From: Allohoeflea poritis | GTDB lineage: Bacteria; Pseudomonadota; Alphaproteobacteria; Rhizobiales; Rhizobiaceae | Assembly (NCBI RefSeq): GCF_027889715.1 | Contig: NZ_JAPJZH010000008.1 | Span: forward strand, 186,001 to 250,000 | Length of the DNA stretch: 64,000 nt | Direction: 5' to 3' | Part shown: positions 1-64,000 of the stretch, piece after piece | Layout: each line of letters opens with the position of its first letter | Numbering within the stretch: position 1 is the first letter of the stretch | The notes under the pieces: model-generated | Told to the model about the DNA's origin: nothing | Seen by the model: only the letters and a program-made list of their open reading frames with translations | Databases searched by the model: none | Program-made: the position numbers and the translations under genes

Positions 1-1
1 C

Positions 2-412
2 ACGCTGTGCGAGGCGCTGGTGACATCCAGGGCCGCCGGCATGGATCTCAACACCGCCTATGAGGCGATCCGCATTTCGTCCGGCAACTCCTTCGTCCAC
101 GAGACCGAAAGCCAGGTGATCCTCAACGGCTCACGCGATATCAATTTCACCATGGACCTCGTGTCGAAGGATATCGGCCTGTTCCAGCAGGTTGCCGACC
201 GCGCAGGCGTTCCTCTCGAAATGAACCCGGTCATAATCGACATCTTCAAGGATGGCGAAAAGCGTTTCGGATCACGCGAATATTCACCGAATATCATCAA
301 ACGGCTTGAGGAAGCGACGGGACTCGAAATCCTGGCACCGGGCTTTCCCGCCGAGATGATCGACGACGAGCCCGAAGAGCCCGGTTACGAGATCGTGCCT
401 AAAAGGACTTAG
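2..412 (+). CDS. NAD-dependent 3-hydroxyisobutyrate dehydrogenase-family protein (C-terminal part, 5' truncated)
   Basis: The reading frame is open from base 2, so the start and the N-terminal Rossmann domain lie outside the window. The visible 136 residues match the all-helical C-terminal domain of beta-hydroxyacid dehydrogenases (NAD_binding_11 type): an EAL-x-x-x-R-A-A-G-M-D-L segment, then the FTMDLVSKDIGL block, which corresponds to the F-x-x-x-L-x-x-K-D-L helix that carries the conserved substrate-site lysine. Members oxidise 3-hydroxyisobutyrate, tartronate semialdehyde or related short hydroxyacids with NAD(P). The acidic C-terminal tail (DDEPEEPG) is not a family hallmark. It ends 60 bases before the phosphoesterase ATG chosen here. 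Substrate cannot be told from this fragment. Confidence 0.8.
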   Translation, partial: TLCEALVTSRAAGMDLNTAYEAIRISSGNSFVHETESQVILNGSRDINFTMDLVSKDIGLFQQVADRAGVPLEMNPVIIDIFKDGEKRFGSREYSPNIIKRLEEATGLEILAPGFPAEMIDDEPEEPGYEIVPKRT

Positions 413-472
413 CCGTCTCAGACTTCGAATTTCATACAAAATGCGTGGACCTTGAATGCCCGCTGGTTCACT

Positions 473-1369
473 ATGGCGCGGGGTTTCTTGTTGAAGGTGC
501 CGAACGTGCTGAAATTCATCCATCTGACGGATATTCACCTGATCAGCGGCGGCCGCCGCCTTTACGGCGTGTCGCCCGAGCGCCGGCTTCACGCGGCCAT
601 AGACAGCATTTTGGAAGAACATGGCGACGCCGATTTTGTCGTCTTTACCGGCGATCAGGCCCATTGGGGCGACGATGCCAGCTACGGCGTTCTGTCCGAT
701 GCAATCGGCCGCCTCGACATGCCGGTGAAGGTGCTGATGGGCAATCATGATCATCGCGATGTGCTGCTGAAGGTTGTCCCGGGCGTTGAGGCCGATGCCA
801 ATGGCTTTGTCCAGTCGGCGCTGGACACGGAAGCCGGCCGCTGTCTGTTTCTCGACACCAAGAAGGACACGGCGACGGATGCGGGTGAATACTGCGAGAC
901 CCGCCGCGCCTGGCTGCGCGAGCGGCTTGAGGAAAGCGACGAGCCGGCGATGATCTTCATGCATCATCCGCCGCTGAAACTCGGCCTGAAGGGCATGGAT
1001 GTCATCGATCTGCTGGACTCGGACGCCTTCTTCGACGTGCTTGAGCCGCATATCGGAAAGATACGGCATATTTTCTTCGGGCACGTGCATCGGCCGGTAT
1101 CCGGCAATTGGCGCGGCATCGGGTTCACCTGTATTCGCGGGCTGAACCATCAGCTTGCGCTCGACCTGCGCGCACCGCAAACCAGCGTGCCGGGCAATTT
1201 CGAGCCGCCCGTCTATGGTGTCGTGCTGGCGGACCGTGACCAGATCGTCGCGCATCTGCATGAATTCATGGACCGTTCGCCGCGGTTCGAGCTGGTGACA
1301 CCAGACGGCCAGGACGGTAAGGAATACAGCCTGAACATGCGGCATGGCGACTGGGACCGCATGACCTGA
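473..1369 (+). CDS. Metallophosphoesterase, CpdA-like cyclic-nucleotide phosphodiesterase family
   Basis: A calcineurin-like phosphoesterase of about 298 residues. With the start at 473 the metal-binding motifs are D-x-H in TDIH (about residues 20-22), GDQ (60-62), GNHD (90-93), HHPP after MIFM, and GHVH. This motif set is that of class III cyclic-nucleotide phosphodiesterases and related phosphodiester hydrolases. No signal peptide is seen, so it is likely cytoplasmic. The start is uncertain: TTG at 452, ATG at 473 and GTG at 497 are all in frame, none with a good ribosome binding site, and family similarity begins only at VLKFIHLTD. Whether the substrate is cAMP or another phosphodiester cannot be decided. 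Confidence 0.85.
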   Translation: MARGFLLKVPNVLKFIHLTDIHLISGGRRLYGVSPERRLHAAIDSILEEHGDADFVVFTGDQAHWGDDASYGVLSDAIGRLDMPVKVLMGNHDHRDVLLKVVPGVEADANGFVQSALDTEAGRCLFLDTKKDTATDAGEYCETRRAWLRERLEESDEPAMIFMHHPPLKLGLKGMDVIDLLDSDAFFDVLEPHIGKIRHIFFGHVHRPVSGNWRGIGFTCIRGLNHQLALDLRAPQTSVPGNFEPPVYGVVLADRDQIVAHLHEFMDRSPRFELVTPDGQDGKEYSLNMRHGDWDRMT

Positions 1370-1396
1370 TCGGATATCCAGAACGCGGCCGGAACA

Positions 1397-2500
1397 ATGA
1401 GTTTGTTGGTTTCAATTCGCAGCCTGGCCCCGACTATCGCGGCGGGAATTCTACTTTGGTGCGTTTGCGCAGGGCCGGTATCGGCCGCGGAGAACACGCC
1501 GGTTTCAGCTGTACACAAGGCAATAACCGGCTTTGTTCTTCCGGCGCACGAGACCCTCAGCCAACAAGCCAGCGCCTTGAAGGAACAAATCGGCCGGCTT
1601 TGCATGACCCCGTCGTCGGACGCACTGGACGACGTTCGGGCTACTTTCGGCGATACGGTTGTGGCGATGGCCGCGGTCAATATCGTGCGCATCGGACCGG
1701 TCCTTGAGAACAACCGGCTTGAAAAGCTCTTCTTCTGGCCCGACCGGCGCGGCATCGGACTGCGTCAGATCCAGGCGATCATCGCCAAACAGGATCCGAC
1801 CGCAACCGACCCCGCGCGCCTTGCCGGCAAGAGTGTCGCGGTCCAGGGGCTGACGGCGCTGGAATTTGTCCTTTACGGCGATGGCGCGGAAACGCTGGCG
1901 CAAATCCCGGACGGATACCGTTGCCGCCTGGCGCTGGCGATCTCGACAAATATTGACGGAATTGCCGGAGATTTGTTGACCGCGTGGAAAGCGTCCGAGG
2001 GGTTTGCATATGCGTGGCAGCATCCGGGACCGGACAATGCCGCCTTTCGCGATGAGAAGGAGGCGCTGAGCGCGCTGGTCAGCCTGTTCTCCAACGGAAT
2101 GGAATATTACGATACGATTGAACTCGGATCATTCCTGGGCGTGACGCCGGAGCGCGACCGGCCGCGCCGCGCGCTGTTTCGCCGCTCGGGCAATACGCTG
2201 CGCTTTCTTCAGGCCGGCTTGAAGAACTTCCGGCAATTCTATGAGAAATCGGAATTGGCTTCGCAACTTCCCGACGGCTCCGCCTGGATCGACGACGCGA
2301 TCGTTTTCGGCTTTCGCCACGGCATCGCCGGCATCGAATCGCTGAGCGGCACGGCGGCGGAGCTGATCGAAGACCCGCAACAGCGCTCCAGGCTTGTTTT
2401 CGTTCGCACGGTGGTTCGCGGCCTCGGCGAGAATTTCGGCATCGACATGACCGCCGCGCTCGATCTGACGGCCAATTTCTCCAGCCTCGACGGAGACTGA
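1397..2500 (+). CDS. Imelysin-family exported protein (peptidase M75-like)
   Basis: This 367-residue protein starts with a hydrophobic signal sequence ending near A-V-S-A-A (residues 1-31). The rest is a helical imelysin domain: FVLPAHETL near residue 50, then GLTALEFVLYGD and the long C-terminal helices of the fold. Imelysin-like proteins sit in the periplasm or outer membrane and are generally linked to iron acquisition; proteolytic activity is doubtful for most. It is followed two bases later by a DUF1513 gene. That pairing is the known alphaproteobacterial arrangement in which imelysin, a dihaem thiol oxidoreductase (DUF1111), a second imelysin and DUF1513 occur together. Here only the second imelysin and DUF1513 are present. 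Confidence 0.85.
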   Translation: MSLLVSIRSLAPTIAAGILLWCVCAGPVSAAENTPVSAVHKAITGFVLPAHETLSQQASALKEQIGRLCMTPSSDALDDVRATFGDTVVAMAAVNIVRIGPVLENNRLEKLFFWPDRRGIGLRQIQAIIAKQDPTATDPARLAGKSVAVQGLTALEFVLYGDGAETLAQIPDGYRCRLALAISTNIDGIAGDLLTAWKASEGFAYAWQHPGPDNAAFRDEKEALSALVSLFSNGMEYYDTIELGSFLGVTPERDRPRRALFRRSGNTLRFLQAGLKNFRQFYEKSELASQLPDGSAWIDDAIVFGFRHGIAGIESLSGTAAELIEDPQQRSRLVFVRTVVRGLGENFGIDMTAALDLTANFSSLDGD

Positions 2501-2502
2501 TC

Positions 2503-3603
2503 TTGGCTGCGCGGCATCTGGACAGGCGCGCCTTTCTGTCGGCATCCGGCACCGCGTTCGCCGCCGCGCTACTGCCTGCGCGTGCCGAGGCGCTCGTCCG
2601 CACCGACGCGGTGTTCGCATCGGCCTATGTCGATCGGTCCGGCGGTTATGGCGCGGCGCTCCTGACCGAAAGCGGAGACATCGTCGCCGAAATCCCCTTG
2701 CCCTCAAGAGGCCACGACATCACATGTCACAGCCCGAGCCGCCGTGCGGTCGTATTCGCACGGCGCCCCGGAACCATTGCCGTCACCTTCGATGCTGACG
2801 GAAAGTCCGCGCCTGGAACCATTGTCGCCACGGCCGGTCGGCACTTCTATGGGCATGGCGTTTTCAGCCGCGACGGCAGCCGGCTCTATGCCAGCGAAAA
2901 TGATTTCGAAAACGCCGCCGGCGTTGTCGGGATATACGATGCGGATGACGGCTACCGAAGGATCGGTGAGATATCCTCCGGCGGCATCGGGCCGCACGAC
3001 ATGCTCCTCCTCGGCGATGGCCGCACGCTGGTCATCGCCAATGGCGGCCTCGAGACCCACCCGGATTTCGGGCGCACGAAACTCAACCTTGCGACCATGC
3101 AGCCATCGCTCTGTTTCATCGATCGCCGTGACGGTACGCTGATCGAGCGACTGTCCCTGCCGGCGACGCTGCATCGGCTTTCGATCCGCCATCTCGCCGG
3201 CGACGGCGCCGGGGGCGTCTATTTCGCCTGCCAGTATGAAGGAGCCGGGCACCGCCGTCCGCCGCTGTGCGGCCACGCCAAACCCGGCCGGGAACTGCGG
3301 CTTTTCGATTTGCCTGAAGATCATCTGATGGGCCTGAAGAATTACATCGGCTCGATCGCCGCCAACAATGATGCCGGCACCGTGGCGGTCACCTCACCGC
3401 GCGGCAACAGCCTCCTCGTGCTCGACGGCGCAACCGGCAATGTCCTGTCACACCGCCGAATTGCCAATGTCTGCGGCATCAGCGACAACGGATCGGGCTA
3501 CCTTGCGTCCACCGGCAACGGTCTGCTTGCAAATGGCCGGCAACGCATACCCGGCTCGGATACGCACCTTTGGGACAATCACCTGGTCAGGATCGCCGGA
3601 TAG
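2503..3603 (+). CDS. DUF1513 exported beta-propeller-like protein
   Basis: A 366-residue protein starting with TTG two bases after the imelysin stop, so the two are translationally coupled. The N-terminus DRRAFLSASG followed by a hydrophobic run ending in ARAEA looks like a twin-arginine signal. The body has repeated blade-like segments (GHDITCHSPSRR, GHGVFSRDG, GIGPHDMLLL, TLHRLSIRHLA), as expected for DUF1513 proteins, which are predicted periplasmic beta-propellers. The family co-occurs with imelysin and is thought to act in iron uptake, but no biochemical role is established. No frameshift or truncation is visible. Confidence 0.85.
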   Translation: MAARHLDRRAFLSASGTAFAAALLPARAEALVRTDAVFASAYVDRSGGYGAALLTESGDIVAEIPLPSRGHDITCHSPSRRAVVFARRPGTIAVTFDADGKSAPGTIVATAGRHFYGHGVFSRDGSRLYASENDFENAAGVVGIYDADDGYRRIGEISSGGIGPHDMLLLGDGRTLVIANGGLETHPDFGRTKLNLATMQPSLCFIDRRDGTLIERLSLPATLHRLSIRHLAGDGAGGVYFACQYEGAGHRRPPLCGHAKPGRELRLFDLPEDHLMGLKNYIGSIAANNDAGTVAVTSPRGNSLLVLDGATGNVLSHRRIANVCGISDNGSGYLASTGNGLLANGRQRIPGSDTHLWDNHLVRIAG

Positions 3604-3619
3604 CGCAAAAGGATCGCAA

Positions 3620-5035
3620 ATGACCGACCGCAACGAACTGATCGGCCTCAGCGCCAGCGCCATGGTAGCGCTTCTCGACCGGGGCGCCATCTCACCGGCC
3701 GACGCACTTGAAGCGCTCGAAGCGCGGATCGCCAGGGTCGATCCGCTGATCAACGCGCTGCCGACCCTGTGTTTCGACCGCGCCCATGACAATGCGCGGC
3801 AGTTGCAGGAAAAACCCGTTCAAGAGCGCGGGCTTCTTCGCGGCCTGCCAGTTCCGATCAAGGACCTCACCCAGGTGGCCGGCGTGCGCACGACCTCCGG
3901 CTCGCTCCTGTTCAAGGATCACGTATCGGAGGCAACCGGCCTGCCCGCCCGCGTCCTTGAAGAAAACGGTGCGGTCGTCTACGCCAAATCAAACACACCG
4001 GAATTCGGCACCGGTGGCCATACGCACAACAAGGTCTTCGGCATCACCCTAAATCCGCGCGACCGGTCCCGCTCCGCGGGTGGATCGTCCGGCGGCGCGG
4101 CGGCGGCGCTGGCAACCGGCATGGCCTGGATCGCCCACGGCTCGGACATGGCCGGCTCGCTGCGCACCCCGGCAAGCTTTTGCGGCGTGGCAAGCCTGCG
4201 CCCCTCGCCCGGGCTGATCGCCTCCGACCAGCCCCAGCTGCCGTTTCAGGTGCTCGGGCAGGAAGGGCCGATGGCACGCAGTGTCGAGGACGTCGCCCTG
4301 ATGACGGACGCCATGAGCGGATTGTCCGCCGAGGCAGGTTTGTCGAAACCGGCTCCCGCTACTTCCTTTCTCAGCGCCGCACGCCAACCGAAACGCCCGC
4401 TGCGCGTTGCGGTCAGTCCGGATCTCGGCGTGACGGAAATAGATGACGAAGTCCGCGATGCCTTCAACACGGCAATCGGCGCTCTGGAAAGCGCGGGCCT
4501 GCAGCTCGAAGAAAGCCATCCGGATTTCTCCGATGCCGTGGAGGCCTTCACCGTTCAGCGCGCAATATTCTACGCAATCAAGCTCGGCGACGCACTCGCC
4601 ACGGCCGGCCATCTGTTCAACCCGCAGGTCGTGTGGAACATCGAAAAGGGTCTCAAGACCGATGCGGCCTCGATCCGCAGCGCCATGGCGGCGCAGGGCC
4701 GGCTTTTCGGCAAGGCATCGGCATTCATGCACGATCATGACCTGCTGATCTGCCCTGCGACGATCATGCCACCCTTCCAGGCCGAAGAAACCCATCCGGG
4801 CTCGTCCGCCGGTGTGCCGGTCAGCGAATATTACGACTGGCTGAAAATCGTCTATGTGGTTTCGGCCGCGACCCTGCCGGTCATAACCGTCCCATGCGGT
4901 TTCACGGCAAACGGCCTGCCGCTCGCAATCCAGCTCATCGGCCGCCCGCACGGCGAATACGAGCTGTTCCGGCACGCCCGCTACATCGAGGAAATCCTCG
5001 GTTGGGACACAGCGCCCATCGATCCGGTCGCGTGA
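3620..5035 (+). CDS. Amidase-signature family amidohydrolase
   Basis: A 471-residue amidase with the full Ser-cisSer-Lys triad: K81 in VPIKDL, cis-serine S156 in GGSSGG, and nucleophile S180 in GSDMAGSLRTPA. The 24-residue spacing of the two serines is the family norm. These enzymes hydrolyse linear amides in the cytoplasm; substrate is unpredictable, and GatA itself is unlikely because no gatB or gatC neighbours are present. The frame stays open upstream to 3368 inside the DUF1513 gene, but ATG 3620 gives the natural N-terminus (MTDRNELIGLSAS) 16 bases after the DUF1513 stop, so the genes may share a transcript. Confidence 0.88.
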   Translation: MTDRNELIGLSASAMVALLDRGAISPADALEALEARIARVDPLINALPTLCFDRAHDNARQLQEKPVQERGLLRGLPVPIKDLTQVAGVRTTSGSLLFKDHVSEATGLPARVLEENGAVVYAKSNTPEFGTGGHTHNKVFGITLNPRDRSRSAGGSSGGAAAALATGMAWIAHGSDMAGSLRTPASFCGVASLRPSPGLIASDQPQLPFQVLGQEGPMARSVEDVALMTDAMSGLSAEAGLSKPAPATSFLSAARQPKRPLRVAVSPDLGVTEIDDEVRDAFNTAIGALESAGLQLEESHPDFSDAVEAFTVQRAIFYAIKLGDALATAGHLFNPQVVWNIEKGLKTDAASIRSAMAAQGRLFGKASAFMHDHDLLICPATIMPPFQAEETHPGSSAGVPVSEYYDWLKIVYVVSAATLPVITVPCGFTANGLPLAIQLIGRPHGEYELFRHARYIEEILGWDTAPIDPVA

Positions 5036-5066
5036 CGGGATTTCTTAACGCGACCGGACCGCTAGA

Positions 5067-5083
5067 GGTTAATCCTTAACCAT
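5067..5083 (+). promoter_or_regulatory. Perfect GGTTAA-TCC-TTAACC palindrome with CtrA-like half site TTAACCAT
   Basis: Positions 5067-5081 read GGTTAATCCTTAACC, a perfect inverted repeat with a 3-base centre, and continue as TTAACCAT to 5083. TTAACCAT is the alphaproteobacterial CtrA half-site; the classical TTAA-N7-TTAA spacing is not met (here N3). It lies about 75 bases upstream of an envelope lipoprotein gene, a plausible CtrA target class. CtrA binding is inference. Confidence 0.35.
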
Positions 5084-5155
5084 ATCCTTCATGACAATTT
5101 TAAGGGATGGCCGTCATCCTTGGAGCACGTTCAGTATGTTCCTCGGTGCGGTGCT

Positions 5156-5557
5156 ATGCGCAAGACAGTCTTTTCGATTCTGATCGTGGCTCTGGCCAGC
5201 CTGCCGCTTTCCGGCTGCGCCAACCTCTTCGGCATCGGCTCCTATTCGTCGAAGGTAAACTACAACGACACCAAATGGTGCGTGCCGCGCAAGCTCAAGC
5301 GTGTGCTCAACCGCGTCTCACGGCGCTACGGTACCGTCACTGTCCATTCGACCAAGCGCTGGTGGTTCGAGAACTGGCGCAAGGGCGGCGCCCGCAACTC
5401 CTACCACCTGAACTGCCAGGCGGTCGATTTCTCCGTACGTGGCGATCCCAAATCGGTCATCGCCTTTCTTCGCGCCCAGCGCGAGGTCGGCGGCTACAGC
5501 TATTATGCCCGCACCGGCCACTATCACATCGACACCGGCCCGCGGCGCACCTGGTAG
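5156..5557 (+). CDS. Lipoprotein with peptidase M15-type (YcbK/DUF882-like) domain
   Basis: The 133-residue product begins MRKTVFSIL and has a lipobox LSGC with lipidated Cys21. The mature part carries the zinc-ligand pattern of the M15/DUF882 D,D-carboxypeptidase-like fold: SYHLNCQAVDF (H84 and D91) and GHYHIDTG (H122 or H124 with D126). It probably acts on peptidoglycan at the inner or outer membrane surface. A TTG at 5120 is in frame, but it would place 12 residues before a normal lipoprotein signal, so ATG 5156 is preferred. The next gene is an L,D-transpeptidase, so this is a small cell-wall remodelling group. Catalytic activity versus binding only cannot be told. Confidence 0.8.
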   Translation: MRKTVFSILIVALASLPLSGCANLFGIGSYSSKVNYNDTKWCVPRKLKRVLNRVSRRYGTVTVHSTKRWWFENWRKGGARNSYHLNCQAVDFSVRGDPKSVIAFLRAQREVGGYSYYARTGHYHIDTGPRRTW

Positions 5558-5576
5558 GCCGGATCGGGCGCAGCGT

Positions 5577-5598
5577 AGTCGGCCAACCGTGGCCGGCT
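5577..5598 (+). terminator. Possible stem-loop downstream of the M15-type lipoprotein gene
   Basis: Bases 5577-5585 pair with 5590-5598 (nine pairs, one of them G-U) around the tetraloop ACCG. It lies 19 bases after the stop codon at 5557. No run of T follows, so if it terminates transcription it is not a canonical intrinsic terminator. Confidence 0.35.
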
Positions 5599-5599
5599 G

Positions 5600-5630
5600 T
5601 TGACCAAAAACGTCTTTTACGCATTAAATA
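5600..5630 (+). promoter_or_regulatory. Candidate sigma-70-type promoter for the L,D-transpeptidase gene
   Basis: TTGACC at 5600-5605 is followed, after 17 to 19 bases, by the AT-rich ATTAAATA at 5623-5630, about 75 bases before the ATG at 5703. The -35 element is a good match; the -10 element is only approximate. Assigned by eye. Confidence 0.35.
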
Positions 5631-5702
5631 GCCTCCATGTGACGAACGGCCGCACCGGGCGGGATGCGGCATGCCGGCAACGACCGGCGCATGGAGGATC
5701 AA

Positions 5703-6344
5703 ATGGAAAGGCGTAGCCTATTGAAGGGCGCCGTGGCGACAGCGGCCGGTTTGAGCGTACCCTTTATCTGGACCGGCGGCGCGCAGGCGCAGCAATCGAA
5801 ATATTTCAAGGGCGCAACCAACGACGGCGCTCACACCTATCCGAACACCAACTTCAAGTCGATCGACCCGCGCTGGCACCGACAGATGGTGAAGTACTTC
5901 TCCGACGAGCCGCAGGGCACGGTCGTTGTCGATACCCGCAACCACTATCTTTACTGGATCTGGGAAAACAACACGGCGATGCGCTACGGCGTCGGCGTCG
6001 GGCGCGAGGGTTTCCAGTGGTTCGGGCGCGCCAATGTCGCCCGAAAGGCGCGCTGGCCACGCTGGGTCCCGCCCGCGGAGATGAAGAAGCGTCAGCCCGA
6101 ACTGCCCGATTCAATGGAAGGCGGCCCGAGAAATCCGCTAGGCGCGCGTGCGCTTTATCTGCATGGCAAGGGCGGCGGCGACACGGGCTATCGTCTGCAT
6201 GGCACCGCCGAGCCCTGGTCGATCGGTTCGAACGTCTCGTCGGGCTGCATCCGCATGTTCAACGAAGATGTCATCGATCTCTACCGGCGCGCGCCGGTCG
6301 GCACGGCGGTTCTCGTCCTGGAGCACATTTCCGACAGGGCATGA
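5703..6344 (+). CDS. Exported L,D-transpeptidase (YkuD domain)
   Basis: This 213-residue protein starts MERRSLLKG with a twin-arginine-like motif and a signal peptide ending near AQA (about residue 29). The YkuD catalytic signature is present: H166 in YRLHGTAEP and the S-x-G-C-x-R segment SSGCIRM with nucleophile C182. L,D-transpeptidases form 3-3 cross-links in peptidoglycan or attach proteins to it. The start at 5703 is fixed by GGAGG at 5693-5697; an in-frame ATG at 5691 overlaps that site and is less likely. A tryptophan-rich insert before the catalytic core (WFGRANVARKARWPRWVPP) is common in the rhizobial ErfK-type branch. Confidence 0.9.
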   Translation: MERRSLLKGAVATAAGLSVPFIWTGGAQAQQSKYFKGATNDGAHTYPNTNFKSIDPRWHRQMVKYFSDEPQGTVVVDTRNHYLYWIWENNTAMRYGVGVGREGFQWFGRANVARKARWPRWVPPAEMKKRQPELPDSMEGGPRNPLGARALYLHGKGGGDTGYRLHGTAEPWSIGSNVSSGCIRMFNEDVIDLYRRAPVGTAVLVLEHISDRA

Positions 6345-6391
6345 GTTGAAGAAGCGCGCGACGGGGAGCGCGCAATACGGGGGAAAAGAGT

Positions 6392-6937
6392 ATGAAGAGT
6401 ATTCTCCATCTGGTGGCGATCATCGCGCTGCTTCTGTCCGGTGTGGCGCTTTCGGGCTGCAACGCGGCGCGCGCGCTGGGCGATCCCAATTCCGGGCAGA
6501 CGGACGACGCCGCCGTCGGCTTCGCCAGCATCAAGTCCGGCAGCGAGGAAAACTTCATCATGACCGCCGGCCGGCGGGTCTACTTCACGTCCGGCTCAGC
6601 CGAACTGGACGATGTGGCGCGCGAGACGCTGGACCTTCAGGCCGCCTGGCTCAACAGCCACCGCAACTGGCTGGTCAAGCTGCAGGGCTTCTCCGACGAT
6701 CCGGGCTCCGGCGAGGCGAACATCAAGCTGTCCGACCGGCGCGCCAAGGCCGTCATGGACTATCTTGCTTCAAAGGGCGTCAGCCCGCAGCGCATGTGGG
6801 CCAAGGGCTACGGCAAGGAACGGCTGGTCCGCAACTGTCCGGAGATTTCCTGCAAGGCGCAGAACCGGCGTGTCGTCGTCAATCTGCGTGAGGAGTTCGA
6901 CGCCGCGGCACCGCAATATCGGGGCAACCAGAGCTAA
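6392..6937 (+). CDS. OmpA-family lipoprotein (Pal-like)
   Basis: A 181-residue lipoprotein: the signal ends in LSGC with lipidated Cys23, followed by an OmpA-like peptidoglycan-binding domain. The YFTSGSAEL strand, the FSDDPGSGEANIKLSDRRAKAV segment and the GYGKERL / AQNRRVV elements correspond to the conserved NxxLSxxRA and QNRR motifs of the fold. It should tether the outer membrane to peptidoglycan diaminopimelate. It is not pal itself by context, as no tol genes are nearby. It follows the L,D-transpeptidase by 47 bases and ends at an intrinsic terminator, so it closes the envelope block. Confidence 0.85.
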   Translation: MKSILHLVAIIALLLSGVALSGCNAARALGDPNSGQTDDAAVGFASIKSGSEENFIMTAGRRVYFTSGSAELDDVARETLDLQAAWLNSHRNWLVKLQGFSDDPGSGEANIKLSDRRAKAVMDYLASKGVSPQRMWAKGYGKERLVRNCPEISCKAQNRRVVVNLREEFDAAAPQYRGNQS

Positions 6938-6950
6938 AGCGTGTCTGGAG

Positions 6951-6968
6951 CGGCTTTCAGCCGTTTTT
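6951..6968 (+). terminator. Intrinsic terminator of the OmpA-like gene, overlapping the end of the ACP gene
   Basis: CGGCT (6951-6955), loop TTC, AGCCG (6959-6963) and TTTTT (6964-6968) form a short G+C stem with a T run on the plus strand, 14 bases after the OmpA-like stop. The convergent ACP gene ends inside the stem: its TGA stop occupies 6957-6959. No T run exists for the minus strand. Confidence 0.6.
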
Positions 6969-7211
6969 CGTCACATAACCGGCGATCAGATTAATCGTGC
7001 CGAAATTCTCGATGGTCAGGTCATCGTCGGGAATGGATATTCCGTAGGTCTGCTCCAGCCACATGATCAGTTCCATGGTGGCTGCCGAATCCAGAATGTC
7101 GAGCTGCGGGATGAAATCATCGTCGCCGAGACCGTCCGCCTTGTTGCCGAGCGATTCCGCGAGCGCGGTGATCTTGTCGCGGATTTGCTGTCGTGCCGTA
7201 TCCGGGTCCAT
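6957..7211 (-). CDS. Acyl carrier protein
   Basis: An 84-residue stand-alone carrier protein. The D-S-x motif DILDSAATMEL contains Ser42, the expected 4'-phosphopantetheine attachment site, at the start of helix II; the helix MELIMWLEQTYGI and the acidic DDDL-T segment complete the ACP fold. It lies 14 bases downstream of the divergent E2 gene and is the last gene of the methyltransferase-E1-E2-ACP operon. It is not the housekeeping fatty-acid ACP, because no fab genes are nearby and the DSAATME helix is atypical. The likely job is to carry an acyl group supplied by E1/E2; that is inferred from context only. Confidence 0.85.
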   Translation of the reverse strand: MDPDTARQQIRDKITALAESLGNKADGLGDDDFIPQLDILDSAATMELIMWLEQTYGISIPDDDLTIENFGTINLIAGYVTKNG

Positions 7212-7225
7212 GGGTTCATATGTTC

Positions 7226-8344
7226 CTATTTTGAAGTGATTTCTTTGTCGTCCGGCGACGTCAGGTGGTTGAGCGCCTGGAAGGCGGCGGCTCCGTCGAG
7301 CACCCGGTGATCATAGGTCGCGCCGAGGATCGAACGGCCATCTTGCGGCGCGCTGTGCGCGACCATCAGCGAAACGAAGGGCGGCAGGATCGGCATGTGC
7401 CGCAGCACCGGCCAGCGCGCCATGCTGGAGATCGCGATCGTCGCGCCTTTCATATCTGCCGGCTGCAGCTTGCCGCGCATCGCCGAACGGTGGAGGCCGG
7501 CAAAGGCATCGACGAATTCCCTGGCATTCATGCCATCCGCCTCGTGGATGACCGGAAGGAACAGCTTTCCGCCGATATGGACGGTAAAGCCGAGATTGAC
7601 GCGGTCATAGACGAATTTGCGGCCGTTATGGACCGTGCTGTTGAGATCCGGATTATCCGATGCGTGCCGGACAAGCTGATAGGCCATCAGCGGCACCAGC
7701 GGACTGCTCAACAGTCCGTGCCGGTCCCGGAACCCCTGAGCAAAGGCCTGCCAGTCGGCCTCGTCATAGGCGGCTTCAAGATAGGTGGCGGCAGCTTCAT
7801 GAGCGTGCCATGAAACAGAATGGAGCATCGCCGCCTCATAGGCGCTGAATTCCGTGCTCTTCCCGCCGGCATCCGGCGCTCCGAATTGCGGAGCGGGGGG
7901 CCTTTCCGGTTCGGCAGGCGGCGCGTTCCCGGAAAGGAAGGCTTCGACATCCGATACTTTCAGGCGGGCGCCGGCGGCGGGAATGTCAACGGCGGAAAGC
8001 CCGTGTTTGCCGATCAGAGCCAGCGCGCCGGCCGTCGGCCGGTCGGTGCCGGCTTGTCCATCCACGGATTGCGGCGCAGGATCATTCTGCGGCACGGTCT
8101 CATCCGGCGTTTCGCCAAGCCAAAGAAGCACGGCGCCGACATCGAGCATTTGGCCCTGCGTGCCCGAAGTTTCGATAACGAATCCGTCCTCTTCCGCTTC
8201 CACGACGACCGTCGCTTTTTCGGACTCGACTTCCGCCACCGCCTGACCGGATTTCACTGCCTCGCCCGGCGAAACCAGAAAGGCGATGAGCTTGACCTCG
8301 TCGTCATTGTTGTTGATGCGCGGCACGTGGATCGGACGGGGCAT
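7226..8344 (-). CDS. 2-oxoacid dehydrogenase E2-like lipoyl acyltransferase (divergent)
   Basis: 372 residues with three parts. A lipoyl domain (about 1-77) has lipoyl lysine K43 in ESEKATVVVEA. A peripheral-subunit-binding-like segment follows at about 115-150 (LIGKHGLSAVDIPAAGARLKVSDVEAFL). A shortened catalytic domain ends in the diagnostic DHRVLDG (H346). The usual S-N-L-G-x-x-G segment is replaced by ISSMARWPVLRHMP, so the active-site surface is unusual. The start is ATG 8344, seven bases after the E1 stop; an in-frame upstream extension to 8377 would overlap E1 and is not needed. Canonical E2s transfer acyl groups from lipoyl to CoA. Here an ACP gene follows directly, so transfer to ACP is a reasonable but unproven alternative. 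Confidence 0.85.
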   Translation of the reverse strand: MPRPIHVPRINNNDDEVKLIAFLVSPGEAVKSGQAVAEVESEKATVVVEAEEDGFVIETSGTQGQMLDVGAVLLWLGETPDETVPQNDPAPQSVDGQAGTDRPTAGALALIGKHGLSAVDIPAAGARLKVSDVEAFLSGNAPPAEPERPPAPQFGAPDAGGKSTEFSAYEAAMLHSVSWHAHEAAATYLEAAYDEADWQAFAQGFRDRHGLLSSPLVPLMAYQLVRHASDNPDLNSTVHNGRKFVYDRVNLGFTVHIGGKLFLPVIHEADGMNAREFVDAFAGLHRSAMRGKLQPADMKGATIAISSMARWPVLRHMPILPPFVSLMVAHSAPQDGRSILGATYDHRVLDGAAAFQALNHLTSPDDKEITSK

Positions 8345-8351
8345 GGCGGGC

Positions 8352-10346
8352 TCAGAACATTTCCAGGATTTCAGCAATCAGCCGGTCGCGGTCCGGCAGG
8401 ACCTGCTCTTCCAGCGAGCGTGCCGACGGGATCGGCACCGGGGGCGGGCCGACGCGCAGGATATGGCCGTCAAAGCCGGCTTCGGCAAGGCTTGCCGCGA
8501 TCTCCGCGCCGACCCCGAATTCCGTCGGAGATTCCTCGGCAAGGACGATGCGCGGCCGGTCCGACAGCGCCGCGATCAGCGTGTTGCGCGGCAGCGGTGC
8601 GATCAGCGAAGGAAGAATGATCTCGACCGAGAGTTCCTCCTCGCGCTCCAGCTCTTCCGCGACCACTTCGACCAGGGGCGCCATACCGCCATAGGCAATA
8701 ATCGTGATGTCGGGTTCGTCCCTGCCATTTTGGAGCGTTGGAAAGAGGCCTGCCGCCGGATCGGAGGCGTGCGCCGCCAGCGCTTTGTAGCCATCCGGTT
8801 CGTTCGGTCGGCTATAGAGCAGCTTGTGCTCGAAAAAGACCGTCGGATGGTCCCAGTTCAGCACGGCGTTCTCCAGAAGCCCGCCCGCATCGTGCCGGTG
8901 GCTGCCATAGATCACGGTCAGGCCCGGCACGGAGGCGCAAAGGCTCTCCGGCGTCTGGCTGTGGGTCGCGCCATAGCCGCGTCCGCCGCCGCAGGCCGCG
9001 CGGATCACCAGCGGCACCGTCACCTCATCGAAGAGCGGCGGGAACTTGACCGCGTGATTGTAGATCTGGTCCATGCCGAGGCTCAGGAAATCGGCAAACA
9101 TGATCTCCACAATCGGCCGCTTGCCTGCCATGGCAAGACCGATCCCGGCGCCGACAATGCCGGCCTCGCTGATCGGGGTCGACAGGACACGGTCGGGATA
9201 GGCTGTTGTCAGACGCTCCGAGACCTTGAACGCGCCGCCATAGGGATCGTGCAGATCCTCGCCGAGCAGGATAACCTCGGGACTTTGCTCGAGCATACGG
9301 TGTAGCGCCGCGTTGAGCGCCTGACGCACCGTTCCGCCAACTTGCACGGTCTTTGCCTGAACCGGCTGATTGGGACCAAACGGGTGCAGCGGCACTTCGT
9401 CGAACTGCGCCGGCGGCGACTGCATCGCCTCATCGACGGCCGCTTTCAGAAAGTCGGCGTTGCTTTTCTCGATCGCCTGCCGCTCGGCATCCGGCAGGCG
9501 TTCTCCCAGCCGTGTCAGAGGATCGCGGGCCCGGATCGCGTCCATTTCCTCGCTGCCGCGCAGATCATCGCCCTTGCTGTGCGGCCCGAGCCGCATCGTG
9601 TCAATGACAAGGAAGCCGGGTGAACCCGTTTTCCTGACGGCGTCCACCGCCGCTTCGGCCCGCTCGAAAAAATCCGGTGCATCGTCGCTGACGCGCCATG
9701 TTTGAATCCCGAAAGCCTCGCCTCGCGCGGTCAGCGATCCGGCTGTCGTCATGTCGGTGGGCGTGGTCTGCGCGATGCTGTTGTTTTCGACCACGAAAAG
9801 CACCGGGACATCCCAGACACCCGCCAGGTTGAGCGATTCATAGACAAGCCCCTGCCCCAGCGTGCCGTCTCCGATGATCACCGCGACAATACCGCCGGCG
9901 CCATCCTGTTTTCGGGCCAGGGCCTCGCCCACCGCAATGGCCGTCATGCCGCCCTGAACGCCGCTGCTGTGAAAACCACGGTATGCCAGGTGCTGGCTGC
10001 CGCCATGTCCGCCGCACACGCCCGCCTCACGTCCCATGATTTCCGCGAAGAGACCCGCGAAATCGCCACTATAGGTGAGAAAATGCCCGTGATTGCGATG
10101 GTTTGAGAATATGGCGTCCCTGTCATGGTTGAGCGCCCGCACGACACCCATCTGGCAAAGTTCCTGGCCGAGGCAGGTATGGGTCGTGCCGGAAAGCTGG
10201 CCCTTGCTGAAAAGATCGAGCAGCGTTTCCTCGGAGCCGCGTATCAGATGTCCGAAGCCGTAGAGCGCCGCAGGGTCAAGCGGCAATTCCGGTTTCGACC
10301 TGCCGTCGAACCCGGGCCGCGTCTCAGCCGTCGGTTCAGATACCAT
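8352..10346 (-). CDS. Fused alpha-beta 2-oxoacid dehydrogenase E1 (thiamine-diphosphate enzyme)
   Basis: A 664-residue single-chain E1. The N-terminal half (about 1-320) is the alpha part, with THTCLGQE, NHRNHGHFL and the thiamine-diphosphate motif GDG...ENN (GDGTLGQGLVYESLNLAG to VVENNSIAQ). The C-terminal half (about 330-664) is the beta part: GEDLHDPYGGAFKVS, STPISEAGIVGAGIG, EIMFADFLSLGMDQIYN. Two-chain E1s are the rule in Alphaproteobacteria; fused forms occur in some branched-chain or acetoin-type enzymes. It decarboxylates a 2-oxo acid and loads the acyl group on the lipoyl arm of the next gene's product. It overlaps the methyltransferase stop by 11 bases. No E3 (dihydrolipoamide dehydrogenase) is in the window. 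Confidence 0.9.
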   Translation of the reverse strand: MVSEPTAETRPGFDGRSKPELPLDPAALYGFGHLIRGSEETLLDLFSKGQLSGTTHTCLGQELCQMGVVRALNHDRDAIFSNHRNHGHFLTYSGDFAGLFAEIMGREAGVCGGHGGSQHLAYRGFHSSGVQGGMTAIAVGEALARKQDGAGGIVAVIIGDGTLGQGLVYESLNLAGVWDVPVLFVVENNSIAQTTPTDMTTAGSLTARGEAFGIQTWRVSDDAPDFFERAEAAVDAVRKTGSPGFLVIDTMRLGPHSKGDDLRGSEEMDAIRARDPLTRLGERLPDAERQAIEKSNADFLKAAVDEAMQSPPAQFDEVPLHPFGPNQPVQAKTVQVGGTVRQALNAALHRMLEQSPEVILLGEDLHDPYGGAFKVSERLTTAYPDRVLSTPISEAGIVGAGIGLAMAGKRPIVEIMFADFLSLGMDQIYNHAVKFPPLFDEVTVPLVIRAACGGGRGYGATHSQTPESLCASVPGLTVIYGSHRHDAGGLLENAVLNWDHPTVFFEHKLLYSRPNEPDGYKALAAHASDPAAGLFPTLQNGRDEPDITIIAYGGMAPLVEVVAEELEREEELSVEIILPSLIAPLPRNTLIAALSDRPRIVLAEESPTEFGVGAEIAASLAEAGFDGHILRVGPPPVPIPSARSLEEQVLPDRDRLIAEILEMF

Positions 10347-11328
10347 GTCCGACCACCATGGCGGTCACTTCGGGCGGATTGTCATCGCCCGCCCGGCTCG
10401 GATGCCGCACCGTCAGATGCGCATGCACCGAAAGCCCGCCATCCTCCACCAGCCGCAGCAGTTCTTCCTCGCTGCGAAACAGGAAGATATGGTCGGGCTG
10501 CGGCGCATTGATCGCGCCGGTCAGGAAGGCGAGCCCGCCCGGTTCGAGACTGTCCCGGATCCGGCCGACCAGAGCCTTCGGGTCCGGCACATGCTCAAGA
10601 AGCTCCCCGCAGATAATGCGGCTTGCCTTTGGCAGATCCGGTGCGGCCAGAACGTCTTCAAGTCGCGTTTCGACCCGGGCGCCCGCCCCGCTGGCTCCGA
10701 GGACAGCCTTGCTGAAATCGAGGCTCTGCGGGCTGAGATCGATCAACAGGGATGGGCTGTTCGTCCACCGGCCAAGCGCCTCGACGCTGAGCAGTCCGTG
10801 GCCCGGCCCCCATTCCATGACGAGGCCTTGCGGATCATGTGGTGGCGCCAGGAATGCGTCCCGGTAAAACCGCAGCAATTGGTAGTGATGCGGCCACAGG
10901 AAATAGGTGCAGTAGAGCCCGACGAGATAATAGCCCTCCATAACGTCCGGATTGCTGTAGAAATCGTCCTTAAGCGACTGAAGTTCCTCGACACCTGCCG
11001 AGTATTGCCCGGTCTGCTTAAAGGCCACTTCCTCGCGCAGGATAGTGCTGCCGAGGCGCTGGAAGCCGCGCACGGCCCAGCTCGGAAACGCATTCTCCGG
11101 GAACGCTTTTTTCAGCAAATCGAGGCTGCGCTCGAAGTCGGCAAGATAGCCGTCGCCATAGTCCGCGCGCAGACCCTCGACAGCCGAGGCCGACGCGCCG
11201 AAAAGCGTCTTGTTCAGGCCATCCTGGAGCGCCGATACCAGCGGATACGAACCGGTCTTCAGGTCGTGCTTCATGTCGCGTGCAATCGATCCGTTTGCTG
11301 GTTCGGGATTGGTTGGACGGGATATCAT
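10336..11328 (-). CDS. Class I SAM-dependent methyltransferase
   Basis: About 330 residues. The SAM-binding motif I is VMEWGPGHGLLS, followed by an acidic strand end (SLLIDLSPQ), GELLEHVPDPKAL and a post-motif LEPGGLAFLTGA, all typical of class I methyltransferases. The N-terminal about 140 residues form a separate helical region of unknown function. The start is uncertain: TTG 11346, ATG 11328 and ATG 11274 are all in frame, and the GAGGGA before 11328 sits very close to the ATG. It is the first gene of the operon with E1, E2 and ACP, overlapping E1 by 11 bases, so its substrate may be the intermediate those proteins make. Methyl acceptor unknown. Confidence 0.82.
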   Translation of the reverse strand: MISRPTNPEPANGSIARDMKHDLKTGSYPLVSALQDGLNKTLFGASASAVEGLRADYGDGYLADFERSLDLLKKAFPENAFPSWAVRGFQRLGSTILREEVAFKQTGQYSAGVEELQSLKDDFYSNPDVMEGYYLVGLYCTYFLWPHHYQLLRFYRDAFLAPPHDPQGLVMEWGPGHGLLSVEALGRWTNSPSLLIDLSPQSLDFSKAVLGASGAGARVETRLEDVLAAPDLPKASRIICGELLEHVPDPKALVGRIRDSLEPGGLAFLTGAINAPQPDHIFLFRSEEELLRLVEDGGLSVHAHLTVRHPSRAGDDNPPEVTAMVVGHGI

Positions 11329-11384
11329 TCCCTCTGTAAAACGCAAAATAGGCGAATTGGTTTGAAACCGAAAGGCATAATCGG

Positions 11385-12437
11385 ATGGTCGAAATTCGAA
11401 CTTATGACGGCGACGGAAGCGACTTTGCCGAACTGTGTCTGCGCATACGCAAGCAGGAGGGCGAAGAGGAAAAATGGTCGCCGCTGTGGGATGCCGCCTA
11501 TCTGCGCCGCCAGATCGAGGCTCCGGCCGCCGACCGTGAATTGATGGTGGGCGCCTATGACGGCGAACGCCTTATCGGCTCCTTCTTTGCCGTTCCCTAC
11601 ATGTTCGATGTGCGCGGCGAGACGTTGGCCGGAACCTTCTCGACCTGCCTCATGATCGATCCCGCCTTTCGAGGGCTGACGCCCTATGTGATCGAGAAAC
11701 TGCGGCGGCGCCACCGCGACAATGGCTACGCTTTCTCGCTTGGCTTCGTCATGGGTGGCCCGAATTCCGGTCCCCATCAATGCTGGACGGGCTACGCGAA
11801 GGCCTATCCGAAGAATTTCCAGTTCATAACGGATGCCGGCTACTGGATCCGGGCCTTCGATCCGTCCGTGCTCGACGAAGCCGGTCGCGCCGAACAGGCC
11901 CGCGCAAACGCTGAACTTGGCGCGCGGCTGCAAAGCGGCGCCGATGCAGCGCCTGCCGGTATCGGGGTCAGGGCCTGTCGCCACGACGATCTCGGTGACT
12001 GTCTGGAACTGCTGAAAGCACAAAACGCACGGGCGGACTGGTCGATCCGCTGGGACCGCGACAGTCTGGGCCAATACCTGATCGGATCGGGCAAGACGGA
12101 TGCGCTGGTCGCCGAGCGCAACGGTTCCGTCGCCGGCGTGATCGGCCTGCACTGGCTCTCCGTGTGGAACGAAAGGGAAATACGCGGTGTCGTCATTGAC
12201 ATGCTGGCTGCCGGGGACGATCTGATCCGGCGCCACTTGCTTCAGGAGGCCTGCACACGGGCGCGGCAGGAAGGCGCGCAGGTCGCGACGGCACTGCGGT
12301 CGTCCATGTTCCGCGCACGCACCGTCATTCCGTCCGGCTTCCTGCCGGCGCCCGATCCCGGACGCCTGGTCGTATTGTTTGCCGATGAATCCATCGAAGC
12401 GTCAGCCTCCGACAGCTTCGAGCTGATGCTGCGCTGA
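11385..12437 (+). CDS. GNAT-fold acyltransferase, probably tandem-domain
   Basis: A 350-residue protein with GNAT features in both halves: LMVGAYDGERLIGSFFAVP, a beta-4 strand with a LMIDPAFRGLTPYVIEKLRRR acyl-CoA loop (R/Q-x-x-G-x variant), then a second region with DALVAERNGSVAGVIGLHWL and VVIDMLAAGDDLIRRHLLQEACTRAR. It is transcribed divergently from the methyltransferase gene and convergently with the aminotransferase gene (5 bases between ends), so it sits in the middle of the biosynthetic block. It may acylate an amine produced by the aminotransferase, drawing on acyl-ACP or acyl-CoA; this is inference. The GNAT assignment rests on overall pattern and is moderately sure. Confidence 0.7.
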   Translation: MVEIRTYDGDGSDFAELCLRIRKQEGEEEKWSPLWDAAYLRRQIEAPAADRELMVGAYDGERLIGSFFAVPYMFDVRGETLAGTFSTCLMIDPAFRGLTPYVIEKLRRRHRDNGYAFSLGFVMGGPNSGPHQCWTGYAKAYPKNFQFITDAGYWIRAFDPSVLDEAGRAEQARANAELGARLQSGADAAPAGIGVRACRHDDLGDCLELLKAQNARADWSIRWDRDSLGQYLIGSGKTDALVAERNGSVAGVIGLHWLSVWNEREIRGVVIDMLAAGDDLIRRHLLQEACTRARQEGAQVATALRSSMFRARTVIPSGFLPAPDPGRLVVLFADESIEASASDSFELMLR

Positions 12438-12442
12438 CGTGA

Positions 12443-13804
12443 TCAGATCCAGTTCGGAACTCTTGAAAGAATTCGCTTAAGGCCTGAAAAAGCCTCATCA
12501 AAATGCGAGTCCTCGAGAATGAAGGGCGGCAGCATCAGGATCCGGCTGCCGGCGATATGCACCCATAGGCCACGCGCGAAACAGGCCTTGGCCACCATAT
12601 CCATGGCTTCGGCGTCAAGCTGCTCGCGTCCGGCCGGATCGCGCACCAGATCGATCGCGAAGAGCATGCCGATGCCGCGCACATTGTCGACGACCTGCAG
12701 TTCCTTCAGTTCCTGGAGCCGCTCGAGAAACGCTTCACCCCGTGCCGCCGCATCGGCAATCAGATTGTCCCGCGTCAATATGTCGATGGCCGCGAGACCG
12801 GCCGCGCAGGCACCCGGATGGCCGGCATTGGTCGAGCCGTGGTTGAACCGCATGGCGTCCGTATCGGAAAGAAAAGCCTCCCAGATCTCATCGGTGGCAA
12901 CCGCCGCGCCCAGCGGGAAATAGCCTCCGCTGATCGCCTTGCCTAGGCACATGACATCGGGATCGAGATTGAACCGTTCCGAGGCGAACAGCGTCCCGGT
13001 GCGGCCGAAGCCCGTCGTCACCTCGTCGACCACCAGCTTGATGTCGTGGCGCTTGCAGGTCTCACTGATGATGTCGAAATAGGCCTGCCCCGGCACGATG
13101 GCGCCGCCCATGCCCTGCACCGGTTCGAGGATGAACATGGCGACCGTTTCAGGGCCTTCGGCGACAATGGCCTTTTCGAGCTGTTCGGCGCAGGCAATTT
13201 CGAAGGCTTCCCGCTCCGCCTCGGTCTGGCTGTCGCGATTAAACGGCTGCGCGATCTTCACGAAACCCGCCGGCATCGGCCCGAAGCCCTGCTGGTCGTC
13301 CGCAAATCCGGACGCCGCCAGTGCGCCGTAGGAAACGCCGTGATAGGCGTTCTCCAGCGAGATCACCTTGTATTTCCCCGAGCCCTTCCGGTGGAAGTAC
13401 TGGCGCACCATCTTGATGGCCGATTCCACCGACTCCGAACCGTTGGAAGTCAGAAAGACGCGGTTGAGGCGCTTCGGCGCGATCTCCGCTACCTTGCGGG
13501 CAAGATCGATCGCCGGTCGGTGCGCCGTGCGGAACAACGCCGCGAAACTCAGTTCGTTGAGCTGCTTGTGAACCGCCTCGATGATGTCCTGTCGGCCAAG
13601 GCCGAGCGGCGCATTCCACAGGCATGATGTCAGGTTCAGATAGCGCTTGTCGTTCTGGTCGTAGAGATACGGTCCCTCGCCACGTTCCACGACAATGTTC
13701 TGCGCGCCGAGAATCTTCTGCATCTGGCTGAACGGATGCCACAGGTGATAGTCCTCGCCGGCAGGGGCTTCCTGTTCGACGCTCTGCTGTTCGGATAGGC
13801 TCAT
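12443..13804 (-). CDS. Class III PLP aminotransferase (omega-transaminase-like)
   Basis: 453 residues of fold-type I, class III. The PLP lysine is K289 in CLGKAISGGY, the PLP-binding aspartate is D260 in VVDEVTTGFGR, and TSNGSESVE supplies the phosphate-binding turn. The N-terminal WHPFSQM resembles BioA and omega-transaminases. Such enzymes move an amino group between pyruvate or glutamate and terminal amines, beta-amino acids or polyamines. It overlaps the upstream SDR gene by 4 bases (ATGA), so the two form an operon. Two contexts compete: amine formation in the E1-E2-ACP block, or polyamine catabolism with the potFGHI importer 1 kb away. Confidence 0.9.
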   Translation of the reverse strand: MSLSEQQSVEQEAPAGEDYHLWHPFSQMQKILGAQNIVVERGEGPYLYDQNDKRYLNLTSCLWNAPLGLGRQDIIEAVHKQLNELSFAALFRTAHRPAIDLARKVAEIAPKRLNRVFLTSNGSESVESAIKMVRQYFHRKGSGKYKVISLENAYHGVSYGALAASGFADDQQGFGPMPAGFVKIAQPFNRDSQTEAEREAFEIACAEQLEKAIVAEGPETVAMFILEPVQGMGGAIVPGQAYFDIISETCKRHDIKLVVDEVTTGFGRTGTLFASERFNLDPDVMCLGKAISGGYFPLGAAVATDEIWEAFLSDTDAMRFNHGSTNAGHPGACAAGLAAIDILTRDNLIADAAARGEAFLERLQELKELQVVDNVRGIGMLFAIDLVRDPAGREQLDAEAMDMVAKACFARGLWVHIAGSRILMLPPFILEDSHFDEAFSGLKRILSRVPNWI

Positions 13805-14586
13805 GACTGCTGTTTCTCCGATGACACCATGGGAAGCGGAATGGTCCGGGTCCAGCCGAGCGGCAGTGTGCTGCCGGTGATCCAGCCGGCATCGCTGGAG
13901 GCCAGGAAGGCAACCGCGTTGGCGATGTCGTGGCGCGAGCCGGTGCCGAGCGGATGGCAGGCATTCACCTGGTCCCAGGCTTCCTGCGTGAAGTCTTTTG
14001 CGAAATCATGCAGCATCGGCGTATGGGCGAGCGCCGGCGCGATGCACACCGCGCGGATCTTCTTCGGCGCGACTTCCAGCGCCAGCGAATTGGTCAGCGC
14101 GATCACCGCCGCCTTGCTGGCACCGTAGGCCGCGTTCCCCGCGCAGGCATTTTCGGCCAGCACCGAAGCGATATTGACGATCACACCGCCCGGCGACGTC
14201 ATATGCGGCAACGCGGCGCGCGAAACACGGACCGTGCCTTTTACATTGACGTCGAAGGTAAAATCCCACTGTTCGTCGGTCAGATCCTCGAACAGGCCGA
14301 AACAGCTGACCCCGGCACAATTGACAACCGTGTCGATGCGGCCGAATTCCGAGACGGTCTCCGCAACCATGTTGTTGACGAAACCCGCATCCGTAATGTC
14401 GCCTTCATGCCAGCGAACCGATGCGCCGCGCCGCTCGAGCCGGCCGAGCAGACGTGACGGAGCGACCCGGTCCGTCAGCACCAGCGTTGCGCCCTCCTCG
14501 GCAAATTTTTCGGCAATGGCACCGCCGAAGCCGCGATCATTTGCGCCAGTCACCAGTACGATTGAATTCTCGAAACGTTGCGACAT
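13801..14586 (-). CDS. Short-chain dehydrogenase/reductase
   Basis: 261 residues of classical SDR. The cofactor motif is TGANDRGFG (about 13-21), the structural N-C-A-G lies at 89-92, and the catalytic residues are S141 in NIASV, Y154 and K158 in YGASK. Acidic or basic residues after beta-2 do not decide NAD from NADP (TDR suggests NAD). It is the first gene of an operon with the class III aminotransferase, and the two may oxidise an alcohol to a ketone or aldehyde and then aminate it. The gene is divergent from potF across a 285-base region. Confidence 0.9.
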   Translation of the reverse strand: MSQRFENSIVLVTGANDRGFGGAIAEKFAEEGATLVLTDRVAPSRLLGRLERRGASVRWHEGDITDAGFVNNMVAETVSEFGRIDTVVNCAGVSCFGLFEDLTDEQWDFTFDVNVKGTVRVSRAALPHMTSPGGVIVNIASVLAENACAGNAAYGASKAAVIALTNSLALEVAPKKIRAVCIAPALAHTPMLHDFAKDFTQEAWDQVNACHPLGTGSRHDIANAVAFLASSDAGWITGSTLPLGWTRTIPLPMVSSEKQQS

Positions 14587-14871
14587 GACAGACTGGCACC
14601 CCCACCTTGTTCATCGCTGTTCGGATTGGCCGACAAACCGGCATAGTAGCGACGTAGACACCAGCCGGAAACGCCTTTTTTCATCATTCATTCGTTTGCC
14701 CGTCAAAGGTGCGCGGCCGCGCCCTGCCGCCCATTTTTTCTCGACGCAGCGACGGCTGATGTGCAATCTAACGGCAAAACATCCGGTTTGCGGGCCAGCC
14801 GTGGATTACCCCCGGCGCATGCCCCCGCGAAACCGGGCAATTGGGCAGCAGACTGACAGCAGGGAACCACG

Positions 14872-15957
14872 ATGAAACTGATAAGATTTGCTCTCGCATT
14901 TTCTCTGACATTGTCCGCCGGTATGGCGATGGCCGAGGAAGTGCGTGTCTATAACTGGTCCGACTATATCGACGAGGAACTCCTGAAGAAGTTCGAAGAC
15001 GAGACGGGCGTCAAGCTGATCTACGACGTCTTCGATTCCAACGATGTGCTTGAAACCAAGCTGTTGGCCGGCAGCTCCGGCTATGATGTCGTGGTGCCCT
15101 CGGCCAGCTTCCTGCAGCGCCAGATACAGGCCGGCGTCTTCCAGCCGCTTGACCAGGAGAAACTTCCGAACAGCAAGAACCTGTGGGATCTGATCAAGCA
15201 GCGCACCGCACCCTACGACCCCGACAATGCCTATTCGGTCAACTACATGTGGGGCACCACCGGCATCGGCGTCAATGTCGACAAGGTCAGGGAAGCGCTC
15301 GGCGACGATGCGCCCATCGACTCGCTGGAGCTCGTCTTCAACCCGAAATACATGGAAAAACTCGCCGCCTGCGGCGTCCATTTCCTCGATGCCTCGGCGG
15401 AGATGATCCCGGCCGCACTCACCTATATCGGCGAAGATCCCAAAACGCAGGACACCGATATCATCGCCAAGACGGAACCTGTTCTGATGGCGGTGCGGCC
15501 CTATGTGACCAAGTTCCACAGCTCCGAATACATCAATGCGCTGGCCAATGGCGACATCTGCGTCGCATTCGGCTATTCGGGCGACATATTGCAGGCGCGC
15601 GACCGCGCCGACGAGGCCGAAAACGGCGTCACCATCGCATACAACGCGCCGAAGGAAGGCGCCGTGATGTGGTTTGACCAGATGGCGATCCCTGCCGATG
15701 CGCCCAATCCGGACGCCGCGCACAAGTTCCTCAACTTCATGATGGATCCCGAAAACATGGCCGCCGCCTCGAACTATGTCTATTACGCGAACGGCAATCT
15801 GGCCTCACAGGAATTCCTGGAAGAGGACGTCATCACCGATACGGCGATCTACCCGAACGAAGAGACGCTGAAGTCGCTCTATACGACGATCGCCTGGGTC
15901 CCGCGCACCCAGCGATACGTGACGCGGCTCTGGACCAAGATCAAGTCCGGCACCTGA
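14872..15957 (+). CDS. potF: Putrescine/spermidine ABC importer, periplasmic binding protein
   Basis: 361 residues: a cleavable signal (MKLIRFALAF to AMAMA) and a PotD/PotF-type binding domain beginning EVRVYNWSDYIDEELLKKFE. The N-W-S-D-Y-I segment and the GYSGDILQARDRA and WFDQMAIPADAPN blocks are hallmarks of polyamine receptors of the PotF branch. It delivers putrescine or a related diamine to the membrane permeases encoded next. It is the first gene of potFGHI; no clear promoter could be assigned in the 285-base upstream region. Substrate within the polyamine group is inferred. Confidence 0.92.
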   Translation: MKLIRFALAFSLTLSAGMAMAEEVRVYNWSDYIDEELLKKFEDETGVKLIYDVFDSNDVLETKLLAGSSGYDVVVPSASFLQRQIQAGVFQPLDQEKLPNSKNLWDLIKQRTAPYDPDNAYSVNYMWGTTGIGVNVDKVREALGDDAPIDSLELVFNPKYMEKLAACGVHFLDASAEMIPAALTYIGEDPKTQDTDIIAKTEPVLMAVRPYVTKFHSSEYINALANGDICVAFGYSGDILQARDRADEAENGVTIAYNAPKEGAVMWFDQMAIPADAPNPDAAHKFLNFMMDPENMAAASNYVYYANGNLASQEFLEEDVITDTAIYPNEETLKSLYTTIAWVPRTQRYVTRLWTKIKSGT

Positions 15958-15997
15958 CCGGATTTTCGCCGGAAGGACGCGTGCTCATGCGGGGGAC

Positions 15998-17140
15998 ATG
16001 ATGCAACAGACGGCAAATGGCTGCGGCTTTGCGCCCTGGCAGGATCCGAACGAGGAACCGCTCATCCGCTTTGAGGGGGTGACCAAGAAGTTCGGCGAAT
16101 TCACCGCGGTCGACCGGCTGGATGTCGACATCTTCAAGGGTGAGTTCTTCGCCCTTCTCGGCCCCTCGGGCTGCGGCAAGACCACCCTGATGCGGATGCT
16201 GGCCGGTTTCGAGAAGCCGACCGAGGGCCGCATCCTGCTTGACGGGCGCGATATCGGCCCCGTCCCGCCAAACAAGCGCGCCGTCAACATGATGTTCCAG
16301 TCCTACGCCCTGTTTCCGCATTTGAGCGTCGCCGAGAACATCGCTTTCGGCTTGAAACGATCCGACATGCCGAAGACAGAGATACCGGGCCGCGTCGACG
16401 AGATGCTGGGTCTTGTCCAGCTCAGGGAATTCGCCGGCCGCAAGCCGCACCAGATCTCCGGCGGCCAGCGCCAGCGTGTCGCCCTCGCCCGGGCGCTCGC
16501 CAAGGCCCCGAAGCTGCTGCTTCTGGACGAGCCGCTCGGTGCGCTCGACAAGAAACTGCGCCAGCAGACGCAGTTCGAACTGGTCGACATCCAGGAAAAG
16601 ACCGGAACCACCTTCGTCATCGTCACCCACGACCAGGAGGAAGCGATGACCGTGGCGACCCGGGTCGCGGTCATGGATCACGGGCGGCTGATCCAGGTGG
16701 ATACGCCCGACCGCATCTACGAGATGCCCAACTCGGTCTACGTCGCCGACTTCATCGGCGACGTCAATCTGATCGAGGGCAATGTCGCATCGACCGAAGG
16801 CGAGCGCGTCGAGATAAGCTGGGCGGAAGGACAGCCGCTGATCGTCGGCTCTTCCGCCTCCCCGCTTGCGGCGGGGACCCGCTGCTCCTTCGCCATCCGG
16901 CCCGAAAAGGTGGCGATTTCGGCCGAACGGCCGCCCGATGCCGTCAACGCGATAAGCGGCAACATCCACGACATCGCCTATCTCGGAAACATCTCGACCT
17001 ATCACGTGCGGCTCGATACCGGCCATATTGTCAAGGCGCAGACCGCGAACAGCAGGCGAATCGGGCGGCGCGATTTTACCTGGGAGGACGCGGTCTGGCT
17101 GTCCTTTACCGACACCGCCGGGATCGTGCTGACGGGATGA
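15998..17140 (+). CDS. potG: Polyamine ABC importer ATP-binding protein
   Basis: 380 residues. The Walker A GPSGCGKTT, the Q-loop FQSYALFP, the signature ISGGQRQRVALARALA, Walker B LLLLDEPLGALD and the switch H in VTHDQEEA are all intact. A TOBE regulatory domain (about 290-375) follows. Two consecutive ATG codons (15998 and 16001) leave the first residue open. It energises import through the two permeases immediately downstream. Confidence 0.93.
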   Translation: MMQQTANGCGFAPWQDPNEEPLIRFEGVTKKFGEFTAVDRLDVDIFKGEFFALLGPSGCGKTTLMRMLAGFEKPTEGRILLDGRDIGPVPPNKRAVNMMFQSYALFPHLSVAENIAFGLKRSDMPKTEIPGRVDEMLGLVQLREFAGRKPHQISGGQRQRVALARALAKAPKLLLLDEPLGALDKKLRQQTQFELVDIQEKTGTTFVIVTHDQEEAMTVATRVAVMDHGRLIQVDTPDRIYEMPNSVYVADFIGDVNLIEGNVASTEGERVEISWAEGQPLIVGSSASPLAAGTRCSFAIRPEKVAISAERPPDAVNAISGNIHDIAYLGNISTYHVRLDTGHIVKAQTANSRRIGRRDFTWEDAVWLSFTDTAGIVLTG

Positions 17141-17144
17141 ACGG

Positions 17145-18041
17145 ATGAACCTGCGCCGCCTGATACTGATCGCCATCCCCTATCTGTGGCTGCTGCTGTT
17201 CTTCCTCATTCCCTTCGGCATCGTCCTGAAGATCTCGCTGTCGGAGACGGCGATCGCTATCCCGCCCTATACGCCGACGCTCGATCTTTCCGCCGGCTGG
17301 CAGGGTTTCACCGCTTACTTAAGCGAACTCGATTTCGACAATTTCAGCTTCCTCGCCGAGGACGATCTTTACTGGAAGGCTTTTCTTTCAAGCCTGACGA
17401 TCAGCGTTGTCTCGACATTGCTGACGCTCGCGGTCGGCTTTCCCATCGCCTACGGCATGGCCAACGCGCCGGAGGAATGGCGGCCGAGCCTCATGGTGCT
17501 CGTCATCCTGCCCTTCTGGACCAGCTTTCTCATCCGGGTCTACGCATGGATGGGCATCTTGAGTCAGGGCGGACTGCTCAACCAGTTCCTCATATGGACC
17601 GGCCTGATCGACACGCCGCTGACGATCCTCAACACCAACACCGCCGTCTATATCGGCATCGTCTACACCTATCTGCCCTTCATGGTGCTGCCGATCTACG
17701 CGACACTGGAAAAGCTCGACAATTCATTGCTCGAGGCGGCGGAAGATCTCGGTTGTTCGCGCATCCAGGCTTTCTGGCTTGTCACCGCGCCGCTCTCGCG
17801 TCCGGGCGTGATCGCCGGCTGTTTCCTGGTCTTTATCCCGGTGCTTGGCGAATTCGTCATACCGTCGCTGCTCGGCGGATCGGGGACGCTGATGATCGGC
17901 AAGGTGCTGTGGGAGGAGTTCTTCACCAATCGCGACTGGCCCGTCGCCTCGGCCGTGGCGGTGGTGCTGCTCCTCATCCTGATCATTCCGATCACGCTCT
18001 TCCAGCGCAACCAGCAGGCCCAAAGGGAGGCGGACGAATGA
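17145..18041 (+). CDS. potH: Polyamine ABC importer permease 1
   Basis: A 298-residue inner-membrane protein with six predicted helices. The EAA loop LEAAEDLGCSRIQAFWLVTAPLSRPGV contacts the ATPase. It matches the PotB/PotH family. The gene starts four bases after the potG stop and its TGA overlaps the potI ATG (ATGA), so the subunits are translationally coupled. Confidence 0.92.
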   Translation: MNLRRLILIAIPYLWLLLFFLIPFGIVLKISLSETAIAIPPYTPTLDLSAGWQGFTAYLSELDFDNFSFLAEDDLYWKAFLSSLTISVVSTLLTLAVGFPIAYGMANAPEEWRPSLMVLVILPFWTSFLIRVYAWMGILSQGGLLNQFLIWTGLIDTPLTILNTNTAVYIGIVYTYLPFMVLPIYATLEKLDNSLLEAAEDLGCSRIQAFWLVTAPLSRPGVIAGCFLVFIPVLGEFVIPSLLGGSGTLMIGKVLWEEFFTNRDWPVASAVAVVLLLILIIPITLFQRNQQAQREADE

Positions 18042-18853
18042 GACGCCTGACCTGGTTCAACGTCACCGCGCTGACGCTCGGCTTTGCCTTCCTCTACATC
18101 CCGATCGTCATCCTCGTCATCTACAGTTTCAACGCCTCGAAACTGGTGACGGTCTGGGCAGGATTTTCAACCAAGTGGTATTTCGAGCTGATGCGCAACG
18201 AGGCGTTCCTCAATGCCGCCTGGGTGACGCTCAAGGTCGCGCTCGCTTCCTCGACGGCGGCCACCGTGCTGGGAACCATGGCCGCCTATGTCATGGTGCG
18301 CGGCGGGCGCTTCTTCGGGCGCACGCTGTTTTCCGGCATGATCTACGCGCCGCTCGTCATGCCGGAGGTGATCACCGGCCTGTCGCTGCTGTTGCTGTTC
18401 ATCGCCGTCGGCCTCGAACGCGGCGTGTTCACCGTTGTCCTTGCCCACACCACCTTTTCCATGTGCTTCGTCTCGATCGTCGTCTCTTCGCGGCTTGCCA
18501 CCTTCGACCGGTCCATCGAGGAAGCCGCGCTTGATCTCGGCTGCACACCCTTCGATGCCTTCCGCAGCGTCACGCTGCCCATTATCGCGCCGGCCGTGAT
18601 CTCCGGCTGGTTGCTTGCCTTCACACTGTCTCTCGACGATCTCGTCATCGCTTCCTTCACCACCGGGCCCGCATCGACAACCCTGCCGATCAGGATCTTC
18701 AGCTCCATCCGGCTGGGTGTCAGCCCCGAGATCAACGCGCTTTCGACGATCCTGATCGCTCTGGTCACCATCGGCGTCATCACGGCATCGCTGGTCTCGA
18801 AACGGGCCATCATGCGCCAGCGGGCGGAAGAGCAACGCGCCGCCGCGACTTGA
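18038..18853 (+). CDS. potI: Polyamine ABC importer permease 2
   Basis: 271 residues and six membrane helices. The EAA-loop region is IEEAALDLGCTPFDAFRSVTLPI, and LSLDDLVIASF is the typical PotC/PotI segment. The true start is ATG 18038, overlapping the potH stop; the frame is open far upstream, but that is antisense-like shadow within potH. It pairs with PotH to form the channel and ends the operon; an inverted repeat lies 44 bases downstream. Confidence 0.92.
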   Translation: MRRLTWFNVTALTLGFAFLYIPIVILVIYSFNASKLVTVWAGFSTKWYFELMRNEAFLNAAWVTLKVALASSTAATVLGTMAAYVMVRGGRFFGRTLFSGMIYAPLVMPEVITGLSLLLLFIAVGLERGVFTVVLAHTTFSMCFVSIVVSSRLATFDRSIEEAALDLGCTPFDAFRSVTLPIIAPAVISGWLLAFTLSLDDLVIASFTTGPASTTLPIRIFSSIRLGVSPEINALSTILIALVTIGVITASLVSKRAIMRQRAEEQRAAAT

Positions 18854-18896
18854 ATCGATCGTTCAGAAAGTTGTTCCGAAGAACCAGCGGAAACGC

Positions 18897-18936
18897 GCGA
18901 AACATCTTGAAATCGCTGAGTTGGAAGATGTTTCGC
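18897..18936. repeat. Perfect 12-base inverted repeat downstream of potI
   Basis: GCGAAACATCTT (18897-18908) and its exact reverse complement (18925-18936) flank a 16-base spacer. It lies in the 204-base region between the convergent potI and SH3-protein genes. No T run follows on either strand, so it is a weak terminator candidate. Its length and perfection could instead mark a dispersed palindromic element or a protein-binding site. Confidence 0.6.
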
Positions 18937-19057
18937 ATAGCGTCTTCGGTCAATGGGCCGCATCGCGCAACCGGCCGCATACTTGTCCGGGCAAGCGTGC
19001 GGCCGGATCTCATGCTAATGCATCTGCCATCCATCGGGCAGCGATCAGTGTCTGGGG

Positions 19058-19726
19058 TCAGTGTCTGGCCGGCCGCTGCCTGATATGCGTGTTGCCGGAC
19101 GGCCCGGTCCGCCTGACGGTGCAGTTCGGATCGCCGCTGCGGCAGGTGACCGTTTTGCTGGCCGAATTTCCCGTGGGGGACGTCACGCTCTGCCTGGTGG
19201 CGCAGGCACTTCCGACGCAACCGCCGCTGCGTCTCAGCGTATTTCCCTCGGCGCCGGTGGTCGCACGGGTCGCGCCGCATGCATTCCCGATACAACCCGC
19301 GCCACCCGTGACTGAGCCGGGCGGCGGCGGCGGCCTGTAGTAGAAGTTCCACTGCCCGTACCAGGGATATGTCGAATAATAATTGTCCCAATAGGCACGA
19401 CTATAGGCAACCGTGGCGATGCCGACCGTCGCCGCGACTGCCGGCGTGACCACCGTTTGCGTTCCACCGCTGGAAACGCGGATATAGTTGGCGGAAGCCC
19501 AGCCCCGGTAAGAGGCATAGGAAATGTCGCACCAGGTAACATTGGCATTGCATCCATGCATGGTGACAGGAGCGGATTGCGGGACAACGGCAACAACGGG
19601 ATATTGCGTTGAGGGCCCCGCGCGCAGATTGAGATCGACTGTCACGGAGGCCGAACTGGCCGCTTGAGCAGGCGAAGCAGTGAGGACGACGAGGGCGACG
19701 AACGGTAGGATTATTCTATGATTCAC
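19058..19726 (-). CDS. Exported bacterial SH3-domain protein
   Basis: 222 residues. A signal peptide (NHRIILPFVALVVL to AQA) precedes an SH3_3 domain with the LNLRAGPSTQYPVV and WCDISYASYRGWASANYI motifs. Then comes a tyrosine/tryptophan-rich hydrophobic linker with a YRPPPPPG run, and a tail of Cys-x-G-x-A-C and GNT/GNS repeats (GCIGNACG, GCVGSACA) typical of small rhizobial envelope proteins. The start is GTG 19726 because a GGAG lies 8 bases upstream; a longer frame to 19786 would put 20 unlikely residues before the signal. Role unknown; probably binds or senses cell-wall material. Confidence 0.75.
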   Translation of the reverse strand: MNHRIILPFVALVVLTASPAQAASSASVTVDLNLRAGPSTQYPVVAVVPQSAPVTMHGCNANVTWCDISYASYRGWASANYIRVSSGGTQTVVTPAVAATVGIATVAYSRAYWDNYYSTYPWYGQWNFYYRPPPPPGSVTGGAGCIGNACGATRATTGAEGNTLRRSGGCVGSACATRQSVTSPTGNSASKTVTCRSGDPNCTVRRTGPSGNTHIRQRPARH

Positions 19727-19894
19727 GACAATTACTCCGTGGAGAACTGTTGGAACCGCCGGACGGGCCGCCGGGGGGGACGGCAATTGGCCTGTCCTGG
19801 CGGTCGGGACTGTGCGATGGCTCCGGCAATCGGATTTGAGACACCCGGTTGAGAAAGGCGCCGCGAAATCCGCCGGGCCATGACACGGCCCGTT

Positions 19895-20164
19895 TTACGA
19901 TTGCAGTTTCTGCAGACATTTGCCGGCTGACATGGCATTGGCCTGCGCGACCTGTCGGGTCATTTGACCCGAGACGACCAGGCTCCGCGCCTGCTGGCGG
20001 ACCACATCATGCAAATCGGATGTCGGTGTTACATGGGGTGCGCTGGCATCGTAGATTTGCTTCGCCGGTGCATCGAGCCCGGCCGCACATGCATTCGCCT
20101 CGGCCTGCCCGGCGGCCGCCGAGACCGGTAGAAGAACCAGGGTCAATACGATAAGATGTTTCAT
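19895..20164 (-). CDS. Small exported protein of unknown function with two cysteines
   Basis: An 89-residue protein. The signal peptide (MKHLIVLTLVLLPVSAAAG) leaves a mature part of about 65 residues with two cysteines (NACAAGL and GKCLQKL) that could form one disulphide. ATG 20164 has GGAGA four to five bases upstream, which fixes the start. It lies upstream of the SH3-protein gene on the same strand with a 168-base gap. I do not recognise the family; export is the only property supported. Confidence 0.65.
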   Translation of the reverse strand: MKHLIVLTLVLLPVSAAAGQAEANACAAGLDAPAKQIYDASAPHVTPTSDLHDVVRQQARSLVVSGQMTRQVAQANAMSAGKCLQKLQS

Positions 20165-20260
20165 TGTTTTCTCCGATAGGTTTTGTTCGGTCCGACATAG
20201 ATATGTTCGCCCTCGGGCATTCACTACTCAGTTTTCGGATCCGCGGACATTTAAGAGTTC

Positions 20261-20896
20261 ATGCCACAAGCACCTGAAAAGAAGAGGAAATTTCCGCACC
20301 AGAAGCGGGCGCAGAAGACCATTGAGGAGATTTTGGAAGCCACTGCTCAGCTTTTGGAGCACGGCGGAAGGGCCGGTTTGACCACGAACCACATCGCCCG
20401 GCGCGCCGGTTACTCAATCGGCACGCTGTATCGCTATTTTCCGCACAAGCTGGCAATCATGCGCGAAATGGTGGAAGCCGAACTAAAGCAGCAGGAGATG
20501 GCTACACGGGCACTGCTGGAACGGACCGATGGCCTGGATGCCGATGAGCTTATTCTCGGCGTCGTACGCGCGATCCTGCAGCGCTTCGGCCGCAGCAGGG
20601 CACGAAAGAGCGTTCTGACGACGCTGATTCACGACACGGAACTGGTGGCGAGGACGAACGAAACCAATCTTCGCATAATGCATATGTTTCAGACGCGCCT
20701 TGTCGAAATTGATCCGGCACGCTTTCGCCGACCCACGGAAATTTCGTGCCTCGCCCTCTCTGGCGCCCTGCTGGGCAGCATCCGGTCGACGCTCTTTTCA
20801 GAACCGAGATATCTCAAGGACCCGGAATACGAGCGCGAACTGGTTGCGATGGTCACACATTTCGTCAGCACTCGGGACGAGGCTGTAGAGCAATGA
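20261..20896 (+). CDS. TetR-family transcriptional regulator
   Basis: 211 residues. The TetR DNA-binding domain (about 15-65) has the pattern TIEEILEATAQLLEHGG, LTTNHIARRAGYSIGTLYRYFPHKLAIM. The C-terminal ligand domain is not assignable. It is divergent from the small exported protein gene, with 96 bases between starts, and is followed by an 816-base region with no gene, so its target is unclear; autoregulation and control of the exported protein genes are the simplest guess. Confidence 0.88.
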   Translation: MPQAPEKKRKFPHQKRAQKTIEEILEATAQLLEHGGRAGLTTNHIARRAGYSIGTLYRYFPHKLAIMREMVEAELKQQEMATRALLERTDGLDADELILGVVRAILQRFGRSRARKSVLTTLIHDTELVARTNETNLRIMHMFQTRLVEIDPARFRRPTEISCLALSGALLGSIRSTLFSEPRYLKDPEYERELVAMVTHFVSTRDEAVEQ

Positions 20897-21712
20897 AGTG
20901 GGCCCGCCGGACGAAGACCGGAATGGGGCGACAATCCGGCCAGGGGTTTGGTGATGTCCGGCAGGCCCGAGGCAAGGAATACCCTGCCATCTCGCCACCG
21001 TTATCCGGCGCAGAAAGGAGCGCGAAGATCGCGCCATCCACCGCCGTTCTTTCGGTCATCCCTCGTTCTAATGCCGCATCCGAGACAGCCCAAACCAACG
21101 CCCGCATAGACTGGCTGTCAGCGCATCACACCCAACAAAACTAACTAATTAATTATTTTTCTTATATTGAAACGCGTAGGCTCTGCACAAAAAATTGTCA
21201 AGCCGGCCAAATCCCTTGAAAACCCCTGAGAAAGTAGGGTGTTGCATTCCCACAACACACGCGTTTTACGGGCATAGGCTAAGCATGACAACCTGCAAAG
21301 ATAGACCCAGATTAATCCGGCACAGGAACCCTCATCCCGGAGTAATTCGCCGGCCGGACGCCAGTATTTTCACGCATTCAATCTGACAATCGCAAGAACA
21401 CAGGACCGGCTTTATAAGAGCGATGTTGCGAAAGGCGCCGCGACGCGCCGTTTTCATTTACGCGACCCGTCAAACACGCCGAAATCACCGCAACAACGAT
21501 CCGATTGCCGAACCGGCAGGCACATTCCCTGTCCGCATAGCGGACAAGCAGCGCAGGTCAATTTCTCAGCCCGCCTCATCCGAACTACGCTCACAAAACA
21601 GGAGGAAAACTTGAATTTGGTAACGGAAAGAGGTCTCGCGCCTGATTCGACACATAGCCGCAACGTCTGCTCGAAGGCGTACCTGCTTCAGGCGGGATAG
21701 GGGCGCCGGGTC
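20897..21712. other. 816-base region without a convincing gene
   Basis: Between the TetR gene and the flavoprotein hydroxylase no open frame has coding character. It holds an AT-rich stretch around 21140-21175, unlike the GC-rich surroundings, and a 6-base hairpin GTGTTG...CAACAC near 21239-21258. At its end is a strong ribosome binding site with a short TTG frame (listed separately). The AT-rich stretch could hold the promoter and operator of the hydroxylase gene. Confidence 0.5.
21611..21700 (+). CDS. Possible 29-residue leader peptide upstream of the hydroxylase
   Basis: AGGAGG at 21600-21605 region is followed five bases later by TTG and a 29-codon frame ending in TAG at 21698-21700. It is in the same frame as the hydroxylase ATG at 21713, separated from it only by the amber stop and four codons. 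It could be a leader peptide, or the remains of an older start. Weak candidate. Confidence 0.25.
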   Translation: MNLVTERGLAPDSTHSRNVCSKAYLLQAG

Positions 21713-23191
21713 ATGGAGTGTTTTGATGTCGCCATCGTCGGATACGGTCCGACCGGAGCCACACTGGCCCATCTTCTCGGACAATGTGGCGTCAGTGTCG
21801 TCATTCTCGAACGCGAAGGCAACGCCTACCATCTGCCCCGCGCGGTTCATCTCGACGCCGAAGTCATGCGCACCCTGCAATGGGCCGGCATCGCCGATGC
21901 TCTGGAGCCGAAAACCGCACCCCACCCGGGCATGCGCTTTGTCGGCGCGGACGGCAGGCTGCTGCTCGACTGGCCGCGACCGCAAGGCCAGGGTCCGCAG
22001 GGCTGGCGCGCAAATTACCGCTTCCACCAGCCGGATCTCGAAAAGCTGCTGCGCGATCATATGGCCGAACGCGAAACCGTCTCGGTGCGAACCCGCTGCG
22101 ATGTCGTCTCCTTGAAGGAGCGGAAAGATGGCGTTGAACTGCGCTATGAGGACAGGCGCAATGGCCGGACCTGCCGTGTCAGTGCAAAATACGTTGTCGG
22201 CTGCGATGGCGCCAGATCGCTCGTGCGCGGCGTCATCAGAGCCGGCATGGAGGATTTCGGTTTCCACGAACGCTGGCTGGTGATCGATGCGATACTCAAC
22301 CGGGAGAAACCGGAACTTGGCGATCACTCCGTGCAATATTGCGTGCCGGAACGCCCCGCCACCTATGTGCGCTGCCCGGGCTTGCGCCGCCGTTGGGAGA
22401 TCACCGTTCGCCCCGAAGAGGATGCGAACGAAATTGCACGGCCGGCGCGTGTGTGGGAATTGCTATCCCGTTGGCTGACGCCGGACGAGGCGGAACTCGA
22501 ACGCTCGGTTGTCTACACATTCCACTCCCTTGTGGCGAAATCCTGGCGCAAGGGGCGGTTGCTGCTGGCGGGCGATGCCTGCCACCAGACGCCACCCTTC
22601 ATGGGACAGGGCATGTGCGCCGGCATTCGCGATGTTGCGAATCTATACTGGAAGCTCGCCCTGATCTGTCAGGGCAGCATCACGGCCACAGCAGCAGAAC
22701 GGCTGCTCGACAGTTATGAAAGCGAGCGCAAGCCGAATGCACGCGAATATATCGCCACTGCCGTTCGCCTCGGCGGGCTGATCAACACTTGCGGCACGCA
22801 AGAGGCGCTGCGCGCGGCATTTCCGTCCGCCGACGGCGCGGCGCGCATGGAATCCATCGCGCCGCCGCTGGGAAAAGGCCTTGGAACAGGCGACAAGGCC
22901 GGGAGGCTCTTCGGCCAGCCGCGGCTGTCAGGCGGCGCGCTGATGGATGACGTCCATCCGCACCGTTTTGTTGTGGTGGCTGATGCGGATCTGGTCGACC
23001 AACTCAGCGCGCCGGAGGGAACGGCAATCGTGTCGACAACTGCATCCGCTGATGCAGCCGAACACCTTGCGCAAGTCGGTGCGCGCGCCGTCATCTTGCG
23101 CCCCGACCGGTACATATTGGGTGCGGCGGACACGGCGGAAGAGCTCACGCAGCTTCTATCTGATAGGCTTCCCGATCCCGTTGCCGCCTGA
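21713..23191 (+). CDS. FAD-dependent aromatic hydroxylase (MhpA-like)
   Basis: 492 residues of group A flavoprotein monooxygenase. The FAD/NADPH motifs are GYGPTGAT (about 10-17), the DG fingerprint GCDGARSLVR, and the GD motif LLLAGDACHQTPPFMGQGMCAGIRD. A short thioredoxin-like C-terminal domain is present (about 400-492). The closest named group is 3-(3-hydroxyphenyl)propionate hydroxylase; related enzymes hydroxylate resorcinol or other phenols with NADH and O2. No ring-cleavage or hydrolase genes (mhpB, mhpC) are nearby, so the pathway is not visible. An IclR-family gene follows on the same strand. Confidence 0.85.
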   Translation: MECFDVAIVGYGPTGATLAHLLGQCGVSVVILEREGNAYHLPRAVHLDAEVMRTLQWAGIADALEPKTAPHPGMRFVGADGRLLLDWPRPQGQGPQGWRANYRFHQPDLEKLLRDHMAERETVSVRTRCDVVSLKERKDGVELRYEDRRNGRTCRVSAKYVVGCDGARSLVRGVIRAGMEDFGFHERWLVIDAILNREKPELGDHSVQYCVPERPATYVRCPGLRRRWEITVRPEEDANEIARPARVWELLSRWLTPDEAELERSVVYTFHSLVAKSWRKGRLLLAGDACHQTPPFMGQGMCAGIRDVANLYWKLALICQGSITATAAERLLDSYESERKPNAREYIATAVRLGGLINTCGTQEALRAAFPSADGAARMESIAPPLGKGLGTGDKAGRLFGQPRLSGGALMDDVHPHRFVVVADADLVDQLSAPEGTAIVSTTASADAAEHLAQVGARAVILRPDRYILGAADTAEELTQLLSDRLPDPVAA

Positions 23192-23282
23192 CAGCCGCAT
23201 ACGGGTAAACGGCTCCCGCCATCCGCTCGTGAAACCCCGCAGCCGCCCTTCCCTGCCGGACGGCAACATGAAAGGATGCGGC

Positions 23283-24074
23283 ATGTTGTCAAAACCGGAT
23301 CGGGGCAGAAAGGGCGACACCGTTCGCGCATTGACGCGCGGACTTGCCATCCTGCGCCACATAAGCGCTGTCGGCGAAGCACGGCCGGGCGCCATCGCCC
23401 GGGCACTGGATATCCCCCGCCCCACCGTCTACCGGCTGCTTTCGACGCTGGAGGAAGAGGGCTATGTCGTCTTCTCCGCAAGCGCCAACATCGTGCGGAT
23501 CACGCCTCAGGCTGCAGCGCTCGGAGATGGCCACGCGCATCGGTCCGCGCTGTGCCAGGCGGCAGCACCGCTTTTTGCCAGATACGGCGCGAAACTCATT
23601 TGGCCGCTCGATCTTGCGGTTTACGAAAACGCGGCGATGGTGATCCTTGAATCCACCCATGCACGATCGCCGCTTTCGATCGACCGCGCGATGGTCGGAT
23701 ACCGATTGCCGATGCTCAGAACGTCCGCCGGACGTGCCTATCTTGCCTTCTGCCCGCGGGAGGAGCGTGTGCTGATCCTTGAACATCTTCGCCGCTTGGG
23801 CGATCCGGCCGATCTGCCGTTCCTGCGCTCCGCCTGGTTGGATCCCATGATCCAAGAAGCCCAAGAGCGTGGCTATGCGATCCGCGATGCCGGCGAATTC
23901 CGTCCGCAAACAGCGTCGATCGCCGTGCCGATCCTTTCGGGCGGCGCAATTCTCGGCTGTGTTTCGATGATCTGGATCCGCTCTGCGATGACAACGCAAA
24001 AGGCCGTCGAGACCTCCGCAGAGCCCCTGCGCGAAATCGCCGCCAATATCGCGGAGGCAATCCGGCCGGGCTGA
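23283..24074 (+). CDS. IclR-family transcriptional regulator
   Basis: 263 residues. An N-terminal winged helix (RALTRGLAILRHI to IARALDIPRPTVYRLLSTLEEEGYV) is followed by the IclR effector domain. MhpR-type regulators of aromatic catabolism belong to this group. The frame is open upstream, but ATG 23283 gives MLSKPDRGRKGD directly before the HTH and has AAAGGA upstream; ATG 23268 is the alternative. It lies 91 bases after the hydroxylase gene and probably controls it. Confidence 0.87.
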   Translation: MLSKPDRGRKGDTVRALTRGLAILRHISAVGEARPGAIARALDIPRPTVYRLLSTLEEEGYVVFSASANIVRITPQAAALGDGHAHRSALCQAAAPLFARYGAKLIWPLDLAVYENAAMVILESTHARSPLSIDRAMVGYRLPMLRTSAGRAYLAFCPREERVLILEHLRRLGDPADLPFLRSAWLDPMIQEAQERGYAIRDAGEFRPQTASIAVPILSGGAILGCVSMIWIRSAMTTQKAVETSAEPLREIAANIAEAIRPG

Positions 24075-24083
24075 CCGGTCGTT

Positions 24084-24956
24084 TCAGACGAATTTTCGGA
24101 ACAGGCCGGTCCGATCGAAAATGCCTTCCAGTTCCTCGGTCCGGCCGCGCGTGTCGTCCCAGTGCAGTTCCTGGACAGCGGCGATGGCTGCCTCCACGAC
24201 AAGCAGGATGGCGATCGACGAATCCCACGCGGACGGCACGGTTATGCGCGCCGAAACGGTGTGGCTGGCAATGGCCTGGATCGGCGAGCGCCACTGGTCG
24301 GTAAACAGGATGATCTCAGCACCGCGCTCGCGCGCCATTTCCGCCAAGAGCTGCGTGCTGCTCTCGTAGCGGCGGATATCGAAGACAGCGAGGATGTCGC
24401 CTTCCTTCAAATCGAGCAGATAATGCGGCCATGCATTGGAGTTGGACGGGACCAGCACGACATCGGACCGGATCATCTGCAGGTGCAGGAACAGATAGTT
24501 CGCCAGGGTCTGGGTGATACGTCCACCCGAGATATGCACACGGCGTTCCGGATCGGCGATCAGGGCCGCGATGCGGTCGAAGGTCGTCGGATCGAGCTGT
24601 TCCAGGCTGCTGCGGATGTTCTCGCTGGCTTCCTGCGTGAATCGGTTGAGTATGTGTTGGTCGGGCGCCGCGCTGACCCAGGTATCTCGCTTGGCAATCG
24701 GATTCGACAGAATGTCGTTGAGTTCCTCGCGCAGCTTGGCCTGGAATTCCGGGTAGCCGGCGAAATCGAGTTTCTGAACCATGCGGGCGATGGTCGGGGT
24801 CGAAACATCCGCCGCTTCGGCAAGCTCGGTGATGCTGCCGAGGCCGGATGCGGGATAGTTGCTGAGGATCACATCGGAGACCTGTCGCTCCGCGCGCGTC
24901 AGTTCCCGCTGCCGTGCGTTCAAGCGTTCGGCGACCGTTGTCTCATGTGGTTCCAA
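24084..24956 (-). CDS. MurR/RpiR-family transcriptional regulator
   Basis: About 290 residues. The N-terminal HTH_6 domain has LTRAERQVSDVILSNYP, SITELAEAADVSTPTIARMVQKLDFAGYPEFQ; a SIS sugar-phosphate-binding domain follows (VHISGGRITQTLANYLF, DILAVFDIRRYESST). TTG 24956 is chosen because GAGAGG lies about nine bases upstream; TTG 24998 is in frame but has no such site. It is divergent from the N-formylglutamate-amidohydrolase-like gene that heads the TRAP/ligase operon, so it most likely controls that operon. Confidence 0.85.
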   Translation of the reverse strand: MEPHETTVAERLNARQRELTRAERQVSDVILSNYPASGLGSITELAEAADVSTPTIARMVQKLDFAGYPEFQAKLREELNDILSNPIAKRDTWVSAAPDQHILNRFTQEASENIRSSLEQLDPTTFDRIAALIADPERRVHISGGRITQTLANYLFLHLQMIRSDVVLVPSNSNAWPHYLLDLKEGDILAVFDIRRYESSTQLLAEMARERGAEIILFTDQWRSPIQAIASHTVSARITVPSAWDSSIAILLVVEAAIAAVQELHWDDTRGRTEELEGIFDRTGLFRKFV

Positions 24957-25005
24957 TGCTTCGGCCCTCTCGCATTGAACAATCGATGCCCATGGCAACC
25001 GTGGA

Positions 25006-25021
25006 TGAAGAAAATTTTTCA
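25006..25021. promoter_or_regulatory. Near-palindromic candidate operator between the RpiR gene and the TRAP/ligase operon
   Basis: TGAAGAAAATTTTTCA is a near-palindrome (12 of 16 positions symmetric) centred in the divergent region, immediately before the start chosen for the downstream operon. RpiR-family proteins often bind A/T-rich palindromes of this length flanked by TG and CA. Assignment is by position and symmetry only. Confidence 0.4.
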
Positions 25022-25042
25022 GTAATTATATTGACAGCCGCC

Positions 25043-25843
25043 ATGGTTGTGAAGAATTATTTTCAGATGCTGCTGGACGAGCCAAACGCCTTAACGCCCG
25101 ATCAGGTCGTCGCCGTGCTCAACGAACACGGGGATCACGGCGTGATTCTGGTTTGCGAACACGCCTCGAACTGGATTCCGGCGCTCTATGACGGGCTCGG
25201 CGTGGACACGCTGGCACAGCATAGCCACATCGCCTGGGACCCGGGTGCGCTCGGCGTTGCCGAGGCTCTCAGCAGCGCGCTGAACGCGCCGCTGGTTTTC
25301 GGCTGCGTGTCACGGCTGGTTTACGACTGCAACCGCCCGCCAGAGGCGCAGGATGCAATACCGGCCGTCAGCGAAGTGACGCCGGTTCCGGGCAACCGGG
25401 ATTTGACCGCCGAAGACCGCACCGAGCGCATCGACACCGTCTACATGCCGTTCCGGCGGCGTCTGGAAAAGGTCGTCGGCAATGCTCCGTCCAATGCGAC
25501 GCTGGTCACCATCCACAGCTTCACACCAACCTATCACGGCCAGAAAAGATCGACCGAGATCGGCGTTCTTCATGGGTCCGATCCGCGCCTTGCCGAGGCC
25601 ATGATGGCCACCGCCGGACAATTCACGCAACGCACTGTCCGGCTCAACGATCCTTATGGGCCTCAAGACGGCGTCAGCCATACGCTGAACCTGCATGGAA
25701 GCGCCAACGGGCTCGCCAATGTGATGATCGAGATACGCAATGATCTCATCGACACACGGCACAAGCAGAACAAAATGGCGAAACTGCTGCACCCCTGGCT
25801 GCGGGCGGCGATTGCGGGCCTTTCGCCGGAGGCCGCGCCATGA
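25043..25843 (+). CDS. N-formylglutamate amidohydrolase-family metallohydrolase
   Basis: 266 residues. The family motifs are VLVCEHASNWIP, HSHIAWDPGA, YDCNRPP, TIHSFTP and GVSHTLN-LHG, with the glutamate/histidine set expected for a zinc-dependent N-formylglutamate deformylase (HutG-type). The start is not fixed: ATG 25043 and ATG 25067 are both plausible; earlier in-frame starts would run through the probable operator. Its TGA overlaps the TRAP small permease ATG. No hut genes are nearby, so histidine catabolism is unlikely, and its job probably concerns another N-acyl- or amide-linked glutamate (see the ligase downstream). Confidence 0.85.
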   Translation: MVVKNYFQMLLDEPNALTPDQVVAVLNEHGDHGVILVCEHASNWIPALYDGLGVDTLAQHSHIAWDPGALGVAEALSSALNAPLVFGCVSRLVYDCNRPPEAQDAIPAVSEVTPVPGNRDLTAEDRTERIDTVYMPFRRRLEKVVGNAPSNATLVTIHSFTPTYHGQKRSTEIGVLHGSDPRLAEAMMATAGQFTQRTVRLNDPYGPQDGVSHTLNLHGSANGLANVMIEIRNDLIDTRHKQNKMAKLLHPWLRAAIAGLSPEAAP

Positions 25844-26457
25844 ACCGTGCGATGGCGGCTTATGTACGTGTCGTGGATGCGGTCAACTACCGCATCGGCC
25901 GCATCATGATGTACGGCGTCTTCGTCATGATGGCGATCCTGTTGTGGTCGTCGGTCTCCAAGACATTCTTCCTGCCCTCGCTGTGGACCCTGGAAACCGC
26001 GCAATTCGCCATGGTCGCCTACTACATCATGGGCGGACCCTATTCGATCCAGCTCGGCTCCAATGTACGCATGGACCTGTTCTACGGATCCTGGAGCGTG
26101 CGCCGCAAAGCCTGGTTCGACAGCTTCACCGTGTTTTTCCTCATCTTCTATCTCGGCGTGCTGCTCTATGGCGGTGTCGGCTCCACGGCCTATTCGCTGG
26201 GCCACTGGGGTGACGAGCCTTTCGGCTTCCTCGGCCAGATCGTCGCAGCTTTCTTTACCGGCGGGCCGGACGCGGCAACCGAAGTTATCGGCCGCACCGA
26301 ACGCAGCCCCTCCGCCTGGCGCCCGTTTCTATGGCCGATCAAGACCGTGATGTGCTTCGGCATATTCCTGATGCTGCTGCAGGCCGTCTCGGAACTCTTC
26401 AAGGATATCGCCTGTATCAGGGGCTATGAATGGGGGCGCCGCGCCGATGTCGCATGA
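25840..26457 (+). CDS. TRAP transporter small permease (DctQ-type)
   Basis: 205 residues and four predicted membrane helices, the DctQ arrangement. The usual family length is about 160-190; the extra residues (about 145-170, TGGPDAATEVIGRTERSPSAW) form a loop between helices 3 and 4, as in the long DctQ subfamily. It forms the membrane complex with the large permease, whose gene overlaps this one by 11 bases. Confidence 0.88.
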   Translation: MNRAMAAYVRVVDAVNYRIGRIMMYGVFVMMAILLWSSVSKTFFLPSLWTLETAQFAMVAYYIMGGPYSIQLGSNVRMDLFYGSWSVRRKAWFDSFTVFFLIFYLGVLLYGGVGSTAYSLGHWGDEPFGFLGQIVAAFFTGGPDAATEVIGRTERSPSAWRPFLWPIKTVMCFGIFLMLLQAVSELFKDIACIRGYEWGRRADVA

Positions 26458-27769
26458 GATGATCGCCATCTTCATGTTCGCATCCATGATGCTGATGCTG
26501 TTCACCGGACAGCGGGTCTTCGGCGCCATCGGGGCTGTTGCCGCCATCGCGGCGCTCGCCCTTTGGGGTACCGGCGGTCAGGACATCCCCTTCTCGGCCG
26601 CCATGAAGCTGATGAAATGGTACCCGCTGCTGACCCTGCCGATGTTCATTTTCATGGGCTACATCCTGTCGGAATCGAAGCTCGCCGACGATCTCTACCG
26701 CATGTTCCATGTCTGGATGGGGCCGATCAATGGCGGGCTGGCGATCGGCACGATCGGGCTGATGGTTCTGGTCTCGGCAATGAACGGACTTTCAGTGGCC
26801 GGCATGGCGATCGGCGCAACAATCGCCCTGCCCGAGCTGTTGCGACGCGGCTATGACAAGCGCATGGTCACCGGCGTCATCCAGGCCGGATCGTCGCTAG
26901 GCATCCTCGTCCCGCCCTCGGTCGTCCTTGTTCTTTACGCCATGATCGCCCGCCAACCGGTGGGCCAGCTCTGGCTGGCAGGTGTCGTGCCGGGTTTGCT
27001 GATGGCCGGCATGTTCGTGCTCTATATCGGACTGCGCTGCTATTTTCAGCCCAATCTCGGCCCGGCGCTCAAGGACGAAGCGCGCACCATGCCGAGGGCC
27101 GAGAAGCTCAAGCTGCTGCAGGCCGGCGCTTTGCCGCTGGCGATCTTCGCGGCGATGATGGTCCCCTTCGTCAATGGCTGGACCTCGCTGGTCGAAAGCT
27201 CCGCCATCGGCGCCCTCACCGCCTTCGCGGCGGCCGTGCTGAAGGGGCGCATGACCCGCGAGGTCTTCGAAAACAGCACGCGCCAGACCCTGGCGATCTC
27301 CTGCATGTTCATGTGGATCATCCTGGCGGCGCTCGGCTTCGGTGCCGTGTTCGACGGGCTCGGCGCTGTCCGCGCCATCGACAATCTCTTCACCGAACAG
27401 CTCGGGCTCGATCCGTGGATGATCCTCATCCTGATGCAGCTCAGCTTCCTGTTGATGGGAACGTTCCTGGACGACACGGCAATGCTGGTCATCGTCGCGC
27501 CGCTCTATGTGCCTTTGGTCAAGGTGCTGGGTTTCGACCTCATCTGGTACGGCGTGCTCTATACGATCACCACGCAGATCGCCTATATGACGCCGCCATT
27601 CGGCTACAACCTCTTCCTGATGCGTGCCATGGCGCCGCCGGAGGTGAACCTCTCCGACATATACAAGTCCATCATTCCGTTTGTCGGGGTGATGATCGCC
27701 TGCCTGGCGCTGATCATGGCTTTCCCCCAGATCGCGCTGTGGCTGCCGCAATATGTCTACGGAAACTGA
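26447..27769 (+). CDS. TRAP transporter large permease (DctM-type)
   Basis: About 440 residues with 12 or more membrane helices. Diagnostic segments include LTLPMFIFMGYI, GSSLGILVPPSVVLVLYAMIA and FLLMGTFLDDTAML. It is the sodium-driven channel subunit. ATG 26447 (MSHEMIAIF) is preferred; an earlier in-frame ATG at 26426 lies deeper in the DctQ gene. It works with the DctQ and DctP genes flanking it. Confidence 0.93.
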   Translation: MSHEMIAIFMFASMMLMLFTGQRVFGAIGAVAAIAALALWGTGGQDIPFSAAMKLMKWYPLLTLPMFIFMGYILSESKLADDLYRMFHVWMGPINGGLAIGTIGLMVLVSAMNGLSVAGMAIGATIALPELLRRGYDKRMVTGVIQAGSSLGILVPPSVVLVLYAMIARQPVGQLWLAGVVPGLLMAGMFVLYIGLRCYFQPNLGPALKDEARTMPRAEKLKLLQAGALPLAIFAAMMVPFVNGWTSLVESSAIGALTAFAAAVLKGRMTREVFENSTRQTLAISCMFMWIILAALGFGAVFDGLGAVRAIDNLFTEQLGLDPWMILILMQLSFLLMGTFLDDTAMLVIVAPLYVPLVKVLGFDLIWYGVLYTITTQIAYMTPPFGYNLFLMRAMAPPEVNLSDIYKSIIPFVGVMIACLALIMAFPQIALWLPQYVYGN

Positions 27770-27827
27770 CAAGAACTCCGAAAGGAGCGGGAATGCCAAC
27801 CATAACGATGACAAATCGGAGGACGAC

Positions 27828-28862
27828 ATGACTTCAAGACGTAAATTTCTGAAAACCGCCGGCATCGCCGGGGCCGCAACCCTTGCCGCGCCCGCCGTCA
27901 AGGCCCAGGCGCCGATCAAATGGCGCATGCAGACCTATGCCGGCCCGGCGCTGGCCGAACACGTGATCAAGCCGTCGATCGACGCCTTCAATATCGCCGC
28001 CAAGGGCCAGATGGAGATCGAACTGTTCTTCTCCGACCAGTTGGTACCGACCGGCGAACTCTTCCGCGCCATGCAGAAGGGCACGATCGACGCCGTTCAG
28101 TCGGATGACGACTCCATGGCATCGCCCACGGAAGTGACCGTCTTCGGCGGCTATTTCCCCTTTGCTTCGCGCTATTCGCTGGACGTGCCGGTGCTCTTCA
28201 ACCAGTACGGTCTGAAAGAGATCTGGGACGAGGAATACGCCGCCGTCGGCGTCAAGCACATTTCCGCCGGCGCGTGGGACCCGTGCCACTTCGCCACCAA
28301 GGATCCGATCAACAGCCTGGAGGACATGAAGGGCAAGCGCGTCTTCACCTTCCCCACCGCCGGCCGCTTCCTGTCGCAGTTCGGCGTCGTGCCTGTGACG
28401 CTGCCATGGGAAGATATCGAGGTCGCCGTACAGACCGGCGAACTCGACGGCATCGCCTGGTCGGGCATCACCGAGGACTATACGGTCGGCTGGGCCGACG
28501 TGACCAACTACTTCCTGACCAACAACATCTCCGGCGCCTGGGCCGGCTCGTTCTTCGCCAATATGGACCGCTGGAACGAACTGCCCGAGCATCTGAAGGT
28601 GATGTTGCAGATGGCCATGGACCAGTCGCACTATTATCGTCAGTGGTGGTACTGGGGCGGCGAGGCCAATCTGCGTGTCCACGGCACCAAGCTCAAGCTG
28701 ACCACCATTCCGGACGAGGAATGGGCGACGGTCGAAAAGGCCGCGGTCCAGTTCTGGGACGAGATTGCCGCCGAAAGCCCGACAAAGGCCAAGGTGGTCG
28801 ATATCTTCCGCAAGTATAATGCGGATATGGAAAAGGCTGGACGGCCCTACCGTTACAGCTGA
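27828..28862 (+). CDS. TRAP transporter periplasmic binding protein (DctP family)
   Basis: 344 residues. The twin-arginine signal MTSRRKFLKT to PAVKAQ is clear, and GGAGG lies 8 bases before ATG 27828. The mature domain contains ELDGIAWSGITED and LPWEDIEVAVQTG, like the 2-oxoacid/monocarboxylate branch of DctP proteins rather than the C4-dicarboxylate branch. The substrate is not decided; downstream enzymes suggest an amine, amino alcohol or related acid. Confidence 0.9.
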   Translation: MTSRRKFLKTAGIAGAATLAAPAVKAQAPIKWRMQTYAGPALAEHVIKPSIDAFNIAAKGQMEIELFFSDQLVPTGELFRAMQKGTIDAVQSDDDSMASPTEVTVFGGYFPFASRYSLDVPVLFNQYGLKEIWDEEYAAVGVKHISAGAWDPCHFATKDPINSLEDMKGKRVFTFPTAGRFLSQFGVVPVTLPWEDIEVAVQTGELDGIAWSGITEDYTVGWADVTNYFLTNNISGAWAGSFFANMDRWNELPEHLKVMLQMAMDQSHYYRQWWYWGGEANLRVHGTKLKLTTIPDEEWATVEKAAVQFWDEIAAESPTKAKVVDIFRKYNADMEKAGRPYRYS

Positions 28863-28915
28863 TACCAACCTGCGGGGCGGACATTCCCTGCCCCGCAACT
28901 TTGATGGAACGGATG

Positions 28916-30268
28916 ATGACTTTCGACGAACTCAAAGCCGCCGTCGCCAACGGCACGATCGACACCGTGCTCGTCTGCATTATCGATATGCAGGGCCGGC
29001 TGATGGGCAAGCGCTTCGTCGCCCGGCACTTCGTCGACAGTGCCTATGAGGAAACCCATTGCTGCGACTATCTGCTGGCGACCGACCTCGAAATGGCGAC
29101 GCCCGACGGCTATGCGTCGACAAGCTGGGAATCCGGTTACGGCGACTATGTCATGAAACCGGACCTCGCCACGCTGCGCCCCGTCCCATGGCTTGAGGGC
29201 ACAGCGCTCGTTCTTTGCGATGTGCTCGACCATCACAGCCACGAACCCGTACCGCATGCGCCGCGCGCCGTGCTCAAGCGCCAGATCGCGCGGCTCGCCG
29301 ACATGGGCCTCTCGCCGGTCATGGCCACCGAGCTGGAATTCTTCCTGTTCGAAAAGAGTTACGACGAAATCCGCAAATCCGGCTTTCGAGACCTGCAGCC
29401 GATCAGCGGCTACAACGAGGACTACCACATCTTCCAGACCACCAAGGAGGAGGCGGTCATGCGGCCCCTCCGCAACCATCTGGTCGCGATGGGCGTTCCG
29501 GTGGAAAACACAAAGGGCGAGGCCGAGGCCGGACAGGAGGAACTGAACATCCGCTATGCGGACGCCCTTTCCTGCGCCGATCATCACACGCTCGCCAAGC
29601 ACGCGGTCAAGGAGATTGCCTGGCAGAACGGGCATGCCGCGACCTTCCTGTCGAAATGGGATCATCGACGCGTCGGCAGTTCCTCGCATATTCACCAGTC
29701 GCTGTGGCACGATGGCGGCAACGCCTTCCAGGACGCCGGCGCGAAACTCGGCATGTCGGACCTGATGCGCAACTACATTGCCGGTCTCATCAAATATACG
29801 CCCGACATCATGGTGTTCCTGGCACCTTACGTGAACAGCTACAAGCGCTTCGCCAAGGGCACCTTCGCGCCGACCAAATCCGTCTGGTCGGTCGATAACC
29901 GCACCGCCGGTTACCGGCTTTGCGGCGACGGCACGGCGGCGGTGCGCGTCGAATGCCGCATCGGCGGCTCGGATTTCAATCCCTACCTGGCGCTCGCCGC
30001 ACAGCTTGCTGCCGGCATTGCCGGCATTGAGGAAAAACTGGAACTGGCCGACCCCACGACCGGCGATGTCTACAACGCCGCCGAAGCACCCGATATCCCG
30101 AACACGCTGCGTGCAGCGACCGAATGCCTGCGCGGCTCGGCGATGCTGAAATCGGCCCTCGGCGAGGATGTCACCGCCCATTATGTGCGCTGCGCCGAAT
30201 GGGAACAGGAGGAGTTCGACCGCATCGTCACCGACTGGGAAGTGGCCCGCGGCTTCGAAAGGGCCTGA
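28916..30268 (+). CDS. Glutamine-synthetase-like gamma-glutamyl-amine ligase (PuuA/GlnT family)
   Basis: 450 residues of glutamine-synthetase fold. The beta-grasp domain (about 1-110) includes YGDYVMKPDL; the catalytic barrel has ATELEFFLF, GEAEAGQEELNI, SKWDHRRVGSSSHIHQSLW and NRTAGYRL. This motif set is that of PuuA/IpuC-type enzymes that join glutamate to an amine, not of GlnA. The start is taken as ATG 28916 because GGAA lies six bases upstream; TTG 28901 and ATG 28904/28913 also occur. The aldehyde and alcohol dehydrogenases immediately downstream fit a gamma-glutamylated amine or amino-alcohol pathway. Confidence 0.87.
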   Translation: MTFDELKAAVANGTIDTVLVCIIDMQGRLMGKRFVARHFVDSAYEETHCCDYLLATDLEMATPDGYASTSWESGYGDYVMKPDLATLRPVPWLEGTALVLCDVLDHHSHEPVPHAPRAVLKRQIARLADMGLSPVMATELEFFLFEKSYDEIRKSGFRDLQPISGYNEDYHIFQTTKEEAVMRPLRNHLVAMGVPVENTKGEAEAGQEELNIRYADALSCADHHTLAKHAVKEIAWQNGHAATFLSKWDHRRVGSSSHIHQSLWHDGGNAFQDAGAKLGMSDLMRNYIAGLIKYTPDIMVFLAPYVNSYKRFAKGTFAPTKSVWSVDNRTAGYRLCGDGTAAVRVECRIGGSDFNPYLALAAQLAAGIAGIEEKLELADPTTGDVYNAAEAPDIPNTLRAATECLRGSAMLKSALGEDVTAHYVRCAEWEQEEFDRIVTDWEVARGFERA

Positions 30269-30270
30269 CC

Positions 30271-31641
30271 ATGCTCGAATGCATCTCACCGATTGACGGG
30301 TCGGTTTTCGCCACCCGCCCGACGCTTTCCGCCGACGAGGCGGCAAGTGCCATTGCCCGCGCCCGCGCGGCTCAGCCAGCATGGGCGGCACGGCCGCTCG
30401 ACGACCGCATCGCCCTGGTGCGCGCCGGTGTCGCCCGGCTGCGGGACATGAACGACGAGGCCGTTCCGGAACTGGCGCATATGATGGGCCGTCCGGTGCG
30501 CTATGGCGGCGAGATCGGCGGTGTCGAGGAGCGGGCAAACTATATGGCCGACATCGCCGAGCAAGCGTTGGCACCCTTTGTCGTCGAGGACGGTCCGGCA
30601 TTCGAACGCCGTATCCTGCGCGAGCCGCAGGGCGTCGTCCTGGTGGTCTCGCCCTGGAACTATCCCTATCTGACGGCGATCAACACCATTGCCCCCGCCC
30701 TCATTGCCGGAAACGCAGTCATCCTCAAAGGCGCGACCCAGACCCTGCTCGCCGGCGAGAGGCTGGCCCGTGCCTTCCACGAAGCGGGCGTTCCTGAAGA
30801 TGTCTTCCAGAACCTGTTCCTCGATCATGCGACAACTTCGGATCTGATTGCCCGGCGCAGTTTCGGCTTCGTCAATTTCACCGGCTCGGTGGCCGGCGGG
30901 CAGGCGATCGAGCGCGCCGCCGCGGGCACCTTCACGGGCGTCGGCCTCGAACTCGGCGGCAAGGACCCCGGCTATGTGCTTGACGACGCCGATGTCGACG
31001 CCGCGGCCGAAACGCTTATCGACGGCGCCATGTTCAATTCCGGCCAGTGCTGCTGCGGCATCGAGCGCATTTACGTGCACCAGAACCTTTTCGATACCTT
31101 CGTCGAGAAGGCGAAAGCCATCGTTGACGCCTATGTACTCGGAAATCCGCTCAACACCGACACGACGCTCGGCCCGATGGCGCACCTGCGCTTCGCCGAT
31201 CTTGTCCGCGCCCAGACATCGGAAGCCATCGCCGCCGGTGCAAGGCCGGTCATCGACACGGCACGCTTTGCCGACGATGGCGGCACCTATCTGGCGCCGC
31301 AGATCCTGACCGATGTGACCCACGACATGCGGGTGATGCGCGAGGAAAGCTTCGGCCCGGTCGTCGGCATCATGCCGGTCGGCAGTGACGACGAAGCCGT
31401 GGCGTTGATGAACGACAGCGAATTCGGGCTGACGGCCTCACTCTGGACAGCCGATGCAGAGCGTGCGGCAGCCATCGGCGCACGCATCGAGACCGGCACG
31501 GTCTTCATGAACCGCTGCGACTATCTCGACCCGGGCCTTTGCTGGACCGGCTGCAAGGACACCGGTCGGGGCGGCGCCCTGTCGCATATCGGCTACCAGC
31601 ACGTCACCCGTCCGAAATCCTACCACTTGAAGAAGAGCTGA
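30271..31641 (+). CDS. NAD(P)-dependent aldehyde dehydrogenase
   Basis: 456 residues. N130 in SPWNY, K153 in the K-x-A-type segment ILKGAT (usual KPS/KPA), general base E227 in LELGGKDP, and catalytic cysteine C261 in FNSGQCCCG. The family is succinate-semialdehyde/PuuC-like. It begins two bases after the ligase stop. In the proposed pathway it would oxidise the aldehyde formed from the gamma-glutamylated amine or alcohol. The K-G-A in place of K-P-S/A is a minor oddity. Confidence 0.9.
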   Translation: MLECISPIDGSVFATRPTLSADEAASAIARARAAQPAWAARPLDDRIALVRAGVARLRDMNDEAVPELAHMMGRPVRYGGEIGGVEERANYMADIAEQALAPFVVEDGPAFERRILREPQGVVLVVSPWNYPYLTAINTIAPALIAGNAVILKGATQTLLAGERLARAFHEAGVPEDVFQNLFLDHATTSDLIARRSFGFVNFTGSVAGGQAIERAAAGTFTGVGLELGGKDPGYVLDDADVDAAAETLIDGAMFNSGQCCCGIERIYVHQNLFDTFVEKAKAIVDAYVLGNPLNTDTTLGPMAHLRFADLVRAQTSEAIAAGARPVIDTARFADDGGTYLAPQILTDVTHDMRVMREESFGPVVGIMPVGSDDEAVALMNDSEFGLTASLWTADAERAAAIGARIETGTVFMNRCDYLDPGLCWTGCKDTGRGGALSHIGYQHVTRPKSYHLKKS

Positions 31642-31645
31642 GCGC

Positions 31646-32800
31646 ATGAAGCTTGAAGCCAACTGGTCCTACCCCACAGCCATTCGTTTCGGCGCGGGAC
31701 GCATTGCCGAACTGCCGCAGGCCTGCGCGGATGCAGGCATTGAGAAACCGCTGCTGGTGACCGATCGCGGGCTGGCCGATTTACCGATCACCGCTCGCGC
31801 ACTCGATATTCTGGAAGCCGCCGGCCTTGGCCGCGCGCTGTTCGCCGATGTCGATCCCAACCCGAACGAGATCAACCTGGCCGCCGGTATCGAAGCCTTC
31901 CGGGCCGGCGGGCACGATGGCGTGGTCGCTTTCGGCGGCGGCTCCGGTCTCGATCTCGGCAAGATGGTCGCCTTCATGGCCGGCCAGACGCGGCCGGTCT
32001 GGGATTTCGAGGATGTCGGCGACTGGTGGACCCGCGCCGACGCAAGCGCCATCGCACCGAATGTCGCGGTGCCGACAACGGCCGGAACCGGTTCGGAAGT
32101 CGGCCGCGCCTCGGTCATTACCAACGCGGCCACCCACGAAAAGAAGATCATCTTCCACCCCAAGGTCCTGCCCTCGGTCGTGATTGCCGACGCGGAACTG
32201 ACGGTCGGCATGCCGCCGGCGATCACCGCCGGGACCGGCATGGACGCCTTCGCCCATTGCCTGGAAGCCTATTGCTCGCCCCATTATCATCCGATGAGCC
32301 AGGGCATCGCGCTCGAAGGCATGCGTCTCGTCAAGCAATATCTTCCGCGCGCCTACGCGACACCGGACGATCTGGAAGCCCGTGCTCACATGATGTCGGC
32401 GGCCATGATGGGCGCCACCGCATTCCAGAAGGGCCTCGGCGCCATCCACGCGCTCAGCCATCCGATCGGCGCTCTTTACAACACCCATCACGGCACAACG
32501 AATGCCGTGGTCATGCAGGCTGTCCTGCGTTTCAACCGGCCGGCGGTCGAAGACAGGCTTGCCGAGGCTGCCGCCTATCTCGGCATCGATGGCGGATTCG
32601 ACGGGTTCTACGCATTTGTCGGCGAATTGAACGCGGCGCTTGGCATTCCGAAAAACCTCGCCGCCATGGGCATCGGGGAACCCGATATCGACCGCATCGT
32701 CGCCAGCGCCCTGATCGATCCGAGCCGTGGCGGCAATCCCGTGGTTCTGACGGAAGAAAACACGCGCGCGCTGGTGATGGAGCTTGCCGGCGCGGCGTGA
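31646..32800 (+). CDS. Iron-type alcohol dehydrogenase
   Basis: 384 residues of group III (Fe-ADH) fold. GGGSGLDLGKMVAF binds NAD(P), PTTAGTGSEVGRASV is the family signature, and the metal ligands are expected in GMDAFAHCLEAY (D and H) and AIHALSHPIGALYNTHHG (two H). It starts four bases after the aldehyde dehydrogenase. It likely oxidises a primary alcohol to the aldehyde used by the previous enzyme and ends the operon, convergent with the dihaem protein gene (21 bases between ends). Confidence 0.9.
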   Translation: MKLEANWSYPTAIRFGAGRIAELPQACADAGIEKPLLVTDRGLADLPITARALDILEAAGLGRALFADVDPNPNEINLAAGIEAFRAGGHDGVVAFGGGSGLDLGKMVAFMAGQTRPVWDFEDVGDWWTRADASAIAPNVAVPTTAGTGSEVGRASVITNAATHEKKIIFHPKVLPSVVIADAELTVGMPPAITAGTGMDAFAHCLEAYCSPHYHPMSQGIALEGMRLVKQYLPRAYATPDDLEARAHMMSAAMMGATAFQKGLGAIHALSHPIGALYNTHHGTTNAVVMQAVLRFNRPAVEDRLAEAAAYLGIDGGFDGFYAFVGELNAALGIPKNLAAMGIGEPDIDRIVASALIDPSRGGNPVVLTEENTRALVMELAGAA

Positions 32801-32821
32801 TGACGCTGAAATTTCCGGCGA

Positions 32822-33976
32822 TCAGTCCGCCACGGGCTGATCGTCGCTCAGGCTGCGCAGGAAGGCGAGCAGGTCATCGACCTCGTCATCGGACAGATTG
32901 AGCGGCATCAGGATCGCTTCTCCGTCCGCATGCAGGCGCTCCATATCGATGGTGTTGTAATGGGCGACAACGGATTCGAGATCAGGCAGACTTCCATCGT
33001 GCATATAGGGTGCCGTGCGTGATGCGCCGCGCAGTGACGGCACCCGGAATTTCCCGAAATCCAGATGCGTGCGCCGCACATTGCGCACCGCCCAGGCGCC
33101 CCTTTTCCCGGGATCGTCGGTGAACGCGCCATCCAGGGTGAACGGGCTCTCAAGCAACGCTTTCAGCCCGCCATGGCGCCCCGGATCGACGCGCCCCGGC
33201 TCAATGAAATAGGGCACGCCCGCATCGTGGAACTCGCCATTGGTAAAGGCCGGACCCGTATGACAGAAGGCGCAATTGCCCTTGCCGAGAAAGATCTGCA
33301 AACCCCTTTGCGCGCTTTCGGGATAGTCCGCCGCACGTGCCATATCGCCCAGCTCCAGCGCGTCGCGGAAGCGATCGAAGGATGTTTGGCCAGTGATCAG
33401 CGTTTCCTTATACGCCGCCAAGGCCTTTGCGATATTCACCAGCACCGTTTCGGATGCGTGATCGGATGATGGCCCGAACAATTGCGCATAGGTGCTGGCA
33501 TAAGGACCGTCGGCCATCATTGTCTTCAGGCTTTGCGCATCGCTTGCCAGTTCATCCGCATTCAGAATGGGCAAAAGACTTTGCGCCCACAGATTGTCGC
33601 TGTCCCCTGCCCAACCGAACCAGCGGTGCGTGCCGACATTCATAAGCGAAGGCGTATTGCGGTCCAACGCGACGCGCCCCATGGCGCGCGGCCGGTCCTC
33701 CGAAAAACCGCGCGCCGGCACATGGCAGGTGGCACAGGAGATCGAGCCATCCCTGGACAAGTCCGGATCATGGAACAATTGCTCACCGAAAGCGATCGCG
33801 GCCGCGTTGCCGGACACGCGATTGCTCGGGTCCGGTCCAACCGCTGGCGGCCAAGGTCCGTGTGTCAAGGTCCGGGATATCTCTTCCGGCGTCAGCAACA
33901 CATCGGCCGCCGCCGGCCCGGCAATGATCGCGGCGACCAAATGAAAAGCGACAATGATGCGGCAAAGCCGGTTCAT
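32822..33976 (-). CDS. Exported MauG/cytochrome-c-peroxidase-family dihaem protein
   Basis: 384 residues with a signal peptide (MNRLCRIIVAF to AAAD). Two c-type haem motifs, CATCH at 81-85 and CAFCH at 235-239, plus RGASRTAPYMHDGSL and TFDGAFTDD-type segments, mark the MauG/CcpA family. ATG 33976 overlaps the preceding YtkA-like gene stop by 4 bases; the longer frame to 34045 would extend into that gene. MauG relatives oxidise protein tryptophans or reduce peroxide in the periplasm. The partner is unknown. Confidence 0.88.
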   Translation of the reverse strand: MNRLCRIIVAFHLVAAIIAGPAAADVLLTPEEISRTLTHGPWPPAVGPDPSNRVSGNAAAIAFGEQLFHDPDLSRDGSISCATCHVPARGFSEDRPRAMGRVALDRNTPSLMNVGTHRWFGWAGDSDNLWAQSLLPILNADELASDAQSLKTMMADGPYASTYAQLFGPSSDHASETVLVNIAKALAAYKETLITGQTSFDRFRDALELGDMARAADYPESAQRGLQIFLGKGNCAFCHTGPAFTNGEFHDAGVPYFIEPGRVDPGRHGGLKALLESPFTLDGAFTDDPGKRGAWAVRNVRRTHLDFGKFRVPSLRGASRTAPYMHDGSLPDLESVVAHYNTIDMERLHADGEAILMPLNLSDDEVDDLLAFLRSLSDDQPVAD

Positions 33977-34377
33977 GGGATCGGCATATCCAGCACGTAG
34001 GACGCCCGCTCTGCTCCAGCACGGACGGTGACCGTCAATTCCCACGGCCCGGGCATGTGATAGACCATGTTTGTGATTGCAAAGCGCCCGTTGCCCAAGG
34101 CCTCGATGTCCGGCTCGTAATTCATGCCATGCTGGTGGCTGGGCATCCAGGCATCGACATCAACGCTTGAAACCGCGCCTGAATTCCACGGGCAGACCAC
34201 CAGTTCCAGGCCGGTGGGCTGCGAGACCACGGACGGACCGAGGATTGCGTAGACCTCCGGAGCCGCCTCGGTTTCCGGCGTCATGCGTTGCGCGTCAGGG
34301 TCGGAGACACAGGCTAGAGCCGGTCCGGCCAGATATGCAAGCAGGCACAGCGCCGCGACAGCTCTATTTGCTGGCAA
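33973..34377 (-). CDS. Exported YtkA/FixH-like protein
   Basis: 134 residues starting with TTG inside the end of the upstream amidohydrolase gene (14-base overlap). The signal (RAVAALCLLAYLAG to ALAC) could be a lipobox-like cleavage, as a cysteine follows (LACVS). The mature domain has WMPSHQHGM and GRFAITNMVYHMPGPWELTVTV, the pattern of YtkA/FixH-type immunoglobulin-like domains, often linked to copper or haem-protein maturation. Its overlap with the dihaem protein gene suggests a shared periplasmic complex. Confidence 0.75.
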   Translation of the reverse strand: MPANRAVAALCLLAYLAGPALACVSDPDAQRMTPETEAAPEVYAILGPSVVSQPTGLELVVCPWNSGAVSSVDVDAWMPSHQHGMNYEPDIEALGNGRFAITNMVYHMPGPWELTVTVRAGAERASYVLDMPIP

Positions 34378-35170
34378 TCATGGCCTCCGCATTTTCATAG
34401 GCGATTTTTCTGGCCACATCATCCGGCAGGTCCGCCAGCCAGTCGCGCGACGTCTGCGCATGTGAACCGACATAATACCACCGCTCCGGCGCAAAGGTGT
34501 CGGTACCCAGCATGAACCGGTCGGGATAGGCCGTGAACAGCGCCCGCCAATCGGGCCTGACTTCGCCGAGGCTGGCCATGCCCGACCGTATGGCAAGATC
34601 GGCCCACAGGCGCGGATAGGTCTTCAACGCATCGGCAATGCCGTCCGGCCCCTCAAAGCCGGAATGCGCCCACAGGACACGTGCCTCCGGCCAGGTCTTG
34701 AAAATCAAATCGAGCGCTTCACGGTCGCCGTGATGGTGCAGGATCAAGTTGCGGTCACGCGCCATGCCGATCATCTGCTGTATGACGGGCGCTTCGATGT
34801 CGTCGCCAAAGGCGTGAAATTCGCCGATGGCTTCATAGTCGTATGCGCTCAACCGCTCATTGAGATAATCGATCACCGTCGGATCATGCATCCAGGTGCC
34901 CAGTTCGCCGCGCCGCCTGTAGGGCCGGAGCGCCGGCACGATTATGTCGGGCGCCGCCGCTTTCAGTTTCTGCGTCCCGTCATCGTCGGAACTGGAAACC
35001 ATGGCCTTTCTGATGCCCGCGTCCCGCAGGATCTTGGCCACCTCCTCTGGCGGAACCAGTTCAACGGCATCGTGACTGTAGTGAATATGGGCATCAAAAA
35101 TCGGCAAGTCATCCGCGATCGCTGCGGCAGGAAATCCAAGAATGGCAATAACTGAAAACACACGAAACAT
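34364..35170 (-). CDS. Exported amidohydrolase-family (TIM-barrel) hydrolase
   Basis: 268 residues with a signal peptide (MFRVFSVIAILGF to AIA) followed by a metal-dependent amidohydrolase (Amidohydro_2) domain: FDAHIHYSHD, IGEFHAFGDD, LILHHHGDREAL, VLWAHSGFEG and MLGTDTFAPERW. The metal ligands H-x-H, H, H and D are present. Export is unusual for this family. ATG 35170 gives the signal directly; longer in-frame starts to 35266 would not. It is the first gene of an overlapping trio with the YtkA-like and dihaem genes. Confidence 0.85.
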   Translation of the reverse strand: MFRVFSVIAILGFPAAAIADDLPIFDAHIHYSHDAVELVPPEEVAKILRDAGIRKAMVSSSDDDGTQKLKAAAPDIIVPALRPYRRRGELGTWMHDPTVIDYLNERLSAYDYEAIGEFHAFGDDIEAPVIQQMIGMARDRNLILHHHGDREALDLIFKTWPEARVLWAHSGFEGPDGIADALKTYPRLWADLAIRSGMASLGEVRPDWRALFTAYPDRFMLGTDTFAPERWYYVGSHAQTSRDWLADLPDDVARKIAYENAEAMIASK

Positions 35171-35225
35171 GACAAATGCATCCCGATAGAAACCAGAGCA
35201 ATCCCGCTGAAACAACGCCTTTATT

Positions 35226-35296
35226 ACGGACGAAGCAAGACCCTGGTTCACAAAATCGCGGCGCAATCGTAATTCGCAAGCGGCAACGGACGAAGC
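35226..35296. repeat. 11-base direct repeat upstream of the exported amidohydrolase
   Basis: ACGGACGAAGC occurs at 35226-35236 and again at 35286-35296, exactly 60 bases apart, in the 142-base gap between the amidohydrolase start and the ABC permease stop. It may be a pair of regulator sites; chance cannot be excluded. Confidence 0.35.
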
Positions 35297-35312
35297 TGGT
35301 CGGCGGATCTCG

Positions 35313-36398
35313 CTAGTCCATCGGCCTGCGGCCGCGGATAAGCTGCGAAATCGACACCGCGATCACCAGCCCGCCGCCATAGAAGAGGTTCTGCACGAAA
35401 CTGTCCACGCCGAGGAAGTTGAGACCCATGATCCCGGTCGACAGGAAGAACACCGCAACAAACGCGCCCAGCGCATTGAATTTCCCGGGATAAATGGCGG
35501 TCGAACCAAGAAATGCTGCGGCAAAGGCGGGCAACAGGAAGGCCAGCGCAGAGGACGGGTCGGCCGCGCCTCGCATGCCCGTATAGAGGACGCCGGCAAA
35601 GGCCGCGATGGTGCCCGAGGCCATCAGCGCTCCGGCGCGAACCCGGTCGACATTGACGCCGGACAGGCGCGCCACTTCCCGGCCACGCCCGACAAAAAGC
35701 AAACGGCGCCCGAGACTGGTGTGCTGGAAGACGTACCAGATGATCAGGGTCAGCGCGAGCGCGTAGTAAAAGCCGATCGGAATGCCGAACAGGCGCGTCA
35801 GGATCACGGCGTTGACCAGCCCCATGGAAACACCGGCAATGGTCGCTGAATCCGACACCCAAAGGATAAGCCCATTGATGAAATAGCCGGTGCCGAGCGT
35901 GACGATCAGCGAGTGAACGCCGAAATAGAGGATGAAGAACGCATTGATCAGGCCGACGACCGCACCGACCAGCAGGACAATGACGACGGCACCGCCGATG
36001 GGCATGCCCATTTTGACGTTCAGCACCGCCAACAGCATGGAACTCAGCCCCATGACACTCGCCACTGACAGATCGAAATCGCCGCTGGTCAGCGGGATCA
36101 TCAGCGCCAGCGTCAGGACCACCACCATGGCGTTGGAGCCGAGCATGGTGGCGTAGGAATTCCAGGCGAACATCTGATCCGGTTTGACCGAACCGAGGAT
36201 CAGGATCATCACGCCCCAGGCGATCAGCAGCCCGTAGCGCTCGCCCCACATTTTCCAGTCAAAGCCGTGGCCGGCCTGTTCCGCGCTCGCGGCGACATTT
36301 TCCTCCAGCGCGCGCAGCTTGGCTTCGAGCGCCTCGATGCGCTCCTCATAGGCGGCTATGCTGTCGTCGGACTGTCCCTCACTCATCAATCGTTGCAT
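35313..36398 (-). CDS. Ribose-type ABC importer permease with an N-terminal coiled coil
   Basis: 361 residues. The RbsC-like permease has about ten helices (from YGLLIAWGVMILIL) with the SGDFDLSVASVMGLSS loop and VGRGREVARLSGVNVDRVR. Before the first helix stands an unusual charged cytoplasmic extension of about 45 residues, a predicted coiled coil (DDSIAAYEERIEALEAKLRALEENV). The same kind of segment begins HyuA in this locus. An ATG at 36386 is an alternative start within the extension. It is the last gene of the hydantoinase operon; the single permease probably dimerises. Confidence 0.88.
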   Translation of the reverse strand: MQRLMSEGQSDDSIAAYEERIEALEAKLRALEENVAASAEQAGHGFDWKMWGERYGLLIAWGVMILILGSVKPDQMFAWNSYATMLGSNAMVVVLTLALMIPLTSGDFDLSVASVMGLSSMLLAVLNVKMGMPIGGAVVIVLLVGAVVGLINAFFILYFGVHSLIVTLGTGYFINGLILWVSDSATIAGVSMGLVNAVILTRLFGIPIGFYYALALTLIIWYVFQHTSLGRRLLFVGRGREVARLSGVNVDRVRAGALMASGTIAAFAGVLYTGMRGAADPSSALAFLLPAFAAAFLGSTAIYPGKFNALGAFVAVFFLSTGIMGLNFLGVDSFVQNLFYGGGLVIAVSISQLIRGRRPMD

Positions 36399-36419
36399 CC
36401 CCTGAACGACCTGCGGCCC

Positions 36420-37991
36420 CTAAACGGCCTGCGGCATAGACCGGTAACATCTCTCGGCGATTTTGTCTTTGGTAAGCCCGGAGCCGGACAGCTCCGCCAC
36501 GATCTGCCCGCGCGAGAAGATCAGCACGCGATGACAAAGCTGGGCCAATTGCTCGTAATCGGTCGAACCCACCAGGATCGGCGTTCCCGCCGCCGCCGTC
36601 CTGTCCAGCGCATCCCAGATCTGCTGCCTGGCGCCCACATCCACGCCCTGCGTCGGCTCGTCGAGCAGCAGAAGGCTGGGATCGGTCTGCAGCCATTTCG
36701 CCATCAGCGCCTTTTGCGCATTGCCGCCGGACAGTGCCGAAAGCGGCATCGCCGGCACATTCGGCTTGACACCCGCCTCGCCGCCGAGCCTGGCGGCATG
36801 CCGCTGGATACTGCGGTCGGTCAGCCCCAATGCCCCCCTGAGCGTGTGGTAGACCGGCATCGCGACATTGTCGCCCACCGGAAGCGACCCGATACCCGCC
36901 TCGCCCAGCCGGTCCGCCGGCAGGTAGGCGATGCCGCGTGACAGTGCGATTTCCGGCGACAAATGTTTCAGATCGGCATCGAAATCAGCGACTTCCATAT
37001 AGCCGCTGGTGCCGCCGCGCGCGCCGTAAAGCAGCGCCGGTATATTGTCGAAACCGGACCCGATCAGCCCGGTAAGGCCGAGTATCTCGCCGCGACCGAT
37101 TTCGAACGAGACCGGCCCAAGCCCGGGCGCAGCCAGGTCGCGGATCATCACGGCAGGCGCACCGGCCTTTCGCTGTTTGCCGGCGCCGGCATAGCGCTCC
37201 ATGCTGCGGCCGATAATGCGCTCGACAAAAGCCTCGGTGCCGGTATCGGCGGTAACGACAGTGTCGATCAGATGGCCGTCGCGCAACACCGTCGCCCGGT
37301 CCGTAATTTCGCGCACCTCGTCCACATCGTGGCTGACGAAGATAACGCTCGCCCCCTGGTCGGTGCACTGCCTCACCAGTCCGAAGAGCTGTTCGACCCC
37401 GGCCCTCGGCAGGAACGGCGTGGGCTCGTCCAGAACGAGAACGCCCGGCCGGTCCGCATGATCCTTGGTGGCGATGCGGATATCCTCATAGGCGCGCACG
37501 ATGGCAAGCAATGCCTGCTGCACCGCCGACAGGGACGCAACCGGCGCCTCCGGCGCCAGCGCCAGGCCGAAGGACTCGAAGATGCGCCGGGCGTTGCGAT
37601 GCGCCGCACGCCAGTTGATGGCCCAGTTGTGCCCCGTCGACAAGGATCCCATGAAGAAATTCTCGGCAACGCTCAAGGACGGGATGAGGCCCAGATGCTG
37701 GTGGACGAAGGCGAGACCCTTTGCGCGCGCATCGACGCCTGAGATCGGCAGGTGCAGTTTTTCACCGTAAAGCGAAATTTCCGCGCCCGGTTCCGGCGTG
37801 TGAAAGCCGGCAAGCACCTTGATCAATGTCGACTTGCCCGAACCGTTCGATCCGAGCAGGCCGTGCACCTCGCCGCGGCGAACCGTCAGCGAAACATCGT
37901 CCAGCGCCACGGCACCGCCGAAGCGCTTGGACAGATGCCGAATGACCAGCGCGTCGCCATGCGCGGCGCGCTGGACCATGCCTGACGTCAC
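36420..37991 (-). CDS. Ribose-type ABC importer ATP-binding protein (two ATPase domains)
   Basis: 523 residues, RbsA/MglA type. Domain 1 has Walker A LGSNGSGKSTLI, and a degenerate signature with LSAVQQALLAIVRA in place of LSGGQ, then LDEPTPFLP and FVSHDVDEV. Domain 2 lacks Walker A but has LSGGNAQKALMAKWL, LLLLDEPTQGVDVGA. The loss of one catalytic site is normal in this family. The unusual LSAVQQ signature in domain 1 is worth noting. It overlaps the binding-protein stop by 4 bases. Confidence 0.9.
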   Translation of the reverse strand: MTSGMVQRAAHGDALVIRHLSKRFGGAVALDDVSLTVRRGEVHGLLGSNGSGKSTLIKVLAGFHTPEPGAEISLYGEKLHLPISGVDARAKGLAFVHQHLGLIPSLSVAENFFMGSLSTGHNWAINWRAAHRNARRIFESFGLALAPEAPVASLSAVQQALLAIVRAYEDIRIATKDHADRPGVLVLDEPTPFLPRAGVEQLFGLVRQCTDQGASVIFVSHDVDEVREITDRATVLRDGHLIDTVVTADTGTEAFVERIIGRSMERYAGAGKQRKAGAPAVMIRDLAAPGLGPVSFEIGRGEILGLTGLIGSGFDNIPALLYGARGGTSGYMEVADFDADLKHLSPEIALSRGIAYLPADRLGEAGIGSLPVGDNVAMPVYHTLRGALGLTDRSIQRHAARLGGEAGVKPNVPAMPLSALSGGNAQKALMAKWLQTDPSLLLLDEPTQGVDVGARQQIWDALDRTAAAGTPILVGSTDYEQLAQLCHRVLIFSRGQIVAELSGSGLTKDKIAERCYRSMPQAV

Positions 37992-39076
37992 TCAAGCCCC
38001 CACAGCTTGGCAAATCCCGCCTTGTGGACATCGCCATAGCCGTCGTTGAAGGTCGCCGGATTGCCGGCGGTCGCAACGTTTTCGTCGGTGAAGATGAAGG
38101 CCGGCGTGTTGAGCACGGTCACCGGATCGAGACCGCACAGCAGACGCATATTCGCATCGGTGCCGGCCATGCCGACCCAGCCGAGGCTTTCCCCGACATT
38201 CATTTCCACGATGTCGCCGTCGCGCATCATGTCGAGCACGAATGGCGTGCCGTTATAGGATACGATCTTGGCGTCCGAATTAGCGATCTGGATGGCCGGC
38301 ACGATGAATTGCGACATGGAATCGTAGACCGGCAGCACATAGTTGATCGTCGGATCGGCAAGCAGCGCATTCTGCACCGCCGGCTGCGTCTTGGTTGCCC
38401 AGTCGTTCACCGGCACGTTGATGTACTGGGTTTTGCAGTCCGGGCAATTGTCCTTCAGATAGTTGAGAATCGCGTCGCGCAACGGAGCGGTCGGCGTAAT
38501 CTCGTCCGGACCGAGCACCAGCGCGTTGACCTTGCCGTCGGTCTGCACCATCGCCCAGGCGGCAATGATCTTGCCCACTGTCACATAGTCCGTATTGGCG
38601 GCGCTATCGAGAAACTCCGGGATCTGCTGCGTGGTGGCGTCGTAATTGTGCGTCGCCGTCACCTTGACGCCATTGGAGCGCGCCTCGGTGATCTGCGGCA
38701 CCAGGAATTCCGGCGGCAGGCCGCCCTGCATGTCGATCAGGTCGAAGCCTTCCGCAACGGCCGTGTTGATCCCCTGGATCCAGCCGGCCGGATCCATCTG
38801 GGTTTCCCAGTCACGCAGCTCGAAACCCACCATGGCGGCCGCGTCGACAAAGCCCTGGCTGATCGCAGCATTGAACGGGTTCGCGTTGGTCAGCGGAATG
38901 ACGAACATCTTCTTGTCCGCCATGCAGGCTTTCGCGTCGAACGCCGGTCCGGGCGCCTCGAAGGTTGGCAACTTGCTGTGTTTCTCGATCAGCGCCTTTG
39001 CGGCATCCATATCCGCATGCGCCGCCGGTGCGAACATCAGCGCGGCGCCGAGCGCCGGCAGGAAAAGCTTCTTCAT
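37988..39076 (-). CDS. Ribose-type ABC importer periplasmic binding protein
   Basis: 362 residues. The signal peptide (MKKLFLPALGAALMFAPAAHA) is cleaved before a Peripla_BP_4 domain: FVIPLTNANPFNAAISQGFVDAA, GVKVTATHNYD, KVNALVLGPDE. Its ribosome binding site AAGGAGG overlaps the end of the amidase gene upstream. These receptors usually bind sugars or autoinducer-2, but within this locus the ligand is expected to be the cyclic amide or ureide that HyuA/HyuB process. Confidence 0.9.
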   Translation of the reverse strand: MKKLFLPALGAALMFAPAAHADMDAAKALIEKHSKLPTFEAPGPAFDAKACMADKKMFVIPLTNANPFNAAISQGFVDAAAMVGFELRDWETQMDPAGWIQGINTAVAEGFDLIDMQGGLPPEFLVPQITEARSNGVKVTATHNYDATTQQIPEFLDSAANTDYVTVGKIIAAWAMVQTDGKVNALVLGPDEITPTAPLRDAILNYLKDNCPDCKTQYINVPVNDWATKTQPAVQNALLADPTINYVLPVYDSMSQFIVPAIQIANSDAKIVSYNGTPFVLDMMRDGDIVEMNVGESLGWVGMAGTDANMRLLCGLDPVTVLNTPAFIFTDENVATAGNPATFNDGYGDVHKAGFAKLWGLE

Positions 39077-39079
39077 GGT

Positions 39080-39739
39080 TCATTCCTCCTTGTCGTGGTT
39101 CTTTTGTGTCTGCTGCATGTATTCGATCGCCGCCTCGGTGCTGAGGAGGTCGGCATATTTGGCGCTCATGTCGAAGAGGTTTGCGGCGTGCGGTTCCTCC
39201 GCACGGTCGCCCACCGCGTCCTCGACAACGAGCGTCACAAATCCGTACGAGATGCTGTCGATGCAGGTCGCCCGAACACAGCCGGATGTCGTGACGCCGG
39301 CAAGCAGGAGCGTGTCGATGTTCAGCCACTTCAGCGTTGCTGCCAAAGAAGTTCCGAAAAAGGCGCTTGGATATTGTTTTGTAACGAGGATATCGCCTTC
39401 CTCGACCGCCAAACCGGTAGCGAGTTTTTGCGTATCTTTTCCGGCATCGAAGCAGGACAGTGCCGGCACCTTGGCGTAGAACGCCCCGCCATCGGCTCCG
39501 CCCGGCTGATACTTGACCTCGGTGAAGATGACCGGAACGCCGGCGGCACGCGCAGCCGGCGCAAGACGCACTGCATGGTCGAGCGCCGCCTGGCAGTTCT
39601 CGCCGCCGAAGAGCGGCGCGTTTTCGTCGAAATAGGCCATGGCGAAGTCGATCAGCAGCAGCGCCGGGCGCCGGCCCCAGCTCTGCCGGGCGTGGTATCC
39701 GGCACGGGCATAGTTGCTGTCGAGTGCCTCGGCCATCAT
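39080..39739 (-). CDS. Isochorismatase-fold amidase, N-carbamoylsarcosine-amidase-like
   Basis: 219 residues (218 if the second ATG at 39736 is used; GGAGAGG favours it). The catalytic triad is D31 in LLLIDFAMAY, K121 in VTKQYPSAFFGT and nucleophile C154 in TTSGCVRAT. The 33-residue K-to-C spacing and the SAFFGTSLA and GCVRAT segments are those of N-carbamoylsarcosine amidohydrolase and maleamate amidase. Next to HyuA and HyuB the natural reading is the second step of N-methylhydantoin breakdown (N-carbamoylsarcosine to sarcosine, CO2 and ammonia); substrate is not proved. Confidence 0.85.
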   Translation of the reverse strand: MMAEALDSNYARAGYHARQSWGRRPALLLIDFAMAYFDENAPLFGGENCQAALDHAVRLAPAARAAGVPVIFTEVKYQPGGADGGAFYAKVPALSCFDAGKDTQKLATGLAVEEGDILVTKQYPSAFFGTSLAATLKWLNIDTLLLAGVTTSGCVRATCIDSISYGFVTLVVEDAVGDRAEEPHAANLFDMSAKYADLLSTEAAIEYMQQTQKNHDKEE

Positions 39740-39745
39740 CCTCTC

Positions 39746-41626
39746 CTATTCCGCAGCCTGCATGAAGCGGTGGAAGACCGGAGCGGCCGGCGGCTCGAAA
39801 CCGGTTTCCGCCTTGCAGCGCTTCTTTAGTTCCTCGATGCTTTCGAAGCCGCGGTTGAACAGCTGCTTGGACTGGCTGCCGGCCATCTTGTTGCGCAGCT
39901 TCTCGGTCGCCTTCCTGTCGACCTTGCCGCGCGACAGGACGACGCCGTAGCGCTTCGCCCCCTCTTCCGAAACGAGCTTGCGGCTGACATCCAGCGCCAC
40001 CAGCTCGGGATCCCGCTTCAGCGGATTGCCCCAGCCACCGCCGCCCCAGGTGTTGAAGTAGAGGATATCGCCCGGGTTGACCGCGATCCGGTCGCATTTC
40101 GAGGGAATGTTTTCCTCGCTGCCGTCGGTGCGCACGAGTCGCTTGGTCGAGCGCATGCCCGGCTCGCCGCCATTGACGCCCCATGGATAGGTCAGCCAGC
40201 GGTCGTCATGAATCGAGATCTCGCCCTTTTCCATCATTTCATAGGCGATGGTGATGCCATTGCCGCCGCGGTGCAGTCCGGCCCCGCCGCTGTCGGGGAT
40301 CGTCGCATATTCGCGGATACGCAGCGGGAAATAGGCTTCCAGGAACTCGTTCGGCACATTGGTGAAGGCCGGCCACATGGAATGGCCGTCCGGCCCGTCG
40401 CCCGCCGGTCGTCCAGGCACGCCGCCGAAGCCGATCTGGAACAGCTGATACCACTCGCCCTGTTCGTTGAAGCCCGAATACATGAAGTGCGGACTGTCGG
40501 AGAATCCGGCTGCATTCAGCGCGTCCGGCGCACCCTGTCCCAGAAGCCCGCCCATCAGGTCGAAGATACGGCCGAGCATATGGGTCCGGCACGACAATGC
40601 CGCCGGCTTTTTCGGCTTCAATATGCAGCCTTCCGGAATATGGACCTCGACCAAGTCGTAGAAGCCGTCATTGAACAGGATCTGCGGGTCGAACAGGTTG
40701 ATGGTAAAGGCCCCGAAGAACATCTTGAACATTTCCTCGTTCAACAGGAAATTGATCGAAGACAGGCTCTGCGGGTCGGAATCGGAAAAATCGAAATGGG
40801 CGACCTCGCCCTCGCGCCACAGGGAACAGGCGATCCGGTACGGCCCGTTGCCCATGCCGTCATCATCGATCCAGTCTTCGAAATGCGCCTTGTGATCGCC
40901 TTCCGGGATGATCATCTGGATGATCGCGCTCATCGCCGCCTTGTTGCGGTCGAGCATATCCCACATGGCCGAGATGTAGGTGTCGACGCCGAAGCGGTCG
41001 ATGTTCTCGCGCACCCGGCGCTCGGCCAGACGCAGCGCGGCGATGATTGCGAAGAAATCCGACTTGTTCCATTCGGGCATGCGGCAGTTGTGCAGCATGA
41101 TATTGAGCACTTCATCCGCCAGTTCGCCCTTCCGGAAGATCTTGGTCGGCGGCACGATCATGCCTTCCTCGTAGATCATCTTTGCATCGGTCGGCAGCGA
41201 ACCCGGCACCTTGCCGCCGACATCGGTCATGTGACCGAACATCGCCGCCCAGGAGACAAGCTTGCCTTCATGGAAGATCGGCATCATCAACAGCCAGTCG
41301 TTCAGGTGACTGACAGCGCCGTTGCAGGAATAGGGATCGTTGGTGATGAAGATGTCGCCATCCTCGATCGTTCCCTCATAGCCGTTGATGAAACCGTAGA
41401 GGAACGAGCCGAACTGCCCGACGACCATCTTGCCTTCCTGGTTGGCAATCATCGGGAAGGCGTCGTGCTGTTCGCGTATGCCCGGCGACATGGCGGTGCG
41501 GAAAAGGACTGCATCCATTTCCGTGCGCGCATTGCGCAAGGCGTTCTCGACGATGTCCAGCGTGATCGGGTCGACCGCAATGCGATTGAAGGGCCGTGTG
41601 TCGCTCTGAATGATCTTGGCTACCAT
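39746..41626 (-). CDS. hyuB: Hydantoinase/oxoprolinase B subunit
   Basis: 626 residues of the hydantoinase_B family: DPITLDIVENALRNARTEMDAVLFRTAMSPGIREQHDAF, GQFGSFLYGF, DPYSCNGAVSHLNDW, HMTDVGGKVPGSLPTDA, and a C-terminal GGNGITIAYEM, WGGGGWGNPL. HyuB pairs with HyuA to open cyclic amides such as hydantoins, 5-oxoproline or N-methylhydantoin using ATP. It lies 12 bases after hyuA and six before the amidase gene. Length is normal for stand-alone HyuB. Confidence 0.92.
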   Translation of the reverse strand: MVAKIIQSDTRPFNRIAVDPITLDIVENALRNARTEMDAVLFRTAMSPGIREQHDAFPMIANQEGKMVVGQFGSFLYGFINGYEGTIEDGDIFITNDPYSCNGAVSHLNDWLLMMPIFHEGKLVSWAAMFGHMTDVGGKVPGSLPTDAKMIYEEGMIVPPTKIFRKGELADEVLNIMLHNCRMPEWNKSDFFAIIAALRLAERRVRENIDRFGVDTYISAMWDMLDRNKAAMSAIIQMIIPEGDHKAHFEDWIDDDGMGNGPYRIACSLWREGEVAHFDFSDSDPQSLSSINFLLNEEMFKMFFGAFTINLFDPQILFNDGFYDLVEVHIPEGCILKPKKPAALSCRTHMLGRIFDLMGGLLGQGAPDALNAAGFSDSPHFMYSGFNEQGEWYQLFQIGFGGVPGRPAGDGPDGHSMWPAFTNVPNEFLEAYFPLRIREYATIPDSGGAGLHRGGNGITIAYEMMEKGEISIHDDRWLTYPWGVNGGEPGMRSTKRLVRTDGSEENIPSKCDRIAVNPGDILYFNTWGGGGWGNPLKRDPELVALDVSRKLVSEEGAKRYGVVLSRGKVDRKATEKLRNKMAGSQSKQLFNRGFESIEELKKRCKAETGFEPPAAPVFHRFMQAAE

Positions 41627-41638
41627 TTCACTTGTCCC

Positions 41639-43837
41639 TCAACGTGCGTTTTCATGATCTGCCGGCCAGATGAGAATATTGCCCACATCGTCCACCACCC
41701 CGACATGGTCCGGCAGGATCAGCGCCGTTGAATCCATCTCCGTGACGACAGCAGGGCCCTCGATACGGTTGCCCGGCCGCAGCCGGTCGCGGTCGTAGAT
41801 ATGACCCTCCTGCCAGTTGCCGTCGGTATAGATGCGCGTCGTGTGAACGCGCGCCGATGAGGCATCCGCGCCGCCCGCGCCCTGGTTCTCGGCAATGAAG
41901 CTCTTTTCGGCGTCCTGGACGACGGCGCGCAGGCCGACCAACTCGTGCTCCGCATCGAGGGCAAAGGTGAAGAGCTGCTCGTGTTCCTTGTCGAAACGCC
42001 GCCCGATACCGGCCAGCCCTTCCCGCTCGAAATCCTCCGGCGATACATCGATGGTCAGCTTCATGCCCTGGCCGTGATAGCGGATGTCGATCTGGTAGAT
42101 CACGCTCTGTCCGGACTGGGCGACGCCTTCGGACGTCAGCTCGCGGGCGGCTGCGTCGCGCAGCGCGTTGAGCATCTTTCCGACTTCCGCGTCGGAGGTG
42201 TCGGCAACGCGGGTGACATAGGTCTGGCTTGCCTCATTGCGAAGCTGCGTGGTCGCATCGCCATAGGCGCACAGGACACCCGGCCCGGGCGGGATGATTG
42301 CCGGCCAGGAATTGATCAGGCGGGCCAGCGCATTGGCATGCAGCGGCCCGGCACCACCAAAACCGATCAGCGCGAATTCGCGCGGATCGTAACCCTGTTC
42401 CACAGAAACAAGACGCAGTGCGCCGCACATATTCTCATTGACGATCTTTATGATGCCCTCGGCCGCCTCTTCCACCGGGATCGAAAGCGCATCGGCGATC
42501 TTGCCGACAGCCTCTGCCGCCTTGTCCCGGCTGATCGCCATATCGCCGCCCAGCTTGGCATCGGAGGGCAGATAGCCGAGCACCACGTTGGCGTCGGTCA
42601 CCGTCGGTTCCTCGCCACCTTTCATATAAGCCGCCGGCCCCGGATCGGCGCCGGCCGATTGCGGCCCGACGCGCAGCGCCTTGGTCAGTTCCGGCACATA
42701 GGCGATGGAGCCGCCGCCGGCTCCGACCGTCCGCACGTCTATGGATGGCGCACGGACGGTCACGTCGGCGACGCGCGTCTCGCGCCTCGTGCGCGCCACC
42801 GAATTCTGAATCAGGGCCACATCGGTGGATGTGCCGCCCATGTCGAATGTCAGCAGGTTCTCGAATTTGGCCTGCTTCGCGATCCACAGCGCGCCGGAGA
42901 CGCCGCCGGCAGGCCCGGACATCAGCAGGTTGACCGGCTGATCCATGGCAAGCTGGGCCGAGGACAGCCCGCCATCAGAGCGCAGGATCTGCAGAAGCAC
43001 GTTCTCGCCCATCCGGTTGCGCAACTCGCGCTGCAGGTTGGAAACATATTTGGAGACGACCGGGCGCACATAGGAATTGACCACCGTCGTTTCGGCGCGC
43101 TCATACTCATACATCTCCGGCATGATCGAGGCCGATGTGGAGACCGGAATATCCGGCGCGATGTCGCGGGCGATCTCGGCGATGCGCTTTTCATGCGCAT
43201 CATTGGCATAGGAGTTGAACAGCGCGATGGTCAGCGCCTCGATGCCCTGATCGAAGAGCTTCTTGAGATCCTTGCGGATCCTGGATTCGTCAAGGCTGGA
43301 TACCACCTCGCCATTTGCACCCATGCGCTCATCCGCCTCGATGGTCAGCTCAAGCGGCGCCAGCGGCGGCGTCTTGTTCCAGATCACCCAGCCGCCGAGC
43401 CCGCCCGGCACATAGGAGCGCGCAATCTGCAGCACGTCCTTGTAGCCCTTGGTGGTGACAAGCCCGACCAGCGCGCCGGCATTGGTCAGCACGGTGTTGG
43501 TGGCGACCGTGGTGCCGTGCATGACCTCGGTGATATCGGTCGGCGCTATGCCGGCTTCGCGGCAGATCTTTTCGATCCCGTTGAGAACGCCGATGGAGCT
43601 GTCGGCCGGCGTCGAGGGCACCTTGGCGGTGTAGGTCCTGCCGTTCTTCTCATCGAGCATCAGGAGGTCGGTAAAGGTGCCGCCGACATCGACGCCGAGC
43701 CGCAAGCCGGTTCCGGCACGCATCGGGCGGACAGGGGCTGGCGCCGAGCCGGCATCAGCCTCCATTCGCCGCAATCGCTCCTCAAAGGCGGCCAGCCGTT
43801 CCTCATAATGCTTGATCAGATCGTCCGTGCTGTTCAT
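41639..43837 (-). CDS. hyuA: Hydantoinase/oxoprolinase A subunit with an N-terminal coiled coil
   Basis: 732 residues. The ATPase domain begins at about residue 48 with LGVDVGGTFTDLLML; HGTTVATNTVL, LTFDMGGTSTDVALI, AGGGSIAYV and IGFGGAGPLHANALA follow. Typical HyuA proteins start within a few residues of the VGGTFTD motif. This one carries a 40-residue charged extension, TDDLIKHYEERLAAFEERL and RRMEAD, predicted to be a coiled coil and closely similar to the N-terminus of the ABC permease in the same operon. The product is the ATP-binding half of the cyclic-amide hydrolase. Confidence 0.92.
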   Translation of the reverse strand: MNSTDDLIKHYEERLAAFEERLRRMEADAGSAPAPVRPMRAGTGLRLGVDVGGTFTDLLMLDEKNGRTYTAKVPSTPADSSIGVLNGIEKICREAGIAPTDITEVMHGTTVATNTVLTNAGALVGLVTTKGYKDVLQIARSYVPGGLGGWVIWNKTPPLAPLELTIEADERMGANGEVVSSLDESRIRKDLKKLFDQGIEALTIALFNSYANDAHEKRIAEIARDIAPDIPVSTSASIMPEMYEYERAETTVVNSYVRPVVSKYVSNLQRELRNRMGENVLLQILRSDGGLSSAQLAMDQPVNLLMSGPAGGVSGALWIAKQAKFENLLTFDMGGTSTDVALIQNSVARTRRETRVADVTVRAPSIDVRTVGAGGGSIAYVPELTKALRVGPQSAGADPGPAAYMKGGEEPTVTDANVVLGYLPSDAKLGGDMAISRDKAAEAVGKIADALSIPVEEAAEGIIKIVNENMCGALRLVSVEQGYDPREFALIGFGGAGPLHANALARLINSWPAIIPPGPGVLCAYGDATTQLRNEASQTYVTRVADTSDAEVGKMLNALRDAAARELTSEGVAQSGQSVIYQIDIRYHGQGMKLTIDVSPEDFEREGLAGIGRRFDKEHEQLFTFALDAEHELVGLRAVVQDAEKSFIAENQGAGGADASSARVHTTRIYTDGNWQEGHIYDRDRLRPGNRIEGPAVVTEMDSTALILPDHVGVVDDVGNILIWPADHENAR

Positions 43838-43889
43838 CGTGCAGTGTTTCCCCTACGCGCGCCGAAAGCGGCGCTGAAAATCCTCTACT

Positions 43890-44720
43890 CTACCGGCCCG
43901 TCAGCCATGCAAGCCACCACCAGCGGCGGCGCGGCTCCACTGTGACCAGATTGATGGCCCGCTCCGAAATACCGATCATCCGGCCGACCGCCGCCTCATG
44001 CCGGCGCACCAGCCGCTCGCTTTCACGGATCTGGCTTTCGAGCCGTTCGCCGGTTGCCAGCGCCCGTTCCAGCATGGCTGAAAGCTCGGCGGTCGCCGCG
44101 CCCTTGCGCTCGGCCTCCTGCAAGGCGCGATCCAGAAGGCTCATGGCGCGGTCGGCTGCTTCCGTCAGCTCCCGGCTGTCGCGGCCAGGCGCCGTCGCCG
44201 CGTCCGAAAGCGACAATGCCCGCTCCAGCAGCTGCCGGTAACGGGCATTGTCCTGCAAGGCGGCTTCCAGCCTGGCCGTCGCATCGTCGAGCATGGCAAG
44301 CGCCCGGTCGGACACGCCGGCCAGTTCCTCGGTGCGATCATCCTGCGGCCCGGCCTGCTCGTTACGTTTGGCGAGCAAATCCATGGACTGCGCCAGCGCA
44401 CTGTCCTGCCGTTCGAGCAGTTGATGGATCTTGCCGATTTCCTCGTCGCGTTCGGCAAGCAGGCCCTGGAGCTCCTCGACCTCGTCGAACAGCGTGTCGA
44501 GCAATTCGGCGGGAGCCATGCCCTTGCCGCTGATCTGACCCTCGAGATCCGGCGGGATGGATGTCAGGTCGACACGCAGCCGCCCCTCATTGTCGCGCCT
44601 TGCCGGCAGAACACCCTTGGCAATGGCTTCACGCAAACGCATCCGGCTCAGGCCAAGCAGCCTTGCTGCCTCCCCGACGGGGAGAAAATGACGCCCGGAA
44701 TCGCTACGCTTTTCAGCCAT
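43890..44720 (-). CDS. HTH protein with long coiled coil and tryptophan-rich tail
   Basis: 276 residues. A MerR/excisionase-like helix-turn-helix opens the protein (FLPVGEAARLLGLSRMRLREAIAKG, about 12-36) with an RVDLTSIP wing. Residues about 70-245 are a charged, leucine-rich coiled coil (ELLDTLFDEVEELQGLLAERDEE and similar). The C-terminus is RRRWWWLAWLTGR, a basic tryptophan tail that could touch a membrane. I do not recognise a named family. It is 52 bases upstream of hyuA on the same strand, and may regulate the operon or tether its proteins. The HTH is moderately certain; membrane contact is inference. Confidence 0.65.
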   Translation of the reverse strand: MAEKRSDSGRHFLPVGEAARLLGLSRMRLREAIAKGVLPARRDNEGRLRVDLTSIPPDLEGQISGKGMAPAELLDTLFDEVEELQGLLAERDEEIGKIHQLLERQDSALAQSMDLLAKRNEQAGPQDDRTEELAGVSDRALAMLDDATARLEAALQDNARYRQLLERALSLSDAATAPGRDSRELTEAADRAMSLLDRALQEAERKGAATAELSAMLERALATGERLESQIRESERLVRRHEAAVGRMIGISERAINLVTVEPRRRWWWLAWLTGR

Positions 44721-44740
44721 CGCTCACTGGTCCGATCGCA

Positions 44741-45952
44741 TCAGATTATCCCCTTCTCCCGGAGACTTGCCTGCTTGTCCTGCGGAAGCGAAAGAACTTC
44801 GCCGTAGACGTAATCGTTGTGTTCGCCCAGCTCCGGCCCGACATGGCGGATGGCTCCCGGTGTCTCAGACAGTTTCGGCGCCACATTCTGCATCTTGATG
44901 GTCCCGAAATCGGGATGATGAACATCGACAATCGCGTCCCTTTCCTGAAAGTGCGGATCGTCGATCATGTCCTCGGCCTTGTAGATCAGGCCACAGGGCA
45001 CGCCGTGCTCGTTGAGCAGCGCCTCGAGCTCCTTCAGCGGGATCGTCCTGGTCCACTCATTGATCAGACCGTCGAGCTCCGCCTGGTATTTTCCGCGCGC
45101 CGAATGGGTTGCGTAGCGTTCGTCTTCGGCCAGCTCCGGGCGTCCCATGGCCTCGGCGAGCCGTTTGAACACGGTATCCTGGTTGGCCGCGATCAGCAGC
45201 AGCTTGCCGTCCGCCGTATCGAAGACATTGGAGGGCGACACATTGGGCAGGATCGGACCGGTGCGCTCGCGCACATAGTCGGCGACATTATATTCGGTGA
45301 CCAGGCTTTCCATCATGTTGAGGACGGCTTCGTAGATGGCGCTGTCGACGATCTGGCCGCGACCGGTGCGCTCGCGCGCGTGGATGGCCATCAGTGCACC
45401 CATGCAGGCATGGATCGCAGCCAGTTCGTCGCCGATGGAAATGCCCATGCGGCTCGGCTGGGTTTGCGGATCGCCGACGACATAGCGCAGACCGCCCATC
45501 GCTTCGCCGATGGCGCCATATCCGGCCCGCGCCGCATAGGGGCCGGTCTGGCCGAAGCCCGTCACCCGCACCATGACAAGGCGCGGATTGATCTTCGACA
45601 GCTCGTCATAGCCGAGGTTCCAGCGTTCCATTGTGCCGGGGCGAAAATTCTCGATCAGGATGTCGGTTGTCTTGATCAGGTCGCGAACGATCTCCTGACC
45701 TTCCGGGGTGCGCAGGTTCAGCGTGATGGATTTCTTGTTGCGGGCAACGACCGGCCACCACAGCGACTTGCCATGCGGCTTCTCCCGCCCCCACTGGCGC
45801 ATCGGATCGCCTGCCCCGGGCTGTTCGCACTTGATCACCTCGGCGCCGAAATCGGCGAGCAGCTGGCCGCAGAACGGTCCGGCGAGAAGCTGTCCCATCT
45901 CGAGAACTTTCAGGTCCGTCAAAGGCCCCTGCCGCGGCACGCCCGAATTCAT
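44741..45952 (-). CDS. Class III CoA transferase (CaiB/BaiF family)
   Basis: 403 residues. The family motifs are MGQLLAGPFCGQLLADFGAEVIKCE, LIENFRPGTMERWNLGY, GFGQTGPYA and the catalytic aspartate near residue 175 in GISIGDELAAIHA. These enzymes move CoA between acyl-CoAs and free acids. ATG 45952 is preceded by GGGAGG; an upstream extension to 46033 would cross the divergent promoter. It is divergent from an HMG-CoA-lyase gene, so the pair may activate a 3-hydroxy-3-methyl acid or citramalate-type acid and then cleave it. Confidence 0.9.
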   Translation of the reverse strand: MNSGVPRQGPLTDLKVLEMGQLLAGPFCGQLLADFGAEVIKCEQPGAGDPMRQWGREKPHGKSLWWPVVARNKKSITLNLRTPEGQEIVRDLIKTTDILIENFRPGTMERWNLGYDELSKINPRLVMVRVTGFGQTGPYAARAGYGAIGEAMGGLRYVVGDPQTQPSRMGISIGDELAAIHACMGALMAIHARERTGRGQIVDSAIYEAVLNMMESLVTEYNVADYVRERTGPILPNVSPSNVFDTADGKLLLIAANQDTVFKRLAEAMGRPELAEDERYATHSARGKYQAELDGLINEWTRTIPLKELEALLNEHGVPCGLIYKAEDMIDDPHFQERDAIVDVHHPDFGTIKMQNVAPKLSETPGAIRHVGPELGEHNDYVYGEVLSLPQDKQASLREKGII

Positions 45953-46021
45953 TGTGATGAACCTCCCGACAACAAACTGTGACTTGCAGACTGGTCTAAA
46001 CCGGCATACTTGTCTATAGTA

Positions 46022-46035
46022 TTTTGCATACAAAA
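46022..46035. promoter_or_regulatory. Palindromic candidate GntR operator TTTTG-CATA-CAAAA
   Basis: TTTTGCATACAAAA is a perfect 5+4+5 palindrome at 46022-46035, between the divergent CoA-transferase and lyase genes and 18 bases before the lyase ATG. FCD-type GntR regulators commonly recognise TTGTATACAA-like sites, and one is encoded at the end of the lyase operon. Assigned by symmetry and position. Confidence 0.5.
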
Positions 46036-46053
46036 ATCAAACGGATTTGGCTT

Positions 46054-46974
46054 ATGAGCGAAAATTTCGTTGAAATCATTGAAGTTTCCCCCAGAGATGG
46101 GATACAAAATGACGAAAAGATTCTCACCACCGCCGTCAAGCTCGAGCTCATTCAGCGGGCCGTGGACGCTGGCGCCGACCGCATCGAGGCGACAAGTTTC
46201 GTCAATCCGAAACGCGTTCCGCAGATGGCCGATGCCGATGAGGTGGCACGCGGTCTGCCGCGCGGCACCGCGACCAAATTCATCGGACTGACGCTCAACC
46301 GCCGCGGCTTCGACCGTGCGGTGGCCGCACGGCTCGACGAGGCCAATTTCGTCGTCGTCGCGACAGATACGTTCAATATGCGCAACCAGGGGGTTCCGAC
46401 CGAGGAGAGCATCAGGGCCTTTGGCGACATCATGCGCGATGCGCCCTCCGGCATCCGGGTCGGCGTAACCATCGGCGCCGCCTTCGGTTGCCCGTTCGAG
46501 GGTGAAGTCCCGCTTGAGCGGCTGATGCAGGTCGTCGAGGCCTGTATTGCCCACACCCCTCGTGAAATCGGGCTCGCCGACACGATCGGCGTGGCGGTGC
46601 CGCAGGATGTCGCACGGCGGGTCACGGCCGTTCGTCAGGCCTTTCCGGACATTCCCGTGCGTCTGCATCTGCACAACACCCGCAACACCGGCATCGCCAA
46701 TGCCTGGGCCGGGCTGGAAGCCGGCGCCCGGTCGCTCGACGCGAGCTTCGGCGGCGTCGGCGGCTGTCCGTTCGCGCCGCGCGCCACCGGCAACATCGCC
46801 ACCGAGGATCTGCTCTATATGCTGGAACGGTCTGGCGTGCGGACGAATATGTCGCTCGATGCGGCCATCGAAACGGCGCTCTGGCTTGAACAGCAACTCG
46901 GCAAGCCCGTACCGGGACAGCTCATGAAGGCGGGCGGTTTTCCGAAATCCGAAACCGGCGAGGCAGCCGCATGA
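46054..46974 (+). CDS. Hydroxymethylglutaryl-CoA lyase-family enzyme
   Basis: 306 residues of HMGL/DRE-TIM metallolyase. The signature SPRDGIQND, the metal-ligand H-L-H-N in RLHLHNTRNTG, and the cysteine loop GGCPFAPRATGNIATED are present. HMG-CoA lyases split HMG-CoA to acetoacetate and acetyl-CoA; relatives act on citramalyl- or 3-hydroxy-3-methyl acyl-CoAs. ATG 46054 is used, as the earlier in-frame start lies in the operator. It overlaps the GntR gene by 4 bases. Confidence 0.9.
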   Translation: MSENFVEIIEVSPRDGIQNDEKILTTAVKLELIQRAVDAGADRIEATSFVNPKRVPQMADADEVARGLPRGTATKFIGLTLNRRGFDRAVAARLDEANFVVVATDTFNMRNQGVPTEESIRAFGDIMRDAPSGIRVGVTIGAAFGCPFEGEVPLERLMQVVEACIAHTPREIGLADTIGVAVPQDVARRVTAVRQAFPDIPVRLHLHNTRNTGIANAWAGLEAGARSLDASFGGVGGCPFAPRATGNIATEDLLYMLERSGVRTNMSLDAAIETALWLEQQLGKPVPGQLMKAGGFPKSETGEAAA

Positions 46975-47651
46975 GCAATCCCGCACAGCGAACCGCCGCC
47001 ACGGACCAGGCCTACCACGCCATCCGCTCGGACATCCTGTCCGGCACGCTCAAGGAAGGCGAGCGCATCACCGAACAGAGAATGGCTGAAAATCTCGGCC
47101 TCAGCCGGACACCCGTGCGCGAGGCGATCAGCAAGCTCATCCATGAAGGTTTCGTCGAGCGCGGCACCGGATATACGACGCGCGTCGCTCATTTCGAGGA
47201 CGAGGAACTGGAGCAGATGTTCCAGATCAGAAAGCTGCTCGAGAGCTATGGCGCTGCTCGCGCGGCCGAATTCGCGACCGATGAGCAGGTTGAACATCTG
47301 AAGGAACTGAGCGCTGAAATGTCGGCCCACACGCCGCCGAAATCGCAATCCGACTACAAGATCATCTCGGCCGCCAATGAGAAGTTCCACCGCACCATCA
47401 TGGAAGCGGCCCGTTCGCCGCGCCTCAGCGCTCTCATCTCCATGGCCGTCAATGTCGGCATGGTGGCGCGCATGTACCACCTCTATTCCGACGAGGACCT
47501 CATCCGCAGCGCCGCGCACCACCACGAGATAACGGATGCGATCGCCGCACGATCACCCGAATGGGCGGCCAGCGTCATGTCCTCACACCTCCTGGCCGCC
47601 GCATCCATGGCGGCGCGCGCCGGCCAGCGCAAGGTTCCCGCCGCCTTCTGA
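46971..47651 (+). CDS. GntR-family (FCD) transcriptional regulator
   Basis: 226 residues. The N-terminal winged helix is QAYHAIRSDILSGTLKEGERITEQRMAENLGLSRTPVREAISKLIHEGFV; the C-terminal all-helical FCD domain follows (KFHRTIMEAARSPRL, HHHEITDAIAARSPEWAASVMSSHL) with the usual aspartate/histidine metal or acid ligand residues. Its ATGA overlap with the lyase gene and the palindrome ahead of that gene suggest it represses the lyase/CoA-transferase pair. Confidence 0.9.
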   Translation: MSNPAQRTAATDQAYHAIRSDILSGTLKEGERITEQRMAENLGLSRTPVREAISKLIHEGFVERGTGYTTRVAHFEDEELEQMFQIRKLLESYGAARAAEFATDEQVEHLKELSAEMSAHTPPKSQSDYKIISAANEKFHRTIMEAARSPRLSALISMAVNVGMVARMYHLYSDEDLIRSAAHHHEITDAIAARSPEWAASVMSSHLLAAASMAARAGQRKVPAAF

Positions 47652-47743
47652 GCACTGTCAGCTGATATGCAGCGGCGCACATCCACCGCTCTTCACCTGT
47701 CACGGCAACGAAAACGTTGAAATAGCCAATTGACAACAGCGGC

Positions 47744-48646
47744 TTAGGTCGCGCCCTTAACGGAGACGAAGGTCGTGTAGACCGATGTGGTCGCGGTGAT
47801 CAGCAGCCGGATATTGCGGCGGCCGCCGAAGGTGACATTGGCCACCGTCTCAGGCGTCGCAAGCATGCCGAGACGCATGGCGTCAGGGTCGAAACACTGA
47901 ACACCGGCGGCGCTGCTGGTCCAGATATTGCCCTGGCAGTCGGCCCGGAAGCCGTCCGGAACGCCCTCCTCGATGTCCACAAAAATCCGTCCGTTTGCGA
48001 GCGCTCGGCCGTCCTTCACATCGAAAACGCGAATGTGATGCGGACCGTCGGGATCGTGCGAAAGCCCGGTATCCGAAACATAGAGCAGGCTTTCGTCGGG
48101 AGAAAAGGCAAGCCCGTTCGGCTTGACGAAATCATCGGCGACGACGCTCAGCTCTCCGGTGTCCGGGCACCACCGGAAGACGTAACAACCGTCCTGTTCC
48201 TGCTCCGCGGCCGCGCCTTCGAAATCACTGAGGATCCCGTAGGGCGGATCGGTAAACCAGATGCTGCCGTCCGACTTGACCACCACATCATTGGGCGAGT
48301 TGAGTCGTTTGCCGTTGAAGCTGTCGGCAATGACGGTGACGGATCCGCCATGCTCCAGGCGGGTGACACGCCGCGTCAGGTGCTCGCAGCTGATAAGCCT
48401 TCCTTCGCGGTCACGTGTGTGGCCATTGCAGTAATTGGGATTGTGATCGAAAACCCGCACGCTTGAGCCGCTCGACCACTGATAGCTGCGGTTGTTGGGA
48501 ATGTCGCTCCACAGGAAATAGTCGCCCTGCGGGAAATAGACCGGTCCTTCCGTCCAGATCATGCCGCCGGCGATCTTCTCCAGATGCGCGTTCGGCTGAA
48601 TCAGGGACAGGAAGCGCCGATCGTCGACGACGATGTGATCTTGCAT
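47744..48646 (-). CDS. SMP-30/gluconolactonase-family protein
   Basis: 300 residues, six-bladed beta-propeller. WTEGPVYFPQGDYFLWSDIPNN, SPNDVVVKSDGSIWFTDPPYG, VKPNGLAFSPDESLLYVSDTG and VPDGFRADCQGNIWTSS are the conserved blades and supply the metal ligands (E, N, D). Members are lactonases acting on aldonolactones. It is divergent from the histidine-kinase gene and convergent with the GntR gene. A sugar-acid lactone is the likely substrate, which fits the sugar-type importer downstream. Confidence 0.88.
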   Translation of the reverse strand: MQDHIVVDDRRFLSLIQPNAHLEKIAGGMIWTEGPVYFPQGDYFLWSDIPNNRSYQWSSGSSVRVFDHNPNYCNGHTRDREGRLISCEHLTRRVTRLEHGGSVTVIADSFNGKRLNSPNDVVVKSDGSIWFTDPPYGILSDFEGAAAEQEQDGCYVFRWCPDTGELSVVADDFVKPNGLAFSPDESLLYVSDTGLSHDPDGPHHIRVFDVKDGRALANGRIFVDIEEGVPDGFRADCQGNIWTSSAAGVQCFDPDAMRLGMLATPETVANVTFGGRRNIRLLITATTSVYTTFVSVKGAT

Positions 48647-48759
48647 TGGATTGCTCTGCGGTCCGCGTGATGTCGGCCAAGGTAAGACCGGTCGCCGGTG
48701 AGTTTAAACCCGCAATTGCGGTCAATGTACTGCGTGACAACGAAGTTCAGCGTGCGGAT

Positions 48760-48779
48760 TCCCGCAACGTGCTGCGGGA
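48760..48779. promoter_or_regulatory. Perfect 7-base inverted repeat upstream of the two-component system
   Basis: TCCCGCA (48760-48766) and TGCGGGA (48773-48779) flank ACGTGC, 46 bases before the histidine kinase start. The size and position are those of a dimeric operator, perhaps for the LuxR-type response regulator encoded next, or a hairpin in the leader. Assigned by eye. Confidence 0.4.
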
Positions 48780-48824
48780 TAAAGGGATTTGCGCCGGCAG
48801 CAAACTGTGATGATATGTGCGCAT

Positions 48825-50114
48825 ATGGAACAGAAAACGGACAGGATTCAATCCGACAGCCTCGATCGCTACCTGTCGATCTCCAGGGCGGTCGCGGGAC
48901 AGCTCGATTTCCAGAAAGTGCTCCAGCGGATCGCCGACGAGATCCGCGAGATATTGCCCTTCGACCATATGGACATCGCCATCATCACCTCCGACCGCAA
49001 GGGCGAACACATGGCGTTCGAGGTCGGCGTTGAAACCGGCTGGAGCGAGGGTGACCGGTCGCGGCCCATCGCAAAGAGCCCGATCTGCAACCTGCTGCTC
49101 GGCAAGATTCCCTATATCCTGACCAGCGACGCCTGGGAGGATCCGCAGTTCCACTTTGACGGCGCCTTCGATGCGCCGATCTACGAGGCGGATCTGCATT
49201 CCCGGATCCACGTCGCCTTGCACGTGCACGGCGTCGTCCACGGTTCGCTGAATATTTCAAGCCACGCCAAGAACGTCTATTCCCAGGACGACCTTGAAGA
49301 GGCCAAACGCATCGCCGATCTCATTTCACCCTATATCTACGCGCTGAAAATGGGCGAACAGGCCCGCCAGGCGGCCCTTCGCGAGGGCGAAGCCATCGGT
49401 CGCGAACAGGCGCTTCGCAGCGGTGCGTTGCGGCTGACAGAGGGCATGGAGGAGGAGCGCAAGCGTCTCGGCATGGAACTGCACGACCAGACGCTCGCCG
49501 ATCTTTCCAGCATCTACCGGCAGGTCACGCAAATGACCCGCCGTGCAGGCACGGAATCCCTTGAACTTGCCAAGGTCGGCCGCAGCATCGCCCGCTGCAC
49601 CGATGAGCTTCGCCGCATCATCGAAAATGCCAAACCCGGCATACTGGAACTGTTCGGCCTGCAACAGGCGATCGAGGCGCAACTCGAAAAGGCCACCGCC
49701 GGAGCCGGCCGTTCCATCAAGACGGTCCTGAATGATGAAACAGGCGGCATCCTCGACCACGGCTCCGACACCATCCGGACCGCTGTCTTCAGGATCGTGC
49801 AGGAAGCCTTGACCAATGCCGTCAAGCACAGCCAATGCGGCACGATCTCCGTGTCGCTGTATCGGGATGGCGACCATGTGATCGTCGAAGTACGCAACGA
49901 TGGCGCGACACCGACCGACGGATGGTCCGATTCCAAACGCGGCGTCGACAATATGAAGGTCCGAGCGGCCCTTATCGGTGCAGATATCGCCCTGCGGCAC
50001 GATGCGGACGTCACTTGCATATCGCTGCATGTGCCGCTAGCGATCCTGCAAATACCGGACGATGCCGATCCTCTTTCCGCTGAGAGCACCGCGGTAAAAA
50101 GGGCGGGCTCATGA
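48825..50114 (+). CDS. GAF-domain sensor histidine kinase (NarX/DegS type)
   Basis: About 429 residues, no membrane helix, so a soluble sensor. A GAF domain (about 20-170: FQKVLQRIADEIREILPFDHMDIAI) is followed by a HisKA_3 domain with H220 in RLGMELHDQTLAD and a HATPase_c domain with N-box QEALTNAVKHS and G-box GVDNMKVRAALIGADI. Start unsure: ATG 48810 and ATG 48825 and TTG 48789 are in frame. Its TGA overlaps the response-regulator ATG. It probably senses a cytoplasmic ligand or redox state. Confidence 0.9.
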   Translation: MEQKTDRIQSDSLDRYLSISRAVAGQLDFQKVLQRIADEIREILPFDHMDIAIITSDRKGEHMAFEVGVETGWSEGDRSRPIAKSPICNLLLGKIPYILTSDAWEDPQFHFDGAFDAPIYEADLHSRIHVALHVHGVVHGSLNISSHAKNVYSQDDLEEAKRIADLISPYIYALKMGEQARQAALREGEAIGREQALRSGALRLTEGMEEERKRLGMELHDQTLADLSSIYRQVTQMTRRAGTESLELAKVGRSIARCTDELRRIIENAKPGILELFGLQQAIEAQLEKATAGAGRSIKTVLNDETGGILDHGSDTIRTAVFRIVQEALTNAVKHSQCGTISVSLYRDGDHVIVEVRNDGATPTDGWSDSKRGVDNMKVRAALIGADIALRHDADVTCISLHVPLAILQIPDDADPLSAESTAVKRAGS

Positions 50115-50839
50115 ATTTGCTGATTGCCGAGGACGATCCCTTCCACCGAACGTTCCTGAAGAACGCGGTCGCCACCGCCATGCCCGAATGCGAGCAGATC
50201 TTCGAAGCCTCGGACGGGCAAACCGCGCTCGACCTGGTCGCCGGCGAAAAAATCGACGGTATCATCATGGACATGCAGATGCCCAACACCAGTGGCGTTA
50301 CGGCCGCCAGCGTGATCTGGCGCAAGCACGCCGCCATGCGCATCCTGTTCTGGTCCAACTATGCGGACGAAGCCTATGTGCGCGGCATTTCCCGCATCGT
50401 GCCCAACGAGGCGGTGTATGGCTACCTGCTGAAAACGGCCAGCGAACAGCGGCTGGAACTCGCCCTGCGTGGCGTCTTCCAGGAGGATCAGTGCATCATC
50501 GACCGCGAGATCCGCGGCGTGCAGCAGCGCAGCGAAAACATACATGAAGGCCTGAGCGACGCCGAGTTCGAGGTGCTCATGGACATCGCCCTCGGCATGA
50601 CGGACAAGGCGATTGCCGCGCGCCGTTCGATTTCCACGCGCGGCGTGCAGAGCCGCCTGAAACATCTCTATGAGAAACTGGGCATCGATCAGACGCCCGT
50701 CGACGGCAAGGTCGGGCCGGCCTTCAACTCCAGGACCCGGGCGGTCGCCGTTGCCTTTTCACGCGGCCTGCTGAATGTCGAGGGCCTGGCGCTCGGCGAA
50801 GAGCATCTCAAGGCCTGGCTCGACAAGCATATCCTTTAG
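50111..50839 (+). CDS. LuxR/NarL-type response regulator
   Basis: 242 residues. The receiver domain has DD at 8-9, phospho-acceptor D54 in IIMDMQMP, and a conserved lysine in YLLKTAS. The C-terminal HTH is LSDAEFEVLMDIALGMTDKAIAARRSISTRGVQSRLKHLYEKL, lacking the usual signature spacing of GerE only slightly. It forms a two-component pair with the preceding kinase and precedes a sugar importer by 245 bases, which it may control. Confidence 0.9.
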   Translation: MNLLIAEDDPFHRTFLKNAVATAMPECEQIFEASDGQTALDLVAGEKIDGIIMDMQMPNTSGVTAASVIWRKHAAMRILFWSNYADEAYVRGISRIVPNEAVYGYLLKTASEQRLELALRGVFQEDQCIIDREIRGVQQRSENIHEGLSDAEFEVLMDIALGMTDKAIAARRSISTRGVQSRLKHLYEKLGIDQTPVDGKVGPAFNSRTRAVAVAFSRGLLNVEGLALGEEHLKAWLDKHIL

Positions 50840-51084
50840 GCTTTGGTGACTGCGGAAACCCGCTATTTGCCCGGCGTGAATACGCAGGAACAAACCCGCA
50901 TTGGCGGCTTTCCCGCGTCCCGGCCACGCCGTAGCCTTTGCCTGACCGGGAATACCGAAAGAAAAAACCGGGCGCGCGGATGCGGAAGCATCGGCGGGAG
51001 GATTTGAGCGGGTCGCCGCCATGGCCGGGCGATCCGTTCTGAGGGATCGCTATAGGGGTCCGGTTTGTGCCATGGGAGGACGAA

Positions 51085-52107
51085 ATGAAGAGTTTGACCG
51101 CAAGCGTTTTGGGTCTGGGTGTTGCCATCGTAGCCGCGACGACCGTTCAGCCGGCTGTAGCGGACACATCCGGCAAGAAGATCGCGCTTTCCAACAACTA
51201 CGCCGGAAACTCCTGGCGCCAGGCAATGCTGAACAGCTGGGAAAAGGTAACCGGCGAAGCCGTCAAGAACGGCGTGGTGGCGGCCGCCGATCCGTTCACC
51301 ACGGCCGAAAACCAGGTCACGGAACAGGCCGCCCAGATTCAGAACCTCATACTCCAGGGCTACGACGCGATCGTCATCAATGCCGCCTCGCCTGAAGGTC
51401 TGAATGGTGCTGTCAAGGAGGCCTGTGATGCCGGGATCACCGTCGTTTCATTCGACGGCGTCGTGACCGAACCCTGCGCATGGCGCATCGCCGTCGATTT
51501 CAAGAAGATGGGCAAGAGCGAGGTCGAATATCTCGCTGAAAAATACCCCGACGGCGGAAATCTGCTCGAGATCCGCGGTCTTGCCGGCGTATTCGTCGAT
51601 GACGAGATTTCGGCGGGCATCCATGAAGGCGTCGCTGAAAGCGGCAAATTCAAGATAGTCGGATCCGTCCATGGGAACTGGGCGCAGGATGTTTCCCAGA
51701 AGGCTGTCGCGGGTATCCTCCCAAGCCTTCCGGAAATCACTGCGGTCGTGACCCAGGGCGGTGACGGCTATGGTGCCGCACAGGCCTTCAAGGCCGCCGG
51801 CCGCGACACGCCAACCATCATCATGGGCAATCGCCATGACGAGCTTACCTGGTGGAAGGAACAGAAGGACGCGAACGGATACGAAACCATGTCCGTGTCC
51901 ATCGCACCCGGCGTTTCGACGCTGGCCTTCTGGGTCGCGCAGCAGATTCTCGACGGCAAGGACGTCCCCAAGGACCTGACCGTTCCCTTTCTGCGCATCG
52001 ACCAGGGCAATCTTGAAGCAAACCTGGAAAACACCCAGGCCGGAGGCGTTGCGAATGTCGAATATTCGCAGCAAGATGCCATCAAGGTGATCGACGAAGC
52101 CTCCTGA
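51085..52107 (+). CDS. Ribose-type ABC importer periplasmic binding protein
   Basis: 340 residues. The signal peptide (MKSLTASVLGLGVAI to AVA) precedes a Peripla_BP_4 domain beginning KIALSNNYAGNSWRQAMLNSWEKV. GGGAGG seven bases before ATG 51085 fixes the start. It heads the second importer locus with ATPase and two permeases and lies downstream of a two-component system. The W-x-x-E-Q-K and D-I-Q-N binding-site pattern cannot be assigned to a sugar. Confidence 0.9.
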   Translation: MKSLTASVLGLGVAIVAATTVQPAVADTSGKKIALSNNYAGNSWRQAMLNSWEKVTGEAVKNGVVAAADPFTTAENQVTEQAAQIQNLILQGYDAIVINAASPEGLNGAVKEACDAGITVVSFDGVVTEPCAWRIAVDFKKMGKSEVEYLAEKYPDGGNLLEIRGLAGVFVDDEISAGIHEGVAESGKFKIVGSVHGNWAQDVSQKAVAGILPSLPEITAVVTQGGDGYGAAQAFKAAGRDTPTIIMGNRHDELTWWKEQKDANGYETMSVSIAPGVSTLAFWVAQQILDGKDVPKDLTVPFLRIDQGNLEANLENTQAGGVANVEYSQQDAIKVIDEAS

Positions 52108-52134
52108 CGGAGTGCGAATAACGATCACAGGGCA

Positions 52135-53611
52135 ATGTTGATGGACGGATCGGCACAGGACAGCGATGTGGTCGTGGAATTGAACGGCGTCGGAAAGAGT
52201 TTCGGCGCCGTTCAGGCTTTGGCCGGGGTCGATCTCGCGATCAGCGCCGGGCGGTGCCTCGGACTTGTCGGCCACAACGGGGCCGGCAAATCGACCCTGA
52301 TGAACATACTGGCCGGTGTCATGGCACCCGATCAGGGCACGCTCAAGATAGCCGGCGCACAAATAGCCGCGCACAGCATCGCATCCGCCCATGCAGCCGG
52401 TCTGCGATGCGTTTTCCAGGAGCTTTCCCTGTGCCCGAACCTGACGGTTGCGGAAAACCTGCGGGTTTCGCTGAAATCCGTGCGCGGACTGTTGTGGAAG
52501 AGACAGGCCACCGGCATCATCCGCCAACAGCTCGATGAGATATTCCCCGGCAACAATATCTCGACCGAGGACGTTGTCGGCGACCTGACGATCGCAAAGC
52601 GGCAGATGGTCGAGATCGCCAGGGCGTTTGCCTCGGACGGCCCGCCGCCCCGGCTTGTCATACTCGATGAGCCGACATCTTCGCTCGACCAGGGCCAGGC
52701 GGAGCAATTGCTTGCCTATGTGCGAAAATACGTGACTGAGGGGGGAACAATCATCCTGATTTCGCATCTTCTCGGCGAAATCCTCTCGACCTCGGACCGC
52801 GTCATCGTCATGCGCGACGGCCGCATCGTCGCAGACAGGCCCGTCGGCGAATTCGACCGTGCCGGCCTCGTGCAGGCCATGGGCAATGTGGTCGATGAGA
52901 ACGCGGAAAAATCCGATCGGGGCAGCAAGGGCGAAATGGCGGACATCGTGATCACGGCGTCCGAAAAGGTCTCCGGGGCCGATTTCAAGCTTCACCGCGG
53001 CCAGGTCATCGGGTTGGCGGGTCTCGGCGGCCATGGACAGACCGAGATGATCATCCGCCTGTTCGATGCGGCCTCCCGGCGCGACCCGGACATAAAGATA
53101 AGCGGCAGCGTCGCGCTGGTGCCCGGAGATCGCCAGAATGACGGGGTCTTCCCGCTATGGTCCATCATCAAGAACACCTCCATATCTTCGCTGCGGCGCT
53201 TCACGAAATCCGGCCTCATCCAATCCGCGCCCGAGCTGGAACTGGCCAATAGCTGGCAAAAGAGAATCGGCATCAAATCGCTGGATCTGAACATGCCAAT
53301 CCTGTCGCTCTCGGGCGGCAACCAGCAAAAGGCGCTGTTTGCGCGCGCTTGGTTCCGACGCCGACATCATCCTGATGGATGACCCGATGCGCGGCGTTGA
53401 TATCGGAACCAAGGAAGAGGTCTATTTGCTGATCGATCAGGAAGCACGCAGCGGTCGCAGCTTCGTCTGGTACACCACGGAAACCGACGAGTTGAGCCAT
53501 TGCGACCATGTCTACGTCTTCCGGGAAGGCCGGATCATGGCCGAGTTCGATCGCGCCGATGTCACCGAAGAGCGTATTCTCGAGGCATCCTTCAAGGACA
53601 AGGCGGCATGA
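52135..53611 (+). pseudogene. Ribose-type ABC importer ATPase, frameshifted
   Basis: The first frame (52135-53382) has domain 1 intact (Walker [44 protein letters not shown]) and domain 2 up to [15 protein letters not shown], then runs into a wrong-frame tail ([11 protein letters not shown]) and a stop. The C-terminus continues in frame +1 from about 53339 as [25 protein letters not shown] to 53611. At 53341 the sequence reads TTTGCGCGCGCTTGG: restoring one GC unit to the (GC)4 tract gives exactly the family length between ARA and the Walker B aspartate. Either a two-base deletion or a sequencing error. The second Walker B reads DD, not DE, in the +1 frame. Confidence 0.85.
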
Positions 53612-54546
53612 GGGATATCATCAATCCCCGCCTTTTCCGGACGCTGCTGCCGGCGGTTTCGCTGGCGATCCTGCTGGCCGCGATTTTTTATATCCAGCCA
53701 CGCGCGATGAGCTATTTCGGCCTCAACCTGATGCTCAACCTGGCCATACCGATCGCGCTCGCGACGATCGCGCAGATGTTCATCCTGTGCGTCAACGACC
53801 TTGATCTGTCCATCGGCTCCTATGTCAGCCTGATGGCCTGTATCGCCGCGACCCTTCTTCAGGAAACCCCGCTTCTGGGAATCCTGGCGATTGCCGGCTG
53901 CATCGCGGTCTATGCCGCGCTCGGCGCCCTCATCCAACTGCGCAACCTGCCCTCCATCGTCGTAACGCTCGGCATGTCCTTCGTCTGGCTGGGCATCGCG
54001 GTCATGCTGCTGCCGACCCCCGGCGGCGAGGCGCCGGGCTGGATCCGTTCGCTGATGACCCTGAAACCGGCTTATGTGCCGTTTCCGATCATCGCGTCGA
54101 TCGTCATCGCGCTCGTCGTCCATATCGCGCTGATGAAATCCTCCTATGGCGTTGTGCTGCGCGGCGCCGGCGGCAACGCCAGGGCGGTCGAACGATCCGG
54201 CTGGTCGATGGTCCGCATCAAGGCGACAATGTTTGCGCTTGCCGGCTTTTTCGGAGCGCTGTCGGGCATTGCGCTGGTCGGCCTGACCACATCCGCCGAC
54301 GCCAATATCGCCCTGCGCTACACGCTGCTTTCAATCGCCGGCGTGATATTGGGAGGCGGAGAGTTTGTCGGCGGACGCGTGTCGCCCATCGGTGCGGTTA
54401 TCGGCGCGATCACCCTGACCCTGACCGGTTCGTTCCTGTCGTTCCTGCGGCTGAACCCGGACTGGCAGATCGGCGCGCAGGGTGCGATCCTGATCATCGT
54501 CCTGGCCCTTCGCGTTCTGATCAACAGGCTGGAGGCAAGGAAATGA
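53608..54546 (+). CDS. Ribose-type ABC importer permease 1
   Basis: 312 residues and about nine membrane helices of the RbsC family: CVNDLDLSIGSYVSLMACIAATL, RGAGGNARAVERSGWSMVRIKATMFALAGFFGAL, VILGGGEFVGGRVSP. The ATG overlaps the ATPase stop by four bases (ATGA), so the operon was built for translational coupling. The frame is open further upstream inside the ATPase gene, but that is shadow. It pairs with the next permease. Confidence 0.9.
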   Translation: MRDIINPRLFRTLLPAVSLAILLAAIFYIQPRAMSYFGLNLMLNLAIPIALATIAQMFILCVNDLDLSIGSYVSLMACIAATLLQETPLLGILAIAGCIAVYAALGALIQLRNLPSIVVTLGMSFVWLGIAVMLLPTPGGEAPGWIRSLMTLKPAYVPFPIIASIVIALVVHIALMKSSYGVVLRGAGGNARAVERSGWSMVRIKATMFALAGFFGALSGIALVGLTTSADANIALRYTLLSIAGVILGGGEFVGGRVSPIGAVIGAITLTLTGSFLSFLRLNPDWQIGAQGAILIIVLALRVLINRLEARK

Positions 54547-55478
54547 TCGCCGCGATATTCCGTCTCCCCTGGTTCTGGTCCTGGTTCGGCGCGGTGCTGA
54601 TGGTGGTGGCGATCATCGCCGTCTCCGGCGGCGCGGCCGGTGCCGGTGTCGTTTCGGCCGCCCTGTTGTTCGGATCGTTTTTTGTCATCGTTGCCATCGG
54701 GCAGATGCTGGTGATCACGACAGGCCCCGGCAATGTCGATCTGTCAATTCCGTCGAGCATGACACTGGTCGCCACGGTGGCGATGAAGGTAATGGACGGG
54801 TCCGACGGCATGATCCTGGTAGGCCTGCTGCTGGCACTCGTGCTCGGTATCTTGATCGGAAGCGCCAATTATCTGGTGATCCGGCTTTTGAACATACCGC
54901 CGATCATTGCGACTTTGTCCACCAGCTTCATCTATCAGTCGCTGGCCATCTGGTACAATCGCGGCCTGCGCATAAAACCGCCTGAAGCACTCGGCGATTT
55001 TGCCACCGGCAAAATCCTCGGGCTTCCCTACCTCGCAATCGCGACGATCATGCTGGCAGCCATTATGCATGTGGTGTTGCGGCGCACGGTTTACGGCCAG
55101 TCTGTGCTTGCCATCGGGCAGAACGCCCGCGCGGCGCGGCTTGCGGGCATCAATGTCAACCGTGTCCGCTACCTCACCTACACGCTCTGCGCGGTCTTTT
55201 CCGCCATATGCGGCTTCTTTCTGGCGGCGTTTTCAGGTGGCGCGGCACTCAATATGGGCGAAGAATATCTGCTGGCTTCCATCGCCGTCGTCGTTATCGG
55301 CGGCACATCCGTCGCCGGCGGTTTTTCCAACGTGCCCGGCCTTTGGGGAGCGGCCCTCTTCATGTTCCTGCTCGTGACGATGCTGAACACCTTCGGTCTC
55401 GGCGCGGGGCCGCGCCTGATCCTGACCGGCCTGATCATCATCGGCGTCATCCTGGCGGCATCCGGCCGCGACCGCTGA
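54543..55478 (+). CDS. Ribose-type ABC importer permease 2
   Basis: 311 residues, same family but clearly distinct from permease 1: ITTGPGNVDLSIPSSMTLVATVAMKVM, LAIGQNARAARLAGINVNRVRYLTYTLCAVFSAICGFFLAAFSGGA, VVVIGGTSVAGGFSNVPGL. It starts 4 bases before the end of permease 1 (overlap). Two dissimilar permeases imply a heterodimer, less usual for ribose-type importers, where one permease normally suffices. It ends the locus. Confidence 0.9.
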   Translation: MIAAIFRLPWFWSWFGAVLMVVAIIAVSGGAAGAGVVSAALLFGSFFVIVAIGQMLVITTGPGNVDLSIPSSMTLVATVAMKVMDGSDGMILVGLLLALVLGILIGSANYLVIRLLNIPPIIATLSTSFIYQSLAIWYNRGLRIKPPEALGDFATGKILGLPYLAIATIMLAAIMHVVLRRTVYGQSVLAIGQNARAARLAGINVNRVRYLTYTLCAVFSAICGFFLAAFSGGAALNMGEEYLLASIAVVVIGGTSVAGGFSNVPGLWGAALFMFLLVTMLNTFGLGAGPRLILTGLIIIGVILAASGRDR

Positions 55479-55535
55479 TCGCCACTGGCAGGCACTAGAT
55501 CCTTTCACTGCTTCATCAGCGAAGGCACCGAGCCG

Positions 55536-56732
55536 TCATGTGCGGACCAGATCGGCATTCTCGACAATGATATCGGCGATGAGCGTGCAGTCCTGCGGTG
55601 AGAAAGTCAGCGGCAAACGCATATCGAACAGGGTCGACAGGACCGCATCGGTCCTGGGCAAGGTCTGCGCTTCAAAATACCGCCAGGAAGCGTGGTCCGA
55701 GGTGAAGCCGCTCGGTTCGCGGTCGCCGAACCATTTGAGCTGCACGCCGTGGTCGCTGCAACGGCGGATGAGGGTCCGGCAACCCGCAACATCAAGCGCG
55801 GGCACGCGGAACTGGATCGACGATCCGACCATGTCTTCTTCCTGCGGGCGCCTTGGGACGACAATGGCCGGGCTTTTCTTCAACCCATCGGCGACGGTGT
55901 TGTAGAGCGTATTCCACCGGGCGATGTTTTCTTCGAGCAGGCGCAATTGCGGCCTCAGGATTGCCGCGCGCAACGCGTCCATGCGGGCGGACTGGTTGGG
56001 CATCTGGTAGCGTGCCGCCTCGAAATGCTTTTCGTCGGGACCGGCGCCATGGCGGTCGTAGAACATGTAGCTTCCCGACAGGATGGTCGCCCGGGCCATC
56101 AGGTCAGGATCGTCCGAAGTCAGGAAACCGCCCTCGCCCGAGTTCATGTGTTTGTAGGTCTGGGTCGAAAAGCAGGCCGCAACGCCATAGTTGCCGGACT
56201 TTGTTCCTTTCCAACGCGCGCCCATTGTGTGCGCACAATCCTCGATAACCTGGAAGCCCCTGCTTTCCGCAACCGCCATCACGGCGTCCATGTCGCACAA
56301 ATGTCCGCGCATATGCGACAGCAACAGCGTGCGTGCCCCGCTTTCTGCCGCCTTGCGGTCGAGGTCTTCCACGTCCAGGCGCAGATTTTCATCGATCTCG
56401 ACAAGCACGGGCAAACCGCCGACGGCGGCAATGGCGCCCGGCACCGGCGCCAGCGTGAAGGCGTTGGTCAGGACCTTGTCGCCGTCCCCGACCCCGGCCG
56501 CCCGCAGTCCCGTCTGGATGGCCTGGCCGCCGGATGCCATGGCAAGGCAGTATTTGCTGCCCTGCCAGTCCGCAAATTCCCGTTCCAGGAGAGCCGTTTC
56601 ACCATGTTCGCCACTGGTAAGGTTGTAGCGGTGCAGACGACCGCTGCGCATTACCGCAACCGCCGCCTCGATCGCCTCCTCCGGGATCGGCTCCTGCTGC
56701 GTAAAACTGCCACGAAAGATCCTTGACGTCAT
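55536..56732 (-). CDS. DegT/DnrJ/EryC1/StrS-family aminotransferase
   Basis: 398 residues of fold-type I. The PLP aspartate is D165 in VIEDCAHTMGA, and the Schiff-base lysine K194 in TQTYKHMNSGEGG. SGQAIQTGLRAAG-type and GHLCDMDAV segments match sugar or aminopolyol aminotransferases (AHBA-synthase/StrS superfamily). It has no sugar-nucleotide genes next to it, so the amino-group acceptor is unknown; it may act with the importer or with the demethylation locus. It is convergent with permease 2 and upstream of nothing obvious. Confidence 0.88.
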   Translation of the reverse strand: MTSRIFRGSFTQQEPIPEEAIEAAVAVMRSGRLHRYNLTSGEHGETALLEREFADWQGSKYCLAMASGGQAIQTGLRAAGVGDGDKVLTNAFTLAPVPGAIAAVGGLPVLVEIDENLRLDVEDLDRKAAESGARTLLLSHMRGHLCDMDAVMAVAESRGFQVIEDCAHTMGARWKGTKSGNYGVAACFSTQTYKHMNSGEGGFLTSDDPDLMARATILSGSYMFYDRHGAGPDEKHFEAARYQMPNQSARMDALRAAILRPQLRLLEENIARWNTLYNTVADGLKKSPAIVVPRRPQEEDMVGSSIQFRVPALDVAGCRTLIRRCSDHGVQLKWFGDREPSGFTSDHASWRYFEAQTLPRTDAVLSTLFDMRLPLTFSPQDCTLIADIIVENADLVRT

Positions 56733-56851
56733 GGTGCTGATCCCGCCAGAGCAAGCATCATCGCAATAAACCGGGACAGCAGAAAAACGATCCGTACATT
56801 CATCTCCTCCAATTTCGTCTCGCCTGCGCCGGAGCCGGCAAGACCGGGATA

Positions 56852-59272
56852 TTAGGCCCGCATACGATCATGGGCCGGGTCATAGGGGCTCATTTCGATG
56901 ACCCGCGCCGCAACCCGTTCGCCAAGCACATCGACCTCCATTCGGGTATCTGGCACAGCAAGATAGGGCTGCACGAAAGCATAGGCGAGGTTCTTTGAAA
57001 CGCGGTGCCCAAACGCACCCGAGGTAACGGTGCCGACCACCGGACCGTCGCGCAGAACGGACGCACCGCCATGGGCCGGCGCATCCCTGCATTCGATTTC
57101 AAGCGTGACCAGCTTGCGTGACGGACCGCCCGCTATCCGCTCCGACAACGCCGCCTTGCCGACAAAGTCCGCCTTGTCCATCTTGACGAACCGGTCGAGC
57201 CCGGTTTCAAACGGGTCGAATTCCGTCAGAATATCGGCCTTCCAGTGCAGGAAGCCCTTTTCCAGCCGCATGGAATCGATGGCGCGCGCGCCGAAGAGCT
57301 TCATTCCATGCTGCTCGCCGGCTTGTCTCAGCGCCAGATAGGCGGCGTATAGCTGGTTGTTCGGCACATGGATCTCGTAGGCAAGCTCGCCGGAAAAACT
57401 GACGGACATGACGACTGCCGGCGCGATGCCGACAAAGCACGCGCGCACGGACAGCCACGGGAAAGCCTCCTTCGACCAGTCGGCGCGGCTGACGGCCCGC
57501 AGCACGTCGCGCGATTTGGGGCCGGCGACGACCAGGATCGTGAAATCGTTGGTCAGCGTCTCGATCGAAACATCCTCATCCGGCGTGATATGATCCCTCA
57601 GCCAGTCGCGGTCGTGATATTCCGCGGCCGCGGCCGATCCGTACCACACCCTCCCGTCCGGCAGGTTCGCGATGGTAGCCTCGGTTTTGACCATACCGTG
57701 ACGGTTCAGCAGGTAGCCAAGCCCGACTTTGCCGGATTTACGCGGAACCCGGCCGCACATGACCCGGTCGAGAAAATCGTGCACATGCGTGCCGGTGAGC
57801 GCATAGCGGTTGAAGCCGCTGACTTCCGTCAGGCCGACATTCTCGCGCAGATTGGCGATTTCGCCGGCCACCGTGTCGAATGCTTCATCGAACCGGAATG
57901 TGTGTGTCGGGTGAAAGTCGGGAGCCGGCTTCACATATTCAATGCGCTCCCAGCCATTGACCACCTCGAACGCCGCCCCTTCCGCGGCAAGCACGGCGGT
58001 CAGCGGCGTCGTCTTGAAGGGACGTCCCGCCGGGCGATGCTCATTCGGGAAGTGGAACCGGAACTCGTTCCGGTAATCCTCGATGGCTTTCACGGCCGTC
58101 AGCTCGACATTGCCGTGGCCGGTAAACCGGCGCGGATCGAGGCACCAGGTGTCATAACAGGCTTCACCGTGAACGATCTGCTGCGCCAGCAGCCATCCAT
58201 GTCCGCCGCCCTCGCCGAGCCCGGCGCGCAGGCCGATGATGCAATAGGCATTCCGCTTGCCCGGAACCGGTCCGACCAGCGGCGCGCCGTCGATCGTATA
58301 GGTGATGGGACCGTTGATCACCGTATGGATGCCCGCATCCATCAGCGCAGGCATGCGTGCAAATGCGCCTTCCAGCACGTCCGTCACACGATCCAGATCG
58401 TCCGGGCACAGCGCATTGGTGAAATTGGGATCGATGCCGTCCATGCCCCAGGTCCTGCAGTCCTGCTCGTAGAAACCGAGCAGCAGGCCGAATTTTTCCT
58501 GCCGGCAATAGAAATCCGAAATCGGACAGCGCAACAGCGGCATGCGGTGGCCCGCTTCCTCGATAGCCGGGATAGGATCGGTCAGGAAATACTGGTGTTC
58601 CATCGACGCAACCGGATGGTGCACGCCCATCATGGCGCCGACTTCGTTGACACGGTAGCCACCTGCATTGACCACGATATCGCAATCGATGTCGCCCTTG
58701 GCGGTATGCACGGTCCACGTATCGTCATCGCGCTGGGTGAGCGCTGTCACCGGTGTGTGGCGATAGACTTCCGCGCCGGCCTTGCGCGCCCGGCGCGCCA
58801 GTGACTGGCACAATTGCGCCGGATCGATATCGCCGTCCAGCGGGTCCCACAGCCCGCCGACGAGGTTTTCCGTCGAGATCAAGGGGTGACGGCGCGCGCA
58901 TTCCTGCGCATCTATCACCTCGAAATGCACATTCATGCCGCGGGCAAGAGACGCGAAATGCCGATAGCCGTCCATCTGCGCTTCGGTATTTGCAAGACGA
59001 ATACCGCCATCCCCGTGGTGGTAGTTGATCGGATATTCCGGATCCTCAGCCAGTTCCTTGTACAGCCTGATCGAGTGCGATTTCAGTCCGATCATTGTCT
59101 GGTTCATGCCGAAATTGGTCACCTGGGCCGCCGAATGCCACGTGGTGCCGCTGGTCAGTTCGTCCCGTTCCAGGAGAACCACATCGCTCCAGCCTTCGCG
59201 CGTCAGGTGATAGAGCGTCGAGCACCCGGCAATACCGCCGCCAATGACAACAACTTTGCAACGCGATTTCAT
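56852..59272 (-). CDS. FAD-dependent N-methyl oxidoreductase/GcvT fusion (dimethylglycine/sarcosine dehydrogenase-like)
   Basis: 806 residues. A DAO-type FAD domain (about 1-380) opens with GGGIAGCSTLYHL and has H46 in the T-W-H-S-A-A segment, the site where FAD is covalently bound in dimethylglycine dehydrogenases. FAO_M and GCV_T domains follow (about 430-800: GFNRYALTGTHVHDFLDRV, VVAGPKSRDVLRAVS, LHWKADILTEFDPFETGLDRFV), binding tetrahydrofolate for the one-carbon product. ATG 59272 is used; TTG 59275 is also in frame. It demethylates a methylated glycine or a related amine. It is divergent from the MttB-family gene. Confidence 0.9.
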   Translation of the reverse strand: MKSRCKVVVIGGGIAGCSTLYHLTREGWSDVVLLERDELTSGTTWHSAAQVTNFGMNQTMIGLKSHSIRLYKELAEDPEYPINYHHGDGGIRLANTEAQMDGYRHFASLARGMNVHFEVIDAQECARRHPLISTENLVGGLWDPLDGDIDPAQLCQSLARRARKAGAEVYRHTPVTALTQRDDDTWTVHTAKGDIDCDIVVNAGGYRVNEVGAMMGVHHPVASMEHQYFLTDPIPAIEEAGHRMPLLRCPISDFYCRQEKFGLLLGFYEQDCRTWGMDGIDPNFTNALCPDDLDRVTDVLEGAFARMPALMDAGIHTVINGPITYTIDGAPLVGPVPGKRNAYCIIGLRAGLGEGGGHGWLLAQQIVHGEACYDTWCLDPRRFTGHGNVELTAVKAIEDYRNEFRFHFPNEHRPAGRPFKTTPLTAVLAAEGAAFEVVNGWERIEYVKPAPDFHPTHTFRFDEAFDTVAGEIANLRENVGLTEVSGFNRYALTGTHVHDFLDRVMCGRVPRKSGKVGLGYLLNRHGMVKTEATIANLPDGRVWYGSAAAAEYHDRDWLRDHITPDEDVSIETLTNDFTILVVAGPKSRDVLRAVSRADWSKEAFPWLSVRACFVGIAPAVVMSVSFSGELAYEIHVPNNQLYAAYLALRQAGEQHGMKLFGARAIDSMRLEKGFLHWKADILTEFDPFETGLDRFVKMDKADFVGKAALSERIAGGPSRKLVTLEIECRDAPAHGGASVLRDGPVVGTVTSGAFGHRVSKNLAYAFVQPYLAVPDTRMEVDVLGERVAARVIEMSPYDPAHDRMRA

Positions 59273-59461
59273 CAAGGCGCTCCATTGAACCAGTCATAGG
59301 CAGCGGTTTTCTGGAGTTTCGGTCAACCATAGCATCTCTTATCCGATAATTTCGAAACTCGAATTCGACATTTTCGCTTGAACCGAAACGTGCTTGTGCA
59401 ATTTTCAAGCCGGCATCCTAATCCTCTTCCGAGCCTCGCTATGGCAATGGAGAGATCTGTC

Positions 59462-60982
59462 ATGGGACACAGTTCGCCGAAACGCGCGGGACGGCGCGAG
59501 CGGATAAGCCGACGGGCTGCCGGTCCCGAAACCAATCCCTGTCCGCCGGGTCAGACGGGCGGTCAGTACCGGCCGTTGAATGAACAGGACCTCCAGAAGA
59601 TCTACGACACCGCGTTGCGCCTGCTCGCCACCCTTGGCATGGGCGAGGTGCCGCAACGGCTTGCCGAGCGCTTCGAGGCATGCGGAGCGCAGCGCGATGA
59701 ACGCGGCCGGTTTCTGTTTTCCCGCGATCTTGTAGAGGAAGCGATCGGCAAGTCGGCCAAGACATTCGTTCTTCACGGCCGTGATGAAGCACGCTCGATC
59801 GAAGTGGGCGGCAGCCGCGTCTATTTCGGAACCGGCGGCGCCGCCGTGCAGACCCTTGATATCGAAACGGGGCTCTACCGCCCGTCCACACTGCGCGACC
59901 TGCATGATTTCACCCGGCTTCAGGACACGCTGGCCAATATCAGCTGGTTCACGCGCTGCTGCGTCGCCACCGATGTCGAGGATGTCTTCGATCTGGACCT
60001 GAACACCGCCTATGCGCTGGTCAAGAACACCACCAAGCCGACGGCAACCTCCTTCACGCTGGCACAGAATGTCGCCCCCATCGTGCAGATGTTCGATATC
60101 GCCGCGGGCGGCGAAGGCGCCTTTTCCCGCCGGCCTTTCGTCAAGGCGCATATCAGCCCGGTCATCTCGCCCATGCGCTACGGCGAGGACGCCGTGGATG
60201 TCACATTCGAATGCATCCGCCACAACATCCCGATTTCCTGCATCACCGCCGCCCAGGCGGGCGCCACGGCACCGGCCACACTGGCCGGATTTCTCGCCCA
60301 GTCCCTCGCCGAGACCCTCGGCAGCCTGCTGATGGTGCACGCCATCCGTCCCGGCCATCCCATGGTGTTTTCCAACTGGCCGTTCGTTGTCGACCTGCGC
60401 ACCGGTGCCTTTTCGGGCGCCGGCGGCGAGATCGCCGTGCTGAACGCGGCATCGGCGCAATTGTCCAACTGGCTCGGACTTCCCTCCGGCGTTGCCGCAT
60501 CCATGAGCGACGCCAAGGCCATCGATGCGCAATATGGAACGGAAAAGGCGCTAACATCCCTGGCGGCGGCACTGGCGGGCGGCAATCTCATCTATGAGAG
60601 TTCCGGAATGACGGCCTCGCTGCTCGGCGCCAGTTTCGAAGCTTTCGTCCTCGACGATGAAATGCACTCCAACACCTACCGGATATTGCGCGGCGTCGAG
60701 GTCAACGAGCAAAATCTCGGATTCGATGCAATATGCGGCGCGGTACTGGGCGACGGCCATTTTCTCGGCGGCTCGCACACGCTTGCGGCCATGGAACGCG
60801 ACTATTTCTATCCGGCCCTGGCGGACAGGGACACGCCGCGAACATGGGAGGAAAAGGGCGCGCAGCAGGCCTGGTCAAGAGCGCGCGAAAAAGCGAAGGA
60901 AATTCTGGCTACCCATCACCCGGACTATCTGGGGACTTCCACTGACGCTGCCATCAGGAACATTTTTACACGCCTGCGTTGA
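59462..60982 (+). CDS. Trimethylamine methyltransferase-family protein lacking pyrrolysine (MttB/MtgB-like)
   Basis: 506 residues with no in-frame amber codon, so it is a non-pyrrolysine MttB homologue. Such proteins demethylate quaternary amines, for example glycine betaine, by transferring a methyl group to a corrinoid protein. Segments RPLNEQDLQKIYDTALRLLATLG, YFGTGGAAVQTLDIETG, FVKAHISPVISPMRYGEDAVD and GHFLGGSHTLAAMERDYFYP are family features. GGAGAG before ATG 59462 fixes the start; ATG 59441 and 59447 overlap it. No corrinoid protein or MtrH-type methyltransferase is in the window. It overlaps the LysR gene end by 17 bases. Confidence 0.9.
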   Translation: MGHSSPKRAGRRERISRRAAGPETNPCPPGQTGGQYRPLNEQDLQKIYDTALRLLATLGMGEVPQRLAERFEACGAQRDERGRFLFSRDLVEEAIGKSAKTFVLHGRDEARSIEVGGSRVYFGTGGAAVQTLDIETGLYRPSTLRDLHDFTRLQDTLANISWFTRCCVATDVEDVFDLDLNTAYALVKNTTKPTATSFTLAQNVAPIVQMFDIAAGGEGAFSRRPFVKAHISPVISPMRYGEDAVDVTFECIRHNIPISCITAAQAGATAPATLAGFLAQSLAETLGSLLMVHAIRPGHPMVFSNWPFVVDLRTGAFSGAGGEIAVLNAASAQLSNWLGLPSGVAASMSDAKAIDAQYGTEKALTSLAAALAGGNLIYESSGMTASLLGASFEAFVLDDEMHSNTYRILRGVEVNEQNLGFDAICGAVLGDGHFLGGSHTLAAMERDYFYPALADRDTPRTWEEKGAQQAWSRAREKAKEILATHHPDYLGTSTDAAIRNIFTRLR

Positions 60983-61955
60983 CGCCGCTGCGTTCCGGCA
61001 GGACATAGAAACCCTCTTCAAGCCACCGGATCTGCTGCACCGCCGGCTCGATGGTCCGCAGATGGATAAGGCGGCGCATGGTGTTGGCGATCATGCGCGC
61101 AACGCCTTGGGCATATTCTTCGGCGGTGAAAATCGAGATGAAACGCGCGAAACTTTTCCCCGGAAAGGGGTGAAGGACGGTCTGCCCGTGGAACCGGCGC
61201 GCCCTAAGATAGCTCAAAGGGGTTGTGATGGCCCAGCCGCTCCCATCGGCCACCATGCCGATGATGGACTGGTTGCTTTCCATTTCAATCCGGTTGGGCA
61301 GTGATATGCGAAGACGCCTGAGCTGCGCTTCGATCTGGCGGCCGATGATCTGCGTCTGGCTGTATCGAATAAGCGGAATAGTGCTTTTGCCGGCCAGGTA
61401 ATCCTCGGGAGACATGCCCTGGGAGATCGGCGTGACGACTACGAACGGATCGCGCACCAGCGGATACTCCACCAGATCCGACACGTCGTCCATCGGCCGC
61501 GTCGCGACCCCGACATCCATCTGACGGTTGCGCAGCAGATGCAGGATTTCATGACTGGGGCGCGCAAAGTGCGTGAACTCGCAATTGCGCATGCCGGCGG
61601 CCAGCGTGCGGGCCAGTTCGGGAGCAATCTCGGCGTCAAAATCGTCGACCATCCCGAGCCGCAGACTGCGTGCCTCGATCATGTTGCCGGACACCGCCTC
61701 GATCTCCGCCTTGCGGATGAGACTGAGCGCCTCCTCGATATAGCGCAGGAACACATTGCCCGCCGGCGTGAGAACCATGGGCCGGCGATTGTGGTCGAGC
61801 AGGCTGACACCCAGCCGCTTTTCCAGACTCTGGATATGATGCGACACCGTGCTGACCGAAAGACCGGTTTCAGATGCCACCTCCTGGACGGAACCGGACC
61901 GTGCCGCCAGTTGAAACACCTCCAGCCATTTCAGACTGAGCCGCGACCGTTGCAT
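60966..61955 (-). CDS. LysR-family transcriptional regulator (GcvA-like)
   Basis: 329 residues. The winged-helix domain is LKWLEVFQLAARSGSVQEVASETGLSVSTVSHHIQSLEKRLGVSLLD (about 8-58), then an effector domain (about 95-300). The AARSGSVQEVA helix resembles GcvA-type regulators. It is convergent with the MttB-family gene and divergent from proX, so it may control betaine use. A palindrome with a CTAAT box lies 99 bases upstream of its start. Confidence 0.88.
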   Translation of the reverse strand: MQRSRLSLKWLEVFQLAARSGSVQEVASETGLSVSTVSHHIQSLEKRLGVSLLDHNRRPMVLTPAGNVFLRYIEEALSLIRKAEIEAVSGNMIEARSLRLGMVDDFDAEIAPELARTLAAGMRNCEFTHFARPSHEILHLLRNRQMDVGVATRPMDDVSDLVEYPLVRDPFVVVTPISQGMSPEDYLAGKSTIPLIRYSQTQIIGRQIEAQLRRLRISLPNRIEMESNQSIIGMVADGSGWAITTPLSYLRARRFHGQTVLHPFPGKSFARFISIFTAEEYAQGVARMIANTMRRLIHLRTIEPAVQQIRWLEEGFYVLPERSGVNAGV

Positions 61956-62473
61956 GCGTGCCTCCGCCTTTTGCCTTCAATTTGCGCAATGGTCCCATTA
62001 TGAGGCACCATCCGGGCCAGAGCGAACCCGGTTTCTACTTCTTCGCAAGTATATTCCTAATTTTTAGGAACTGCAAAAAAACGATCCATCACCGCGCCCT
62101 ATTGTGGAAGTCTAAGTGCAACCCGCGAAGACGGGCAGCCGCCGGTCACAAGGCGGCAGCAAATAAGAGGAACACATTGTTTTGGATCGCGCATCGCTTT
62201 GCCAGCGTCCGGCAACAGGCTACACTCCGGTTAAACCTGCGGATGTGGCGATCAACCGAAGGGAATTGGCAACAAATTACCGTCCAGGCCGTTACTACAG
62301 CACCGGATCAACGCCAACTCATCCATCTGAGCACATCCGTCAGGCCTGTTCGGCCAGCCTTGGTGTGACCAATCGGACGAGACATATTATGCAACCGAGG
62401 GGCTGAAGCGGCGGTCTTGCGAATAATCTGCAGCCGCAGACCAACTGAATCATCATTGAACAGGGAGAACCCA
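61956..62473. other. 518-base intergenic region between LysR and proX
   Basis: No convincing gene. It holds an A/T-rich segment near 62040-62090 with the palindrome listed next, and two adjacent hairpins: CCCG-CGAAGA-CGGG (62122-62135) and GCCGCC-GGTCACAA-GGCGGC (62138-62157). A 63-codon frame from TTG 62177 follows AAGAGG but has no coding character. The region probably holds the promoters of both flanking genes and a proX leader. Confidence 0.5.
62054..62070. promoter_or_regulatory. Perfect 17-base palindrome TTCCTAA-TTT-TTAGGAA
   Basis: The palindrome is perfect, with seven-base arms and a three-base centre, and contains CTAAT, the recognition box described for GcvA. It lies in the divergent region between LysR and proX, 99 bases from the LysR start. 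It is a strong candidate for the LysR operator; the T-N11-A spacing common for LysR proteins is not exactly met (T-N13-A). Confidence 0.5.
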
Positions 62474-63421
62474 ATGAAACACATTTCCTCACTCATCGCC
62501 GCCACCATGTTGTCGGCAACGCCGGCCCTGGCCGCGGACGTCGTTATCGGCGTACCCAACTGGCCGTCCGTTGCAGCGACGGCCAACGTCCTCAAGGTTG
62601 TAATCGAGGACAATCTCGGCCTTGAGGTCGAATTGCAGAACGGTACCAACCCGATCGTGTTCGAGGCCATGGACAAGGGTTCGATGCACGCCCACCCCGA
62701 AGTCTGGATGCCGAACCAGCAGAACCTTCACGATACCTATGTGAAGGACAAGGGCTCGGTCGTCATGAACTCCAACGGCGTCGAGGCATTCCAGGGCATC
62801 TGCGTGCCGAAGGCCACGGCCGAAGAGCACAACATCAAGTCGATCAACGATCTGACCGACCCGGACAAGGCGGCCGTGTTCGACACGAACGGCGATGGCC
62901 GCGGCGAAATCTGGATCGGAGCCCCCGGCTGGGCATCGACCAATGTCGAGAAAATCCGTGCCAAGTCCTATGGCTATGGTGAGTTGATGGAGCTGACGGA
63001 ATCCGATGAAACGCTGGCCTATGCCAATCTCGACAACGCCATCAAGGCGGGCAAGCCATGGGTCGGTTTCTGCTACACGCCCCACTACGTGTTTGTCCTG
63101 CATGATCTGCAGATCCTCGAGGAGCCAGCGCACGATCCGTCCGGCTGGAAGGTCGTACAGCCGACTGACGACCCGGCATGGCTCGACAAGTCGTCGGCTG
63201 CGATGGCCTGGGACACCGCCTATCTGCATCTTCACTATGCAAAGGCAATCGAAGAACAGCATCCCGAGGTCGCAAAGCTCTTTGCCAATATGAAGCTCGA
63301 CACGGACGCTGTCAGCGCGATGACCTACGCATTGGTCGTCGACAAGAAAGACCCGGCTGAATACGCCAAGGAATGGGTCAGCGAAAACGAGGACCAGGTT
63401 CTCGACTGGCTTAGCCAGTAA
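62474..63421 (+). CDS. proX: Glycine betaine/proline betaine ABC importer, periplasmic binding protein
   Basis: 315 residues. The signal peptide (MKHISSLIAATMLSATPALA) precedes an OpuAC domain: VVIGVPNWPSVAATANVLKVVIE, GSMHAHPEVWMPNQ, GAPGWASTNVEK, FCYTPHYVF. The tryptophan and tyrosine residues at these sites form the aromatic box for quaternary ammonium compounds. GGGAG seven bases before ATG 62474 fixes the start. It is the first gene of a ProU-type importer whose ATPase follows. Confidence 0.92.
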   Translation: MKHISSLIAATMLSATPALAADVVIGVPNWPSVAATANVLKVVIEDNLGLEVELQNGTNPIVFEAMDKGSMHAHPEVWMPNQQNLHDTYVKDKGSVVMNSNGVEAFQGICVPKATAEEHNIKSINDLTDPDKAAVFDTNGDGRGEIWIGAPGWASTNVEKIRAKSYGYGELMELTESDETLAYANLDNAIKAGKPWVGFCYTPHYVFVLHDLQILEEPAHDPSGWKVVQPTDDPAWLDKSSAAMAWDTAYLHLHYAKAIEEQHPEVAKLFANMKLDTDAVSAMTYALVVDKKDPAEYAKEWVSENEDQVLDWLSQ

Positions 63422-63496
63422 TCCGACCGAACCGGTGGCCGCGGCGTTTTCAGCGCCGCGGCCATCAACCAGTTGAATGAAGCCTCGGGGGCGCAG

Positions 63497-64000
63497 ATGA
63501 GCGAAACTGTCGTAAAGCTGACGGATGTTTGGAAGGTCTTCGGGGACCGCGCCGACGAAGCGATGGAGGCCATAAAGGCGGAAGGCCTCACGAAACCGGA
63601 AGTGCTGGAGCGTTTCGGTTGTGTTGTCGGGGTCCAGGCCGCCACCTTCGAGGTCGCAAGAGGCGAGATTTTCTGCATTATGGGCCTTTCCGGCTCAGGA
63701 AAGTCCACCCTGGTCCGGCACGTCAACCGACTGATCGAGCCGACATCAGGCACCATCGAGATCCTCGGGCGCGATGTCAGCGCCATGTCCGCCTCGGAAC
63801 TGCGCAATGTCCGCGCCACGCAGATCGGCATGGTGTTTCAGCATATGGCGCTGATGCCGCATCGCTCGGTCCGCGACAATGTCGCCTATCCACTGGAAAT
63901 ACGCGGCGTACCGAAATCGAAACGATGGGCGGTCTCCGATCACGCCCTGGAACTCGTCAATCTGATCGGCTACGAGGACCGGCTGCCAAAGGAACTGTCC
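63497..64000 (+). CDS. proV: Glycine betaine ABC importer ATP-binding protein (3' truncated by the window)
   Basis: The frame is open from ATG 63497 to the end (168 codons). The long N-terminal region before Walker A (GDRADEAMEAIKAEGLTKPEVLERFG) is typical of ProV; Walker A GLSGSGKSTLVRH and the Q-loop FQHMALMPHRSV follow, and the sequence ends just before the signature. The substrate partner is the binding protein 75 bases upstream. The permease proW is expected beyond the edge. Confidence 0.92.
   Translation, partial: MSETVVKLTDVWKVFGDRADEAMEAIKAEGLTKPEVLERFGCVVGVQAATFEVARGEIFCIMGLSGSGKSTLVRHVNRLIEPTSGTIEILGRDVSAMSASELRNVRATQIGMVFQHMALMPHRSVRDNVAYPLEIRGVPKSKRWAVSDHALELVNLIGYEDRLPKELS

Follow-up and report, generated by a model that had tools for sequence, protein, structure and literature searches.

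A linked methyltransferase-E1-E2-ACP gene cassette in Allohoeflea poritis and its possible role in transferring hydroxyacyl or methoxyacyl groups to amines

Seven linked genes at 6957-14586 of a 64,000-nucleotide stretch of A. poritis DNA (the window, i.e., the whole stretch that was analyzed) fall into two parts: a cassette, in which genes for a methyltransferase (MT), an E1, an E2, and a stand-alone ACP lie next to a divergent GNAT gene, and an SDR-aminotransferase pair (Table 1). Our tentative reading, to which we give a little less than an even chance, is that MT-E1-E2-ACP builds an acyl donor and that GNAT is its transferase, such that a hydroxyacyl or methoxyacyl group would be delivered to a primary amine.

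Organization and conservation of the block

Open reading frame (ORF) calls and Pfam agreed on the content and position of the seven genes, and the spacings given in the first-pass annotation held in the ORF calls (an 11-base overlap between MT and E1 and gaps of 7 bases between E1 and E2 and 14 bases between E2 and ACP). The MT ORF spans 10336-11346 on the minus strand, and the ATG at 11274 agrees with its relative in Nitratireductor sp. XY-223. GNAT, on whose strand that annotation was silent, is on the plus strand, between the SDR-aminotransferase pair and MT-E1-E2-ACP, all six of which are on the minus strand. Since GNAT runs in the opposite direction, the seven genes do not constitute a single operon.

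Table 1. Features of the block and its surroundings (window coordinates)
Feature	Position	Strand	Remarks
Stand-alone ACP, 84 aa	6957-7211	-	PF00550, E 1.1e-8, above cut-off; DSA phosphopantetheine site read from sequence
E2-like lipoyl acyltransferase	7226-8344	-	PF00364 and PF00198 above cut-off; ATG at 8344
Single-chain ThDP-dependent E1 (alpha and beta fused)	8352-10346	-	PF00676, PF02779, PF02780
Class I SAM methyltransferase (MT), N-terminal extension	10336-11274	-	PF13489/PF08242 above cut-off
MT/GNAT divergent spacer	11275-11384		Probable shared control region; identical to XY-223 in 99/110 columns of the alignment
GNAT-family acyltransferase (probably two domains)	11385-12437	+	Divergent from MT; only Pfam match PF13527, E 7.9e-5, under curated cut-off
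Class III aminotransferase (amine:pyruvate type)	12443-13804	-	PF00202, E 8.5e-98; 81% identity in G085, where the cassette is absent
SDR oxidoreductase	13801-14586	-	PF13561, E 1.9e-57; 4-base overlap with aminotransferase; identity 83% in G085, 94% in XY-223
Putrescine/spermidine-type (Pot-type) ABC transporter, four genes	14872-18853	+	Named by eye; neighbor, outside the cassette

All seven genes are present in XY-223 in identical order and orientation, with 76-94% amino acid identity and dN/dS values of 0.06-0.18 across the seven genes, which indicate purifying selection. Given this conservation, the linkage of the block reflects more than chance. Identity in the MT/GNAT spacer (99/110 columns) also compares with 62-65% at the third codon positions of E1 and MT, and no sigma-70-like site was found in the spacer region. 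In line with the earlier annotation, Pfam (E values up to 0.01) detected neither ketosynthase nor adenylation, thioesterase, or E3 domains in the seven proteins; it also detected no condensation domain in them, and the seven genes thus encode no recognizable NRPS/PKS line. By eye, E3-like genes lie at two places elsewhere in the genome.

E1 and E2 as a putative ACP-loading pair

In the proposed scheme, ThDP-dependent E1 would draw a two-carbon unit from hydroxypyruvate or a ketose phosphate and place it on the lipoyl arm of E2. From there, E2 would transfer the unit to the phosphopantetheine of ACP rather than to CoA, and a shared E3 would reoxidize the lipoyl group. The load on ACP would then be a 2-hydroxyacyl group, most likely glycolyl. 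The earlier proposal that E1 and E2 serve ACP and not CoA is supported at the sequence level, because the three genes are linked in distant genomes and because E1 falls in a clade with RenH and a PKS-cluster E1. An Acidobacteriota (Bryobacterales) metagenome-assembled genome (MAG) carries E1-E2-ACP together (61, 45, and 48% identity), such that ACP lies beside E2 across phyla. Four distant Pseudomonadota have these genes together with MT: G670, G680, and G674 carry E1-E2-MT-ACP, and G599 carries E1-E2-ACP-MT spread over two contigs (ACP identity, 47%, relative to 90% in XY-223). In G610, the protein encoded after E1-E2 contains a 4'-phosphopantetheinyl transferase domain, and its N-terminal part was read by eye as an ACP. 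Another E1 of the clade in G599 begins ~110 bases past an FkbH domain. The lipoyl Lys of E2 was present in 10 of 10 aligned rows, and the catalytic His of its DHRVLDG motif is kept.

In the E1 tree, the A. poritis, XY-223, Bryobacterales, RenH, and Streptantibioticus PKS-cluster E1s were among 12 rows on one side of a 100/100 split, with 22 rows on the other: the PDH, BCKDH, and Aco-type E1s of the A. poritis genome itself and 19 same-family E1s (19 of the 26 non-own same-family matches, omitting L018, L021, L023, L025, L026, L028, and L032). Since the rows of the E1 clade were chosen by similarity to A. poritis E1, this grouping arises partly by construction, and only the placement of RenH, which we take to be the E1 of the renieramycin pathway, speaks to function. 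Several tree rows are long-branched. RenH and RenI are encoded on the renieramycin plasmid of Ca. Endohaliclona, at what is presumably an NRPS pathway locus; like A. poritis E1, RenH is a single chain (40% identity). The renH gene overlaps a downstream E2 gene, and RenI is only 20% identical to A. poritis E2. The renieramycin stretch that was fetched contained no match to A. poritis ACP or MT and none to GNAT better than E 2.5.

The clade signatures include HSK(G/S)DD, which in A. poritis E1 reads HSKGDD, with the catalytic His and Glu kept. These intact residues, together with best NCBIfam matches to PDH subunits, would fit an ordinary catabolic 2-oxo acid dehydrogenase acting on CoA, with ACP incidental. 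However, all 12 listed models were under their cut-offs, and E1 did not reach the curated family scores (185.1 of 393.85 bits for TIGR03182 and 176.5 of 321 bits for NF006667). The clade placement and signatures of E1, the retention of ACP beside E2 across phyla, and the presence in the genome of other E1 sets, which we read as PDH, BCKDH, and Aco types, also argue against such an enzyme, which we regard as highly improbable. A role in branched-chain catabolism was rejected on the E1 tree, where E1 falls outside the dehydrogenase clade. We also considered E1 as a sugar two-carbon brancher resembling AviB1/AviB2 and Pau11/Pau12, as these are described in PMC4425429; the linkage of E1 to E2 and ACP makes this less likely here.

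The methyltransferase family and described carrier-loading systems

The MT family yielded 14 matches in 48 genomes, of which 9 were ≤5 kb from a PF00550 ACP (0.23 expected), 6 were ≤5 kb from FkbH (0.1 expected), and 5 were beside E1 and/or E2. Five had no PF00550 ACP within 5 kb, and three lacked both FkbH and E1/E2 (neighborhoods were fetched for 13 of the 14 matches; G708 [L092] was covered by 2,289 bases only). The homologs in G670 and G680 (28-30% identity over 284-307 aa) and G599 (46% over 298 aa) each adjoin ACP, and both plasmid homologs found sit in ACP-FkbH-MT sets. FkbH-linked matches scored lower than E1/E2-linked ones (115-148 versus 286-555 bits). Because the family is common to FkbH/ACP loci, a hydroxyacyl group is indicated, and MT would O-methylate the 2-hydroxyl of the ACP-bound group. 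No FkbH-type glyceryl-ACP maker was found among the seven proteins with Pfam or NCBIfam. The BioC model (malonyl-ACP methyltransferase) matched the G670 MT relative weakly (26.5 of 184.95 bits) and was absent from the NCBIfam matches of A. poritis MT. AlphaFold models of GNAT and MT, built from two-row alignments, had mean pLDDT values of 40.7 and 40.5 and were set aside.

The first-pass annotation had put forward branched-chain 2-oxo acids for testing as the acyl source, for which we found no support given the hydroxyacyl group that the MT family indicates. In a broader version of that idea, the substrate that E1 and E2 decarboxylate would be a 2-oxo acid without a hydroxyl group, branched-chain or other, such that ACP receives a plain acyl group; the aminotransferase would make the amine, and MT would methylate the amine or the product. 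Precedents for E1/E2 loading of carriers with acyl groups derived from 2-oxo acids have been proposed (pepteridine, and Craig and Brady as cited in PMC5384830), and XY-223 keeps the seven-gene block. Nevertheless, the grouping of E1 with RenH and the PKS-cluster E1, apart from the BCKDH and PDH E1s of the same genome, the MT family's company, and the occurrence of SDR-aminotransferase without the cassette make this version improbable.

The hydroxyacyl reading builds on chemistry that is already known, namely, E1/E2 loading of a carrier protein. PMC6335953 and PMC7570522 describe glycolyl-ACP systems for quinocarcin (QncN/QncL/QncM), naphthyridinomycin (NapB/C/D), and scleric acid (SclQ1-4), in which, as proposed for A. 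poritis, a ThDP E1 and a lipoyl E2 charge a stand-alone ACP with a short acyl group. The lipoyl domain, catalytic His, and adjoining ACP of the A. poritis block reproduce this arrangement. By those accounts, the ThDP part of E1 is separate and QncL joins the pyrimidine part of E1 to E2, whereas A. poritis has a one-chain E1 and a separate E2; their unit also enters a non-ribosomal peptide, whereas the A. poritis block has no NRPS/PKS gene and has linked MT and GNAT genes. This likeness rests on the descriptions, the E1 tree having been built without QncN, NapB, and SclQ sequences.

For pepteridine (Photorhabdus plu2792-2799), the available part of PMC5384830 proposes that E1 and E2-T-C prime a carrier with host E3 borrowed and that the acyl group is then attached to a free acceptor in amide linkage, much as in our reading of A. 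poritis; there, however, the acyl group is proposed to come from 2-oxo acids, a C domain transfers it, and that part mentions no MT or GNAT. In methoxymalonyl (FkbG-K type) pathways, glyceryl-ACP is made by FkbH, and O-methylation takes place while the product is bound to ACP (PMC7489565). A dedicated ACP, a hydroxyacyl-ACP maker, and an O-methyltransferase (PMC7489565 and PMC3679948) would be shared with A. poritis, in which E1/E2 would stand in for FkbH. The FkbH step is followed by two oxidations in those pathways, and Pfam found no dehydrogenase domain of that type in the A. poritis block.

The claim that no named pathway has this gene set therefore holds in part: descriptions of E1/E2 carrier loading exist for the quinocarcin, naphthyridinomycin, scleric acid, and pepteridine pathways, and A. 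poritis adds its own MT with no assembly-line gene among the seven. No description of the full E1-E2-ACP-methyltransferase-GNAT set was found among the matches listed in the open-license literature, which is weak evidence of absence because only those matches were covered. In the same literature, the descriptions of E1/E2 carrier loading that we found were confined to pepteridine and to NRPS/PKS-type pathways. If our reading is correct, such loading would also supply acyl donors for amines and amino sugars outside assembly lines, an MT family of unknown function would gain a specific role, and an HSK(G/S)DD E1 adjoining an ACP could be treated in genome mining as probably biosynthetic, not to be annotated as pyruvate dehydrogenase.

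Candidate amine acceptors and the SDR-aminotransferase pair

In the final steps of the proposed scheme, GNAT would acylate a primary amine with the hydroxyacyl or methoxyacyl group and, as the weakest link, SDR and the aminotransferase may supply that amine by converting an alcohol or aldehyde. The idea that an acyl group passes through ACP to an amine finds partial support in relatives, although the aminotransferase as an integral part does not. At one relative locus, a PglD-type acyltransferase with a fused lipoyl domain is encoded next to PseB/PseC (a pseudaminic-type cluster), and in G599, a PIG-L deacetylase (Pfam) and a weakly supported GNAT-like gene lie upstream of E1. The Deinococcus proteins to which A. 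poritis GNAT is similar (27-29% over 94-95%) carry a GNAT annotation and belong to PKS/NRPS clusters, and two Deinococcus plasmids carry thioester reductase-class III aminotransferase-GNAT-radical SAM-KASIII-ACP, with an aminotransferase distant from that of A. poritis (23-24%). A. poritis GNAT showed no detectable kinship to the GNAT-like proteins of G670, G680, and G599 (hhalign probability, 0.6%), and orthology to them is thus unsupported; none of the latter reached a Pfam cut-off. In G803, Polysacc_deac_1 was supported by Pfam. A deacetylase role for the 333-aa gene of G670/G680 and the 309-aa gene of the Bryobacterales MAG was dropped, as the likeness to polysaccharide deacetylases was by eye with no Pfam match even at E 5.

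These loci suggest a wider scheme that we consider rather unlikely as a whole: the E1 clade may mark a general CoA-independent bacterial route to unusual N-acyl groups, in which a ThDP/lipoyl pair draws a two-carbon unit from central sugar metabolism and passes it via ACP (A. poritis, G599, and G670 type) or directly via a lipoyl-acyltransferase fusion (G920 type) to an amine from an aminotransferase or deacetylase. The FkbH-shared MT family would then be a 2-hydroxyacyl-ACP O-methyltransferase, and the product therefore a methoxyacetyl-type amide. Somewhat less probable still is that, as seems to be the case in relatives, the acyl-ACP feeds a surface glycan, acylating a polysaccharide at O or N, and that the acceptor genes are located in other parts of the genome; E1 or MT relatives do lie with NeuB, UDP-GlcNAc 2-epimerase, PseB/PseC, polysaccharide deacetylase, PIG-L, or MBOAT genes, but Pfam found no glycan gene in the seven-gene block.

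The evidence runs against the earlier assumption that the aminotransferase and SDR are integral to the pathway. In the congener G085, Pot-SDR-aminotransferase is followed directly by an OmpA-type gene with no cassette, and no E1 was found anywhere in that genome at E 1e-80 or better. Gene neighborhoods thus upheld the co-occurrence of all seven genes in XY-223 and of E1-E2-ACP(-MT) in distant genomes, but not that of SDR-aminotransferase with the cassette in G085. The two parts may be unrelated neighbors, with SDR-aminotransferase and the Pot-type transporter forming a polyamine or amine catabolic locus and the adjoining cassette acylating another acceptor. Consistent with this, 5 of 8 congeners have neither SDR-aminotransferase nor cassette in the stretch fetched around the OmpA-type gene, the nearest solved aminotransferase chains include class III and polyamine:pyruvate transaminases, and GNAT runs in the opposite direction, preceded by a conserved divergent spacer of its own. 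We nonetheless judge this explanation to be on the unlikely side, since XY-223 holds both parts together even though the transporter, which adjoins SDR-aminotransferase in A. poritis and G085 (79-88% identical), is not adjacent there; aminotransferase, GNAT, and ACP also recur together in the Deinococcus clusters, and a loss of the cassette by G085 explains its distribution as parsimoniously as a gain in the A. poritis and XY-223 lineage. Close aminotransferase homologs were too rare for their co-occurrence to be used as a pathway marker: none was found in 72,556 plasmids (E 1e-100), and they were present in 1 of 327 same-class genomes (its own; E 1e-150) and 2 of 199 same-family genomes (its own and G085; E 1e-140).

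Conservation and separability of the seven-gene block

ORF and Pfam analysis reproduced the positions of the seven block genes (SDR, class III aminotransferase [AT], GNAT, methyltransferase [MT], E1, E2, and acyl carrier protein [ACP]) and their junctions as the first-pass annotation gave them, and its observation was confirmed overall. Its interpretation, in which E1/E2 acylate the ACP from a branched-chain 2-oxo acid and the acyl group passes to an amine made by the AT, with methylation, was supported in part. GNAT lies on the strand opposite to the other genes, and the likely MT start (ATG at 11274) leaves a divergent MT/GNAT spacer of 110 bases. Since its identity to the spacer of Nitratireductor sp. 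XY-223 is far above that of the third codon positions of E1 and MT (just 62 to 65% identical between the window and XY-223), the spacer probably serves as a shared control region; no sigma-70-like site was found within it.

XY-223 retains all seven genes in the same order and orientation, with dN/dS values of 0.06 to 0.18. The residues that we take to be catalytic are kept in E1 (His, ThDP motif, Glu, and His, by sequence motifs) and in E2 (the lipoyl Lys and the His of DHRVLDG, in aligned rows), and the ACP carries a DSA phosphopantetheine site, as read from its sequence.

An OmpA-type gene comes after the block, and we compared its surroundings (stretches of ≤20 kb) across eight genomes belonging to the genus. 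SDR-AT occurred with the cassette (MT-E1-E2-ACP plus the divergent GNAT) in two, the window and G932, whose identities are the same as those of XY-223, while within the stretch compared five had neither. In the eighth, G085, SDR (83%) and AT (81%) directly adjoin the OmpA-type gene and are flanked on their far side by the polyamine-type ABC transporter that also adjoins SDR in the window; this stretch lacks GNAT, MT, E1, E2, and ACP, and no E1 was found at an E value of 1e-80 anywhere else in the genome. Given that G085 has SDR-AT without the cassette and that the transporter is not adjacent to SDR in XY-223, SDR-AT is separable from the cassette. Because G085 is, by identity, the most distant of G085, the window, and XY-223, acquisition of the cassette by the lineage leading to the other two is as parsimonious as its loss in one.

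Features located in the window and in related loci
Feature	Location	Composition	Remark
Divergent MT/GNAT spacer	window 11275-11384		99 of 110 aligned columns identical in XY-223
Polyamine-type ABC transporter	window 14872-18853; L063 (G085) 5287-9254		adjoins SDR-AT in both
Streptantibioticus pSCAT locus	L035 10563-14967	KASIII (Pfam), ACP-like frame (by eye), split E1 alpha/beta, E2	beside large PKS-like gene (by eye)
266-aa protein	L045 (G610) 12593-13393	C-terminal 4'-phosphopantetheinyl transferase domain (PF01648)	right after E1-E2
FkbH locus	L047 (G599) 7369-11420	ACP-like frame (by eye), FkbH (TIGR01686), clade E1	in line
520-aa protein	L052 (G599) 6543-8105	weak methyltransferase match N-terminal, PIG-L deacetylase domain C-terminal	upstream of GNAT-like gene and E1
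Lipoyl domain fused to PglD-type hexapeptide acyltransferase	L051 (G920) 7820-8926	PF00364, PF17836, PF00132	adjoins clade E1

The E1 clade and distant forms of the cassette

A maximum-likelihood tree of 34 E1 rows separated the window E1 and 11 others (the XY-223 and Bryobacterales E1s, RenH from the renieramycin plasmid, a Streptantibioticus PKS-cluster E1, and seven Pseudomonadota E1s) from 22 rows comprising 19 E1s from the same bacterial family and the other E1s of the genome that contains the window, which were read as PDH, BCKDH, and Aco types. Although the split has a support of 100/100, the tree contains long branches, and a single clade is partly expected because the window-side rows were picked by similarity to the window E1. 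The 12 rows have residues in common that few or none of the other 22 carry; one of these is the HSK(G/S)DD Lys, which, counted by eye from the alignment, is present in 12/12 versus 2/22. By sequence, the window E1 is thus placed outside the catabolic group. The genes of the Streptantibioticus locus are unannotated in the plasmid collection.

In a phylum search, an E1 at an E value of 1e-103 or better was found in 8 of 398 genomes, our own included. A Bryobacterales (Acidobacteriota) metagenome-assembled genome carries E1-E2-ACP in line (61, 45, and 48% identity to the window) on a contig that ends just upstream of E1. G670 and G680 have E1-E2-MT-ACP followed by a GNAT-like gene, whose Pfam match is below the cut-off, and a further gene without a Pfam match; their MTs are 28 to 30% identical to the window MT over 284 to 307 aa. 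The same genes recur in G674, where the contig begins within E1. In G599, the set is spread over two contigs: one has the N-terminal half of E1 at its edge (56% over 306 aa), and the other carries the C-terminal part of E1, E2, ACP, and MT (54, 41, 47, and 46%). Upstream of the G599 E1 are a PIG-L deacetylase gene and a member of the G670/G680 GNAT-like family without a Pfam match of its own. The N-terminal part of the 266-aa G610 protein was read as an ACP by eye; Pfam finds the transferase only.

It is highly likely that E1/E2 load the ACP. Carrier-protein loading by E1/E2 is already known; the cassette is new in having its own MT and GNAT while the block contains no assembly-line gene, a combination for which no description appeared among the matches listed in the open-licence literature.

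The methyltransferase family and the acyl group

A search of 48 genomes from the class of G670 with the MT profile yielded 14 matches, spread over 11 genomes. A PF00550 ACP lies within 5 kb of 9 of these (0.23 expected) and FkbH within 5 kb of 6 (0.1 expected); E1 and/or E2 adjoin 5, although for G697 the contig holds the E2 end only. In the stretches covered, neither FkbH nor E1/E2 accompanies the remaining three, namely, the MT at G670 C10, located 142 bases from an ACP, and those of G684 and G708, the latter with a visible neighbourhood of only 2,289 bases. E1/E2-linked MTs score highest and FkbH-linked ones lower. Only two plasmid homologues were found at an E value of 1e-10 (Tistrella and Paroceanicella), both in FkbH (TIGR01686) and ACP sets.

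FkbH makes the glyceryl-ACP of methoxymalonyl pathways, and the ACP-bound product is then the target of an O-methyltransferase (PMC7489565; PMC3679948). For the quinocarcin (QncN/QncL/QncM) and scleric acid (SclQ) systems, a glycolyl group derived from E1/E2 has been proposed (PMC6335953). Since a single MT family accompanies two different kinds of acyl-ACP maker, of which one produces a hydroxyacyl group, this comparison suggests that the MT would act on 2-hydroxyacyl-ACP, which fits glycolyl from E1/E2 better than the branched-chain acyl group originally proposed. The acyl group is probably 2-hydroxyacyl, and the balance tips slightly toward its methylation by the MT while on the ACP.

At L101-L104, L106, L110, and L111, from Pseudomonadota and two alphaproteobacterial plasmids, members of the MT family are found close to FkbH, in many cases together with an ACP and, partly by eye, an MBOAT gene; these loci perhaps make O-methylglyceryl-type acyl groups for surface glycans. 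The FkbH locus of G599 holds two neighbouring acyl-ACP makers.

Destination of the acyl group

The contexts of relatives favour acyl transfer to an amine, as the first-pass annotation reasoned, although for the window itself this is unproven. We consider it fairly likely that GNAT hands the acyl group to an amine; that the amine comes from the local AT is more doubtful. The cluster around the G920 lipoyl-PglD fusion contains PseB, PseC, and a DegT aminotransferase, and the fusion possibly passes acyl groups directly from its lipoyl domain to an amino sugar, with neither ACP nor CoA involved. In G803, E1 adjoins genes for a polysaccharide deacetylase (PF01522), dihydrolipoyl dehydrogenase (TIGR01350, over the cut-off), UDP-GlcNAc 2-epimerase, and a NeuB-family protein. 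The only two plasmid relatives of the window GNAT at an E value of 1e-5 (27 to 29% identity, 94 to 95% coverage) both come from Deinococcus, in clusters whose genes run thioester reductase, class III aminotransferase, GNAT, radical SAM, KASIII, and ACP. The aminotransferase of these clusters, which is in two pieces in KNUC1210, is distant from the window AT (23 to 24%).
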